Translations under genes and position numbers: made by a program
The notes under the pieces: generated by a model
What the model saw: the letters and a program-made list of their open reading frames with translations, nothing else
What the model was told of the DNA's origin: nothing
Database searches by the model: none
From: Gallionellales bacterium GWA2_55_18
Lineage (GTDB): Bacteria > Pseudomonadota > Gammaproteobacteria > Burkholderiales > Gallionellaceae
NCBI GenBank assembly: GCA_001801055.1
Contig: MGWP01000034.1
Span: 1-46,748 of the forward strand
Direction of reading: 5' to 3'
Length of the DNA stretch: 46,748 nt
In this document: positions 1-46,748 of the stretch, one piece after another
How positions within the stretch are numbered: the first letter of the stretch is position 1
How the letters are laid out: every line of letters starts with the position of its first letter

Positions 1-154
1 CCATGTCGCCGAATTCGATTATGTTATTATCAACGACAACCTGAACGAGGCGCTACGCGAACTCAATGCGGTGGCCCTTTCCGCCAGGTTGAGAGGCGCA
101 ACGCAATTGGCGCGCCATCAGGCATTAATCAACCAGTTACAGAATCCGGAGTAA
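1..154 (+). CDS. gmk: guanylate kinase, C-terminal fragment
   Basis: The reading frame is open from base 2 to a TAA at 152-154 and gives the last 50 residues of a protein, including FDYVIINDNLNEAL and a charged C-terminal helix. This matches the end of guanylate kinase, which phosphorylates GMP to GDP in the cytoplasm. The catalytic P-loop lies upstream of the window, so identification rests on this short tail and on the gmk-rpoZ-spoT gene order, which is standard in proteobacteria. rpoZ starts three bases after the stop, so the two are probably cotranscribed. Confidence 0.85.
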   Translation, partial: HVAEFDYVIINDNLNEALRELNAVALSARLRGATQLARHQALINQLQNPE

Positions 155-157
155 ATC

Positions 158-364
158 ATGGCACGCATTACCGTCGAAGAATGTCTCACGCAAATCCCGA
201 ACCGCTTTGAACTGACGCTGGCCGCCGCCTACCGCGCGCGCCAGTTGGCCAACGGCGCAAACCATCTGGTCGAAGAGAGCAATGACAAACCTACCGTCGT
301 CGCGCTGCGCGAGATCAGCGAGGGCAAAGTGGGCAAGGAAATTCTCAACCGCGGCCAGGCGTAA
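158..364 (+). CDS. rpoZ: RNA polymerase omega subunit
   Basis: This 68-residue protein begins [10 protein letters not shown] and contains the omega core ([16 protein letters not shown], then [10 protein letters not shown]). Omega helps beta-prime fold and assemble into RNA polymerase, and in proteobacteria it contributes to one ppGpp binding site. The length is that of short betaproteobacterial omega proteins. It lies between gmk and spoT with gaps of 3 and 14 bases, so the three genes form an operon tied to guanine nucleotide and ppGpp metabolism. The start is the only reasonable ATG. Confidence 0.95.
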
Positions 365-378
365 TACAGTGATTTTGC

Positions 379-2478
379 ATGGCCGACACAGATCTGCTTA
401 TCGGAGAAGTTTCAGCCTACCTTAAACCGGAGGACGTCGGCTACGTCCGCGATGCGATAGCATTCAGCCACGCCGCGCACCAGGGCCAGACGCGCCAGTC
501 CGGCGATCCGTATATCTCCCACCCGCTTGCCGTCGCGCGCATCCTCGCCGTCTTGCGTCTCGATGCCCAGGCGATCATCGCCGCGTTGCTGCACGATGTG
601 GTGGAAGACACCGAGGTCACCAACGAACAGGTCGCCGAAAAATTCGGCAAGCCGGTCGCGGAATTGGTCGATGGGCTGAGCAAGCTGGATCGGGTCCTGT
701 TCGGAACCCGCGAGGACGCGCAGGCAGAAAATTTTCGCAAGATGCTGCTGGCGATGGCGCGCGATGTGCGCGTCATTCTCATCAAACTGGCCGACCGTCT
801 GCACAACATGCGCACGCTGGAATCGATGGCGCACGACAAATGTGAGCGCATCGCCCGCGAGACCATGGAAATCTACGCGCCGATCGCCAACCGCCTCGGC
901 CTGAACGATATTTACCGCGAGCTGCAGGATTTGAGTTTCAAACACCTGCATCCCAACCGCTATGCGGTGCTGGCCAAGGCGCTCAAGGTGGCGCGCGGCA
1001 ACCGCCGCGAAGTGGTCAGCAAGATACTCGACGCGATCCGGCAGCGGCTGGAAGAGTTCAACATTCCGGCCGACGTCACCGGCCGGGAGAAAAACATCTA
1101 CAGCATCTACAAGAAGATGCAGAGCAAGTCGCTGGCCTTTGCCGAGGTGCTGGATATTTACGGTTTCCGTGTGCTGGTCAACGATTTCGCTTCCTGCTAT
1201 GTGGCGTTGGGCACACTGCACGGCTTGTATAAGCCGATCCCAGGCAAGTTCAAGGATTACATCGCCATCCCCAAGGTGAACGGCTACCAGTCGCTGCACA
1301 GCACACTGTTCGGGCCGTTCGGCACGCCCATCGAAATCCAGATACGCACGCACGAAATGCACAGGATTGCCGCCGCTGGCGTGGCATCGCACTGGCTATA
1401 CAAGAGTGGGCATTTTTCGATCAACGATCTGCACAAGAAGACCCATCAATGGTTGCAGGAACTGCTGGAAAGCCTGAGCCAGAGCAGCGATTCTTCAGAA
1501 TTTCTGGAGCACCTCAAGGTGGACCTGTTCCCCGACGAAGTATATGTATTCACACCCAAAGGCAAAATACTTGCGCTGCCGCGCGGCGCAACTGCGGTGG
1601 ACTTTGCCTACAGCGTGCATACCGACATCGGCAACCACTGCATTGCCGTAAAGGTCAATCATGAACTGGTGCCGTTGCGCACCGAACTCAGGAATGGCGA
1701 ACGGGTGGAGATCGTCACCGCGCCGCATGCCAAACCGAACCCGGCCTGGCTGGGTTATGTGGCCACCAGCAAGGCACGCAGCCACATCCGCCATTTCCTC
1801 AAGACCATGCAGTCCGGCGAATCCGCACAATTCGGTGAACGCCTGCTTAATCAGGCCCTGCACGCCCTGGGAATTAAACCGCAAGACATGGATGATGCGC
1901 ACTGGGGTAAGCTGCTCAAGGATACAGGTGCGAAATCGCGCCAGGATATTCTGGCCGATATCGGCTTGGGCCGCCGCCTCAATATGGTGGTGGCGCGGCA
2001 ACTGGCGCGTGTAGGCGAAGCGGTGCCAAATGAAACAGCGGCCAACCCGGTTATCACGATACAGGGCACGGAAGGCATGGCGGTGCAATTCGCCAAGTGC
2101 TGCCGCCCGATTCCCGGTGACCCGATCATCGGTGTGATCAAGAGCGGTCAGGGGCTGATGGTGCATACCCACGACTGTCCGGTATTGCGCAAAGGGCGCA
2201 GTAGCGGTGAGCAGTGGCTGGATGTGGTGTGGGACAAAAATATTACTCGCCCCTTCGATGTCGGCATCAAGCTGGTAGTAGCCAACCAGCGCGGCGTACT
2301 GGCAAAAGTTGCCGCCGCGATTGCGGAAGCGGAATCCAACATCGAAAATGTCAATTTCACCAATGAGGGTGAATACACCGCGTTGCATTTTACGCTGCAG
2401 GTGAATAACCGCCTGCACCTCGCCAATATTATCCGCAGCCTGCGCAAGATACCGGAAGTGATGCGGATTATCCGATAG
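379..2478 (+). CDS. spoT: bifunctional (p)ppGpp synthetase/hydrolase SpoT/Rel
   Basis: This 699-residue RelA/SpoT protein has four parts in order. An HD hydrolase domain carries HD at residues 72-73 followed by ED (HDVVEDT). A synthetase domain around 235-345 contains GREKNIYSIYKKM and GYQSLHST. A TGS domain lies around 380-445 (VFTPKGKILALPRGATAVDFAY), and an ACT domain is at the C terminus. The intact HD motif shows that hydrolase activity is retained. The context after gmk-rpoZ is that of spoT rather than relA. It probably both makes and degrades the alarmone in the cytoplasm; how strong its synthetase is cannot be told from sequence. No strong Shine-Dalgarno precedes the ATG. Confidence 0.95.
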   Translation: MADTDLLIGEVSAYLKPEDVGYVRDAIAFSHAAHQGQTRQSGDPYISHPLAVARILAVLRLDAQAIIAALLHDVVEDTEVTNEQVAEKFGKPVAELVDGLSKLDRVLFGTREDAQAENFRKMLLAMARDVRVILIKLADRLHNMRTLESMAHDKCERIARETMEIYAPIANRLGLNDIYRELQDLSFKHLHPNRYAVLAKALKVARGNRREVVSKILDAIRQRLEEFNIPADVTGREKNIYSIYKKMQSKSLAFAEVLDIYGFRVLVNDFASCYVALGTLHGLYKPIPGKFKDYIAIPKVNGYQSLHSTLFGPFGTPIEIQIRTHEMHRIAAAGVASHWLYKSGHFSINDLHKKTHQWLQELLESLSQSSDSSEFLEHLKVDLFPDEVYVFTPKGKILALPRGATAVDFAYSVHTDIGNHCIAVKVNHELVPLRTELRNGERVEIVTAPHAKPNPAWLGYVATSKARSHIRHFLKTMQSGESAQFGERLLNQALHALGIKPQDMDDAHWGKLLKDTGAKSRQDILADIGLGRRLNMVVARQLARVGEAVPNETAANPVITIQGTEGMAVQFAKCCRPIPGDPIIGVIKSGQGLMVHTHDCPVLRKGRSSGEQWLDVVWDKNITRPFDVGIKLVVANQRGVLAKVAAAIAEAESNIENVNFTNEGEYTALHFTLQVNNRLHLANIIRSLRKIPEVMRIIR

Positions 2479-2929
2479 CACACGCGCACGATACCGCTAA
2501 CGGTCACGATTATCCGAAAACGGTGATACATGTTCTTAAGGGCACCTCTAAACATATCATGATGAAAGGTGTACCCCTATAAACCTAAAAACCGCAGTTA
2601 ACGAAGAACACTCTGATATTTCAACGGATTATGCTGTTCTCGTAGGTGCGAATTTATTCGTACATAACCTGTTGTTCGTGCGAATGAACCTGAAAAGATC
2701 AGTTGTCCACGACAAGTCACGAAAGTCACGAAGTAATTCAAAGGACTCCATGCGATAAATTGATACCTATCAGGTGAATCCCCGAGCCAATGCAGCTTCA
2801 TGTTTTATTTCGTGTTTTTCGTTAACCAATGACTTAGCGCATGTTTCACCGCGCTTAGTCAGATGGCTAGTTGGTTCATCAGGATGAATTCGCATCTACA
2901 AGCCCGCCAACTGCGTTTTCTAGGATAAA
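2479..2929. other. intergenic region between convergent spoT and the NTase-like gene
   Basis: This 451-bp region contains no convincing gene; the ORFs called here are shadows. It holds a small palindromic repeat around 2641-2687 (GTGCGAATTTATTCGTAC and a partial second unit) and a roughly 190-bp dispersed repeat listed separately at 2699-2890. I see no clear intrinsic terminator for spoT, although the palindromes may serve that purpose. Confidence 0.6.
2699..2890 (+). repeat. dispersed 190-bp repeat, copy A
   Basis: The stretch starting AGTTGTCCACGACAAGTCAC and ending near GGTTCATCAGGATGAATT recurs as a near-identical reverse complement at 27026-27215. Its first part carries short CACGAA-type repeats. 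Its second part (about 2808-2890) is an imperfect hairpin, with GCGCTTAGTCAGATGGCTAG pairing against TTAACCAATGACTTAGCGC. That hairpin resembles the REP-like ends at the hisF-hisI junction. No ORF runs through it. Confidence 0.8.
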
Positions 2930-3556
2930 TTAACAGTCGGGTTGGCTCTGCAAGCCTAACAATGCTTCAACTTCGGCGATATCGGCATGTGTTTCCAGCT
3001 TGCGGCTACCGTCGAACCGCGCGTTTTCCGGCAGCAGCACGAGGTGGGTTTGTACACCGGATTCGCCAGTTAGTGTATAGCTCGGCACGATCTCCTCGCG
3101 CCCGCCAAAATGAATTTTCCATTCGCCATCCTTAAAAGCCAGGTTATTTTTGAGCAAAAATATCAGTATGGATTTTCCATCATCGCTGAACAGTATCAGG
3201 TTGATGTCCGATTGTTTTCCCGCTGCGCCACTTAATACCGAACCGGTAAGGCAAGGGTGGAACTGCGCCAGCATGCGCATGCTGGCGAGAGCATCTTCGC
3301 GCAGGCGGCGCAGGATTTTCGGGTGGGTCTCATGCTGAAATAGTTGGCGAAAACTGCGCAACGCGGCATCTATTTCTTCATTGCTGGGCAGATGGTGTGT
3401 GCCGCTCGCACCTAATTGTTTGGCGGCCTTGCGTTTGGCGTATGCATGGTCGGTTATGCCGTCTTCAGCCATAAGCTTTGCTGCCCGATGCGCCAGTTGT
3501 TCGCGCATCAGGTCACGCTTGCCGGTGTGACTCATGGTGATGTGCTCTTTGTGCAT
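2930..3556 (-). CDS. nucleotidyltransferase-fold protein of unknown function
   Basis: This 208-residue soluble protein has no family name I can give with certainty. The N-terminal part is helical and basic (DHAYAKRKAAKQLG). The middle holds GSVLSGAAGKQSDINL, which fits the nucleotidyltransferase signature GSxxxGxxxxxSDxDL except that the last Asp is Asn. This suggests a DNA-polymerase-beta-like fold with weakened or altered metal binding. It follows mrcA on the same strand by 6 bases, so it is probably cotranscribed. The first ATG (3556) lacks a Shine-Dalgarno; an internal ATG at 3535 has AAAGAG 9 bases upstream and may be the true start. The nucleotidyltransferase fold is an inference from one motif. 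Confidence 0.75.
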   Translation of the reverse strand: MHKEHITMSHTGKRDLMREQLAHRAAKLMAEDGITDHAYAKRKAAKQLGASGTHHLPSNEEIDAALRSFRQLFQHETHPKILRRLREDALASMRMLAQFHPCLTGSVLSGAAGKQSDINLILFSDDGKSILIFLLKNNLAFKDGEWKIHFGGREEIVPSYTLTGESGVQTHLVLLPENARFDGSRKLETHADIAEVEALLGLQSQPDC

Positions 3557-3562
3557 GCCGGG

Positions 3563-5878
3563 TCAGAGCAGTTGGTCCTTGACGGTGTCTGCCGGCCTAG
3601 TTTCTTCATTCGGTGCGTGGGGAGGCATAACCTGCTCGGGTGGTGTGTTTTCTTGATAAAAATACTCTACCAGCGAGCCATTTTTATCGGGGTGCCCTTC
3701 CTCGTTGATGCGCATGGCAACCATATTTTCTGGCATGGCATAAGCGGCTTGTGGCACATCTTTTAGAGTTTTCTCCATGTAGCTGATCCATATCGGCAAG
3801 GCTGCACCGCCACCGGTTTCCTTGTCGCCCAGACTGCGGGGCTGGTCAAAACCCATCCATGAGATACCGACCATGGTTGGTTGAAAACCGCAAAACCACG
3901 CATCGATGGAATCGCTGGTGGTTCCGGTTTTGCCCGCCAGATCCTGTCGTCCAAGTTGCATGGCCCGGGTTGCAGTGCCGTGCCTTACAACGTCCTGCAT
4001 CATGCTTACCATAGTAAAAGCGTTGCGCACATCTATGACCTGATCCGCATCTTCACCCGCTATAACCGGCTTGGTTTTGCTTAACACATTGCCCTGAGCG
4101 TCTTCGATACGCTGGATAAAGTAAGGTACTACGCGAAAACCGCCGTTGGCAAAAATCGAGTAACCAGCCAGCATCTGTAGCGGGGTGGCGGAACCGGCCC
4201 CCAGCGCCATGGTCAAGTAAGGGGGATGCTTGGCAGCATCAAAGCCGAATTTGGTGATGTAGTCCTGCGCATATTGCGGCGTAATCGACTGCAATATGCG
4301 TATGGAAACCATATTCTTCGATTTGGTCAGCCCTTGGCGCATACGCATGGGGCCGTCGAATTTGCCATCGTAATTCTTGGGCTGCCAAGGTTCGCTGCCG
4401 GTCTGCTCGGCATCGAACAGCAAGGGAGCATCATTGATTACCGTGGATGGCGTGAAACCTTTCTCCAGCGCAGCCGAATAAATAAAAGGCTTCAGGCTCG
4501 AGCCGGGCTGCCGCCAGGCTTGCGTGATACGGTTGAACTGGTTGCGGCTAAAGTTGAAGCCGCCAACAAGCGCGCGGATGGAGCCATCACGCGGATCGGC
4601 GGATACGAAGGCGGCCTCCACCTGCGGAATTTGGCTTATTAGCCAAGCACCCCCTTCATCCTTTTGCAACCGTATGATTGAGCCTTTGATGATGCGCTGG
4701 TTCAATGCAACCTTGTTACCCAAAGCACGTTGCGCAAACTGCAACGCATCGCCGCTGACTTCTGCCGCCTCTCCGCCCTTGCAATAGGCGCGAACCAGTT
4801 TAGGTGAGGCCTCCAACACGACGGCGGGAATCAAATCATCGTTGTCTGCAACCTCCTGCAGCACTTCCTCCAGATATTCTTCATTGCTGCTTTTTTTCAA
4901 ATCAACAAAGCCTTCAGGGCCGCGGTAACCGTGGCGACGGTCGTATTCCAGTACGCCTTTGCGCACCGCCTGATAAGCGGCGAGCTGATCCTGCTGGCGA
5001 ATGGTGGTGTAGACCTTGAAACCTTGCGTGTAAGTATCTTCCAGATACTTTTCATAAACCGCCTGTCTGACCATTTCCGAGATGTAGTCGGACTTTACCC
5101 TGAATTCCTGATTGCCGCGCTTGACCGCGATATGCTGTTGTTGGGCAAGTTGGAGCTGCTCATCATTAATGAAATTCAGTTCGCGCATACGGCGTAAAAC
5201 GTAAGACTGGCGTAAATTGGCGCGTTTGGGGTTGACTACCGGATTATAGGAGGAAGGCGCTTTGGGCAATCCGGCGAGCATGGCCGCTTCGGCAACTGTA
5301 ACCTGGCCGAGAGGCTTGCCAAAATATATTTGAGCGGCAGCCGCAAAACCGTAAGCGCGCTGACCGAGATAAATCTGGTTGAAATAAAGCTGCAAAATTT
5401 CGTCTTTGCTCAAACTATGTTCAATTTTGAAAGCGAGCAGCATCTCGTTAAATTTGCGCGTCATGGTTTTTTCTTTGGATAGAAAAAAATTGCGTGCCAC
5501 CTGCATGGTGATGGTGCTGGCCCCTTGTTTTGCGCCGCCGGAGGTGAAATTATTAATTGCCGCGCGCAGCACCCCAATATAGTCGACACCGCCATGTTGG
5601 TAGAATCGGTCATCCTCGGCGGCTAAAATGGCTTTTTTCATCACGTCCGGTACTTCGGATATTTTTATTAAAGCGCGCCGTTCATCACCAAATTCGCTGA
5701 GCAGAATACCTTCCGCGCTGTAAACCCTCAGTGGGATTTTCGGGCGATAATCGGTAAGCACTTCCAGCGAAGGCAAAGTCGGATAAGCCAGCATTACAGC
5801 CAAACCAAATAATATGGCAGGAAGTAAAAACAGGGTCAGCGTGATAAAAACAGGTAGAACCCAGCGACGGAAAGGCAT
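3563..5878 (-). CDS. mrcA: penicillin-binding protein 1A
   Basis: This 771-residue class A PBP polymerises and cross-links peptidoglycan in the periplasm. One N-terminal membrane segment (residues about 8-32) is followed by a GT51 glycosyltransferase domain with the catalytic Glu in EDDRFYQHGG (Glu88) and GASTITMQVARN. The transpeptidase domain has SSLK (Ser460-Lys463), SKN (520-522) and KTGT (650-653), so both activities look intact. The sequence between them fits the OB-like insert of PBP1A. The gene diverges from pilM, the usual arrangement in beta- and gammaproteobacteria, and precedes the nucleotidyltransferase-like gene in what is probably one transcript. Confidence 0.95.
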   Translation of the reverse strand: MPFRRWVLPVFITLTLFLLPAILFGLAVMLAYPTLPSLEVLTDYRPKIPLRVYSAEGILLSEFGDERRALIKISEVPDVMKKAILAAEDDRFYQHGGVDYIGVLRAAINNFTSGGAKQGASTITMQVARNFFLSKEKTMTRKFNEMLLAFKIEHSLSKDEILQLYFNQIYLGQRAYGFAAAAQIYFGKPLGQVTVAEAAMLAGLPKAPSSYNPVVNPKRANLRQSYVLRRMRELNFINDEQLQLAQQQHIAVKRGNQEFRVKSDYISEMVRQAVYEKYLEDTYTQGFKVYTTIRQQDQLAAYQAVRKGVLEYDRRHGYRGPEGFVDLKKSSNEEYLEEVLQEVADNDDLIPAVVLEASPKLVRAYCKGGEAAEVSGDALQFAQRALGNKVALNQRIIKGSIIRLQKDEGGAWLISQIPQVEAAFVSADPRDGSIRALVGGFNFSRNQFNRITQAWRQPGSSLKPFIYSAALEKGFTPSTVINDAPLLFDAEQTGSEPWQPKNYDGKFDGPMRMRQGLTKSKNMVSIRILQSITPQYAQDYITKFGFDAAKHPPYLTMALGAGSATPLQMLAGYSIFANGGFRVVPYFIQRIEDAQGNVLSKTKPVIAGEDADQVIDVRNAFTMVSMMQDVVRHGTATRAMQLGRQDLAGKTGTTSDSIDAWFCGFQPTMVGISWMGFDQPRSLGDKETGGGAALPIWISYMEKTLKDVPQAAYAMPENMVAMRINEEGHPDKNGSLVEYFYQENTPPEQVMPPHAPNEETRPADTVKDQLL

Positions 5879-5965
5879 GTGCAGTTTGTCCGAAAGGAGA
5901 AAATGGTGGTATGGTGCGCGAAATTATATCGGCTTCACGAATATAAATAACCCCTTAAAAATAGC

Positions 5966-5994
5966 TTTACAGAATTTATAGTTATTGCTAGGAT
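5966..5994 (+). promoter_or_regulatory. probable sigma-70 promoter of the pilM operon
   Basis: TTTACA (5966-5971) and TAGGAT (5989-5994) are separated by 17 bases in the AT-rich divergent region between mrcA and pilM. The -35 has one mismatch and the -10 two. Predicted transcription would begin near 6001, about 30 bases before the preferred pilM ATG. This is a pattern match only. Confidence 0.45.
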
Positions 5995-6030
5995 TTAAAC
6001 CACTTTATACGAAAAAGCTTGAAACGGCCT

Positions 6031-7131
6031 ATGCCTAAAGTGAATTTCGACATCCCGCTGGACTTTTTGCAGACCAAAACTCCACCCATGATAGGCGTGG
6101 ATATCAGTTCATCCTCGGTAAAAATGGTAGAGTTGAGCGAGTTGCCCAAAAAAGGCGGTTATATCGTAGAACGCTATGTGATCGAGCCTCTTCCCAAAGA
6201 TGCTATCAGTGATGGCAATATCAATAATCTGGAAGCTGTTTCAGAGAGCATCCAACGTGCTTGGAAGCGGCTTGGTAGCCGCATCAAAAATGTCAGCCTG
6301 GCACTACCCGCCGCCGCAGTAATCACCAAGAAAATCTTGTTGCCCGCCGGCATGCGCGAAGAGGATCTGGAATATCAGGTCGAATCAGAGGCAAATCAAT
6401 ACATACCGTTTGCGTTGGAAGAGGTCAATCTGGATTTTCAGGTAATCGGCCCCGCACCTAGCGATCCAGAAGAAATCGAGGTGTTGCTGGCTGCTTCGCG
6501 CAAGGGAAATGTTGAAGATCGTGTCGCCGCAGCTCAGGGAGCAGGTTTAAGAGCATTGGTTGTCGATGTCGAACCCTATGCCGCCGAAACGGCTTTTGAA
6601 CAGATACGCGCCCAACTGCCTGATGGTGCAGTGGATAAATGCGTCGCGCTGATCGATATAGGCGCAAGCGTTATGAACGTCAATGTGTTGCGCAATGGGC
6701 AATCCGTTTATTCAAGGGATCAGCAGGTGGGCGGCAACCAGTTGACACAACAGGTTCAGGGAATGTTCGGCTTATCTGCCGATGAGGCAGAGTCGGCCAA
6801 GCGCAATGGCGGATTGCCGGATAATTATGAAAGTGATGTCTTGGCGCCTTTCCGCGAGAACGTGGTGATGGAAATAGCCCGTGCGTTGCAGTTCTTTTTC
6901 ACTTCGACGCAATACGACGAGGTGGATTACATCGTGCTGGCGGGCGGGTGTGCGGTATTGTCCGGGCTGGACGATGCGGTGGCGACCCGAACTCAGGTAA
7001 GCACTATGGTAGCCAATCCGTTTGCCCTGATGACGCTGTCGAGCCGCATCAAGCCGCGCCAATTGCAGACTGACGCACCGTCGCTGATTGTCGCATGCGG
7101 GCTGGCAATGAGGAGGTTTGATCCGTCATGA
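6031..7131 (+). CDS. pilM: type IV pilus inner-membrane platform protein PilM
   Basis: PilM is an actin-like cytoplasmic ATP-binding protein that binds the N-terminal tail of PilN and links the pilus motor to the periplasmic alignment complex. The sequence shows MIGVDISSSSVKMVELS (phosphate-1 region), ALIDIGASVMNVNVL (phosphate-2) and YIVLAGGCAVLSGLDD (adenosine region). The ORF track begins at a TTG (6019); I prefer the ATG at 6031 (MPKVNF), giving 366 residues, close to the usual 350-360. It overlaps pilN by four bases and is the first gene of pilMNOPQ. Confidence 0.93.
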   Translation: MPKVNFDIPLDFLQTKTPPMIGVDISSSSVKMVELSELPKKGGYIVERYVIEPLPKDAISDGNINNLEAVSESIQRAWKRLGSRIKNVSLALPAAAVITKKILLPAGMREEDLEYQVESEANQYIPFALEEVNLDFQVIGPAPSDPEEIEVLLAASRKGNVEDRVAAAQGAGLRALVVDVEPYAAETAFEQIRAQLPDGAVDKCVALIDIGASVMNVNVLRNGQSVYSRDQQVGGNQLTQQVQGMFGLSADEAESAKRNGGLPDNYESDVLAPFRENVVMEIARALQFFFTSTQYDEVDYIVLAGGCAVLSGLDDAVATRTQVSTMVANPFALMTLSSRIKPRQLQTDAPSLIVACGLAMRRFDPS

Positions 7132-7712
7132 TACGCATAAACCTGTTGCCGCATCGCGCCGAAAAACGTCGCGTCCGCCAGATCCAGTTTGCCGCACTGT
7201 GTGTGATTTCCGTGGTGCTGGGTGCTTTGCTGGTAGGGTTCGTGCATGCCGCCATCAGCAGCCGGATATCTTATCAGGAAAGACGTAATGAATACTTGAA
7301 GCAGGAAACTGCGATTCTGGATAAACAAATTGCGGAAATCAAGAAATTGCGCGAAGAAACACAATCTTTGCTGGAACGCAAAAATGTTGTAGAGAATCTG
7401 CAAAGCACACGTTCAGATGTGGTACATCTACTGGATCAGATGCTGCGCATCCTGCCCGAAGGTGTTTATCTTAAAACACTCAAGCAGACAGGCAACAAAA
7501 TCAATATAACCGGCTATGCCCAAACCAATGCGCGCATCTCGACATTGATGCGCGCCATTGAAAATTCTCCTTGGCTTGATTCGCCCTCTCTGGGGGTAAT
7601 TCAGGCATCAAGTGCGGGCGGAGCCCGCGTAAGCGAGTTCACGCTGACTTTTAATTTGACCAGCACTAAAGACACCGCCGCTCCGGCCAAACCCGCTGGT
7701 GCAAAGGGCTAA
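7128..7712 (+). CDS. pilN: type IV pilus assembly protein PilN
   Basis: This 194-residue bitopic membrane protein begins MIRINLLPHRAEKRR; the INLLPHR tail is the conserved PilM-binding sequence. A single membrane segment follows (residues about 22-44), then a periplasmic coiled coil rich in Glu, Lys and Leu, then a ferredoxin-like domain that pairs with PilO. The ATG overlaps the pilM stop, consistent with translational coupling. The C terminus is Ala/Pro/Lys-rich and probably disordered. Confidence 0.93.
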   Translation: MIRINLLPHRAEKRRVRQIQFAALCVISVVLGALLVGFVHAAISSRISYQERRNEYLKQETAILDKQIAEIKKLREETQSLLERKNVVENLQSTRSDVVHLLDQMLRILPEGVYLKTLKQTGNKINITGYAQTNARISTLMRAIENSPWLDSPSLGVIQASSAGGARVSEFTLTFNLTSTKDTAAPAKPAGAKG

Positions 7713-7717
7713 TTGCC

Positions 7718-8335
7718 ATGATCAATTTAGACGAACTGAAAAATCTGAACCCAAAGAATCCCGGCTCCTGGCCATGGTTGGCAAAGATTATTTCTTTCGC
7801 AGCCATGTTCATTGTCATAGTGGTTGCCGGTGCGCTGCTTGACTGGCAGGATCAGTGGGAGAATTTACAAAAAATTGAAAATGAAGAAGCCACTCTAAAG
7901 GAGGCTTTTCTGGCCAAGAAAAAAGAGGCAATAAATCTGGATCTGATCAAAAAACAGCTAACCGAGACACAAGAGTCTTTCGGTGCCCTGCTCAAACAAT
8001 TGCCCAGCAAGTCGGAAATGGATGCATTGCTGACGGATATCAATCAGGCTGGATTGGGGCGCGGCCTGCAATTTGACTTGTTCCGCCCCGGCACGGAAAA
8101 AGTGAGTGGTGCATTCGCCGAACTGCCAATCACTATCAAGGTCGCTGGTACTTATGACGATATCGGCAAATTTTCCAGCGATATCGCGATGTTGCCGCGC
8201 ATCGTCACGCTAAACGATATATCGATAAACCCTAACGGTGCAGGCGGTTTATCCATGGATGCCATCGCAAAAACTTTCCGCTATCTGGATCAAGAGGAAG
8301 TGTCTTCCAAAAAACCCGCAGGGGCGAAAAAATGA
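7718..8335 (+). CDS. pilO: type IV pilus assembly protein PilO
   Basis: This 205-residue protein has one membrane segment (about residues 22-42), a coiled coil with many Glu and Lys, and a ferredoxin-like periplasmic domain (LLKQLPSKSEMDALLTDINQ, then FRPGTEKVSGAFAELPI). PilO forms heterodimers with PilN and binds the lipoprotein PilP in the alignment complex. It starts 5 bases after pilN and its stop overlaps the pilP start by four bases (ATGA). The Lys-rich tail KKPAGAKK resembles the end of PilN. Confidence 0.93.
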   Translation: MINLDELKNLNPKNPGSWPWLAKIISFAAMFIVIVVAGALLDWQDQWENLQKIENEEATLKEAFLAKKKEAINLDLIKKQLTETQESFGALLKQLPSKSEMDALLTDINQAGLGRGLQFDLFRPGTEKVSGAFAELPITIKVAGTYDDIGKFSSDIAMLPRIVTLNDISINPNGAGGLSMDAIAKTFRYLDQEEVSSKKPAGAKK

Positions 8336-8841
8336 AGCTCATTCATCTTGCGTTGGCCTCAATACTGCTGGCGGGCTGCGGTGGCGAAGAGTTTCAGGAT
8401 TTGCGTGATTTTGTCAGAGATTCCGGCAAGGATATGCGCGGGAAAATCCCGCCGCCACCGGAAGTAAAGCCGTATGAACCATTGGCCTACAACAACGATG
8501 CTAATTTGTCCGACCCATTCAAACCGCGCAAACCGAATTTACGTTCCGGTAGCCGCCCCGGAGTAAACCAGCCGGACATGGACCGCCCCAAGGAGGCTCT
8601 GGAAGAATTCCCGCTCGAAGGCATCAGAATGGTCGGCTATCTTTACCAGAAGAGAGTTGGCTACGCGGTAGTCCGTGCACCTGACGGCAAGCTGCATCGG
8701 GTCAAAGCCGGCAATTATATCGGGATGAATTTTGGCTTGATAAAAGAAGTGACAGACACGGAAGTTGTCATTAAAGAAATGGTACAAGACAGCACCGGTG
8801 ACTGGTCCGAACGCATGAGTAACCTGCAATTAGTCGAATGA
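8332..8841 (+). CDS. pilP: type IV pilus lipoprotein PilP
   Basis: This 169-residue protein has a lipoprotein signal peptide ending LLAGCGG, so the mature chain starts at Cys16. A proline-rich linker (PPPPEVKPYEP) leads to a small beta-sandwich domain (GIRMVGYLYQKRVGYAVVRAPDGKLHRVKAGNY in pieces) that binds the N0 domain of the PilQ secretin. It bridges PilN/PilO to the outer-membrane channel. Translation is coupled to pilO through the ATGA overlap. A repeat-bearing gap of 159 bases separates it from pilQ. Confidence 0.93.
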   Translation: MKLIHLALASILLAGCGGEEFQDLRDFVRDSGKDMRGKIPPPPEVKPYEPLAYNNDANLSDPFKPRKPNLRSGSRPGVNQPDMDRPKEALEEFPLEGIRMVGYLYQKRVGYAVVRAPDGKLHRVKAGNYIGMNFGLIKEVTDTEVVIKEMVQDSTGDWSERMSNLQLVE

Positions 8842-8878
8842 CGCCGCACTTCATATTACGCGACGCAACCGCAATGCA

Positions 8879-8947
8879 GGGTGGACTATGCCCAGACCCG
8901 TGTCGGGCCGCTTCGACAGGCTCAGGACAGGCATAGCCCGACCTACG
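8879..8947. repeat. palindromic intergenic repeat between pilP and pilQ
   Basis: An imperfect stem pairs GGTGGACTATGCCC on the left with GGCATAGCCCGACCTAC on the right. The centre carries the common motif CTTCGACAGGCTCAGGACAG (8911-8930), which recurs in reverse at 44051-44074 between sspA and sspB. The outer arms belong to the same GTAGG...CCGACCTAC family seen at 31384-31425 and 38080-38123. Inside the pil operon the hairpin could affect readthrough or mRNA stability. Confidence 0.7.
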
Positions 8948-9000
8948 GGAAGATGGTTTTTAATGTTTGATTCCGGTTTATCCGGTTTAGGAGCAAGACA

Positions 9001-11073
9001 ATGAGACAACTTAATAGCGTGGTTCGATTGCTGGGTATTTTCATCATGCTTGGCATATTGTGTGCGCAAGCTCAGGCCGATACGCAGAATAGCATCACCG
9101 CACTGGGTATCAGCAGCACCGGTAGCGGAAAAACTATCATCAAGGTCGAACTGACACAGCCATTGGCCAATTCTCCGGCAGGATTTACCATCAACACCCC
9201 GCCACGTATCGCATTTGATTTTCCAAACACCGCTAATGGACTGGGTAAATCCATGCAGGACTTCAGCGAAGGAGATTTGCGCAGCGCCAATATTGTTCAG
9301 TCCGGTAACCGCACCCGGTTGGTGATCAACCTAAATCAAATGCTTAACTACGACACCAGAATAGATGGCAACAATGTGTTGATTACCTTACAAGGCAAAC
9401 CTGCTGGAAGTGTTGCATCCAGCGAAACATCCCGTTTTTCCGAGGCAAAATCGGGGGCGCAAAAATCGGGGGCACAAAAACACACACTGCGTGACATCGA
9501 TTTTCGCCGTGGCAAAAATGGCGAAGGCCGCGTTCAGGTTGACCTTTCCGATGCGGGGATTGGCATAGACATCCGCCAGCAGGGCACTACGCTGATAGTC
9601 GATTTCCTTAAAACCGGCCTGCCACGCAACCTGCAGCGCAAACTGGATGTAGTCGATTTTGCAACCCCGGTGCAAGGCGTTGACACCTTTGCGCAAGGTG
9701 ACAACGTGCGCATGGTGATCGAACCTAAAGGATCGTGGGAGCATGCCGCCTATCAAACCGATAATCAGTTCATTGTCGAAGTAAAGCCGTTAGCCGAAGA
9801 CCCCAACAAGCTTGTAAAGGGCGCTCAAACCGGCTATGCGGGCGAAAAACTGACGCTTAACTTCCAGAAGATCGATGTTCGCGAAGCTTTGAATGTGATC
9901 GCCGACTTTACCGAATTAAATATGGTGATCAGCGATACGGTCAGCGGCAATCTCACCCTGCGCCTGAAAGATGTGCCGTGGGATCAAGCGCTGGATATCA
10001 TTTTGCAGAGCCGCGGCTTGGATATGCGCAAGAACGGCAACGTGATTCAGGTTGCGCCACGCGACGAGATAGCCGCCAAGGAAAAAATCAATCTGGCCGC
10101 ACGTCAGGAAATCTCCGAGCTGGAAGAGCTGCGCACCGAAAGCTTTCAGCTCAGCTATCAATCCGTAGCCGAGATGATCAAATTATTGACAGATCCAAAG
10201 CAGCCCATCATGTCGAAGCGCGGCAGCGCCGTATCAGATCTTCGCACCAGCACGATATTCGTGCAGGACACGCCCTCACGGTTGGAGGAAGTGCGAAAAA
10301 TGATTAAGCAAATCGATGTCCCGGTACGCCAGGTCATGATTGAGGCACGTTTCGTTTCGGCAACTGATGATTTCACCCAGAGTGTAGGAGCAAAATTGGG
10401 CTATACCGGCGAAGCTGTAGCAACGGGCGCAGGCTTTTCCGTCGGTGGCAATACGCCAACCGCAACGCGTGCCACTGTTAAAACTGCCGGTAGTAATGTG
10501 AATTTACCCACTACTTCGATTATGGCGCTCTCACTATTCAATCCTGCGGCAACCAAGATATTAAATCTGGAGCTGGCCGCATCGGAAGCGGACGGCACAT
10601 CCAAAAATATTGCCAGCCCGCGCGTAGTAACGAAGGATAGGGTTGCAGCCACCATAGCATCCGGTACGCAGATTCCTTATCAGCAGGCATCCAGCAGCGG
10701 AGCTACCACTACTGCCTTTATTTCCGCCACACTAAGCCTCGGCGTGACCCCGCAAATTACGCCTGACGACCATATCAACATGGTAGTAAATGCTACACAA
10801 AATTCGCCTGGCGCCAATCTTGGTGGCGGCAGTGTGCCGAGCATCACCACTAAGACGGTAACCACGGAGGTGATGGTTGAAAACGGCGGCACAGTGGTAA
10901 TCGGCGGCGTATTCACCCAAGATATCTCCGATGCCACCAACAAGGTTCCTCTGCTGGGAGATGTGCCCGTTGTTGGCTGGCTGTTCAAGAGCAACGTCAA
11001 AAGTGATAAAAAGACGGAGATGCTGATTTTTATTACGCCTAAAATTGTGCAGGACGCACTGAACCTGCATTGA
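9001..11073 (+). CDS. pilQ: type IV pilus secretin PilQ
   Basis: This 690-residue outer-membrane channel protein has a signal peptide ending LCAQAQA. Two AMIN domains that bind peptidoglycan follow (about 30-130 and 160-265), then the STN/N0 domain (LTLNFQKIDVREALNVIADF), an N1 domain and the secretin core ending with VPLLGDVPVVGWLFKS, the family signature. Between the AMIN domains a short 15-bp tandem repeat encodes KSGAQKSGAQK. PilQ multimers let the pilus cross the outer membrane. The ATG at 9001 follows a weak AGGAG. It is the last gene before a strong terminator. Confidence 0.95.
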   Translation: MRQLNSVVRLLGIFIMLGILCAQAQADTQNSITALGISSTGSGKTIIKVELTQPLANSPAGFTINTPPRIAFDFPNTANGLGKSMQDFSEGDLRSANIVQSGNRTRLVINLNQMLNYDTRIDGNNVLITLQGKPAGSVASSETSRFSEAKSGAQKSGAQKHTLRDIDFRRGKNGEGRVQVDLSDAGIGIDIRQQGTTLIVDFLKTGLPRNLQRKLDVVDFATPVQGVDTFAQGDNVRMVIEPKGSWEHAAYQTDNQFIVEVKPLAEDPNKLVKGAQTGYAGEKLTLNFQKIDVREALNVIADFTELNMVISDTVSGNLTLRLKDVPWDQALDIILQSRGLDMRKNGNVIQVAPRDEIAAKEKINLAARQEISELEELRTESFQLSYQSVAEMIKLLTDPKQPIMSKRGSAVSDLRTSTIFVQDTPSRLEEVRKMIKQIDVPVRQVMIEARFVSATDDFTQSVGAKLGYTGEAVATGAGFSVGGNTPTATRATVKTAGSNVNLPTTSIMALSLFNPAATKILNLELAASEADGTSKNIASPRVVTKDRVAATIASGTQIPYQQASSSGATTTAFISATLSLGVTPQITPDDHINMVVNATQNSPGANLGGGSVPSITTKTVTTEVMVENGGTVVIGGVFTQDISDATNKVPLLGDVPVVGWLFKSNVKSDKKTEMLIFITPKIVQDALNLH

Positions 11074-11090
11074 TTATTAAAACCCCTCAA

Positions 11091-11125
11091 ACAAAAGCCC
11101 GGCCAAACCCGGGCTTTTGTTTTTA
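11091..11125 (+). terminator. intrinsic terminator of the pil operon
   Basis: A perfect 12-bp stem, ACAAAAGCCCGG pairing with CCGGGCTTTTGT around a 6-base loop, is followed by a T run. It begins 18 bases after the pilQ stop, so aroK probably has its own promoter. Confidence 0.9.
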
Positions 11126-11143
11126 TCGTTTACAATATGCGAC

Positions 11144-11719
11144 ATGCAAAGCAATCAAGCAAATATTTTCCCGGAAAGTCATCGCAAATATCAATCCGGC
11201 AATCTGATTCTGGTGGGCATGATGGGTTCAGGCAAAACCACAATGGGCCGCGCATTGTCGAAGCATTTAGGCAAGATATTTATAGACAGCGACGAGGAGA
11301 TGCAGAAACGCACCGGCGTGACGATCCCACATATTTTTGACATTGAGGGAGAGGAAGGTTTTCGTCAGCGTGAAGGTGCGATTATTCGTGACCTGGCCGC
11401 CCGCGACAACATGGTTTTGGCAACTGGCGGAGGGGCTGTACTATCCGAGCAAAATCGTGAGATGTTGCAACAGAACGGTATTGTTATCTACCTGATGGCG
11501 AACGTGCATGATTTATGGCTGCGCACCCGGCACGACCGCAATCGCCCGCTGTTGCAAACCGCCGACCCTCATGCCAAATTGACGGAGCTATTTCAGCAGC
11601 GCGACCCCTTGTATCGGCAGGTTGCGGACATCATCATCCAGAGCGGCAAGCAGAGCGCGCATACCTTGATGCTGCATCTGGAAAATGAGGTAAAAGCCTT
11701 CAGGGAAATTAACCGGTAG
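11144..11719 (+). CDS. aroK: shikimate kinase
   Basis: AroK phosphorylates shikimate at the 3-hydroxyl in chorismate synthesis. The sequence has the Walker A loop [11 protein letters not shown], the shikimate-binding Asp and Arg in [11 protein letters not shown] and FRQREG, the GGG of ATGGGAVL, and the lid Arg in [11 protein letters not shown]. The ORF track begins at a TTG inside the upstream terminator; I place the start at ATG 11144, giving 191 residues with an extra N-terminal stretch of about 18. TACAAT (11131-11136) ends only seven bases before this ATG, so the mRNA may be nearly leaderless. aroB follows. Confidence 0.93.
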
Positions 11720-11735
11720 GATTGTGCGGAAGATG

Positions 11736-12830
11736 ATGCAAACATTGACAGTAGGATTAGGGGAGCGCAGTTATCCGATACATATTGGCAGCGGATTGCT
11801 CGACCACCCGGAATTGTTGCAACACGCATTGCCGCGCAAGCGGGCAGCCATCGTGACCAATACGACAGTTGCGCCGCTTTATCTGGAAAAACTCCGGAAA
11901 ACCTTGCAAAGCCTTGATGTCAGCAGCATCCCGATCATCCTACCGGATGGCGAGGAATATAAAAACTTCACTACGCTTAACCTGATTTATGACGCGTTGC
12001 TGACCAACCGCTACGAGCGGACTACGCCGCTGATTGCGCTCGGCGGCGGCGTGATCGGCGACATGACCGGTTACGCCGCCGCAACCTATTTGCGAGGCGT
12101 GCCTTTCATCCAGATACCCACCACGCTGCTCGCACAGGTAGATTCCTCTGTAGGCGGCAAGACCGGCATCAATCATCCGCTTGGCAAGAACATGATCGGC
12201 GCATTTTACCAGCCGCAGTTGGTGCTGGCCGATATCGATACGCTGAATACCCTGCCGGACAACGAGCTTTCGGCAGGTATCGCCGAAGTTATCAAGTATG
12301 GCCTGATCCGTGACTTGCCGTTTTTTGAATGGCTGGAACAAAACATGGACAAGCTGCTGGCGCGCGACACAGAAGCGCTGCAATACGCCATCACACGCAG
12401 CTGCCGGAACAAGGCGGAGATTGTTGCGGCAGACGAACGGGAAAGCGGTGAGCGCGCCTTGCTGAATCTGGGTCACACCTTCGGCCATGCCATTGAGACC
12501 GGCTCCGGGTACGGGGTGTGGCTGCACGGCGAGGGTGTCGCGGCGGGTACAGTCATGGCCGCAGACCTGTCGCAGCGCCTTGGCTGGATCGGTGCGCAAG
12601 ACACGGCGCGCGTCCGCAGCCTGTTCGAACGCGCAAAATTACCCACCATCGCCCCTGGCTTGGGAACGGAAAAATATCTCGAATTGATGGGGCTGGACAA
12701 GAAAGTTGAAGGCGGAAAGATGCGCTTCGTGCTGCTCAAGGGTATCGGCCATGCCGTGATTTACGGCGACGTGCCGAAAATATTGCTGCAGCAGACCTTG
12801 GAGCGCTGCTGCGGGATGGTTGATGGCTGA
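11736..12830 (+). CDS. aroB: 3-dehydroquinate synthase
   Basis: AroB converts DAHP to 3-dehydroquinate using NAD and a divalent metal. The sequence has the NAD-binding [19 protein letters not shown], the conserved [19 protein letters not shown], and metal ligands in [10 protein letters not shown] (Glu) and [12 protein letters not shown] (His). The track starts at GTG 11724; ATG 11736 ([15 protein letters not shown]) fits the family start and has GGAAG just upstream. The product is then 364 residues. It follows aroK by 16 bases and overlaps dgt. Confidence 0.95.
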
Positions 12831-13965
12831 GCTTGCGCCATATGCCGTCACCGAGGCCAACTCGCGCGGACGGAAAATTGCGGAAACCGCGCCGCACAGC
12901 CGCAGTGAATTTCAGCGTGACCGCGACCGCATTATCCATTCCGGAGCGTTTCGTCGCTTGGAATACAAGACCCAAGTATTCGTGAATCACGAAGGCGACC
13001 TGTTCCGCACCCGCCTTACCCACAGCATCGAAGTGGCGCAAATCGCCCGTTCCATTGCGCGCCGCCTGCGTCTGAATGAAGACCTCGCCGAAGCGATTTC
13101 CCTCGCGCATGACCTCGGGCATACGCCGTTCGGCCACGCCGGGCAGGACGCGCTGAATGCCTGCATGAAAGCCTATGGCGGCTTCGAGCATAATTTGCAG
13201 TCATTGCGCGTGGTGGACTTGCTGGAAGAACGCTATGCGGCATTCGACGGCCTGAATCTGTGCTTTGAGACACGCGAAGGCATCCTCAAGCATTGTTCAG
13301 CAGATAACGCTGCGCGACTCGGCGTGCTGGGCGAGCGCTTTCTGAGCAATCGCCGCCCTTCGCTGGAGGCGCAAATTGCCAATCTTGCCGATGAGATCGC
13401 CTACAACAACCATGATGTCGATGATGGTTTGCGTTCCGGCCTGATTACGCTCGAACAGCTCTCCACAGTGCCGTTGGTGGAAACGCATTTGCATGAAGTG
13501 CGCCATGCCTATCCGGCCCTGCCAGAGCGACGCGTGGTGCATGAAACCGTACGGCGCATGATTAACACACTGGTATCTGATTTGATTCAACACAGTGAGC
13601 GCAATATCTGCACACAAGGTTTGGCAGTGGTTGAGGATGTGCGCAACGCACCAGCATTGGTTGCCTTCAGCATGGAAATCAACGAACAACAACGCGCGCT
13701 GAAAAAATTCTTGCGTACTAATTTATATCGCCATTATCTCGTGATGCGCATGAGCGCCAAGGCACAGCGCATTATCGGCGATTTATTCGGTGTTTTCATG
13801 GCGGATAGCCGCCTGCTGCCGCCCCAGCTTCAGCCCGCAGCCGGGCAGGCTGAACCGGATCGTGCCCGTATAGTTGCCGATTACATTGCCGGAATGACTG
13901 ATCGATATGCTATTCGCGAGCATCGCCGCATATTCGCGGTCGAAGAGATGCCTGCCACTTTCTGA
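12823..13965 (+). CDS. dgt: dGTPase-like HD-domain triphosphohydrolase
   Basis: This 380-residue HD-superfamily protein resembles deoxyguanosinetriphosphate triphosphohydrolases, which split dNTPs to deoxynucleoside and tripolyphosphate. Visible motifs are [34 protein letters not shown] (first metal His), [15 protein letters not shown] (HD pair) and [15 protein letters not shown]. It belongs to the shorter type (about 380 residues) common after aroB in betaproteobacteria. The true start is ATG 12823, which overlaps the aroB stop; the TTG in the track adds one residue. Substrate specificity cannot be read from sequence. Confidence 0.92.
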
Positions 13966-13974
13966 TAAATCCGC

Positions 13975-14514
13975 TCAGGCTCCGCACAACTTCGTCAGGT
14001 AGCGCACCCAATCAAAGTGTGGTCCGGGATCAGTCTTGCGCTGCGGGGCGATATCGCTGTGCCCGGCAATACCCCGTATTGTGTATGCTTTACGCAATGC
14101 CATGGTCAAATCTTGAAGCGCGGTATATTGCGCATCGGTAAACGGCACGGTATCGCTGCCCTCCAGCTCGATACCGAGCGAGAAGTCGTTGCAGCGCACC
14201 CTGCCTTGCCAGCAAGATTCGCCCGCATGCCACGCCCGCTTCGAACAGGGGACAAATTGAATAATCCTCCCGTTACGGCACACAAAAAAGTGCGCTGACA
14301 ACTTCAATTGTGCAATAGCCCGGTAATAGGGATGCGCATTCTCATCCAATGTGTTGGTAAACAAACGCTGCACATCGTTGCCGCCAAACTCGCCAGGCGG
14401 CAGACTGATGTTATGGATGACCAGTAACTCGATTTCGCCTGCCGGGCGGTCATCGTAGTTAGGCGACGGGATATATTCGCCGCCGACCAGTAACCCTTGC
14501 GTATCAATCCGCAT
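13975..14514 (-). CDS. ampD: 1,6-anhydro-N-acetylmuramyl-L-alanine amidase AmpD
   Basis: This 179-residue cytoplasmic zinc amidase removes peptides from anhydro-muropeptides during cell wall recycling. The zinc ligands appear as His in VIHNISLPPGEFGG, His in AGHSDIAPQRKTDPGPHFDW and Asp in the same motif, with the catalytic Lys between them. It has no signal peptide, as expected for AmpD. It overlaps the end of pilR by 11 bases and is probably the last gene of the pilS-pilR transcript. The link to pilR is frequent in betaproteobacteria but need not be functional. Confidence 0.95.
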   Translation of the reverse strand: MRIDTQGLLVGGEYIPSPNYDDRPAGEIELLVIHNISLPPGEFGGNDVQRLFTNTLDENAHPYYRAIAQLKLSAHFFVCRNGRIIQFVPCSKRAWHAGESCWQGRVRCNDFSLGIELEGSDTVPFTDAQYTALQDLTMALRKAYTIRGIAGHSDIAPQRKTDPGPHFDWVRYLTKLCGA

Positions 14515-15865
14515 TATCGGTACCGCCCGGTTCCTTTATGTCTAGACGTTCCATCCGGTAGCGCATGGTGCGAAACGTCAGCCCAAGCAATTTTGCGGCT
14601 GCCGTACGATTGAACCCGGTCTGCTCCAAAGCCTCCAGCAGTGCCTGCTTCTCGATTCGATCCAGATATTCCGGTAGCGGGTATTTGCTGCTGAGCGATA
14701 TATTATCAGGCTGGCTATGCTCCACGGGTACCAGCAATAAATCCTGCTCCTTGATCACGCCTTCCATGCACAGTGCCAACGCTCTTTCGATGATATTTTC
14801 CAGTTCACGCACATTGCCCGGAAAGCTGTAGCCTTGAAGCGCTTGCAATGCATTTTCAGAAAGACGCACCTCTGCATTACCGCGTAAACGCTCCAATATC
14901 CGCTGTACAATTTCCGGTATATCTTCACGCATCTCGCGCAGTGCTGGCATCTGGATCGGGATTACGTTCAGGCGGTAATAAAGATCCTGCCGGAATTTTC
15001 CTTGCCGCACGCATTCGGCCAGATCGCAGTGCGTCGCGCTGATGATGCGCACATCCACTATCTCTTCACCAGTAGCGCCAATTTTGCGCACGCGCTTTTC
15101 CTGGATCGCACGCAACAATTTGACTTGCATGCCTAGCGGCAAATCGGCGACTTCATCGAGGAACAAAGTCCCGCCGTGTGCTGCTTGGAAAAACCCGTCC
15201 CGATCCTTGTCTGCTCCGGTAAACGCGCCTTTTTTGTAACCGAAAAATTCGTTCTCCATCAGGTTTCCTGGAATCGCCCCGCAGTTCACTGCGATAAACG
15301 GCTGATCGTGTCGCGCACCGAGTTGTACGATGAGGCGCGCCGCCAACTCCTTGCCGCTACCCGATTCACCGCTGATGTGCACCGGCGCCTGGCTGCGCGC
15401 CACACGTTTGATCAGGTCGCGCACTTTCTGCATCGCAGGTGAATGGCCGAGCAGCATCTTGTCACCGGACGGACCGGCTTGCGGCAGTTTCAACGCGGAT
15501 CTCACTAGGGCACGCAGCTGATCCAGCGCAACCGGCTTGGCCAAGTAATCGAATGCGCCCGCCTTGAGCGCGGTAATGGCATTTTCCATGTTGCCGTGTG
15601 CGGTAATCACCGCCACCGGCACGTCCAGATTGTTTTGCACAATGTGCTGCACCACTTGCAGACCATCGCCATCAGGCATCCGCATATCGGTCAGGCACAA
15701 GTCATAGCGGTGTGCAGACAACTTTGCCAGCGCCTCGCGCACATTGTCTGCCCTGTCTGCCTCCAGCCCCATCTTGCGCAACGCCAGCTCCAATAATTCC
15801 AGAATGTCCGGCTCATCGTCCACCAGCAGCACCGTGGAGCTTTTCACATGATGGTTATTCGCCAT
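14504..15865 (-). CDS. pilR: sigma-54-dependent response regulator PilR
   Basis: This 453-residue NtrC-family activator has a receiver domain with phospho-acceptor Asp60 (DLCLTDMRMPDGDG), a sigma-54 AAA+ domain with GESGSGKE, the sigma-54 contact loop GAFTGA and Walker B LFLDEVADL, and a Fis-type helix-turn-helix (NRTAAAKLLGLTFRTMRYRM). PilR activates pilin transcription with sigma-54 polymerase in response to PilS. ATG 15865 (MANNHHVKSS) is chosen over the track's longer frame because GGGAGG lies about 9 bases upstream; it overlaps pilS by 11 bases. Confidence 0.93.
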   Translation of the reverse strand: MANNHHVKSSTVLLVDDEPDILELLELALRKMGLEADRADNVREALAKLSAHRYDLCLTDMRMPDGDGLQVVQHIVQNNLDVPVAVITAHGNMENAITALKAGAFDYLAKPVALDQLRALVRSALKLPQAGPSGDKMLLGHSPAMQKVRDLIKRVARSQAPVHISGESGSGKELAARLIVQLGARHDQPFIAVNCGAIPGNLMENEFFGYKKGAFTGADKDRDGFFQAAHGGTLFLDEVADLPLGMQVKLLRAIQEKRVRKIGATGEEIVDVRIISATHCDLAECVRQGKFRQDLYYRLNVIPIQMPALREMREDIPEIVQRILERLRGNAEVRLSENALQALQGYSFPGNVRELENIIERALALCMEGVIKEQDLLLVPVEHSQPDNISLSSKYPLPEYLDRIEKQALLEALEQTGFNRTAAAKLLGLTFRTMRYRMERLDIKEPGGTDNAD

Positions 15866-17477
15866 GCCCTGCTCCCTCCCCATTTTCATGCAGCTCACCG
15901 AACGTTATACGGAAGCAGCCGCCCGCATGCTCATTCGCGGTTTGCCCATCTTGATCATGATATTCCAGCTGCGCACCATTGGCTTCGCACAATTCCTTTG
16001 CGATATATAACCCCAAACCAGTGCCCTCGGTTGAGGTCGTGAAGAATGGCTCGAACAATCTGCCCCGATGCTCTGCTGAAACCCCGGGTCCGTTATCTAG
16101 CACATCCAGCATTACACGGCCATCTACCACGTTTGTCACCAGCATCAGGCTACCAGCCTGCTTGCGACTGTAACACAACGCATTGCGGCATAAATTCCAC
16201 AGCACCTGGCGCAGATGCCCGCGGTCAAATAACACCTCTACACCTCTCACCCCGGTCAACACCATCACACCCGGCTCAAGTCGTTCCGCCAAGTTAAACT
16301 CATCTACAAAAGTTCGCAACATTGCATTCAGTTCGAACACTTCTGGCTGCGCACGATCGCGCCGGTTCAACTGCATCACATCCCGCACGATGCGGTTGAT
16401 GCGCTGCGTATTGTCCAGCACGATTTGCAACAACCGCTGCTGTTTGGCATCGCCCTGCTCCTCCTGCATTAATTCAGTGGCATAGCTGATTGCCGACAAC
16501 GGATTGCGTATTTCGTGCGCGATGCTGGCGGTCAAACGGCCCAGCGCGGCCAGCTTGATTTGTTGCGCCTCCGCCCGGACACGCTGCATATCTTCCAGAA
16601 AAATTACCACACCATGCACCGCATCCCGCTCGACGGCAACAAAACGCAATCTGGCCTGTACCCCGACATCCAGCTGCAAGGTATCGCGGCTGACCGTCCC
16701 GGTTCTTTTCCATAGTGCATACTGCCCGAACAGCAACGGAAAATTTTCCGCGAGCGGGCTTCCAGAGAGCGCACTGTGGTGCAGCAGGCGCGCCGCACCA
16801 GGGTTCATCTGCATAATCACGCCCTGCTCGTCCAACACCAACACGCCATCTTGCATATCACGCATCACCAAGCGGTTTGCCTCGGACAAGCTGGCCAAAT
16901 CGTGGCCACGGCGTTGCGCCAACTCCTGGCTATCCACGGCGTATTTCGCCAGCGTATGCGCCAGCCACGCCACCGCGAAATAGGACACGCACAGCAAGCC
17001 GACCTGCACATACTGCGCCACAACGGCATCGGCATAAAGAACTGCATACGAATGCTCCAGCAGCGCGGCAATGCTTGCCAGCGCGGCAAAGAACAAGGTG
17101 ATTTTGCCACGGCTGATCATTCCCGCCGCCGCCAACGAAATCAGCAGCAACAGGCCAATACTGCTTTGTATCCCGCCGCTGGCGTAGGAAAGCACCGACA
17201 AAACGGCAATGTCGCTACCAGCCTGGCCGGCTAATTGCCAGGTAAATCGGGGCCAGCGCAGCCGGAGTGGGATAAAAGAAAGAATTACTGCTACCGCGTA
17301 AATCAAGCTGGCTACAAAAAATAGCGTCCAGTTGCGCGCCCCCAGCGACAGCGAAGAGCCGAAGGTTCCGGCAAGAAACACAAACAGGCTGGCCAACACC
17401 AGCCGGTACAGATTGAAATAGCGCAGGGAGCGCCAAAAATCCACAGGTGGGAACTCTGAAATAGGCCTGTCCATCAT
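15855..17477 (-). CDS. pilS: sensor histidine kinase PilS
   Basis: This roughly 540-residue membrane kinase has an N-terminal block of about six membrane segments, a PAS-like domain (ANRLVMRDMQDGVLVLDEQG), the DHp motif SIAHEIRNPLSAIS with the phospho-His, and an ATPase domain with LWNLCRNALCYS (N box), DNGPGVS (G1), FEPFFTTSTEGTGLGLYI (F/G2). It phosphorylates PilR. The track starts at a GTG; two adjacent ATGs at 17477 and 17474 (MMDRPISEF) are more likely. It overlaps pilR, so the pair is translationally coupled. The pilin genes it controls are not in this window. Confidence 0.92.
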   Translation of the reverse strand: MMDRPISEFPPVDFWRSLRYFNLYRLVLASLFVFLAGTFGSSLSLGARNWTLFFVASLIYAVAVILSFIPLRLRWPRFTWQLAGQAGSDIAVLSVLSYASGGIQSSIGLLLLISLAAAGMISRGKITLFFAALASIAALLEHSYAVLYADAVVAQYVQVGLLCVSYFAVAWLAHTLAKYAVDSQELAQRRGHDLASLSEANRLVMRDMQDGVLVLDEQGVIMQMNPGAARLLHHSALSGSPLAENFPLLFGQYALWKRTGTVSRDTLQLDVGVQARLRFVAVERDAVHGVVIFLEDMQRVRAEAQQIKLAALGRLTASIAHEIRNPLSAISYATELMQEEQGDAKQQRLLQIVLDNTQRINRIVRDVMQLNRRDRAQPEVFELNAMLRTFVDEFNLAERLEPGVMVLTGVRGVEVLFDRGHLRQVLWNLCRNALCYSRKQAGSLMLVTNVVDGRVMLDVLDNGPGVSAEHRGRLFEPFFTTSTEGTGLGLYIAKELCEANGAQLEYHDQDGQTANEHAGGCFRITFGELHENGEGAGHGE

Positions 17478-17516
17478 TGCGTTCCGCGCTGTTTCACACT
17501 GCGCGCGCCGCACTGT

Positions 17517-17729
17517 TTACTTGCGATATGCATCACGATGTTCTGCATCGCAGAAAAACTTTCCATATGCATGGGTGCTCTCACTCTTGGGCAAATGCAA
17601 GCCGCAATGTGCACAGCACACCATTTCCTCGGAAATTATTTTATCTTGCTGCGGTTTTCTATTTCGATAAAATCTGACCAGCAGATAAATAGCGGCAGCA
17701 ATAGCAATCAACAATATCAAACGACTCAT
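17517..17729 (-). CDS. PP0621-family small membrane protein
   Basis: This 70-residue protein has one N-terminal membrane segment (LILLIAIAAAIYLLVRF), a basic stretch, and a small metal-binding-like end with CCAHCGLHLP and FFCDAEHRDAY. This layout matches the PP0621 family of short anchored proteins with a MYND-finger-like tail, which usually sits upstream of pilS in betaproteobacteria. Its function is not known. It lies 39 bases upstream of the preferred pilS start and probably begins the pilS-pilR-ampD transcript. Confidence 0.85.
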   Translation of the reverse strand: MSRLILLIAIAAAIYLLVRFYRNRKPQQDKIISEEMVCCAHCGLHLPKSESTHAYGKFFCDAEHRDAYRK

Positions 17730-17901
17730 TTGAGCACACTCGCAACGAATAACATAACAGGGGCGGATTCAAGTTCGAAGAGCAACAGCTAATGGTGGTT
17801 TGGTGCAGCGCATTTTCACCCCCCCGAAAATCCATCATCCGGCTGTTTTACCCATTTGCCCAAAAGCAAGTTGCAAACAGGCGGACGGTCAAGTTATCCG
17901 G
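17730..17901. other. gap between the decarboxylase end and the pilS operon
   Basis: These 172 bases must contain the promoter for the PP0621-pilS-pilR-ampD unit and any terminator of the decarboxylase gene. I see no strong promoter match and no clear hairpin with a T run. No gene is supported here. Confidence 0.4.
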
Positions 17902-20148
17902 TTAACGCACGCATTCCACAAAAAAGCGCTTTTCACCATCCACATCTTCAGCAACCAGGCCGTGAATATCAGTCTCGAAGCCCGGTAATTTCTGGTTGAT
18001 ATCGCGTGCAAACTTGAGGTAGCCCACGATAGTTTTGTTGAAAATTTCGCCGGGGATCAGCAGCGGGATACCCGGCGGGTAAGGGGTCAGCAATACGGCG
18101 GTGATGCGCCCTTCGAGCTGGTCGATTTCCACGCGCTCGATTTCGTCATGCGCCATTTTGGCGAACGCGTCGGACGGTTTCATCGCCGGTTGCATGTCGG
18201 ACAAATACATCTCGGTGGTCATGCGCGCCACGTTGTGCGTGTTGTAGGCCTCGTGGATCTGCTGGCACAAATCGCGCAGGCCGACACGCTCATATTGCGG
18301 ATGCGCCACCGCGAATTCCGGCAGGATGCGCCAGATCGGCTGGTTCCTGTCGTAGTCGTCCTTGAACTGCTGGAGCGCGGTGAGCAGCGTGTTCCAGCGG
18401 CCTTTGGTGATGCCGATGGTGAACATGATGAAGAACGAATACAGGCCGCATTTCTCGACGATCACGCCATGCTCGGACAGGTATTTGGTCACCATCGCGG
18501 CGGGGATGCCGCTGTCGGCAAAATCGCCGTCCACATCCAGCCCCGGTGTGATGATGGTCGCTTTGATCGGGTCGAGCATGTTGAAACCTTCGGCAAGATC
18601 GCCAAAACCGTGCCACTTGTCGGAGGTCTTCAACACCCAGTCTTCGCGCGAACCAACGCCTTCTGCGGCAAGGATGTCAGGCCCCCATACCTTGAACCAC
18701 CAGTCCTTGCCGAACTCGTCATCCACTTTGCGCATCGCGCGGCGGAAGTCCAGCGCCTCTGCGATGGACTCTTCCACCAGCGCAGTGCCGCCCGGCGGCT
18801 CCATCATCGCCGCCGCCACATCGCACGACGCGATGATGGCGTACTGCGGGCTGGTGGAGGTGTGCATCAAATAGGCCTCGTTAAAGATATGGCGGTTCAG
18901 TTTTTGGCTTTCCGGCTCATGCACCAGAATCTGCGAGGCCTGCGACAGCCCCGCCAACAATTTGTGCGTGGACTGCGTGGAAAATATCATCGATTCTTTG
19001 GCGCGCGGTCGATCCTTGCCGATGGCATGCATATCCTTGTAAAAATCATGAAAACCCGCATGCGGCAACCAGGCTTCGTCGAAATGCAGTGTATCGATGC
19101 GCCCATCCAGCATCTCTTTCAGCATCTCCACGTTGTACACGATGCCGTCATAAGTACTCTGCGTGATGGTCAGGATGCGCGGCTTCTTGGTCTTGTCCTT
19201 GATGAACGGGTTCGCGTTGATCTTGCGCTGGATACTTTCGGGTTCGAACTCGGATTTCGGAATCGGCCCGATGATGCCGTAATGGTTGCGCGTCGGCGTG
19301 AGGAATACCGGCACCGCGCCGGTCATCATGATGGCGTGCAAAATGGACTTATGGCAATTGCGGTCCACCACCACGATGTCGTCCGGCGCAACCGTCGAGT
19401 GCCAGACGATCTTGTTGGAGGTAGAGGTGCCATTGGTGACAAAAAACAAATGGTCGGCATTGAAAATACGTGCCGCGTTGCGCTCCGATGCGGCCACCGG
19501 TCCGGTGTGGTCGAGCAGTTGCCCGAGTTCGTCCACCGCGTTGCACACGTCGGCGCGCAGCATGTTCTCGCCAAAAAACTGGTGGAACATCTGTCCGACC
19601 GGCGATTTCAAAAACGCCACGCCGCCGGAATGTCCCGGACAGTGCCAGGAGTAGGAGCCGTCCTGCGCATAGTGCAGCAAGGCGCGGAAAAACGGCGGCG
19701 CCAGCGAATCGAGATAGGATTTTGCTTCGCGGATGATGTGGCGCGCCACGAATTCCGGCGTGTCCTCGTGCATGTGGATGAAACCGTGCAACTCGCGCAG
19801 GATGTCGTTGGGTATGTGCCGCGAGGTGCGCGTTTCGCCGTACAGGTAGATCGGGATGTCGGCGTTTTTGAAGCGTATCTCTTCGACGAACGCGCGCAAA
19901 CTCTTCAGCGCGACTTCGGTTTCCTCTTTGCTGCCCGCACCAAATTCCTCGTCGTCGATAGACAGCAAGAACGCCGAGGCGCGGCTTTGCTGCTGCGCGA
20001 ACGAGGTCAGGTCGCCGTAACTGGTGACGCCGAGAACTTCGAGGCCTTCCTTTTCAATGGCATCTGCCAAGGCGCGAATGCCCAGGCCGCTGGCATTTTC
20101 GGAGCGGAAATCTTCATCGATAATGACGATGGGGAAACGAAATTTCAT
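17902..20148 (-). CDS. Orn/Lys/Arg-type PLP decarboxylase
   Basis: This 748-residue protein has the three parts of biodegradative-type basic amino acid decarboxylases: an N-terminal response-regulator-like wing domain (residues 1-130), an aminotransferase-fold PLP domain and a C-terminal domain. The PLP lysine is Lys396 in STQSTHKLLAG, and the cofactor Asp is in HFDEAW (Asp357). It decarboxylates ornithine, lysine or arginine to the matching diamine or agmatine, for polyamine supply or acid resistance; the substrate cannot be fixed from sequence, though the length is closest to arginine/lysine enzymes. It lies 115 bases after ubiV on the same strand. A 687-codon antisense ORF covers it and is rejected as a shadow. 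Confidence 0.9.
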   Translation of the reverse strand: MKFRFPIVIIDEDFRSENASGLGIRALADAIEKEGLEVLGVTSYGDLTSFAQQQSRASAFLLSIDDEEFGAGSKEETEVALKSLRAFVEEIRFKNADIPIYLYGETRTSRHIPNDILRELHGFIHMHEDTPEFVARHIIREAKSYLDSLAPPFFRALLHYAQDGSYSWHCPGHSGGVAFLKSPVGQMFHQFFGENMLRADVCNAVDELGQLLDHTGPVAASERNAARIFNADHLFFVTNGTSTSNKIVWHSTVAPDDIVVVDRNCHKSILHAIMMTGAVPVFLTPTRNHYGIIGPIPKSEFEPESIQRKINANPFIKDKTKKPRILTITQSTYDGIVYNVEMLKEMLDGRIDTLHFDEAWLPHAGFHDFYKDMHAIGKDRPRAKESMIFSTQSTHKLLAGLSQASQILVHEPESQKLNRHIFNEAYLMHTSTSPQYAIIASCDVAAAMMEPPGGTALVEESIAEALDFRRAMRKVDDEFGKDWWFKVWGPDILAAEGVGSREDWVLKTSDKWHGFGDLAEGFNMLDPIKATIITPGLDVDGDFADSGIPAAMVTKYLSEHGVIVEKCGLYSFFIMFTIGITKGRWNTLLTALQQFKDDYDRNQPIWRILPEFAVAHPQYERVGLRDLCQQIHEAYNTHNVARMTTEMYLSDMQPAMKPSDAFAKMAHDEIERVEIDQLEGRITAVLLTPYPPGIPLLIPGEIFNKTIVGYLKFARDINQKLPGFETDIHGLVAEDVDGEKRFFVECVR

Positions 20149-20263
20149 GGCTTACTCCCGAGCGGGGTAATGAAGTGGCGCGGATTGTCGCAGAATTTCA
20201 GGGTACTGTGAAACAAATTACCGAGACAGGATAGACGTCAAAACAAACATGACTAGCACGACT

Positions 20264-21202
20264 TTATAAAGCGTTCGGAACGGCAGCCGGGTTTTCTGCG
20301 GCGGTTAGCTGGTTGTCAAGGATGAAGTCCAAGCCGGGCTTGCCGTGCCAATAGCCGTTGCAGGATGCCGCAGGCATCAGAGTACCAACCTGTGACATGG
20401 CTTGCGCGGGTACAAGACGCTGCTCCATGCATTCCCGGAACAGATGCAGTATTTCGCCGGTATGGTGCGCCTGCGGGCTGATGCGCACCACATCGGCACC
20501 TGTGCTTTGCAGCGTATCCAGCTCGCCGATCAGGTTATATACCAATGCCGACTGGGTCTGGATACCGTTCAGGTTCAGGAAGGGTTGCCCCTCGCGGGTT
20601 TTCAGGGTGAGGCCGTCCTCGTAATCGAGGCACTTGAACTGACAATCGTCTTTTTGCAAATTATAGTGGCGCGCGGTGAAACAGCGTGCCGAAAAAGCCA
20701 GCGGCAGACGCCCGTAAGCAAACACTTCGGTTTCAGACTTCGATTGGCGTTCGCGCAGGACTGCCGCAAGCGCCTCTTGCGACATCTCCACGGGTATTAC
20801 CCAACGCGTCGCTCCCAGACCGGCGAGCAAATCGAGAGTTTGCGGGTTATAAACATTCAGCGTCGAGCCTGCCACGAACGGCACCTTGTTCGCCAGCAGC
20901 CGCACCGCACCCATGTCGTTAGCTTCAACCTTGAAATTTCCGTTGTCGGCGATCTTGCGCAAGGTCTTGACATCATTTTCGGATTCAATCAGGGTCTGGG
21001 TCGAAATCACCACTTCTTTGCCGGCGGCGACCAGCCGTTCCGCCATATCCAGATAGTCCTGCAAGCGCAACAGATGACGGCGCGAACAGACGGTCTCGCC
21101 GAGATAGATGATATCCACCGGAGCGTCGGATATCTCCTCGTAAAAGCCGAGCATGGTGTCGCGATCCCAGTAATAGAGGATGGGGCCAAGAGCTAGTTTC
21201 AT
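20264..21202 (-). CDS. ubiV: O2-independent ubiquinone hydroxylation protein UbiV
   Basis: This 312-residue U32-peptidase-family protein shows the four Cys expected to hold a 4Fe-4S cluster: one in GETVCSRRH and three in ARCFTARHYNLQKDDCQFKC. With UbiU it supports hydroxylation of the ubiquinone ring without oxygen, using prephenate as hydroxyl donor in E. coli. The track frame is 26 codons longer; ATG 21202 (MKLALGPILYYW) is correct because it lies two bases after the ubiU stop and matches the family start. No protease function should be assumed. Confidence 0.93.
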   Translation of the reverse strand: MKLALGPILYYWDRDTMLGFYEEISDAPVDIIYLGETVCSRRHLLRLQDYLDMAERLVAAGKEVVISTQTLIESENDVKTLRKIADNGNFKVEANDMGAVRLLANKVPFVAGSTLNVYNPQTLDLLAGLGATRWVIPVEMSQEALAAVLRERQSKSETEVFAYGRLPLAFSARCFTARHYNLQKDDCQFKCLDYEDGLTLKTREGQPFLNLNGIQTQSALVYNLIGELDTLQSTGADVVRISPQAHHTGEILHLFRECMEQRLVPAQAMSQVGTLMPAASCNGYWHGKPGLDFILDNQLTAAENPAAVPNAL

Positions 21203-21204
21203 AA

Positions 21205-22215
21205 TTATTTCCAGGGACGATAGTAAGCGCCGAGCGTCTGTTGTTGTCCTTCCGAAACCTTGCCGAGATCCGCCATCCATGCTGGCTTGACGGCGAACAT
21301 CCCGGTATTGCGCAGACAGCTATCGATGGCTTGACGCCATACCTTAGTAACTTGCTCGACATAGGCGGGACTGCGCTGGCGTCCCTCGATCTTGATTGCA
21401 GCGATACCCATGCGGATCAATTCCGGCAACAACTCCAGTGTGTTCAGGCTGGTGGGTTCCTCGATGGCATAATAGGTCTCGCCCTCCACATCGAAGCGGC
21501 CCTTGCACAATGTGGGGTAGCCGGCATTCTCTCCGGCTTCGTAGCGGTCGATGAGGATGCCGTTCAGGCGCGATTCCAGCCCTTTGGGGGTTTCCTGCCA
21601 GCGCACCGCCTTGGGCGGCGAACACACGCCACGGGTGTTGGGAGAATCGCCGGTGGCGTAGGAGGACAAGGCGCAGCGCCCTTCCACCATGACGCACAGT
21701 CCGCCAAAGCCGAACAACTCGATTTCCACCTGGGTGCCGGCCATCAATTGCTCCACTTGTGCCAGCGCCAGCACACGCGGCACCACGGCGCGCTGGATGC
21801 CGAACATTTCATGGTAGAAATTGATTGCCTCGTAATTTGTGGCCGAGCCTTGCACCGAAAGATGCAGGCGCAAGCCGGGGTGGGTTTTCACGGCATACTG
21901 CATCAGGCCTGGATCGGCCAGGATCACCGCATCCATGCCCAGTTCGGCGGCGTTGTCGATGGCTTTCGTCCAGCGCTGCCAGCCGTCAGCCTGCGGGTAG
22001 GTGTTCAGTGCCAGCAATACCTTTTTACCTTTCGCATGGGCGTAACGCACGCCCTCTTTCGCGTTGTCGAAGCTGAAGTTGAGGCCGGTGAAATTGCGCG
22101 CGTTGGTGTCGTCGCGGAAGCCCATATAGACGCAATCCGCGCCGTTGTCTATCGCAGTTTTCAATGCCGGGAGGCTGCCAGCCGGGCACACCAGTTCAAT
22201 TTTGTCAGGTCGCAT
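21205..22215 (-). CDS. ubiU: O2-independent ubiquinone hydroxylation protein UbiU
   Basis: This 336-residue U32-family partner of UbiV begins MRPDKIELVCPAGSLPALK. The four cluster cysteines are visible in GGLCVMVEGRCALSS, RGVCSPPK and PTLCKGRF. GAGGAAA lies about 7 bases before ATG 22215, which I prefer over the 30-codon-longer track start. The 5' end overlaps the yhcC-like gene by 11 bases and ubiV follows after two bases, so the three are translationally coupled. ubiT, the usual third partner with an SCP2 domain, is not in this window. Confidence 0.93.
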   Translation of the reverse strand: MRPDKIELVCPAGSLPALKTAIDNGADCVYMGFRDDTNARNFTGLNFSFDNAKEGVRYAHAKGKKVLLALNTYPQADGWQRWTKAIDNAAELGMDAVILADPGLMQYAVKTHPGLRLHLSVQGSATNYEAINFYHEMFGIQRAVVPRVLALAQVEQLMAGTQVEIELFGFGGLCVMVEGRCALSSYATGDSPNTRGVCSPPKAVRWQETPKGLESRLNGILIDRYEAGENAGYPTLCKGRFDVEGETYYAIEEPTSLNTLELLPELIRMGIAAIKIEGRQRSPAYVEQVTKVWRQAIDSCLRNTGMFAVKPAWMADLGKVSEGQQQTLGAYYRPWK

Positions 22216-23257
22216 AAAGTATTTCCTCTTCAACAGGGTTCTGGATAAGCACAGGGCATTCCGCCATGCTCTTGCCGCCCACCGCAATCCGGGTCTTCCC
22301 ATCAAAAGTGGCGTGAGAATCGCTGGTCTTTATTAAAGGCCCTTGCGCCAAACGCCCTTGGCGGGTGCCACGGCGCGCCAGTTCATGTTCGATGCCGTTG
22401 AGCACATTCCATTTTTGCGAGCACCACTCCGGTGCCAGCAGGATGTCTTTAGGGGCGGTACCGGTAACGCGATGGAACATGATATGTTCCGGGGTGCGCT
22501 CGATCAGGTCGCAGGCATGCAGGATATATTCCTCGCGCTGCAATGGACGGTATTCGCCGCGCCGCCATTGGTTGGCAAGCACGGTATGTTTCACCACATG
22601 CAGCGGGTGCAACTTGAGGCCATCCACGCCGATATCCAGCACGGTATCCAGACTGGCGTGGTAATGCGATCCGCATTCGCCGGGCAGGCCGAGAATCAGA
22701 TGGGTGCACAAAGAAATCCCGCGCTGTCGCGCTGCGGCGGCCACTTCGCGGTATTCTTTTAGCCCGTGGCCCCGGTTAACGCGGCGCAGTGTTTCGTCGA
22801 AGGCCGATTGCAAGCCGAGTTCCAGCCACACGATGAGTCCTTCCTCGCGGTACCCGGCGAGCAGGTCGAGCACTTCGCCGGACACGCAATCCGGGCGTGT
22901 ACCGACCGAAAGGCCGACAATATCGTGCTGTTTCAATGCCTGGCGGTAGAGCGCATCCAGTTCCGCCACATCCGCATAGGTGTTGGTATAAGCTTGAAAA
23001 TAGGCAATGAATTTTTTTGCCCGGGTTCGCTTCGCAATGGCGCGCCGTCCGCTGTCGAACTGCGCTTCCAGCGTTTGCGGCTCACTGCCATTGGGGTTAA
23101 ACGAGTTGTTGTTGCAGAACGTGCAACCGCCGATCCCTTTCGCCCCATCCCGGTTAGGGCAGGTGAAACCGGCATCGAGGGCGATCTTGTGTATCCGCTC
23201 GCCATGACGCGCGAACAGGTATTGACCAAAGGTGTGGATGTAATCAGAAATAGCCAT
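22205..23257 (-). CDS. YhcC-type radical SAM protein (TIGR01212 family)
   Basis: This 350-residue protein has the unusual cluster motif of the YhcC family, with Cys spaced CX11CX2C (TCPNRDGAKGIGGCTFC), followed by SVGTRPDCVS and LELGLQSAFDETLRRVNRGH, all typical of this Elp3-like radical SAM group. The reaction is not established. About 35 residues at the C terminus (after RRGTRQGR) extend beyond the usual 310 and overlap the ubiU start. Position directly before ubiU-ubiV suggests expression with anaerobic ubiquinone synthesis, but a functional link is only inference. Confidence 0.88.
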   Translation of the reverse strand: MAISDYIHTFGQYLFARHGERIHKIALDAGFTCPNRDGAKGIGGCTFCNNNSFNPNGSEPQTLEAQFDSGRRAIAKRTRAKKFIAYFQAYTNTYADVAELDALYRQALKQHDIVGLSVGTRPDCVSGEVLDLLAGYREEGLIVWLELGLQSAFDETLRRVNRGHGLKEYREVAAAARQRGISLCTHLILGLPGECGSHYHASLDTVLDIGVDGLKLHPLHVVKHTVLANQWRRGEYRPLQREEYILHACDLIERTPEHIMFHRVTGTAPKDILLAPEWCSQKWNVLNGIEHELARRGTRQGRLAQGPLIKTSDSHATFDGKTRIAVGGKSMAECPVLIQNPVEEEILYAT

Positions 23258-23317
23258 GATTCAATAAAAGAAGACTAGCACGCAGCAAAGGCTTGTTCAA
23301 CCGGAATAGATACATGG

Positions 23318-24103
23318 TTATTTCGCCTGTTCAGTGCAGCAGTCTAATTCCGCTATGACCGGGGTATGATCCGAAGGGCGCTCCGATTTGCGTGGGGTTT
23401 TATCTATCATGCAGCTTTTGCACAGGGCGGCGAGTTGCTTGCTGACCAGAATGTGATCGAGGCGCAACCCCCTGTTGCGGGGAAACGCCATCATGCGATA
23501 GTCCCACCAGGAATAGGATTTGTCGGGCTGCCCGAACAGGCGAAAGCTGTCGCATAGGCCGATCTGCAACAGGTTGCGAAATTCTTGCCGCTCCGGCTCG
23601 CTGACCAGCACATTGCCTTGCCAAGCCACCGGATCGTAGACATCGCGATCTTCCGGCGCGATATTGTAATCGCCCAGCAGCGCCAGTCTTGGATAGCGTG
23701 CCAACTCCTGTTTCAGCCAGTCGCGCAACGCGGCGAGCCAGGCAAGTTTGTATTGGTACTTGCCGGAATCCACGCTCTGCCCGTTCGGCACATACACGTT
23801 GACTACACGGATATCACCAACTGTGGCGGCGATAACGCGCTTCTGCTCATCGGCAAAACCCGGGATGCCCATCTGCACATCGCTGGCGGGTGCGCGGCTC
23901 AGGATCGCCACGCCGTTGTAGGTTTTCTGCCCGCTGAATACGCTGTGATAGCCCACCGCCTGCAATTCCGCGTGCGGAAAATCGCTATCCTGCTGCTTGG
24001 TTTCCTGCAAGCCCAACACATCGAGCTGGTTGGTGGCAAGCCAGTCCAGCACCTGCGGCAGGCGCACTTTCAGCGAGTTGACGTTCCAAGTCGCAAGTTT
24101 CAT
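23318..24103 (-). CDS. xthA: exodeoxyribonuclease III
   Basis: This 261-residue endonuclease/exonuclease/phosphatase-fold protein cuts DNA at abasic sites and removes 3' blocking groups. It begins [22 protein letters not shown] and shows [10 protein letters not shown] (metal Glu), [24 protein letters not shown] (catalytic Asp, Asn) and the final [10 protein letters not shown] (Asp-His). Full length and all catalytic motifs are present. The ATG overlaps the stop of the glutaredoxin-like gene by four bases. Confidence 0.95.
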
Positions 24104-24657
24104 TGCGCGACGGAATCGGCCAAGGCTTCTGCTGGGGGTGGGGTGGGTGAAACGGTTGCTTTAGGCGCGGCAGGCGCCTTGGGTATCCGGTATGGGAGAG
24201 CCTTCGGGTAACCAGCGATGTCGAATTCACTTTGCCATTGATTGGCCTGCAAACCTTTCAGGAAGGTTTTTCCTATGGCGAGCGTGGGTACGTTGTCGGA
24301 GCCTGAAAGAGCTTTGAAAGCATCTAGCTCCTCTCTGGTTCGCAGCATTTTCTCGCTGAACGGAATGCCGCGTTTGTTCAATAGATCGCGCGCTGAATCG
24401 CAATATTCGGTGCAGTTTTCCGCGACGTACAGGGTAACCGGGAAATTCTGCTGCGCACGGCGTGTTTCATAGGGCAGATCTTCGCCCGGCGTAGCGGCAG
24501 CGGAGAATTTCTTCTCTTCAACTTGACTTGCACCAGCCGGAATCATATCGCCGTAATGCACCTTGCCCTGCGCGTCCACCCAGCGATACAGCCCGCCCGC
24601 TTGCGCGTTGAACGATGCCCCCAACAAACACCCCAACAACAAAACGATGCGTTTCAT
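24100..24657 (-). CDS. periplasmic DUF4124-glutaredoxin-like protein
   Basis: This 185-residue protein has a signal peptide ([20 protein letters not shown]), a DUF4124 segment ([20 protein letters not shown]) and a glutaredoxin-like domain ([24 protein letters not shown]) with the cis-Pro in NVPTLAIG. The active site reads CTEYC, with three residues between the Cys instead of two, so redox chemistry may be altered. The end is Pro/Ala-rich. It sits 8 bases after prlC and overlaps xthA. Probably exported; its partner is unknown. Confidence 0.82.
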
Positions 24658-24665
24658 TTTTCCTC

Positions 24666-26825
24666 CTATGATGTTTCGAGTAACCCATTATGCCGCAACA
24701 ATGCGTCTATGCTCGGCTCGCGCCCGCGGAATGCGGCGAAGGACTGCATCGCGCCGCGGCTGCCGCCCATCGCCAGTACCTCGCTGCGGAAACGCGCACC
24801 GACATCCGGATTCAGCACGCCGTTTTCCTCGAACAGGCTGTACGCGTCGGCGGACAGCACTTCCGCCCATTTGTAGCTGTAATAGCCCGCCGCATAGCCG
24901 CCGGCGAAAATATGCGAAAAGCTGTGCGGGAAGCGCTGGAACGCGGGTGGGATCAGCACCGCCACTTCGGCGCGCACTTCGTCGAGCAATTGCAGGATGT
25001 CGCTCCGACACGGTGGGGCGGAGCCCTCCGGTGCGGGAGGAGCTGCTGGGCGGCCGCTCTCGCAACCGTCTGGCTTCTCCAGTAACGTGTTGCGGTCGCC
25101 GTTTGCGCCGCCAGCCTCGAAATTGCTGTGCATCAGCATGTCGAACAAAGCAAATTCGATCTGGCGCAGGGTCTGCAAGCCACTCTGGAAGTTCTTCGCG
25201 GCAAGCATCTTGTCGAACAATGCGCGCGGCAGCTTTTCATTGGTCTCTGAATGGCGCGTCATGCCGTGCAGCACGTCCCATTCCCAGCAAAAATTTTCCA
25301 TGAACTGGCTGGGCAGCTCTACCGCATCCCATTCCACGCCGTTAATACCGGACACGGCGAGGTCTTCCACTTCGGTGAGCAGGTGGTGCAGGCCGTGGCC
25401 GAATTCGTGGAACAGCGTGATCACTTCGTCATGGGTGAACACTGCCGGTTTGCCGCCCACCGGCGGCGAAAAATTGCAATTCAAATAGGCGACAGGCGTT
25501 TGTATTCCCTCTGTCCTCTGTCCTCTGCCACCTGTCGTCTGAACACGTCGGCGCGTGATCACGTCATCCATCCACGCCCCGCCGCGCTTGCTGTTGCGCG
25601 CGTACATATCGAGATAAAACTGGCCGACCAGTTGCCCCTGCGCGTCGCGGATATCAAAGAAGCGCACATCGTCATGCCAACTTGGCGCGCTGGATGCATT
25701 GATCTGCAAGCCATACAGCGTTTCGACCAGCTTGAACATGCCGGGTAGCACCGCGTCTTCCGGGAAATACTGTTTCACCTCCTGCTCGGAAAAAGCGTAG
25801 CGTTGCTCACGCAGTTTTTCACTGGCGTAGCCGATATCCCATGATTGCAGTTCCTGCAACCCCAATTCGGCGCGCGCGAATTCGCGCAGTTCCACCAGAT
25901 CTTTTTCGGCAAAGGGGCGTGCGCGTTGTGCCAGTTCGCGCATGAACGTAACTACCTGCTGCGGTGACTCCGCCATCTTGGCCGCCAGCGACAGTTCGCC
26001 GAAGTTGGCGAAACCCAGCAGGCTTGCCTCTTCACCACGCAGCTGGACGATCTCATCCATCAGCTTGGTGTTATCCCACTCCGGCTTGCCGAATTCGCTG
26101 GCACGTGTGCCATAGGCGCGATACATCGTTTCGCGCAAGGCGCGGTTATCGGCAAATTGCATCACCGGCATATACGATGGGGCCTTAAGCGTAAATAACC
26201 AGCCAGTTTTTTCCGCCGCGACCGCTGCCTCCTGCGCCGCCTGCAGCACATCTTCGGGCAAGCCGCTCAACTCGCCCCGGTTCTCGACCACAAGCGTGTA
26301 GTCATTGGTCGCATCGAGCAGGTTATCGGAAAAACGCGACGACAATTCCGCCAAGCGTTCCTGTATCTCCAAATAGCGCGCCTTCTTGTCCTCAGGCAAT
26401 TCCGCGCCGCCGAGGCGAAAGTCGCGCAGCTCGTTTTCGATGATCTTCTTGCGCGCCACACTCAAGCCCGCGAATTCAGGACTGTTGTGCAATGCCTTGA
26501 ACTTCTGGAATAGCGCGAGATTTTGGCCAAGTTCGGCGTAATATTGGGTGATCTTCGGCAGCGTGGCGTTATACACCTCGCGTAATTCCGGACTGTTCAT
26601 CACCGCGTTCAAATGCCCGACCGGCCCCCACGCACGCGACAGCCGTTCGTTGGCATTTTCCATCGGCACTATGAAATCCTGCCAGGCAGGCGGCGCACTG
26701 TCGCTCAGCAGCCGCGTGATCAGCGCACGGTTTTCCGCCAGCAACTGCTCAATCGCCGGGGCAACATGTTCGGGTTTGATCTCCGCAAAGCGCGGTAGGC
26801 CGGAGAAATCGAGTAATGGGTTCAT
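24666..26825 (-). CDS. prlC: oligopeptidase A (M3 family metallopeptidase)
   Basis: This 719-residue cytoplasmic zinc oligopeptidase degrades short peptides, including signal-peptide fragments. The zinc site HEFGHGLHH and downstream Glu in GVEWDAVELPSQF are intact. ATG 26825 (MNPLLDFSGLPRF) replaces the track start 23 codons upstream. The family is usually about 680 residues. The excess is explained by two insertions: roughly 32 residues of palindromic repeat (KPDGCESGRP, then APEGSAPPCR) before DILQLLDEVRAEVAV, and about 10 residues (TTGGRGQRTEG) in a loop before IQTPVAYLNCNF. Both keep the frame. First gene of a likely operon with grx-like, xthA, yhcC-like, ubiU and ubiV. Confidence 0.93.
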   Translation of the reverse strand: MNPLLDFSGLPRFAEIKPEHVAPAIEQLLAENRALITRLLSDSAPPAWQDFIVPMENANERLSRAWGPVGHLNAVMNSPELREVYNATLPKITQYYAELGQNLALFQKFKALHNSPEFAGLSVARKKIIENELRDFRLGGAELPEDKKARYLEIQERLAELSSRFSDNLLDATNDYTLVVENRGELSGLPEDVLQAAQEAAVAAEKTGWLFTLKAPSYMPVMQFADNRALRETMYRAYGTRASEFGKPEWDNTKLMDEIVQLRGEEASLLGFANFGELSLAAKMAESPQQVVTFMRELAQRARPFAEKDLVELREFARAELGLQELQSWDIGYASEKLREQRYAFSEQEVKQYFPEDAVLPGMFKLVETLYGLQINASSAPSWHDDVRFFDIRDAQGQLVGQFYLDMYARNSKRGGAWMDDVITRRRVQTTGGRGQRTEGIQTPVAYLNCNFSPPVGGKPAVFTHDEVITLFHEFGHGLHHLLTEVEDLAVSGINGVEWDAVELPSQFMENFCWEWDVLHGMTRHSETNEKLPRALFDKMLAAKNFQSGLQTLRQIEFALFDMLMHSNFEAGGANGDRNTLLEKPDGCESGRPAAPPAPEGSAPPCRSDILQLLDEVRAEVAVLIPPAFQRFPHSFSHIFAGGYAAGYYSYKWAEVLSADAYSLFEENGVLNPDVGARFRSEVLAMGGSRGAMQSFAAFRGREPSIDALLRHNGLLETS
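25001..25095. repeat. inverted pair of palindromic elements inside prlC
   Basis: On the minus strand 25043-25001 reads GCTCCTCCCGCACCGGAGGG and then CTCCGCCCCACCGTGTCGGAG. The same family occurs on the plus strand at 25056-25095 as CTCTCGCAACCGTCTGGCTT followed by CTCCAGTAACGTGTTGCGG. The first copy closely matches aceE 46281-46315 and the second closely matches the hisF-hisI copy at 36998-37035. The two copies face each other, a REPIN-like arrangement, and occupy about 96 bases, a multiple of three. Confidence 0.85.
25506..25542. repeat. short tandem-repeat insertion inside prlC
   Basis: The plus strand has 7-bp units CTCTGTC repeated in CTCTGTCCTCTGTCCTCTGC. It encodes the TTGGRGQRTEG loop of the M3 peptidase, where relatives have only a few residues between RRR and QTPVAYL. 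The frame is kept. Confidence 0.55.
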
Positions 26826-27025
26826 GGATGAGTGGGAATAAATGCTGCGGTTGAATATCTGACAACAGCATTTTACTACGAAATATTTTGGCAATAGTAC
26901 GGCTTGTGCTGGTCGAAGCGCGATATGCGGCTGTCAAAAAATAAACGAAATCGCCTCTAAAGTCTCCGATAATCGTCAAGCAAACCCAATGAAAACCGCC
27001 GGAGTACGATCAACCTAAAAACGGC

Positions 27026-27215
27026 AATTCATCCTGATGAACTGACTAGCCATCTGACTAAGCGCGGTGAAACATGCGCTAAGTCATTGGTTAACGAAAA
27101 AACACGAAATAAAACAATAAGTTGCCTTGATTGGTGATTCACCCATTGGGTATTCATTAGCAGCATTGAGTCCTTTGAATTTGTTCGTGTTTTTCGTGAC
27201 TTTCGTGGACAACTG
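27026..27215 (-). repeat. dispersed 190-bp repeat, copy B
   Basis: The reverse complement of this stretch matches 2699-2890 with small indels. It keeps the hairpin half (TTAACCAATGACTTAGCGC) and the CACGAA-rich half. The REP-like end reads TGATGAACTGACTAGCCATC, close to TGATGGAACTACTAGCCAAT at 37181. Confidence 0.8.
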
Positions 27216-27256
27216 CTTTTTATAAATTCAAATGCACCCCCGAACTAATTTGCATG

Positions 27257-27283
27257 CTGGCACTCACAGGCCGCGAGTGCTAG
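27257..27283 (+). promoter_or_regulatory. CIRCE-like HrcA operator overlapping the rpoH promoter
   Basis: CTGGCACTC and GAGTGCTAG are 9-bp arms with one mismatch, separated by exactly 9 bases. The HrcA operator consensus is TTAGCACTC-N9-GAGTGCTAA. A possible -10, TAGAAT (27281-27286), overlaps the right arm, so repressor binding would block transcription. An AAGGAGG ribosome site and the rpoH ATG follow within 30 bases. HrcA itself is not in this window. Confidence 0.8.
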
Positions 27284-27308
27284 AATATTCGTGTAAGGAG
27301 GAGATGCC

Positions 27309-28163
27309 ATGAATATTGCAATGAGCCTGCCCATACCGGCTGCCGTTGGCAGCTTGGAGAGTTATATACAAACGGTGAACCGCTTTCCGCTATTGTCGCA
27401 GGAGGAGGAATTCGCATTGGCGACGCGCTTCAAGACCGAGAACGATCTCGATGCCGCGCGCGGGTTGGTGTTGTCTCACCTACGCGTGGTTGTCAGCGTG
27501 GCGCGTGGTTTTGCCGGTTATGGATTGCCCCAAGCGGACTTGATCCAGGAAGGCAACATCGGACTGATGAAAGCGGTGAAACACTACGATCCGGATCGCG
27601 GGGTGCGCTTGGTATCGTTCGCGTTGCACTGGATACGTGCAGAGATTCATGAGTTCGTGGTGCGCAACTGGCGGCTGGTGAAGATCGCCACCACCAAGGC
27701 GCAACGCAAGCTGTTCTTCAACTTGCGCAGCCTGAAGCAGGGACTGGAGCCGCTTAAACCGCAGCAGATATCCGAAATCGCCAAGCAACTTAATGTCAGC
27801 GAGCACGATGTGGTGGAAATGGAAGCGCGCTTCGCCGGACATGAAGTTGCGCTGGAACCAGGCGGTAGCGATGACGACGAGAGCTATGCGCCGATTCATT
27901 ATCTGTCCGACGACGAAGAGAATGAACCGTCTCACATTCTGGAAACGGCTGAGCGTGAGCGCTTGCAAACATCCGGCTTGGCGAATGCGTTGGCTGTGCT
28001 GGATGAACGCAGCCGCCGTATCGTTGAAGCGCGTTGGCTGGGCGAAGGAGCAACGGCAACACTGCATGACCTGGCCGCCGAGTTCAATGTATCGACCGAA
28101 CGCATCCGCCAGATCGAGCAGAAGGCATTAAGCAAAATGCACGCGGCGCTGGCTGCCGTTTAA
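27309..28163 (+). CDS. rpoH: heat-shock sigma factor RpoH (sigma-32)
   Basis: This 284-residue group 3 sigma-70 factor has region 2 (DLIQEGNIGLMKAVKHYDP, then VSFALHWIRAEIHEFV), the RpoH-specific box QRKLFFNLR, and region 4 ending in a helix-turn-helix (LHDLAAEFNVSTERIRQIEQ). It directs polymerase to heat-shock promoters. AAGGAGG lies 7 bases before ATG 27309. The CIRCE-like operator just upstream suggests it is held down by HrcA when chaperones are sufficient, which would join the two heat-shock circuits. Confidence 0.95.
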   Translation: MNIAMSLPIPAAVGSLESYIQTVNRFPLLSQEEEFALATRFKTENDLDAARGLVLSHLRVVVSVARGFAGYGLPQADLIQEGNIGLMKAVKHYDPDRGVRLVSFALHWIRAEIHEFVVRNWRLVKIATTKAQRKLFFNLRSLKQGLEPLKPQQISEIAKQLNVSEHDVVEMEARFAGHEVALEPGGSDDDESYAPIHYLSDDEENEPSHILETAERERLQTSGLANALAVLDERSRRIVEARWLGEGATATLHDLAAEFNVSTERIRQIEQKALSKMHAALAAV

Positions 28164-28226
28164 CGGTCGGCTGATTCCGCTTCTCCTTACAATAAGGAAA
28201 ATCAGTATCTGCCCGGCATCTATATC

Positions 28227-28247
28227 GGCGGGTAGAACCCGCCCTAC
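28227..28247. repeat. short palindromic repeat after rpoH
   Basis: GGCGGGTAGAACCCGCCCTA forms a 7-bp hairpin (GGCGGGT/ACCCGCC) 63 bases after the rpoH stop. It belongs to the widespread GTAGGGCGGGT type of intergenic repeat and may act as a weak terminator between convergent genes. Confidence 0.6.
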
Positions 28248-28346
28248 GATATTGCTCTATTGATCTTGAATTGGAATAACCGCTAACACAAAACGACCCC
28301 TTCTTCGGCTTCACGCCAGGGAAAGGGGTTATTTTTGCGGAACACA

Positions 28347-29024
28347 CTACTGACCGATTACCTCTCCGCCAGCAAGCAAAGGTTGCAGCAGCTTGTCGAA
28401 TTCTTTGGGCGAGACATATTGCAGTACAGGTTTTTCGCCGTTGCCCAAGGTTATGTCCAGTCCGTGTTGCGGATACAGCCAATGGACTGCACCGCTTTTC
28501 TTTTCCCTGATGCGCTGGGCGGGCTGCCCGAAACGCTTGCTGACAACGTCTTCTTCCAAGCGAACGGACGGCATATAAGTCAAGCCACTGACCGGTAATG
28601 CGCGTATCCGGGTCACATCTTCCGGTGCCAGCGTGATTTTTTTGCCGCTGCCGGTGCCGCTCATGCGCAAACCGCGTTCGTACATGCCTTGCAACTCGGT
28701 AGCGGGAACCGCGATGCTCAAAACGATTTTGGACTTCATTTCTGCCAGGGTGACCTGCTCGAAAAACATCTCTGCGGCCAGCTGCCCATCGGGCGATTTG
28801 AACAGGCTGGGCTTGGCCTGTTCCTGGAAATGCTGTTCGGCCTCATTGGTGGTGGATTGCCCCAGGGTCATACCGAAGATACGCACCTTGTCTGCCGCAG
28901 GATGTTCGATGTGCCAGGGCAGATCGGTTTTTTCGGCCGGTTTGCCCGGCATGAAAAACGAACTCGCAAAAATCAGGATCGAGAGGATACCAACGGCCCA
29001 GTACAGTTTTCGTTCCATGGTCAT
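28347..29024 (-). CDS. conserved-looking membrane-anchored protein of unknown function
   Basis: This 225-residue protein has one N-terminal membrane segment (LYWAVGILSILIFASSFFMP) and a soluble, probably periplasmic remainder containing RIFGMTLGQSTTNEAEQHF and HWLYPQHGLDITLG. I do not recognise the family. The pattern of a start resembling IFGMTLGQST (a possible beta-strand and helix that sets gene name families aside) gives no function. It overlaps the upstream gene by four bases (ATGA), so the two are translationally coupled. Normal codon use and length make it a real gene. Confidence 0.75.
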   Translation of the reverse strand: MTMERKLYWAVGILSILIFASSFFMPGKPAEKTDLPWHIEHPAADKVRIFGMTLGQSTTNEAEQHFQEQAKPSLFKSPDGQLAAEMFFEQVTLAEMKSKIVLSIAVPATELQGMYERGLRMSGTGSGKKITLAPEDVTRIRALPVSGLTYMPSVRLEEDVVSKRFGQPAQRIREKKSGAVHWLYPQHGLDITLGNGEKPVLQYVSPKEFDKLLQPLLAGGEVIGQ

Positions 29025-29677
29025 TCTTGATCGGATTGGGAATGCCGAGCGGCTGGCGCATCGGGATTCTGTTCTATAAAGCGCTTAACATGAAAGTCGC
29101 GTAGCGATTCGTTTGTCCCCTCTCCCGCTTGCGGGAGAGGGTTAGGGAGAGGGAAACGGGTATGGCGGTTTTCATCATCAATGATGGTGGCATTCTTGCC
29201 ATACCTGTTCGGCAGCTTGCCATCGCGGGCCATATATAACGATTCATTGCCGAGCACGATCAGCACCAGCAACACAACCATGAACGGCAACAGCCCCACG
29301 CCGCCGATCAGGGCGATGGTCGGTATTTTGGCACAGCCCATCATTTTGGAAAGCCATAAACCACCGCCGGAAATGACGCAGGTAATGACTAATAGCAGCA
29401 TGAAAAAACGGTTGCGCCGCGCGGCGATTTGCCAGTGCGCCTTGACGAACCACGTCTCACTACTGGCCGCTACCTGTCTGGCCTTGATGAGAATGTAGCC
29501 GATGATGGAAAACGAAATGACCGGCACCAGCGCAGGCGAATAGGGAAAACTGCCGAATACCGCAACAGTCGCACAGAACACGAAAATATGGTTGAAGATC
29601 AGGTTGATCAGGAAGATTTCGTGCGGCCATTTGGCGCGCCGCCCCTCTTCGGGTGAAATATCGAACTGTTGATGCAC
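29021..29677 (-). CDS. four-helix membrane protein of unknown function with repeat-derived tail
   Basis: This 218-residue protein has about four membrane segments (NLIFNHIFVFCATVAVF, VPVISFSIIGYILI, FFMLLLVITCVISGG, GVGLLPFMVVLLVLIVLG) and a hydrophilic C-terminal tail. The tail contains FPLPNPLPQAGEGTNES, the translation of a widespread palindromic repeat (29118-29160), so part of the C terminus was probably acquired by repeat insertion. Family unknown to me. It starts the two-gene unit with the 225-residue protein. Confidence 0.75.
   Translation of the reverse strand: MHQQFDISPEEGRRAKWPHEIFLINLIFNHIFVFCATVAVFGSFPYSPALVPVISFSIIGYILIKARQVAASSETWFVKAHWQIAARRNRFFMLLLVITCVISGGGLWLSKMMGCAKIPTIALIGGVGLLPFMVVLLVLIVLGNESLYMARDGKLPNRYGKNATIIDDENRHTRFPLPNPLPQAGEGTNESLRDFHVKRFIEQNPDAPAARHSQSDQE
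29118..29160. repeat. palindromic repeat read as PLPQAGEG inside an unknown gene
   Basis: CCCTCTCCCGC pairs with GCGGGAGAGGG. The same hairpin occurs at 37109-37130 in the hisF-hisI gap, identical over 22 bases. On the minus strand it is translated as PNPLPQAGEG, a known hallmark of this repeat in proteobacterial proteins. Confidence 0.85.
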
Positions 29678-29817
29678 GTTTTTCCTCTTTTAATTTGTCA
29701 GGCTTTGGGCAACATCAGCACATCCGCCAACCTCAAGCGCGCGGCGTCCGCCTTTGGTAAAATGCCGGACGGAAAATCGCAAACTGTCCATTATTCGCCG
29801 CTGCTCTGGAGGTGAAT
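29678..29817. promoter_or_regulatory. hemN upstream region
   Basis: This 140-base divergent gap should hold promoters for hemN and for the unknown pair. TAAAAT (29758-29763) may be a -10 for hemN, with no good -35. I searched for an FNR-type TTGAT-N4-ATCAA box and did not find one. Confidence 0.3.
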
Positions 29818-29910
29818 ATGACATGGATTGCGGCTTATATCAAACCATTGAAATGGTATGTTTGGCGCTATGCCGGCATATTCATTCAGGAACGTGACGG
29901 GTACTTATGA
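29818..29910 (+). CDS. 30-codon ORF translationally coupled to hemN
   Basis: A strong ribosome site (TGGAGGTG) lies 3-4 bases before ATG 29818. The frame encodes 30 residues starting MTWIAAYIKPLKWYVW and ending ERDGYL; its TGA overlaps the hemN ATG as ATGA. The peptide has four-to-five aromatic residues in a row of helical heptads and several basic residues, so it could be an amphipathic membrane peptide. hemN itself has no other good ribosome site, so this ORF may deliver ribosomes to hemN. Too short for the ORF track; no family recognised. Confidence 0.55.
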   Translation: MTWIAAYIKPLKWYVWRYAGIFIQERDGYL

Positions 29911-31301
29911 ATAAGGCAGTAAATCAACTGATCGTGGATCTGGAACTGATCCGCAGGCTGGATAAAAACGGCCCGCGCTACACCTCCTATCCGACCGCAG
30001 ACCGTTTTGCCGGGGATTTTAACGCGGAGAGTTACGCGAGATGGATAGCCAAGCGCAGGGCCGATGGCACCGCCCGCCCGCTGTCGCTGTATATCCATAT
30101 CCCGTTCTGCAACACGCTGTGTTTTTACTGCGCCTGCAACAAGATCATCACCAAGGATCGCAGCCAGTCCGCCGAATATGTGCGCTACCTGATCAAGGAA
30201 ATGGCGATGCAGGCGGAGCTGCTCGGGCCGGGGCAGGTTGTCGAACAGTTGCACTTCGGCGGCGGCACACCGACCTTCCTGAGCGATGACGAAATCCACC
30301 AGTTGATGGCGGCGATACGCCAGCACTTCAAGCTGGTGGAAGACGGCGAATACTCCATCGAGATCGACCCGCGCAAGGTCAGCGACGCGACCATCGCGCT
30401 GCTCGGCAAGGAAGGTTTTAACCGCATCAGCATCGGCGTGCAGGATTTCGATGCCGAGGTGCAGCGCGCGGTGAACCGCCTCCAGAGCGAGGAAGAGACC
30501 CTGCGCATCATCAAGGCGTCGCGCGCCAACGGTTTCAAATCGGTCAGCATCGACCTGATCTACGGCCTGCCCAAGCAGACGCTGCAAGGCTTCGGCGTAA
30601 CGCTGGACAAGGTGATCGCCGCTAACCCGGATCGCCTGTCCATTTACAACTACGCGCACATGCCAACCATTTTCATGCCGCAGCGGCGCATCGACGAACA
30701 GGATTTGCCCGCGCCGCAAGTGAAGCTGGACATCCTCAGCCTGGCGGTAAGCAAGCTGACCGAGGCGGGCTATGTGTACATCGGCATGGATCACTTTGCC
30801 AAGCCGGAAGACGAGCTCGCCGTGGCACAGCGCCAGGGCCGCCTGCACCGCAATTTTCAGGGCTATTCCACCCATTCGGATTGTGACCTGGTTGCGCTCG
30901 GCGTCAGCGCCATCGGCAAGATCGGCACGACCTATAGCCAGAATTACCGCGAGGCGGAAGAATATTACGGCGCGCTGGACAAAGGCCAGTTGCCGATCAT
31001 GCGCGGCATGGAATTGAATGACGACGATGTGATCCGGCGCGCCATCATCCAGGCATTGATGTGCCACTTCGAGCTTGCCAAAAATACTTTCGATACTGAT
31101 TACCGCATCGAATTCGACAAATATTTCGCCACCGAGCTGGAAGAGCTGCGCGAATACGAGCGCGAAGGCCTGCTGGAAATGACTCCGCAGCAAATCACCG
31201 TGACGCCGAAGGGACGCATGCTGATCCGCAACATCTGCATGGTGTTCGATAAGTACCTGCGCACCCGCACGGAGCATGCGCGCTACTCGAAAGTAATTTA
31301 G
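29907..31301 (+). CDS. hemN: oxygen-independent coproporphyrinogen III oxidase
   Basis: This 464-residue radical SAM enzyme decarboxylates coproporphyrinogen III to protoporphyrinogen IX without oxygen. It shows the cluster motif HIPFCNTLCFYCACNK (CX3CX2CXC type specific to HemN), GGGTPTFL, and the C-terminal winged-helix region (YFATELEELREYEREGLLEM). The N-terminal DLELIRRLDKNGPRYTSYPTA is characteristic of true HemN rather than HemW. The start overlaps the small upstream ORF. It indicates haem synthesis at low oxygen. Confidence 0.95.
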   Translation: MNKAVNQLIVDLELIRRLDKNGPRYTSYPTADRFAGDFNAESYARWIAKRRADGTARPLSLYIHIPFCNTLCFYCACNKIITKDRSQSAEYVRYLIKEMAMQAELLGPGQVVEQLHFGGGTPTFLSDDEIHQLMAAIRQHFKLVEDGEYSIEIDPRKVSDATIALLGKEGFNRISIGVQDFDAEVQRAVNRLQSEEETLRIIKASRANGFKSVSIDLIYGLPKQTLQGFGVTLDKVIAANPDRLSIYNYAHMPTIFMPQRRIDEQDLPAPQVKLDILSLAVSKLTEAGYVYIGMDHFAKPEDELAVAQRQGRLHRNFQGYSTHSDCDLVALGVSAIGKIGTTYSQNYREAEEYYGALDKGQLPIMRGMELNDDDVIRRAIIQALMCHFELAKNTFDTDYRIEFDKYFATELEELREYEREGLLEMTPQQITVTPKGRMLIRNICMVFDKYLRTRTEHARYSKVI

Positions 31302-31601
31302 CAGGGCATCGTAAAATTACTGTTGGCCTTGATTAGCCACAAAACTCAACTGTGTGTTTGTTAGCTGTTTTAGAGTAACCAAGGGTGGACTATGCCCGCC
31401 ATGTCGTGCATAACCCGACCTACATTGCGTTCCAATTCATCCGACTTAGACTCGCCAATGCATTGCCTGAACTTCGTGGCTAATCAGGGCTGTTGATGTT
31501 TTCAACAACCCGCATCTCGCCAGTAACGGGTGCCCATCTCTACCCCATTCAGTGTTTAATTCAGCTCGGCAGCGGTGCTTTGCAAAAATTTCAATTGAGA
31601 A
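31302..31601. other. intergenic region between convergent hemN and metK
   Basis: This 300-bp gap holds an inverted-repeat element (31327-31489) and, inside it around 31384-31425, a GTGGACTATGCCCGCC...ACCCGACCTAC palindrome related to the one before pilQ. I see no gene and no clear T-run terminator. Confidence 0.5.
31327..31489. repeat. MITE-like element with 14-bp inverted ends
   Basis: CCTTGATTAGCCAC (31327-31340) and GTGGCTAATCAGGG (31476-31489) are inverted copies with one mismatch, 163 bases end to end. The interior encodes nothing and contains another palindromic repeat. No clear target-site duplication was seen. Confidence 0.5.
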
Positions 31602-32765
31602 TCACATGCCTGCGTCAGCCCGCAACGCTGCTGCCTTATCTGTACTCTCCCACTTGAATTCGGGTTCTTCACGGCCAAAGTGACCGTAAGCCGCTGTCTT
31701 CTGGTAAATCGGGCGCAACAGGTCGAGCATTTGCACGATGCCTTTCGGGCGCAGGTCGAAATGCTTCTTGACCAATTCCGCGATCTTCTCATCGGAGACC
31801 TTGCCGGTGCCGTAGGTGGTAACCCAGACGCTGGTGGGGTGCGCCACGCCGATCGCGTAGGAAATCTGAATCAGGCATTTGCTGGCCAAGCCGGCAGCGA
31901 CGATGTTCTTGGCGACATAACGACCAGCGTAAGCAGCCGAGCGGTCTACCTTGGACGGATCCTTGCCGGAGAATGCGCCGCCGCCATGCGGTGCCGCTCC
32001 GCCGTAGGTGTCGACGATGATCTTGCGTCCGGTCAGGCCACAGTCTCCCTGAGGGCCTCCGACAACAAAACGCCCGGTCGGGTTGACCAGATATTTTATA
32101 TCGCCCTTGATCAATTCTTTCGGCAGAACCGGCTTGATAATTTCCTCGATAACCGCTTCGCGGATTTGCTCCAGTTTCATTTCCGGCGCATGCTGGGTCG
32201 AAATCACCACCGTATCGATAGAGTGCGGTTTGCTATCCACATAACGGACGGTAACCTGTGATTTGGCATCCGGGCGCAGCCAACTCAGTCGGCCATCGCG
32301 GCGCAGTTGCGCCTGGCGCTCCATCGCGCGGTGCGCCAGGTAAATCGGCAGCGGCATCAAGGTATCTGTTTCGTCGCAGGCGTAGCCGAACATCAGCCCC
32401 TGGTCGCCAGCGCCCTGATCCATATTGTCGTCATAGGCCTTGTTTACGCCCTGCGCGATATCCGGGCTTTGTTTGTCGTAGGCAACCAGCACCGCGCAGC
32501 CCTTGTAGTCGATGCCGTATTCGGTGTTGTCGTAGCCGATACGCTTGATCGTGTCGCGCGCCACCTGAATGTAATCGACATTGGCGGAGGTGGTAATCTC
32601 GCCGGCCAGCACCACGAGGCCGGTGTTGCATAGTGTTTCTGCAGCAACGCGCGAATGCTTGTCCTGCGCCAGAATGGCATCGACGATGGCATCTGAAATC
32701 TGGTCTGCCACCTTGTCGGGATGACCTTCGGACACTGATTCAGACGTAAACAAATATTCGCTCAT
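31602..32765 (-). CDS. metK: S-adenosylmethionine synthetase
   Basis: This 387-residue enzyme makes S-adenosylmethionine from methionine and ATP. Visible motifs are [15 protein letters not shown], the signature [12 protein letters not shown], and the second signature [19 protein letters not shown]. Full length and intact. It is transcribed away from hisC. Upstream I see a simple promoter-like site but no riboswitch fold that I can recognise. Confidence 0.97.
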
Positions 32766-32802
32766 GGTTTTTCGCTTTATCGTAAAAAGTTAAAGGGCAG
32801 GT

Positions 32803-32808
32803 ATTCTA
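32803..32808 (-). promoter_or_regulatory. possible extended -10 box for metK
   Basis: On the minus strand TTGGTAGAATACC gives an extended -10 (TGG-TAGAAT) about 38 bases before the metK ATG. No good -35 is present. Weak evidence. Confidence 0.35.
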
Positions 32809-32950
32809 CCAAATCATGCCAAACTTGGCAGCATTAGCCATTGCCCATGAATCGCATGCGAGCCTAAACGAAGGGATAGCCGGACAATCAGGATTTTGTG
32901 ATAAGCTACGCGCCATTGTGATATCACTCGTTTACTGAGCGATTTATTTC

Positions 32951-34090
32951 ATGCCCCCCGTTTCTGCCAGTTCTCTAGCAAACTCGTTGCTGCGCCGCGA
33001 AATCCTTGATTTGCACGCCTATCATGTGCCGGATAGTGCTGGCTACATCAAGCTTGATGCGATGGAAAATCCTTATGCCGTACCGCAGGAATTGCGCGAG
33101 GAAATTGCCGTCACCGTGGCGCATGCCGCCATTAACCGCTATCCCGACCCCGACCCTGCATATCTAAAGAAAAAAATTCGCAACGTAACCGGCTTGCCTC
33201 CAGAAATAGGCGTGCTGCTCGGCAACGGTTCGGATGAGCTGATCCAGTTGCTGGCGATGGCAACAAACAAGCCCGGCGCGACGCTGTTGAGCGTGGAACC
33301 GTCGTTCGTGATGTACAAAATGATCGCGACCTTTACCGGGATGCGTTATGTGGGTGTGCCACTGGTGGACAATTCCGGAGTGAACAAGCCCGGGACAACC
33401 CATTCGGGGGTGGCGGATTTTTCGCTGGATTTGTCGGCGACTCTCGCCGCGATTCGGCGCGAACAACCCGCACTGGTATTTCTGGCTTATCCGAACAACC
33501 CCACCGGCAATCTTTTCCCGGCAGATGCAGTAGCACAAATCATTGCGGAATCGCCCGGCCTAGTGGTGGTGGACGAAGCCTATTACGCTTTTGCCTGCGG
33601 CAGCTTCATTCCTCACTTGGCGAGCTATCCTAATCTGCTGGTGATGCGCACTTTTTCCAAACTCGGCATGGCGGGTCTGCGGCTGGGCTTTCTGGCGGGT
33701 AGCGCGGCATGGCTGGAGCAGTTGGAAAAGCTGCGCTTGCCGTATAATATCGGTGTTTTACCGCAACTGGTCGCAGGAAAGCTGCTGGAACATCACGATG
33801 TGCTGTTGCGGCAAGCGGAACAAATCAAGCAAGATCGCGCCGGACTGTATCGGCAATTGAGCGAAATCGCCGCTGTGCGGGTTTATCCCAGCGAGGCCAA
33901 TTTTTTGCTGTTCCGCGTGGCGAATGCCACGGGAGTATTCGACGGCCTGAAGCGGCGCGGCGTGCTGATCAAGAATCTGAACGGCGGACATCCGATGCTC
34001 AACGGATGTTTGCGCGTGACAGTGGGCACACCGGAAGAAAACGAGCGGTTTATGGCAGCATTAAAAGAAATCATTATTCAACCCGCATAG
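32951..34090 (+). CDS. hisC: histidinol-phosphate aminotransferase
   Basis: This 379-residue class II PLP aminotransferase converts imidazole-acetol phosphate to histidinol phosphate. It shows KLDAMENPY, LGNGSDELIQLL, the FLAYPNNPTGN loop, VVDEAYYAF (PLP Asp/Tyr) and the PLP Lys in TFSKLGMAGLRLG. It opens the hisC-hisB-hisH-hisA-hisF-hisI-hisE operon. hisG and hisD, which often precede hisC in this class, are not here; instead metK diverges from it. Confidence 0.95.
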   Translation: MPPVSASSLANSLLRREILDLHAYHVPDSAGYIKLDAMENPYAVPQELREEIAVTVAHAAINRYPDPDPAYLKKKIRNVTGLPPEIGVLLGNGSDELIQLLAMATNKPGATLLSVEPSFVMYKMIATFTGMRYVGVPLVDNSGVNKPGTTHSGVADFSLDLSATLAAIRREQPALVFLAYPNNPTGNLFPADAVAQIIAESPGLVVVDEAYYAFACGSFIPHLASYPNLLVMRTFSKLGMAGLRLGFLAGSAAWLEQLEKLRLPYNIGVLPQLVAGKLLEHHDVLLRQAEQIKQDRAGLYRQLSEIAAVRVYPSEANFLLFRVANATGVFDGLKRRGVLIKNLNGGHPMLNGCLRVTVGTPEENERFMAALKEIIIQPA

Positions 34091-34099
34091 GGCAAAATC

Positions 34100-34687
34100 A
34101 TGCGTAGCGCGAAAGTTTCACGCAATACACTGGAAACGCAAATTACCGTCGAGTTGAATCTGGACGGCAATGGACAGGCCAAATTCGACACCGGCCTGCC
34201 GTTCCTCGACCACATGCTCGACCAGATCGCGCGGCATGGCTTGCTGGACATCAGCATTGCGGCCAAGGGCGACCTTCATATCGATGCGCATCACACTGTG
34301 GAAGATATCGGTATCACACTGGGCCAGGCGTTCAACCAGGCAGTCGGCGACAAGAAAGGCTTGCGCCGCTACGGTCACGCCTATGTGCCACTGGACGAAT
34401 CCCTGTCGCGCGTGGTGCTGGACGTTTCGGGGCGCCCCGGCATGGTGTTCAATTGCAAATTTGTGCGCGATAGCATCGGCGAATTCGAGGCAGACCTCAT
34501 CAACGAATTCTTCCAGGGCTTTGTCAATCATGCTCTGGTTACGTTGCACATCGACAACCTGGCAGGCAACAATGCCCACCATCAGGCCGAAACGATTTTC
34601 AAGGCCTTCGGCCGCGCGTTGCGCATGGCGGTGGAGCTTGACCCGCGCATGGCCGGCGTGATGCCTTCCACCAAGGGTACTCTGTAA
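34100..34687 (+). CDS. hisB: imidazoleglycerol-phosphate dehydratase
   Basis: This 195-residue manganese enzyme is the monofunctional dehydratase without the N-terminal phosphatase found in enteric HisB. Metal-binding repeats are [29 protein letters not shown] and [18 protein letters not shown]. It follows hisC by 9 bases and precedes hisH by 6. Confidence 0.97.
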
Positions 34688-34693
34688 GTTGAA

Positions 34694-35407
34694 ATGATCG
34701 ATGTTGCCGTTGTAGATTACGGGATGGGCAACTTGCGCTCGGTCGAACAGGCTTTGCGCAAAGTGGCTCCCAATGACAAAATTATCGTAAGCGACGATGC
34801 AGGGGTAATTGCGAATGCACGGCGTGTGGTGTTTCCCGGACAGGGCGCGATGCCTGACTGCATGCGTGAACTGGAAACGCGCGGTTTGCGCAATGCCGTG
34901 CTGGAAGCAGCGCGCAACAAACCTTTCCTCGGCATTTGCATCGGTCTGCAAATGCTGTTCGAGCACAGCACCGAGGGTAATGTGGCGGGGCTGGGCATCT
35001 TGCGCGGCGAAGTCGTGCGCTTTGCCAGTGACCTGCGCGATGCGCAGGGCAGCAGACTCAAGGTGCCGCACATGGGCTGGAACCGGGTACATCAAATATC
35101 AACGCCTCGCCCGGAAGTCGAAGATGCGCTTGCTTTTTCCACCGCTGGAGGGGGAAAGTTGGACAGCGGGTTAGCTGGAACTCACCCGCTGTGGAATGGC
35201 ATCGGCCAAAATGCGCGTTTTTATTTTGTGCACAGCTATTATGTGCGCCCGCAAGATGCGGCGCTGATACAAGCAACCAGCGACTACCCGCAGCCTTTTG
35301 TCTGCGCGGTGGCGCGGGACAATTTGTTCGGGGTGCAATTTCACCCGGAAAAAAGCCAAACAGCAGGGCTGAAACTGCTGCAAAATTTCGTGCAATGGAA
35401 CCCTTAA
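34694..35407 (+). CDS. hisH: imidazole glycerol phosphate synthase, glutaminase subunit HisH
   Basis: HisH hydrolyses glutamine and passes ammonia to HisF. The triad is present: Cys in FLGICIGLQMLF, His and Glu in GVQFHPEKSQTAG. At 237 residues it is about 25 longer than usual. The excess is a single insertion between MGWNRVHQ and HPLWNGI, containing ALAFSTAGGGKLDSGLAGT. Part of it matches a dispersed repeat (35142-35169). The insertion is in frame and away from the catalytic residues. ATG 34694 follows hisB by 6 bases. Confidence 0.95.
   Translation: MIDVAVVDYGMGNLRSVEQALRKVAPNDKIIVSDDAGVIANARRVVFPGQGAMPDCMRELETRGLRNAVLEAARNKPFLGICIGLQMLFEHSTEGNVAGLGILRGEVVRFASDLRDAQGSRLKVPHMGWNRVHQISTPRPEVEDALAFSTAGGGKLDSGLAGTHPLWNGIGQNARFYFVHSYYVRPQDAALIQATSDYPQPFVCAVARDNLFGVQFHPEKSQTAGLKLLQNFVQWNP
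35142..35169. repeat. repeat-derived insertion inside hisH
   Basis: CCGCTG and CAGCGG flank GAGGGGGAAAGTTGGA. The 14 bases GGGGGAAAGTTGGA are the exact reverse complement of 37072-37085 in the hisF-hisI repeat island, where they form one arm of the CTTTCCCCC/GGGGGAAAG hairpin. Confidence 0.7.
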
Positions 35408-35423
35408 TTTCTAACGTACTGCT

Positions 35424-36188
35424 ATGCTAATTATTCCCGCGATTGATTTGAAAGACGGTCATTGTGTGCGCCTCAAACAGGGCGTGATGGAAAATGCCAC
35501 GGTATTTTCCGAAGATCCTGCTGCGATGGCGCAGCATTGGCTGGAGCAAGGCGCACGCCGCCTGCATCTAGTGGATTTGAACGGCGCGTTCGCCGGCAAA
35601 CCGAAGAACGAAGTTGCGGTGCGCGGCATCATTGAGGCGATGGGCGACAGCGATGTGCCTGTGCAACTGGGCGGTGGCATCCGCGACCTGGAAACCATCG
35701 AACGTTATCTCGACATCGGAGTCAGCTATATCATCATCGGGACGGCTGCGGTCAAGGTGCCGGGCTTTCTGCATGAAGCCTGCGATGCCTTTCCCGGACA
35801 TATCATGGTAGGTTTAGATGCTAAGGGCGGCAAAGTGGCGGTGGATGGCTGGTCGAAATTGACCGGCCACGACGTGGCCGATCTGGCAAAACGTTTTGAA
35901 GGTTATGGCGTGGAGGCGATCATTTACACCGACATCGGTCGCGACGGCATGTTATCCGGCGTGAACATTCCGGCCACGGTGGAGTTGGCCAGCCCGCTGC
36001 ATGTGCCGGTGATCGCCAGCGGCGGCATCACCAATCTGGACGACGTGCGCGCCTTGTGTGCGGTGTATCAGGAAGGCATCACCGGTGCGATAACTGGCCG
36101 TGCGATCTATGAAGGTTCGCTGGATTTGCGAGCCGCACAAGCGTTGGCAGACGAGCTGACTCCGATCAAGTTATCATTTAATCGCTAA
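35424..36188 (+). CDS. hisA: ProFAR isomerase
   Basis: This 254-residue TIM barrel isomerises phosphoribosyl-formimino-AICAR phosphate in histidine synthesis. Catalytic Asp residues are in [17 protein letters not shown] and [16 protein letters not shown]; phosphate-binding glycines are in QLGGGIRD and [11 protein letters not shown]. It starts 16 bases after hisH. Confidence 0.97.
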
Positions 36189-36194
36189 GTTTGG

Positions 36195-36953
36195 ATGCTT
36201 GCCAAAAGAATCATTCCTTGCTTGGACGTAACTGCCGGTCGCGTGGTCAAGGGCGTCAGTTTCGTCGAATTGCGCGATGCCGGCGATCCGGTGGAAATTG
36301 CGCGCCGCTATGACGAGCAGGGTGCGGATGAACTGACTTTTCTCGACATTACCGCCAGTTCGGATGACCGGGGAATCATCTTCCGCATCATCGAGCAGGT
36401 CGCTTCGCAGGTGTTCATTCCGCTAACCGTCGGCGGAGGGGTGCGCGAAGTCGGCGATGTGCGAAACTTGCTAAATGCCGGAGCCGACAAGGTCAGCATC
36501 AACACTTCCGCCGTGCTGAATCCGCAACTGGTCGCGGATGCCGCCGGGCGCTACGGTTCGCAGTGCATCGTGGTGGCGATCGATGCGAAGCAGACCGGAA
36601 CAGGATGCTGGGAAGTGTTCACCCACGGCGGACGCAAGGCAACGGGGCTGGATGCGGTGAAGTGGGCAAAAAAGATGCAAGGCTTGGGCGCGGGCGAAAT
36701 CCTGCTGACCAGCATGGATCGTGACGGGCAAAAGAACGGCTTCGACCTGCCGTTGACGCGCGCGGTAACAGATGCGCTGGAAATCCCGGTGATTGCCAGC
36801 GGCGGGGTGGGGAACCTGCAACATCTCGCCGATGGGGTGAAACAGGGCGGTGCAGATGCGGTGCTGGCGGCGAGTATTTTCCATTTCGGCGAATACACCG
36901 TCCAGCAGGCCAAGCAGTTCATGGCGACGCAGGGCATCGAGGTGCGGTTATGA
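36195..36953 (+). CDS. hisF: imidazole glycerol phosphate synthase, cyclase subunit HisF
   Basis: This 252-residue TIM barrel uses HisH-derived ammonia to form imidazole glycerol phosphate and AICAR. Catalytic Asp residues are in [14 protein letters not shown] and [12 protein letters not shown]; phosphate sites include [10 protein letters not shown] and [11 protein letters not shown]. Start ATG 36195 is 6 bases after hisA. Its last codons and stop (GAGGTGCGGTTATGA) recur at 37037-37051 and, with two changes, at 37330-37344 over the hisI start. Confidence 0.97.
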
Positions 36954-37344
36954 CACGGTGCGCGAAAGCGACGAGTGCGGGAATAACCGCATCGCACCTC
37001 CTCCCGCAAACGGCTGGCTACGCCAGTAACGTGTCGGAGGTGCGGTTATGACACGGTGCGCCAGCCCTCTATCCAACTTTCCCCCAAAGGGGGAAAGAGC
37101 GATCGCCTCCTCTCCCGCTTGCGGGAGAGGAATGAGGAGAGGGGAGGCGACGAGTGCGGGAATAACCGCATCGCACCTCCTGATGGAACTACTAGCCAAT
37201 CCACTAAGCCCGCAAGCGGGCAAGTGGCTGGTTATTCCGCAAACGGCTGGCTACGCCATAACCAGCGACTTGGCGAGCGTTGTTTGCTCGCCTAGTCGAA
37301 TGGCTAGTAGTTGCATCAGTAACGTGTCGGAGGTGCGACTATGA
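36939..37344. repeat. nested repeat island splitting hisF from hisI
   Basis: Three near-copies of GAGGTGCGGTTATGA lie at 36939, 37037 and 37330. Two long near-identical blocks beginning GCGACGAGTGCGGGAATAAC occur at 36968-37002 and 37146-37180, each followed by an insert and then GTAACGTGTCGGAGGTGCG. The first insert is 23 bp (CCGCAAACGGCTGGCTACGC core), the second a 138-bp REPIN-like element with the same core inside. Further hairpins are CTTTCCCCC/GGGGGAAAG (37077-37097) and the CTCTCCCGC/GCGGGAGAG repeat (37109-37130). No gene lies in the gap. Confidence 0.85.
37181..37318. repeat. REPIN-like element (two inverted REP-like units)
   Basis: Ends at 37181-37209 and 37290-37318 are inverted copies matching at 25 of 29 positions (TGATGGAACTACTAGCCAAT against TGATGCAACTACTAGCCATT). 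Each end folds into its own hairpin: ACTAAGCCCGC/GCGGGCAAGTGG on the left, GGCGAGC/GCTCGCC on the right. Single units of the same type end the dispersed repeats at 2830-2885 and 27030-27090. Confidence 0.75.
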
Positions 37345-37730
37345 AAGAAAAATGGCTGAACAAGGTGAACTGGTCCGAAGATGGGCTGGTAGCGGCCGTC
37401 GCGCAGGATGCCACTACCGGGCGTGTGCTGACGGTGGCGTGGATGAACCGCGAGGCATTGAAACAGACCTGGCAAAAAAATGAGACAGTGTATTGGTCGC
37501 GTTCGCGCAAGAAACTTTGGCACAAAGGTGAAGAGTCTGGGCATGTTCAAAAGGTAAAAGAAATTTACCTCGATTGCGACGGCGATGCGGTCCTGCTGCT
37601 GGTTGAACAACAGGGCGGCATAGCCTGCCATACCGGGCATGAAAGCTGTTTTTATAGCCGTCTGGAAAAAGAGGAGTGGGTGGAAGTGGATGCGGCGCTG
37701 AAATCTCCCGATGAGATTTACAAAAAATGA
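37341..37730 (+). CDS. hisI: phosphoribosyl-AMP cyclohydrolase
   Basis: This 129-residue monofunctional cyclohydrolase opens the purine ring of phosphoribosyl-AMP. It shows [30 protein letters not shown], metal-binding [11 protein letters not shown] and [10 protein letters not shown]. The ribosome site GGAGGTG 5-6 bases before ATG 37341 comes from the repeat island, not from unique sequence. It overlaps hisE by four bases (ATGA). Confidence 0.96.
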
Positions 37731-38077
37731 ACTCTGAAAAAACGAATCAGGAAAAAATGAACCAGGATATTTTGCAACGATTGACGGAAACGCTGAAGGC
37801 GCGCAAACAGGCATCGCCGGAGAGTTCCTACGTTGCCAAACTGTTCAACAAGGGCGAAGATGCCATCCTGAAAAAAATCGGCGAGGAAGCGACAGAAGTT
37901 ATTCTGGCGAGCAAGGGAGGCGACAAAACGCATCTGGTATATGAAACTGCCGATTTGTGGTTTCATTGCATGGTGTTGCTGGCCAAGCACGGCTTGAATG
38001 CTGACGATGTGCTGAACGAGTTGGCGCGCCGCGAAGGCTTATCGGGTATTGCCGAAAAAGAAAGCCGCAAAGAATAA
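37727..38077 (+). CDS. hisE: phosphoribosyl-ATP pyrophosphatase
   Basis: This small all-alpha MazG-like enzyme removes pyrophosphate from phosphoribosyl-ATP. The conserved [19 protein letters not shown] carries the metal-binding Glu residues, followed by [13 protein letters not shown]. The ATG at 37727 overlaps the hisI stop; an internal ATG at 37757 (MNQDILQRL) has AGGA four bases upstream and is closer to the usual HisE start. Confidence 0.95.
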
Positions 38078-38079
38078 CT

Positions 38080-38123
38080 GTAGGGTGTGCTGCGCCCACC
38101 ATGCCGGGCGCAGCCCGACCTAC
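38080..38123. repeat. palindromic repeat between hisE and hinT
   Basis: GTAGGGTGTGCTGCGCCC and GGGCGCAGCCCGACCTAC pair with few mismatches around an 8-base loop. It is the same intergenic family as at 8879-8947. It could attenuate transcription from the his genes into hinT-tatABC. Confidence 0.75.
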
Positions 38124-38165
38124 ATTTAACTCCTTATAATGTATTAAGGTATCAAGGGGCAGCGA

Positions 38166-38513
38166 ATGACAGACTGTATTTTTTGCAAAATCGCACACGG
38201 CGAAATCCCTTGCCGTAAGCTGTACGAAGACGGCGAGATGCTGGCGTTTCACGACATCAACCCGGTCGCGCCAGTGCACTTTATGCTGATCCCAAAGCTG
38301 CACCTGGCTTCGCTGGCGGAAGCCGAAGATGCGCATGCAGCCTTGCTCGGCAGGATGCTGGTATTGTCTCCCAGACTGGCGCGCGAGCAGGGGCTGGAAA
38401 ACGGTTTTCGCACCGTGATCAACACCGGCAAGGGTGGCGGCCAGGAAGTATTTCATTTGCATATTCACATTATCGGCGGCGGCAACATTCCGCCCATGGT
38501 GCGGCGCAGCTAG
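38166..38513 (+). CDS. hinT: HIT-family nucleotide-binding protein HinT
   Basis: This 115-residue protein hydrolyses purine nucleoside phosphoramidates. It begins CIFCKIAHGEIPC and ends with the histidine triad HLHIHIIGGG. Its position between hisE and tatA is standard in betaproteobacteria. Full length with all triad histidines. Confidence 0.95.
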   Translation: MTDCIFCKIAHGEIPCRKLYEDGEMLAFHDINPVAPVHFMLIPKLHLASLAEAEDAHAALLGRMLVLSPRLAREQGLENGFRTVINTGKGGGQEVFHLHIHIIGGGNIPPMVRRS

Positions 38514-38540
38514 CCGTTAACTTTTCCGGGAGATACCGAC

Positions 38541-38771
38541 ATGGGTTCATTTAGCATCTGGCATTGGCTGATCGTATTGCTGGTCGTCATATTGATATTC
38601 GGCACCAAGAAGCTGCGCAACATGGGCAGCGACTTGGGCGGCGCAGTGAAAAATTTCAAGGAAGGCGTGCGCGACGATGAGCCCAAGCCGGCCCAGCAGG
38701 AGGTGCAGGTCATCGAGGGCGAAGTAACATCAAAAACGCAGACGAAAGATAAATCGAACACGCATGTTTGA
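38541..38771 (+). CDS. tatA: Sec-independent translocase subunit TatA
   Basis: This 76-residue protein has a short N-terminal membrane helix ([16 protein letters not shown]), the hinge [21 protein letters not shown] amphipathic helix start, and a charged tail. TatA forms the pore of the twin-arginine pathway for folded proteins. ATG 38541 is preceded by GGGAG. It overlaps tatB by 8 bases. Confidence 0.95.
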
Positions 38772-39120
38772 CATCGCTTTCTCCGAGTTGATGGTCATAA
38801 TGCTGGTGGCGCTGGTCGTCATCGGCCCCGAGCGGTTGCCGAAAGTGGCGCGCACAATGGGAAATTTGTGGGGGCGCATGCAGCGCTACGTGCAAAGTGT
38901 CAAAAGCGACATTGCGAACGATATGGCCATCGAAGAAGCAAAACAATTGCGCAGCAGTATCAGCAAGGAGATCACCGCTATCGAGCAAGCCACGCTGAAA
39001 GCACGTATGGAGATTGAACAGAAAGTCCTGGATGCGCAGATGGGCAGATCGCACGATGCGCCAGACGAACAAAATCCGCCCGTTAAACAACCCTCCATTA
39101 CGCCAGGCAAGCCAGTTTGA
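38764..39120 (+). CDS. tatB: Sec-independent translocase subunit TatB
   Basis: This 118-residue protein begins [31 protein letters not shown] in pieces typical of TatB (FSELMVI and GPERLP), then an amphipathic helix and a disordered Pro/Gln-rich tail. It binds Tat signal peptides together with TatC. The stop overlaps the tatC start as TGATG. Confidence 0.95.
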
Positions 39121-39854
39121 TGGGTATTAGTGAAAGCTTCATCGCGCACCTGATCGAATTGCGCACCCGTTTACTGAAAATCACAGTGGCCTTGCTGTTG
39201 GTGTTCATCTGCCTGTTCCCGTGGGCATCCGACCTCTATGCCATGCTGGCGCAACCGATGCTGGCCAAGCTGCCCAAAGGCGGGCAGATGATCGCCACCG
39301 ATGTCACCACGCCGTTCTTCGTGCCGCTCAAAGTCGCGATGATGGCCGCATTGCTGGTCGCGCTACCCTACATCCTCTACCAAACATGGCGCTTTGTCGC
39401 GCCCGGATTGTATGAGCATGAGAGGCGCCTGGTTGTGCCGCTCATCGTCGCCAGCACCCTGCTATTTTTTTGCGGCATGGCATTCGCCTACTTCGCGGTG
39501 TTCCCCGTGGTATTCGGTTTCATCACCGCATCCGCGCCACAGGGTGTGGCCGTGATGACCGATATCGACAAATATTTAAGCTTCGTACTCGGCATGTTCC
39601 TGGCGTTTGGCTTTACTTTCCAGGTGCCGGTGGCGGTCGTGCTGCTGGTGCGTATGGGTGCCGTCAGTGTTGAAAAGCTGAGGGATATCCGTTCCTATGT
39701 GATCGTCGGTGCATTCATTCTCGGCGCGATCTTCACCCCGCCGGACGTAGTATCGCAATTCATGCTGGCGATACCGTTGTGGTTGCTGTATGAAGCGGGC
39801 ATCGTGGTGGCAAGCTGGATGAAACCCGGAGAGCAAGCTGCAAAATCACTGTAG
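39120..39854 (+). CDS. tatC: Sec-independent translocase subunit TatC
   Basis: This 244-residue protein has six membrane helices and the TatC hallmarks SFIAHLIELRTRLLK (signal-peptide binding), PFFVPLKVAMMAALLVALPYILYQ in segments, and a short cytoplasmic end. True start is ATG 39120; the track begins one TTG codon earlier. It is the last gene of the his-hinT-tat transcript and is followed by a large hairpin. Confidence 0.95.
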   Translation: MGISESFIAHLIELRTRLLKITVALLLVFICLFPWASDLYAMLAQPMLAKLPKGGQMIATDVTTPFFVPLKVAMMAALLVALPYILYQTWRFVAPGLYEHERRLVVPLIVASTLLFFCGMAFAYFAVFPVVFGFITASAPQGVAVMTDIDKYLSFVLGMFLAFGFTFQVPVAVVLLVRMGAVSVEKLRDIRSYVIVGAFILGAIFTPPDVVSQFMLAIPLWLLYEAGIVVASWMKPGEQAAKSL

Positions 39855-39922
39855 GGGCGCGATTCATCGCGCCCTGAATTATTCATGCACCAAAAGAAGG
39901 GCGCGATAAATCTCGCCCCTAC
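39851..39922. terminator. large inverted repeat between convergent tatC and the DegS-like gene
   Basis: Two 25-base arms (39851-39875 and 39898-39922) beginning GTAGGGGCGCGATTCATCGC pair at about 22 positions. The left arm overlaps the tatC stop by four bases. It is a well-known type of dispersed intergenic palindrome and probably acts as a bidirectional transcription or mRNA end. Confidence 0.7.
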
Positions 39923-39939
39923 GGTATTTCCAGATCAAT

Positions 39940-41094
39940 TTACTGCGCCCTCGGTTTCGGGCGTTTGCCGATTTTCACTTGCGCCACCATTTCCGTGCCG
40001 TTGCGCATCATCTTGATAGACACGAGCTTGCCGGGCATCAGGTTGGCAACGGTTTCCAGCATGGTGTTCCAATTATTGATGGCCTTGCCATCGATCGATA
40101 CCAGAATGTCGCCCGGCTTGATCCCGGCTTGATCGGAGGGGCTATTGCGCACCACCTCGGTGATCAATACACCCTTGGTGTCGCCGAGCCTGAAGGATTC
40201 AGCCAGCTCCGGAGTAAGCTCCTGCACGCCCGCCCCGATCCAGCCGCGCGTCACGGAGCCACTCTGGATGATTTGCTCCATGGTCTTTTTTGCAGTGCTG
40301 GCGGGAATGGCGAAACCGATGCCGAGCGAACCGCCGTTCGGCGAATAAATCGCGCTGTTGATGCCGATCAGGTTGCCGCTCACGTCCACCAATGCGCCGC
40401 CGGAATTGCCCGGATTGATTGCCGCATCAGTCTGAATGAAGCTCTCGAAAGTGCTCAACCCCAGATGATCACGCTTCAACGCGCTGATAATGCCCATGGT
40501 GACAGTCTGCCCCACGCCAAACGGGTTACCGATGGCGAGTACCATATCGCCAATTTGTGCCCGCTCCGGGTGTCCAAACGTGATGGCGGGCAGCTTGCCT
40601 GGCAATCCAATCTTGATTACGGCGAGATCAGTCTCGGGATCGGTGCCGATGACATGCGCCTTGGCCTTGCGACCATCCGCCAGCGCGACTTCGATCTGGT
40701 CGGCTGCTTCCACCACATGATGGTTGGTGAGAATGTAGCCGTCCGGGCTGACAATCACGCCCGAGCCAAGACTGGAGTTATTTTGCGGCTCAAGATCGCC
40801 CGGATCGCCGAAGAAAAAACGGAAGCGCGGATCATCCATGAAGGGATGGATCGGGGTCTTGGTGACGGTGCTGGTAAAGATGTTTACCACGCTGGGCATG
40901 GCTTTTTTCGCGGCGGCGCTTAACCCTGCAACCGGGGTTTTGTTTTCCGCTTCCTGTGGCACGCTCTCAAGCAACGTGACCACCCCGTTACGCGCCGCGC
41001 TCGGCAGCAGCTCCGGTTTGAGGGTCTGGATAATAAACAGCAGCGCCAGCGCGATGGTGACGGCTTGGGTAAATAAAAGCCAATGTTTACGCAT
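39940..41094 (-). CDS. membrane-anchored DegS/AlgW-like serine protease
   Basis: This 384-residue HtrA-family protein has an N-terminal membrane anchor (LLFTQAVTIALALLFIIQ), a trypsin-like domain with catalytic His (LTNHHVV), Asp (ETDLAVI) and Ser (NPGNSGGALV), and one PDZ domain (GVLITEVVRNSPSDQAGIKPGDIL). One PDZ and an anchor are features of DegS/AlgW, which start envelope stress signalling by cutting an anti-sigma factor; many betaproteobacterial genomes label it DegQ. The track starts at a TTG; ATG 41094 (MRKHWLLF) is preferred. Confidence 0.9.
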   Translation of the reverse strand: MRKHWLLFTQAVTIALALLFIIQTLKPELLPSAARNGVVTLLESVPQEAENKTPVAGLSAAAKKAMPSVVNIFTSTVTKTPIHPFMDDPRFRFFFGDPGDLEPQNNSSLGSGVIVSPDGYILTNHHVVEAADQIEVALADGRKAKAHVIGTDPETDLAVIKIGLPGKLPAITFGHPERAQIGDMVLAIGNPFGVGQTVTMGIISALKRDHLGLSTFESFIQTDAAINPGNSGGALVDVSGNLIGINSAIYSPNGGSLGIGFAIPASTAKKTMEQIIQSGSVTRGWIGAGVQELTPELAESFRLGDTKGVLITEVVRNSPSDQAGIKPGDILVSIDGKAINNWNTMLETVANLMPGKLVSIKMMRNGTEMVAQVKIGKRPKPRAQ

Positions 41095-41152
41095 GGTATG
41101 ATTAACTTGTTCCAAATTGCGTTAACAACAATAATAATTTCGTAGGGTAGGT

Positions 41153-41182
41153 TCCACGCACCGTTGCCAACTGGTGCGTGGA
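41153..41182. repeat. hairpin between the DegS-like gene and nif3
   Basis: TCCACGCACC pairs perfectly with GGTGCGTGGA around a 10-base loop, preceded by CGTAGGGTAGG. It is another member of the GTAGGGT-type intergenic palindromes and lies in the divergent promoter region. Confidence 0.65.
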
Positions 41183-41248
41183 GCGCACCCACATGTGTTC
41201 TGTTTCAATTGCGATTTGAAATTATATGCTTCGAAATAAAGGAAACCC

Positions 41249-41995
41249 ATGTTGCTCAATGAATTGCGCGATTATAACGTAAGCCTGTTGCAAACCGGCA
41301 TGTTCAAGGACTACTGCCCGAATGGCGTGCAGGTGGAAGGCCGCGCCGAAGTGCGGCGCATCGCCACCGGCGTGACAGCTTCGCAGCAGGTTCTGGATGC
41401 TGCTATCGCATGGGGCGCGGACGCGGTGCTGGTGCATCACGGCTATTTCTGGCGCGGCGAAGATGCCGCGATCACCGGTATCAAGAAGCGCCGCATCGCC
41501 GAGTTGCTGCGCCATGACGTAAGCCTGCTAACCTATCACCTGCCGCTCGACGCGCATCCCGAACTGGGTAACAACGCGCGGCTCGGCAAACTATTGGGAT
41601 TGATCGAACAAGGCCGGTTCGGCGAACAGAACATCGCCTGCATCGGTGAGCTGGAGCATCCCCAGACACTCGCCCAATTCGCCGCCTGGATCGGGGGCAG
41701 GTTGCAGCGCGTTCCGCAGACCATTGGAGATAACGCCAAGAATATCCGCAAGGTGGCGTGGTGTAGCGGCGGAGCACAGGGCTATTTTGAAGCCGCCATC
41801 ACACAGGGTGCGGATGCCTTTGTCACCGGAGAGATTTCCGAGCAGAATTTCCATCTCGCCAATGAAAGCGGCGTAGCCTTCATCGCCGCCGGACACCATG
41901 CCACCGAGCGGCATGGCATTCGGGCGTTGGGGGAACATTTGGCAGCGCATTTTGGTTTGGAACACAGGTTTTTCGACCAAGACAATCCTGTCTAG
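41249..41995 (+). CDS. Nif3-like dinuclear metal centre protein
   Basis: This 248-residue protein belongs to the Nif3/YbgI family: LNELRDYNVSLLQTGMFKDYCPNGVQVEG at the start in segments, metal ligands in VLVHHGYFWRG and TYHLPLDAHPELGNN, and a second pair in AAGHHATERHG. Proteins of this family form a toroid hexamer with two metals per subunit; the E. coli member YbgI has been suggested to act as a GTP cyclohydrolase 1 type 2 homolog, but the role is unsettled. Full length. Confidence 0.93.
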   Translation: MLLNELRDYNVSLLQTGMFKDYCPNGVQVEGRAEVRRIATGVTASQQVLDAAIAWGADAVLVHHGYFWRGEDAAITGIKKRRIAELLRHDVSLLTYHLPLDAHPELGNNARLGKLLGLIEQGRFGEQNIACIGELEHPQTLAQFAAWIGGRLQRVPQTIGDNAKNIRKVAWCSGGAQGYFEAAITQGADAFVTGEISEQNFHLANESGVAFIAAGHHATERHGIRALGEHLAAHFGLEHRFFDQDNPV

Positions 41996-42242
41996 TCACA
42001 CAATCAAATGTGCAGATAAAATTCCCGATTACCGTATACCGTGCGGGCCGGATAACCTTTCTCCCGCCTGCGTGAGAAGGGCGGTCGCCCCCTCCACCTT
42101 CGAGGCAGTATTGGGTGGGGGTTAGCGCGGGAACGACAGCTCAATGCCATGGACACTTGAATTTTGTCCAATATTTTACAAACGAGCAAGGCGTGGCACC
42201 ACCTGTTGCTACAATCCACATTGACATCTGCCTGCGGCTTGC
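41996..42242. other. gap after nif3 with degraded repeats
   Basis: This convergent gap carries CTTTCTCCCGCCTGCGTGAG (42058-42077), a decayed form of the CTCTCCCGC repeat, and CCCCCTCCACC further on. No gene is supported. Confidence 0.45.
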
Positions 42243-43214
42243 TTAGGAAAATATGCCAGAAGAATGATGCTGTACCCTATACCAGTCTGCCGTTGCCTGC
42301 AGACCCTGCTGCAAGGTGAAACTCGGCTTCCAACCCAGGTCCCTTTGAATAAAATCGCCATTGACGCACAACGATCCCACTACACGCTCCGCCGATTCGA
42401 ACTTGCCCAACAATTTGCTCAAACCGCGTAATAATCCTATGGGCACAGGAAACAGTCTGGCAGGCTTTCCCAATGCTATACCCATCCGCCGTGCCAATTC
42501 GGAACTTGAAATATCTTCGCCATCACATACCAAATAAGTTTTTCCAGCAGCGGCAGAATGACTCGCGCAGACAATCAAGGCATCCACCAGATTACCCAAA
42601 TAAATCAGGCTGCGTTTGTTGCGCACACATGCCAACGGCAGAGGAGTGCCTTTACCGACCGCCGCCAACAACCTGATGAAATTTCCCTTCACACCGGGGC
42701 CATATACTAGCGGCGAGCGTACGATTACAACCTCCAGGCCTGTTTCATGCGCAATACGCTGCAATGCTTGCTCGGCTTGCCATTTCGAGATGGCATAGGC
42801 ATCCTGCGGGTTGGGTTTATCAGATTCGATAAAGGGTCGAGTTTCGGTAGTTTGTTCACCGTTCACCTTGATCGAACTTACATAGACAAGCCGCTTCACC
42901 CCGTTTGCCGCCGCCTGACGAGCCAAGTTGGCTGTACCCTGCATATTAACTTTCAGGAATTCCGCCAGCGGGTCAGTGGCATCATCTTTCATCACATGCA
43001 CACGTGCGGCGAGATGAATTACCACATCCACATCGCATAGCGCCTCTGCCCATTTTGTTTTGCCATCAATTGCACCAACTACCACCATTTCTATATTGTC
43101 GATTGGCGGGTGAGCCGAACGCACAGCCACATGGACAGATTGGCCTTGCCGAAGCAACTCGGCGCAAAGGTATTGGCCAACAAAACCGTTGGCTCCGGTA
43201 ACCAAAATTTTCAT
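42243..43214 (-). CDS. NAD-dependent epimerase/dehydratase (WbpV/GalE-like)
   Basis: This 323-residue extended short-chain dehydrogenase has the NAD-binding GANGFVGQYL, HLAARVHVM, and catalytic YAISKWQAE (Tyr-x3-Lys) with SSIKVNGE upstream. The middle (GPGVKGNFIRLL) resembles epimerases found next to undecaprenyl-sugar transferases in O-antigen clusters. The substrate is probably a UDP-hexose but cannot be set. It stands alone here, without other polysaccharide genes, and is flanked by repeat-rich gaps. Confidence 0.88.
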   Translation of the reverse strand: MKILVTGANGFVGQYLCAELLRQGQSVHVAVRSAHPPIDNIEMVVVGAIDGKTKWAEALCDVDVVIHLAARVHVMKDDATDPLAEFLKVNMQGTANLARQAAANGVKRLVYVSSIKVNGEQTTETRPFIESDKPNPQDAYAISKWQAEQALQRIAHETGLEVVIVRSPLVYGPGVKGNFIRLLAAVGKGTPLPLACVRNKRSLIYLGNLVDALIVCASHSAAAGKTYLVCDGEDISSSELARRMGIALGKPARLFPVPIGLLRGLSKLLGKFESAERVVGSLCVNGDFIQRDLGWKPSFTLQQGLQATADWYRVQHHSSGIFS

Positions 43215-43335
43215 GTTTATAGATGTGTCCCTACTGAATTACCCATACATGGGCGCCCACTGTTTTGCCGAGCTTTCAATCGATGATTTTGAGAAAGTTT
43301 AAGATTGCGGCCTTACATCCAGACTTTATCCAAAA

Positions 43336-43422
43336 CAATCCATTAACGCCGTCATTCCCTGTCCCCCGCCTTCGCGAGGGTGACAGGGAATGACGAGTTT
43401 TTGGCCTAATGGGCAATCCGGG
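43336..43422. repeat. inverted-repeat element 1 with GTCATTCCCTGTC hairpin
   Basis: Imperfect outer arms CAATCCATTAACGCC and GGCCTAATGGGCAATCC surround a strong hairpin at 43351-43394 (GTCATTCCCTGTC pairing with GACAGGGAATGAC). The inner hairpin is a common proteobacterial intergenic repeat. Confidence 0.65.
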
Positions 43423-43471
43423 TTTAATGCGCAGCACATACCTGTAGATAAACAAAAAAGCAGCTTAATCT

Positions 43472-43580
43472 CGGATTGTCCATTAGCATTTGAGGCATTG
43501 GTAAATCAAGAGGTTGTAGGTCTGGTTTTAACCAGACTTGTCGGGCTGAAGCCCGACTTACGAGCTAATGGATAATTTGG
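43472..43580. repeat. inverted-repeat element 2
   Basis: CGGATTGTCCATTAGC (43472-43487) pairs with GCTAATGGATAATTTGG (43564-43580). Inside are two hairpins, GTCTGGTT/AACCAGAC and GTCGGGCT/AGCCCGAC. The end sequence also matches the right end of element 1, so both elements share termini. Confidence 0.6.
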
Positions 43581-43627
43581 GTTAATAGCTTGTACTCCAA
43601 CCTGCTTCGGCGGATCGTACTGGAATT

Positions 43628-44023
43628 TTATTTTACAATCTTCAGGTTGGGTTTGTGCGGCTTGGGTTTACGCGCCTCATCGCTATTATTGGTAGGGTGC
43701 GGTTGTTGCGGGTCGCTGCCCTGAAACACCAAACCTTGTCCGGTTTCCTTGGCAAAGATGCCGATAACCGCCGCAACAGGCACCATTAAATCGAACGGCG
43801 AACCGCCGAAGCGACCGTTACAGGTGATCATCTCGTTGCCCATCTCAAGGTTGCGCACCGCGCCTGCGCTGAGGTTCAGGACGATCTCCCCGTCCTTCAC
43901 ATAAGCCTGCGGCACCTCGGTTTGCCCGTCGACACGGACGGCCAGATAGGGAGTCAAACCGCTGTCCACGCACCATTCGTAAATCGCGCGAATCAGGTAA
44001 GGCCGCGTAGACAGATCGCTCAT
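43628..44023 (-). CDS. sspB: ClpXP protease specificity-enhancing factor SspB
   Basis: SspB tethers ssrA-tagged proteins to ClpXP. This 131-residue form begins MSDLSTRPYLIRAIYEWCVD, has the substrate-binding barrel (INLNLSAGAVRNLEMGNEMI region) and ends with a flexible tail whose last residues KPNLKIVK match the ClpX-binding motif. ATG 44023 has GAGG 5-6 bases upstream and is preferred over the track start nine codons earlier. It follows sspA. Confidence 0.94.
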   Translation of the reverse strand: MSDLSTRPYLIRAIYEWCVDSGLTPYLAVRVDGQTEVPQAYVKDGEIVLNLSAGAVRNLEMGNEMITCNGRFGGSPFDLMVPVAAVIGIFAKETGQGLVFQGSDPQQPHPTNNSDEARKPKPHKPNLKIVK

Positions 44024-44050
44024 TCCAACCTCATTGCGAAAGTCAAACAA

Positions 44051-44074
44051 GCCTGTCCTGAGTACAGTCGAAGG
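44051..44074. repeat. GCCTGTCCTGAG repeat between sspA and sspB
   Basis: GCCTGTCCTGAGTACAGTCG followed by AAGG is the reverse complement, with small changes, of the motif at 8911-8930. It lies in the 146-base sspA-sspB gap and forms part of a weak hairpin. Confidence 0.6.
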
Positions 44075-44169
44075 TGCAGCGGCGAACGAGCGACGCTGTC
44101 AGTACGGTTAATACGGCAATGAGCAAGTGGGGAAGCCAACGCAGTTTCACCGGTGAAATGCGGTTGGGA

Positions 44170-44766
44170 TCATTTGCGCATTGCCCGCTCGGAAGGCGTC
44201 AATGCATCAATGAAGCCCTGCCGAGAAAACATACGCTCGGCATATTTCATCATTGGCGCTGCATCCTTGCCCATCTGGATGCCGTAATGGTCGAGCCGCC
44301 ACAGCAGGGGCGCAATCGCCACGTCCAGCATAGAAAATTCATCGCCTAGCAAAAACTTCTGCTTGGTCAATATCTGCGCAAGCTGGGTCAAGTTGTCGCG
44401 GATCACGGTGCGCGCCTTGTCGGCAGCTTTCCCGCCCTGCTCTATTACACCGACCTTGCTGTAGAGTTCCTGTTCGAAGCGATGCAGGAACAGCCGGGCG
44501 CGCCCGCGCATGACCGGGTCCGGCGGCATCAACTGTGGATGTGGAAAGCGCTCGTCAATGTACTCGTTGATGATGTTGGCTTCATACAGAATCAGGTCGC
44601 GCTCGACCAGGGTCGGCACCTTGTTGTACGGGTTTATCACCGCGATGTCTTCGGCGCGGTTGGCCATGTCAACATCGATCACTTCAAAGTCCATGCCCTT
44701 TTCGTATAGCACGATCCGGCAACGGTGGGAATATGGGCATGTGGTGCCCGAATAAAGTCGCATCAT
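44170..44766 (-). CDS. sspA: stringent starvation protein A (GST-fold)
   Basis: This 198-residue RNA-polymerase-associated protein has a glutathione-transferase fold without expected GST activity. It shows LYSGTTCPYSHRCRIVLYEKG, NPYNKVPTLVERDLILYEAN and LLGDEFSMLDVAIAPLLWRL. SspA acts with phage and starvation promoters in E. coli. The start has AGGA about 8 bases upstream. In many betaproteobacteria petABC precedes it; here 5-formyl-THF cyclo-ligase diverges instead. Confidence 0.94.
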   Translation of the reverse strand: MMRLYSGTTCPYSHRCRIVLYEKGMDFEVIDVDMANRAEDIAVINPYNKVPTLVERDLILYEANIINEYIDERFPHPQLMPPDPVMRGRARLFLHRFEQELYSKVGVIEQGGKAADKARTVIRDNLTQLAQILTKQKFLLGDEFSMLDVAIAPLLWRLDHYGIQMGKDAAPMMKYAERMFSRQGFIDALTPSERAMRK

Positions 44767-44949
44767 AAAAATATCCTGCCATCAAAAAGAAACGCTAAAA
44801 CAAAAAACCAAAAGGCGAGACGGCCAATCTCATTCATACTGGCTCCCATTCATAATGGCAACTGGCAAAACAGCCGAGAAACTAACACAAATGACATATG
44901 GAATTCAACTTAATATTGCCCAAACCCATGTGCCACGCCACTTGGCGGG

Positions 44950-44955
44950 TATAAT
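44950..44955 (+). promoter_or_regulatory. consensus -10 box before the cyclo-ligase gene
   Basis: A perfect TATAAT at 44950-44955 lies about 70 bases before the likely start of the next gene. No good -35 at 16-18 bases. A transcript would start near 44962. Confidence 0.5.
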
Positions 44956-45021
44956 TGCCCTGCAAGGCATGTATTGCGGTATATCTGTGAGATATTTGAT
45001 GAGCCAACACCCCGAAAACCC

Positions 45022-45612
45022 ATGCTGCCGATGAAGCAAACCATCAGAAAAAATATTCTTGCGCTGCGCGAGCAGCTTTCGCCGGACGCGCGCGCCGCGT
45101 ACAGTGCGGCGATCAGCGCGCGCTTATTGCGGCTGCCCGAGTACCGGCAAGCCGAGACGGTGCTGGGTTATATGAATTTCGGCGCGGAGTTTGCCAGCGA
45201 GCTTTGGGCCGGGCAAGTATTGGCGGAAGGCAAACGCCTAGTTTTGCCTAAGGTGAACCATCACACCAACCGGCTCGACCTGTATCTGGTGGAAGATATG
45301 GAAAACCAGTTGGCGGCTGGGCTGTGGGGAATACGCGAGCCGATAACCGAACTCTGCGAGCGGATGGGCAGGTTAAATGGGGTAGAATTCGCCCTGTTAC
45401 CCGGCGTGGCATTTGCCCGCGACGGCGCGCGGTTGGGCTACGGCAAGGGCTTTTATGACCGGTTGCTGGCACAGATGACACACCGGCCCGCGCTGGTAGC
45501 CGCAGCCTTCGCCCTGCAAATCGTAGAGCAAATTCCACAGGAAGCAACCGACATAAAAGTTGAATGGATTGTTACCGAACAAGAGACGATTACCTGTTCA
45601 ATGTTGCGCTAA
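45022..45612 (+). CDS. 5-formyltetrahydrofolate cyclo-ligase
   Basis: This enzyme (YgfA/MTHFS) converts 5-formyl-THF to 5,10-methenyl-THF with ATP. It has KQTIRKNILALREQLSP, an ATP/folate site with GYMNFGAEF, ELCERMGRLNGVEFALLPGVAFARDG in segments and the signature RLGYGKGFYDRLL. The track begins at a TTG; the likely start is ATG 45022 or 45031, giving about 195 residues. No clear Shine-Dalgarno. It precedes aceE by 14 bases. Confidence 0.93.
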   Translation: MLPMKQTIRKNILALREQLSPDARAAYSAAISARLLRLPEYRQAETVLGYMNFGAEFASELWAGQVLAEGKRLVLPKVNHHTNRLDLYLVEDMENQLAAGLWGIREPITELCERMGRLNGVEFALLPGVAFARDGARLGYGKGFYDRLLAQMTHRPALVAAAFALQIVEQIPQEATDIKVEWIVTEQETITCSMLR

Positions 45613-45626
45613 TGGGGGACGGAAAG

Positions 45627-46748
45627 ATGGCATCAAAACCTGATGACGACCCGCAGGAAACCCGGGAATGGCTGGATGCGCTCGAGTCGGTGCTGGAGAA
45701 TGAAGGCGCGGAGCGCGCCAATTTTCTGCTCGGGCAACTGATCGACAAGGCGCGCGGCTCCGGCGCGGGTGTGCCGTTCAGTGCGACCACGCCCTATTGC
45801 AACACCATCCCGCTGGACAAGGAACAACGCTCGGCAGGCAACCATGAGCTGGAACACCGCATCCGCGCCCTGACGCGCTGGAACGCGATGGCGCTGGTGC
45901 TGAATGCCAACCGCGAATCTCTGGAACTGGGCGGCCACATCGCCACATTCGCTTCGGCGGCGACCCTTTACGACGTCGCGTTCAATCATTTTTTACACGG
46001 CAAGACCGATACGCACGGCGGCGATCTGGTGTATTTCCAGGGGCACTCCTCACCCGGCATGTACGCGCGCGCGTTCCTCGATGGGCGGCTCAGCGAGGAG
46101 CAGATGCACAAATTCCGCCAGGAGTCCGAAGGTGGTGGCCTGTCGTCCTATCCGCACCCGTGGCTGATGCCGGATTTCTGGCAGTTCTCCACGGTGTCGA
46201 TGGGGCTGGGGCCGCTGATGGCGATCTATCAGGCGCGCTTCATGCGCTATCTGGAGCACCGCGGCATCGCGCAAACCGGCGCTCCCGCACCAGAGGGCTC
46301 CGCATCACCGTGTCGTGCCCGCAAGGTGTGGGCATTTCTCGGCGACGGCGAAACCGACGAGCCGGAATCGCTGGGTGCCATTTCGCTGGCGGGGCGCGAG
46401 CATCTCGACAACCTGATTTTCGTCGTAAACTGTAATTTACAACGCCTCGACGGCCCGGTGCGCGGCAACGGCAAGATCATCCAGGAACTGGAAGGGGTGT
46501 TTCGCGGCGCGGGCTGGAACGTCATCAAGGTGGTGTGGGGCCGACATTGGGACAGGCTGTTCGCCAAGGATAAAAACGGCCTGCTGCAACAGCGCATGCA
46601 GGAAGTGGTGGACGGCGAATACCAGACCTACAAGGCCAGGGACGGCGCGTATGCGCGCGAGCATTTCTTCGGCAAACACCCGGAGTTGCTGGAAATGGTG
46701 GCCGATATGTCCGACGATGAGCTGTGGCGGCTAAACCGCGGTGGCCAC
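45627..46748 (+). CDS. aceE: pyruvate dehydrogenase E1 component, N-terminal part
   Basis: The frame is open from ATG 45627 (GGAAAG just upstream) to the window end, 374 codons of about 890, and is absent from the ORF track because it has no stop here. It encodes the homodimeric-type E1: [39 protein letters not shown] in segments, and the thiamine diphosphate motif starting [10 protein letters not shown] and ending [11 protein letters not shown]. It decarboxylates pyruvate in the dehydrogenase complex. Between [10 protein letters not shown] and [10 protein letters not shown] lies an extra segment [15 protein letters not shown], where relatives have about four residues. Confidence 0.95.
46281..46315 (+). 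repeat. palindromic element inside aceE
   Basis: GCTCCCGCACCAGAGGGCTC followed by CGCATCACCGTGTCG matches the minus-strand copy in prlC (25043-25001) at nearly every position. It is translated in the same frame in both genes (APEGSA.PCR). Confidence 0.85.

Follow-up and report, generated by a model that had tools for sequence, protein, structure and literature searches.

A predicted HrcA operator overlies a probable RpoE-type promoter of the σ32 gene rpoH in a Gallionellaceae bacterium

Textbook models of σ32 regulation derive from Escherichia coli, an organism without HrcA. HrcA is known from Bacillus and other bacteria to depend on GroEL. A CIRCE has been predicted for Geobacter sulfurreducens rpoH, ~50 bp upstream of its start codon (PMC545781; Genome Biol 2004, Table 8). 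That report concerns one deltaproteobacterial genome and does not describe overlap with a σE promoter. In E. coli, RpoE transcribes rpoH from promoter P3, through which this sigma factor was first identified (PMC8103513). In E. coli K-12 the P3 element, GAACT-N17-TCTGA, begins 120 bp before the rpoH start codon. The locus described here is like that of G. sulfurreducens in having a predicted HrcA operator before rpoH, and the same circuit can be proposed. The operator is the one known from HrcA control of groESL, and a σE-type motif has the same element and spacing as P3. Unlike this genome, E. coli has no hrcA (it was the control for our hrcA profile search) and no CIRCE at P3. In contrast to the single Geobacter genome, the site is here near-universal in hrcA-bearing beta- and gammaproteobacteria and is lost with hrcA.

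The window, the whole stretch of DNA analysed, comprises 46,748 nucleotides from Gallionellales bacterium GWA2_55_18 (contig MGWP01000034.1). Both its relatives and the RpoH tree assign it to the Gallionellaceae. A sequence-only reading had placed a CIRCE-like palindrome, with the exact 9-base spacing of the HrcA site, in front of rpoH. We confirmed CTGGCACTC-N9-GAGTGCTAG at 27257–27283, 25 bp from the rpoH ATG (27309). The features of the region are as follows.

27242–27268, + strand: probable σE (RpoE)-type promoter; −35 GAACTA at 27242–27247, −10 TCACA at 27264–27268.
27257–27283, + strand: CIRCE operator (predicted HrcA site); arms conserved, spacer variable, tracks hrcA presence.
27257–27265 and 27275–27283: CIRCE left arm CTGGCACTC and right arm GAGTGCTAG, separated by the 9-base spacer ACAGGCCGC.
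27257–27286, + strand: possible σ70-like promoter within the operator; CTGGCA at 27257–27262, 18 bp, TAGAAT at 27281–27286.
27295–27303, + strand: Shine-Dalgarno region AAGGAGGAG, outside the palindrome.
27309–28163, + strand: rpoH, heat-shock sigma factor σ32, 284 aa; TIGR02392 389 bits, NF005143 409 bits.

The identity of the downstream gene also held, the open reading frame at 27309–28163 passing the curated RpoH cut-off (389 bits for TIGR02392 against 323). Compared with TTAGCACTC-N9-GAGTGCTAA, the palindrome has 3 mismatches among 18 arm bases (15/18 match), and these are confined to the outer ends. Its 12-base inner core, GCACTC-N9-GAGTGC, is perfect and the spacer is 9 bases. No CIRCE match with up to 3 mismatches occurred in 100 shuffles of the window. 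Base composition predicts 0.013 such matches for the window as a whole and 0.00014 for the 500 bp that precede rpoH. No second perfect CIRCE core occurs in the assembly, which spans 1.69 Mb at 71.5% completeness; 0.14 would be expected. Sequence and conservation together make it almost certain that the palindrome before rpoH serves the heat-shock repressor HrcA as a binding site.

The flanks of the gene bear two further observations. On the 3′ side of rpoH, at 28295–28335, GACCCCTT...AAGGGGTTATTTTT resembles an intrinsic terminator by eye; the scan did not list it. Divergent from rpoH, on the − strand at 24666–26828, lies prlC (oligopeptidase A). Its family match comes in two stretches and, at 846 bits, stays below the curated cut-off of 927. 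The gene bears segments of low complexity, QTTGGRGQRTEGIQ and GGANGDRNTLLEKPDGCESGRPAAPPAPEG, that look like inserts and may be short repeat insertions.

A genome without hrcA had been named as evidence against the proposal. The assembly has a single hrcA (PF01628, E = 7e-67; TIGR00331 equivalog, 316 bits). A search for further CIRCE sites, also suggested earlier, found TTAGCAGTC-N9-GAGTGCTAA before groES, with 1 mismatch. With hrcA present, and CIRCE at both groES and rpoH, the predicted HrcA regulon in what is assembled here is therefore groESL plus rpoH. Another core with one mismatch (G000:C35:48101) falls in no listed open reading frame of at least 120 aa. There was no CIRCE near hrcA in this assembly. 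The dnaK gene apparently falls in the portion that this 71.5% complete assembly lacks; a candidate DnaK (L098) was rejected, being HscA. Across 20 related genomes, a σ32-type promoter, CTTGAAA...CCCC, precedes the CIRCE at groES.

Within the Gallionellaceae, 65 of 80 named rpoH loci have a CIRCE with no more than 3 mismatches, 22–38 bases 5′ of the start codon. The arms are conserved and the spacers are free. Hence the site, whose absence from all close relatives would have spoken against the sequence-only reading, precedes rpoH in most of them. We found hrcA in 124 of 158 Gallionellaceae genomes. Among genomes at least 90% complete, an exact CIRCE anywhere in the genome was present in 75 and absent from 5 of those with hrcA; for those without hrcA the numbers were 2 and 17. 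The two are thus concordant in 92 of 99 genomes (Fisher p = 7e-13, the genomes being related). Of the five exceptions with hrcA, four (G070, G086, G104 and G112) have a slightly degenerate rpoH site. For the fifth (G004), the contig ends short of the expected operator position. In the 100% complete genome G138 (L158) the rpoH CIRCE is intact and the hrcA search was negative, through an assembly gap or a very recent loss.

Where hrcA is lost, the site decays. In hrcA-less Gallionellaceae the right arm at rpoH, read in register, has a median of 4.5 mismatches in 9 bases. Individual sites range from unrecognisable to a single core change. On the RpoH tree, loss of the site requires at least 4 changes, three of them in clades and the fourth in a second, recent copy of rpoH (L051). 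The clades are L047 and relatives, L083 with L086, and L064 with L072; all members are without hrcA. This accompanying loss of hrcA and site was not part of the sequence-only reading, and nor was the RpoE-type promoter motif that the operator overlies.

Several Gallionella lineages, many represented by near-complete genomes, have no hrcA, apparently through at least three losses. The genomes concerned are G017, G019, G044–G048, G063, G064, G067, G069, G074–G077, G082, G084 and G085. In the relative nzgw562, rpoH is present as two close copies, at G052:C6:577874-578695 (L051, L124) and G052:C4:173897 (L042, L125). The former is without CIRCE, promoter motif and approximately the first 10 codons, as if it were a recent duplication minus the control region.

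To place the site beyond the family, we sampled 60 Burkholderiales genomes from 35 families other than Gallionellaceae. CIRCE precedes rpoH in 59 of the 60, and in 34 of the 35 families, with at most 4 mismatches and mostly 0–2. By comparison, the best match in shuffled 461 bp stretches had 5 to 9 mismatches. The same 59 genomes carry hrcA. The exception (G317), a 1.2 Mb genome, has neither, and an additional Burkholderiales genome (G203) has both. Conservation before rpoH, which had been put forward as a check, therefore extends to nearly all hrcA-bearing Burkholderiales. A further 39 genomes represented other Gammaproteobacteria in the GTDB sense, 32 with hrcA and 7 without. The rpoH CIRCE was present in 31 of the 32 and in none of the 7. 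For the remaining hrcA-bearing genome (G536), no CIRCE was found in the 500 bp before rpoH. In the pooled data the site is present in 91 and absent from 1 with hrcA, against 0 and 8 without (p = 5e-11). The genomes are related and the p-values therefore overstate independence; the true weight is smaller. Despite this relatedness, several separate losses agree in direction. The sequence-only reading had left open how common the arrangement is in betaproteobacteria: among the genomes sampled, it is near-universal where hrcA is present. The predicted HrcA site before rpoH is thus old, and near-universal in the hrcA-bearing beta- and gammaproteobacteria sampled. Since nearly all of these keep the site, it is not a local curiosity.

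The operator had also been said to overlap the likely −10 element. This is true of the σ70-like TAGAAT (27281–27286) and equally of the σE-type TCACA (27264–27268). In the motif GAACT-N17-TCACA (27242–27268), the CIRCE left arm ends with the TC of the −10. The general pattern, GAACY-N17-TCNNA, is usually overlapped by the rpoH operator. GAACY lies exactly 22 bases 5′ of the CIRCE TC at 50 of 81 rpoH sites in hrcA-bearing Gallionellaceae, 27 of 60 in other Burkholderiales and 20 of 31 in other Gammaproteobacteria. It is shifted one base further in another 2, 9 and 4 cases, respectively. None of 21 groES sites has GAACY at this offset. In 20 of 22 hrcA-less Gallionellaceae, where the CIRCE arms decay, GAACY-N16-18-TCNNA is retained, compared with 2% in shuffles. 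The motif is not universal at the rpoH operator; no GAAC element accompanies the CIRCE in the Gallionellaceae genera g11 and g12 or in Ferrigenium species. This genome contains rpoE. The motif precedes rpoE itself at only 1 of 30 rpoE-family loci, in a single relative, so assignment to RpoE rests on the likeness to E. coli P3. From that likeness and its conservation, GAACT-N17-TCACA is probably an RpoE-type promoter.

The operator may instead be real and the promoter beneath it solely of σ70 type (TTGGCA/CTGGCA-N18-TANNAT), the GAAC element being minor or unrelated. We regard this as possible though rather unlikely. TANNAT lies over the CIRCE right arm at 79 of 81 Gallionellaceae, 49 of 60 Burkholderiales and 21 of 31 gammaproteobacterial rpoH sites, and after CIRCE at none of 21 groES sites. 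The promoter scan listed CTGGCA-18-TAGAAT with 9 of 12 matches, such sites being no more numerous than in shuffles, and some genera do without GAAC. Conversely, GAACY-N17-TCNNA matches E. coli P3, keeps a constant offset across the class, and survives loss of both hrcA and the right arm. TTG at CIRCE positions 1–3 is equally common at groES (17 of 21) and hence is not evidence for a −35 element. The G at position 3 (TTGGCA) was likewise rejected as an rpoH-specific σ70 −35, the groES CIRCE of the same genus having it too. A σ54 −24/−12 reading of TGGCAC, made by eye, was dropped; the spacer bases are free and there is no fixed GC 10 bases past GG. Two overlapping promoters are likely at rpoH in many species, given that TANNAT occurs at nearly all rpoH sites of Gallionellaceae (79 of 81) and at no groES site. 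The groES region of Gallionellaceae, unlike rpoH, has its CIRCE just after the σ32-type promoter, with neither the GAAC element nor TANNAT.

That the inverted repeat acts as RNA (a leader hairpin, thermosensor or stability element) and not as a DNA operator is highly improbable. Transcription from an upstream start could include the repeat, and other bacteria are known to carry CIRCE hairpins in their mRNA. Yet an Rfam search gave no match, both arms are conserved in sequence with a free spacer, the Shine-Dalgarno sequence lies outside the hairpin, and the site tracks hrcA, whose product is a DNA-binding protein. A functionless chance palindrome in this strain, for which one could cite the three outer mismatches and an additional core change (TTGGCAATC) in the closest sister species (L017 and L018), has a negligible probability and is already refuted by conservation of the site, 0.00014 matches being expected before rpoH and nearly all hrcA-bearing relatives sharing the position.

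We hold with considerable confidence that HrcA, whose activity would follow chaperone supply, blocks transcription of rpoH at a CIRCE over a probably RpoE-type promoter. The earlier suggestion that the σ32 gene is placed under HrcA is supported by the hrcA gene and conservation of the site; HrcA binding, repression, the sigma factor in use and GroEL dependence are predicted steps. HrcA on the operator would bar RNA polymerase from the rpoH promoter region, covering both the σE-type and the σ70-like promoters. With ample free GroEL, HrcA would be active, rpoH and groESL expression low, and σ32 scarce. When misfolded protein occupies GroEL, HrcA activity would fall and rpoH and groESL would be released together. 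Afterwards, σ32 would boost groESL transcription. RpoE would supply an activating input at rpoH from envelope stress. Expression of rpoH would require an 'on' signal, from RpoE or the housekeeping sigma factor, together with the absence of HrcA.

CIRCE before rpoH as such has already been predicted in G. sulfurreducens, and its conservation may be known too. The literature searched gave no betaproteobacterial HrcA–rpoH report; Permina and Gelfand (2003), covering beta-, gamma- and epsilon-proteobacteria, may contain one. We put at even odds the proposal that an HrcA operator forming the −10/start region of a RpoE-type rpoH promoter is ancestral to Beta- and Gammaproteobacteria, and that E. coli P3 is a remnant after hrcA loss. 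In the literature searched we met no earlier description of an rpoH operator overlapping a RpoE-type promoter, or of P3 as such a remnant.

In the sampled beta- and gammaproteobacteria that keep HrcA, the σ32 gene itself bears a predicted HrcA operator, which usually lies over an RpoE-like promoter motif. Were the arrangement to function as proposed, groESL would be controlled twice, directly by HrcA and via σ32, in a coherent feed-forward circuit joining chaperone supply and envelope stress. The circuit is directly testable in culturable betaproteobacteria. If the proposal of an ancestral composite of operator and promoter is true, HrcA would sit above σ32, and the usual picture of the two as parallel systems would not hold in most of these bacteria.

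Follow-up and report, generated by a model that had tools for sequence, protein, structure and literature searches.

A decayed remnant in the aceE gene of a Gallionellales bacterium and its probable source, a mobile double-hairpin repeat

The aceE gene of the iron-oxidiser-like Gallionellales bacterium GWA2_55_18 carries an in-frame insert that is, with high probability, what decay has left of a mobile but non-autonomous palindromic repeat of ~95 bp. The repeat appears to constitute an unnamed family of Gallionellaceae and other members of the order that works like the Rickettsia palindromic elements (RPEs) and, as they do, behaves like selfish DNA that the host tolerates. Intracellular Rickettsia and Wolbachia are the best-known carriers of protein-coding palindromes, RPEs having reportedly been described originally by Ogata et al. 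in 2000. A comparable family now emerges in an environmental betaproteobacterial genus, where its presence or absence differs between close species and where core metabolic enzymes are interrupted in frame. Filled and empty alleles in sister species offer a handle on how proteins absorb insertions of 33 residues, and likewise allow movement without an obvious transposase to be studied. A search of one paper collection for work on Gallionella repeats returned nothing.

The window, i.e. the whole stretch of 46,748 nt that was analysed (Table 1), corresponds to contig C34 of genome G000 (1.69 Mb, 72% complete), whose closest named relatives are Gallionella MAGs. The first-pass annotation reported in aceE a repeat shared with prlC, and both the DNA and the reading frame are as claimed. 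In a within-window search, positions 46282-46315, which the aceE frame reads as CTCCCGCACCAGAGGGCTCCGCATCACCGTGTCG, match prlC positions 25039-25006 (minus strand) at 31/34 bases (91%, E = 2e-7), and a search of the whole genome finds further copies with E down to 2e-10. The common origin proposed for the two inserts is borne out by a covariance model, which places both in one repeat family. Beyond that earlier reading, the window also holds a third, full copy and a disrupted fourth, and what aceE contains is a larger double-hairpin element in truncated form.

Table 1. Repeat copies in the window and the genes that host them
Feature	Coordinates	Strand	Basis
Insert in aceE: type A loop arm + 2 nt (36 nt, adding 12 codons), left over from a 99-nt element	46282..46317	-
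aceE (pyruvate dehydrogenase E1), N-terminal part; gene cut by contig end	45627..46748	+	TIGR00759 E=5.6e-188
Start of thiamine diphosphate motif, 8 codons past the aceE insert	46341..46370	+
Complete copy inside prlC, net 99-nt in-frame insertion	24997..25101	+ (gene on minus)	110.5 bits; empty orthologues G017, G008, G021
prlC / oligopeptidase A, open across the insert	24666..26894	-	NF008159 E=1.1e-229; ORF
Complete copy at the end of hisF; first arm TGACACGG provides the stop codon of hisF	36942..37045	+	100.5 bits; sequence
Second copy, in tandem, broken up by other repeat DNA	37042..37265 (about)	+	weak match 37040-37150; sequence

Compared with the empty site of the closest relatives, HRGIVQTGGRKVW, the net gain in aceE is 12 residues. 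The gene is matched in 57 of the 61 genus genomes sampled, and among these 57 extra DNA at the site occurs only in the window genome and in one of the two aceE copies of Gallionellales RIFCSPLOWO2_02_FULL_57_47 (G013); in the remaining congeners the alignment crosses the insert site without a gap of such size. Judged on sequence, the insert residues are derived and non-ancestral, since they are missing in all other congeners surveyed bar that one G013 copy. No scars (partial remnants) are seen in the empty aceE alleles. When aligned to E. coli AceE (PDB 1l8a and others), the additional residues lie within HRGLKDTS-KQTVYAFLGDGE, after one helix and before the strand leading to the GDGE motif. 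In an AlphaFold2 model of the partial AceE monomer (mean pLDDT 67), the insert region maps to an unstructured stretch between helix 195-212 and strand 235-240. A loop position, as the first-pass annotation had supposed, is consistent with the E. coli AceE alignment and with this medium-confidence model.

The complete form of the aceE element is found in G013 (locus L024), where 99 nt occupy the same aceE nucleotide, in the same orientation, as the window insert. This allele reads GGG[CGCA]CCTC-arm B (36)-GAGGTGCGATGCGGACA-arm A (34)-TGCC[CGCA]AGG, the bracketed CGCA being the target duplication. The window allele retains arm A, element-borne bases and a right junction identical to that of G013, and is therefore best read as a G013-type element after a 63-nt deletion. 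From comparison with the full allele, the deleted segment would comprise one arm and the centre, with the frame kept and 12 residues remaining in the loop ahead of the GDGE strand. As to how two genomes came to share the site, independent insertion at a preferred aceE position fits best. The filled alleles are not sisters, G000 grouping with G017 and G008, and G013_C119 with G020; those three are empty, and an AU test rejects the filled alleles as one clade (p = 0.00026). A single insertion, combined either with precise losses in other lineages or with the transfer of a very short tract, is possible but the less probable history; it competes only with independent insertion and leaves the identity of the repeat untouched. 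Junction, orientation and element-borne bases, identical in both alleles, speak for it, while the AU test, the empty state of the nearest relatives G017 and G020, and the G000 flanks, which resemble G008/G017 up to the insert, speak against it. The two aceE loci of G013 (contigs C119 and C67; L220 and L221) are diverged, one with a full element and one empty, and represent a paralogue or a mixed bin.

The element, about 95-100 bp long, is a double hairpin. Two conserved loop arms of 33-36 nt (~34) lie in inverted orientation, each closed by a stem of ~8 bp, and a centre of 16-18 nt contains the inner halves of both stems. Arm ends are CGACACG / CGTGTCG in most parsed copies and form terminal inverted repeats. 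Stem sequences vary among copies and pair almost perfectly inside each copy. In an alignment that was fitted to a covariance model (105 nt, two hairpins; seeded from eight hand-parsed copies) and that contains many elements read on both strands, 97.3% of stem cells are paired, double changes number 832 (shuffles, 240; slid partners, 113 at most), and the covariation score is 0.876 versus 0.226 shuffled and at most 0.161 with slid partners. The hand-made seed alignment agrees (96% paired, score 0.799). Mean identity among 26 equal-length non-redundant copies is 87-88% in the arms, 57-63% in the outer stems and 28% in the flanks beyond. Single-strand folding of whole copies gives mixed z-scores (-3.3 to -0.9), so the structural claim rests on covariation and not on folding energy. 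Copies of ~165 nt, roughly 60 nt above the model, occur at G007:C4:188489-188652, G027:C4:377024-377188, G012:C19:25416-25580 and G022:C2:3211-3375.

At least nine genes of the window genome, named by NCBIfam, contain in-frame copies (msbA-type ABC, prlC, bioF, bioD, panC, pgeF, aat, pdxA and aceE). Relative to empty orthologues in G017, G008 and G021, the net insertion amounts to 99 nt in the msbA-type gene, prlC, bioF and panC, 102 nt in pgeF and pdxA, and 96 nt in aat, all seven being multiples of three; bioD (L147, G000:C38) has a longer, rearranged insertion with arm pieces, still in frame. Across the genus, with flanks scored by a codon-usage model trained on the genes of the window, 21 of 50 non-redundant copies lie within one coding frame, and all 21 keep the frame and are free of stops. 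Of 13 copies on the + strand, 12 share a single phase, though another phase is open in 57% of copies (chance about 0.006, openness-weighted). The predicted peptides are rich in Ala, Pro, Ser and Gly (e.g. TSDTLLAKPADCGRRCDADTPAPEGSAPPCRAR), and in other genomes a repeated GAGGTGCGGTTATGA continues up to the start codon (ATG) of the gene that follows.

At the junctions, target duplications can be read as GTGCG in msbA, GTCGC in prlC, GGCGG in panC, AGCCA in pgeF and CGCA in aceE, with ambiguous readings for bioF, aat and pdxA. The 4-mers at one fixed offset on either side are identical in 32% of the 50 non-redundant copies versus 8.8% between copies, and a uniform 4-bp duplication at a constant offset, true of just that 32%, was rejected as a rule. 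The duplicated bases often make up the outer half of the stems, and tandem copies are joined via duplicated bases, e.g. at 37042-37050 of the window. Stems that are purely element-borne or purely target-derived were likewise considered, and neither fits every locus: the right stem is native in msbA and aat, and most of the stem is inserted in bioF. The unusual part of the family is this variable, covarying stem that overlaps duplicated target bases. It is tempting, if speculative and on balance doubtful, to propose that the loops are the conserved mobile part and that the insertion site selects the stems or serves as the source for rewriting them. Outer stem halves frequently consist of target DNA, of which the centre holds an inverted copy; pairing between centre and target might guide insertion, or template switching might make the inverted target copy. 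If true, small repeats would have a novel means of selecting and marking the places where they insert.

The covariance model finds 13 strong full-length copies, together with weaker ones, in the incomplete window genome. Copies are present in 24 of 36 congeners and absent from the other 12; order-wide, they occur in 18 of 300 genomes drawn, across 10 genera, and those of other families share the two-hairpin layout. An assembly artefact is unlikely because the same family is found in many independent assemblies. Plasmid and annotated phage collections give no match to the repeat. Four viral contigs contain an arm B sequence exactly, one of them adjoining a start codon in a phage-like region. 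In viral contig IMGVR_UViG_2721755127_000001 (L234, 1611-1646), a lone arm B with a short stem lies just 5' of the start codon of a small gene that is followed by large phage-like ORFs. This lone arm suggests that single-hairpin units occur too.

From the genome comparisons, the repeat is demonstrably dispersed and recurrently inserting, and apparently non-autonomous. Its movement would rely on a mobilising enzyme, insertion duplicating about 4-5 target bases (CGCA in aceE) for a net gain that, between filled and empty alleles, is usually 99 nt or 33 codons. Being open in several phases, the element would be read inside genes as a hydrophilic Ala/Pro/Ser/Gly-rich peptide, and selection would spare only in-frame, stop-free and tolerated insertions. 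Stem pairing may be maintained through template switching or structural selection. No mobilising enzyme was found, and in the two genomes looked at (G027 and G007) no autonomous version with a gene between an arm pair was seen.

Other explanations of the insert fare less well. That the aceE residues form a loop of low complexity, ancestral or convergent, with no relation to the repeat has next to no probability. Ala/Pro-rich peptides are common in GC-rich genomes, but the DNA match of 34 bp at 91%, the empty site in other genus genomes and the complete element at the same nucleotide in G013 contradict such an origin, which the alignment already refutes. Removal of the insert at the RNA level, or its skipping by the ribosome as for the bypassed hairpins of Magnusiomyces mitochondria, would yield a protein without the insert. 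Hairpins within the coding sequence of central, conserved host genes recall that situation; yet neither removal nor bypass needs multiples of three or a stop-free phase, both of which characterize all 21 coding copies, and no curated Rfam model matched at E<=0.1, making this route very improbable.

The strength of the covariation and the tandem copies at an operon junction could also mean that the stems covary for a structural role, as a DNA cruciform or regulatory RNA, and that the element is functional and not selfish. This seems unlikely given its patchy presence (one-third of the congeners lack it), the unrelated host genes and the capacity of template switching to perfect imperfect inverted repeats without selection (PMC6649704). 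Unlikely too is a repeat of REP/REPIN type, moved as a single strand by a RAYT (Y1) transposase. Two inverted hairpin units and one Y1_Tnp gene in the window genome favour it, but this gene has a different, GTAG-type repeat at its flanks instead of these arms, G006 and G022 have copies yet no Y1_Tnp match, the parsed arms have no terminal GTAG or CGTC, and REP stems are conserved where those seen here are variable. RAYT was rejected as the mobiliser, its presence not tracking the repeat. The only RAYT-like Y1 transposase gene found in the genome (L101; G000:C55, near 46357-46683) lies between GTAGGGCGGGCT.. hairpin repeats of the other family. At about 1485-1530 of L014 (G000:C52), a GTAGGTCGGGCTCTGCCCGACACGGTGGGCGGAGCCCACCCTAC hairpin has about 20 bases in common with arm A, which is possibly related to a GTAG-type repeat.

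Among known systems, the tolerated selfish repeat proposed here is most readily set beside RPEs, which measure 105-146 bp and are fused in frame with many genes (PMC2229807; also PMC10969869); guanylate kinase with an RPE insert stays active (PMC2229807). Both are dispersed palindromic repeats of ~100-150 bp, here with two inverted arms, both have numerous copies in frame within conserved protein genes that are unrelated to one another, and both combine genic and intergenic copies with no known transposase. They differ in lineage and in architecture, RPE being one long stem-loop whereas the present repeat has two hairpins with conserved loops and copy-specific stems, and in target duplications, which are short here and given as unknown for RPE in PMC2229807. 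By sequence comparison, the RPE principle holds for the repeat; membership is not claimed.

GTAG/CGTC REP repeats and their dimers (PMC3733652) also have short hairpin units in inverted dimers, some within genes, and the CGTC type has no dedicated transposase. The present arms differ by the missing terminal tag and by loops that are conserved while stems vary, the unit being a loop of ~34 nt with an 8-bp stem. Bacterial MITEs (Correia, ERIC, RUP and YPAL; PMC2229807) are likewise non-autonomous and <200 bp, with short inverted ends (here CGACACG...CGTGTCG) and target duplication (here 4-5 bp in five genes). Unlike MITEs, the repeat is GC-rich without TA ends; in G027 and G007 no arm pair was seen to enclose a gene that might point to a parent insertion sequence. 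Mitochondrial double-hairpin elements and coding palindromes (PMC6649704 for the coding case) share the double-hairpin layout or inverted repeats within coding sequence, whereas here a dispersed homologous family resides in a bacterial chromosome.
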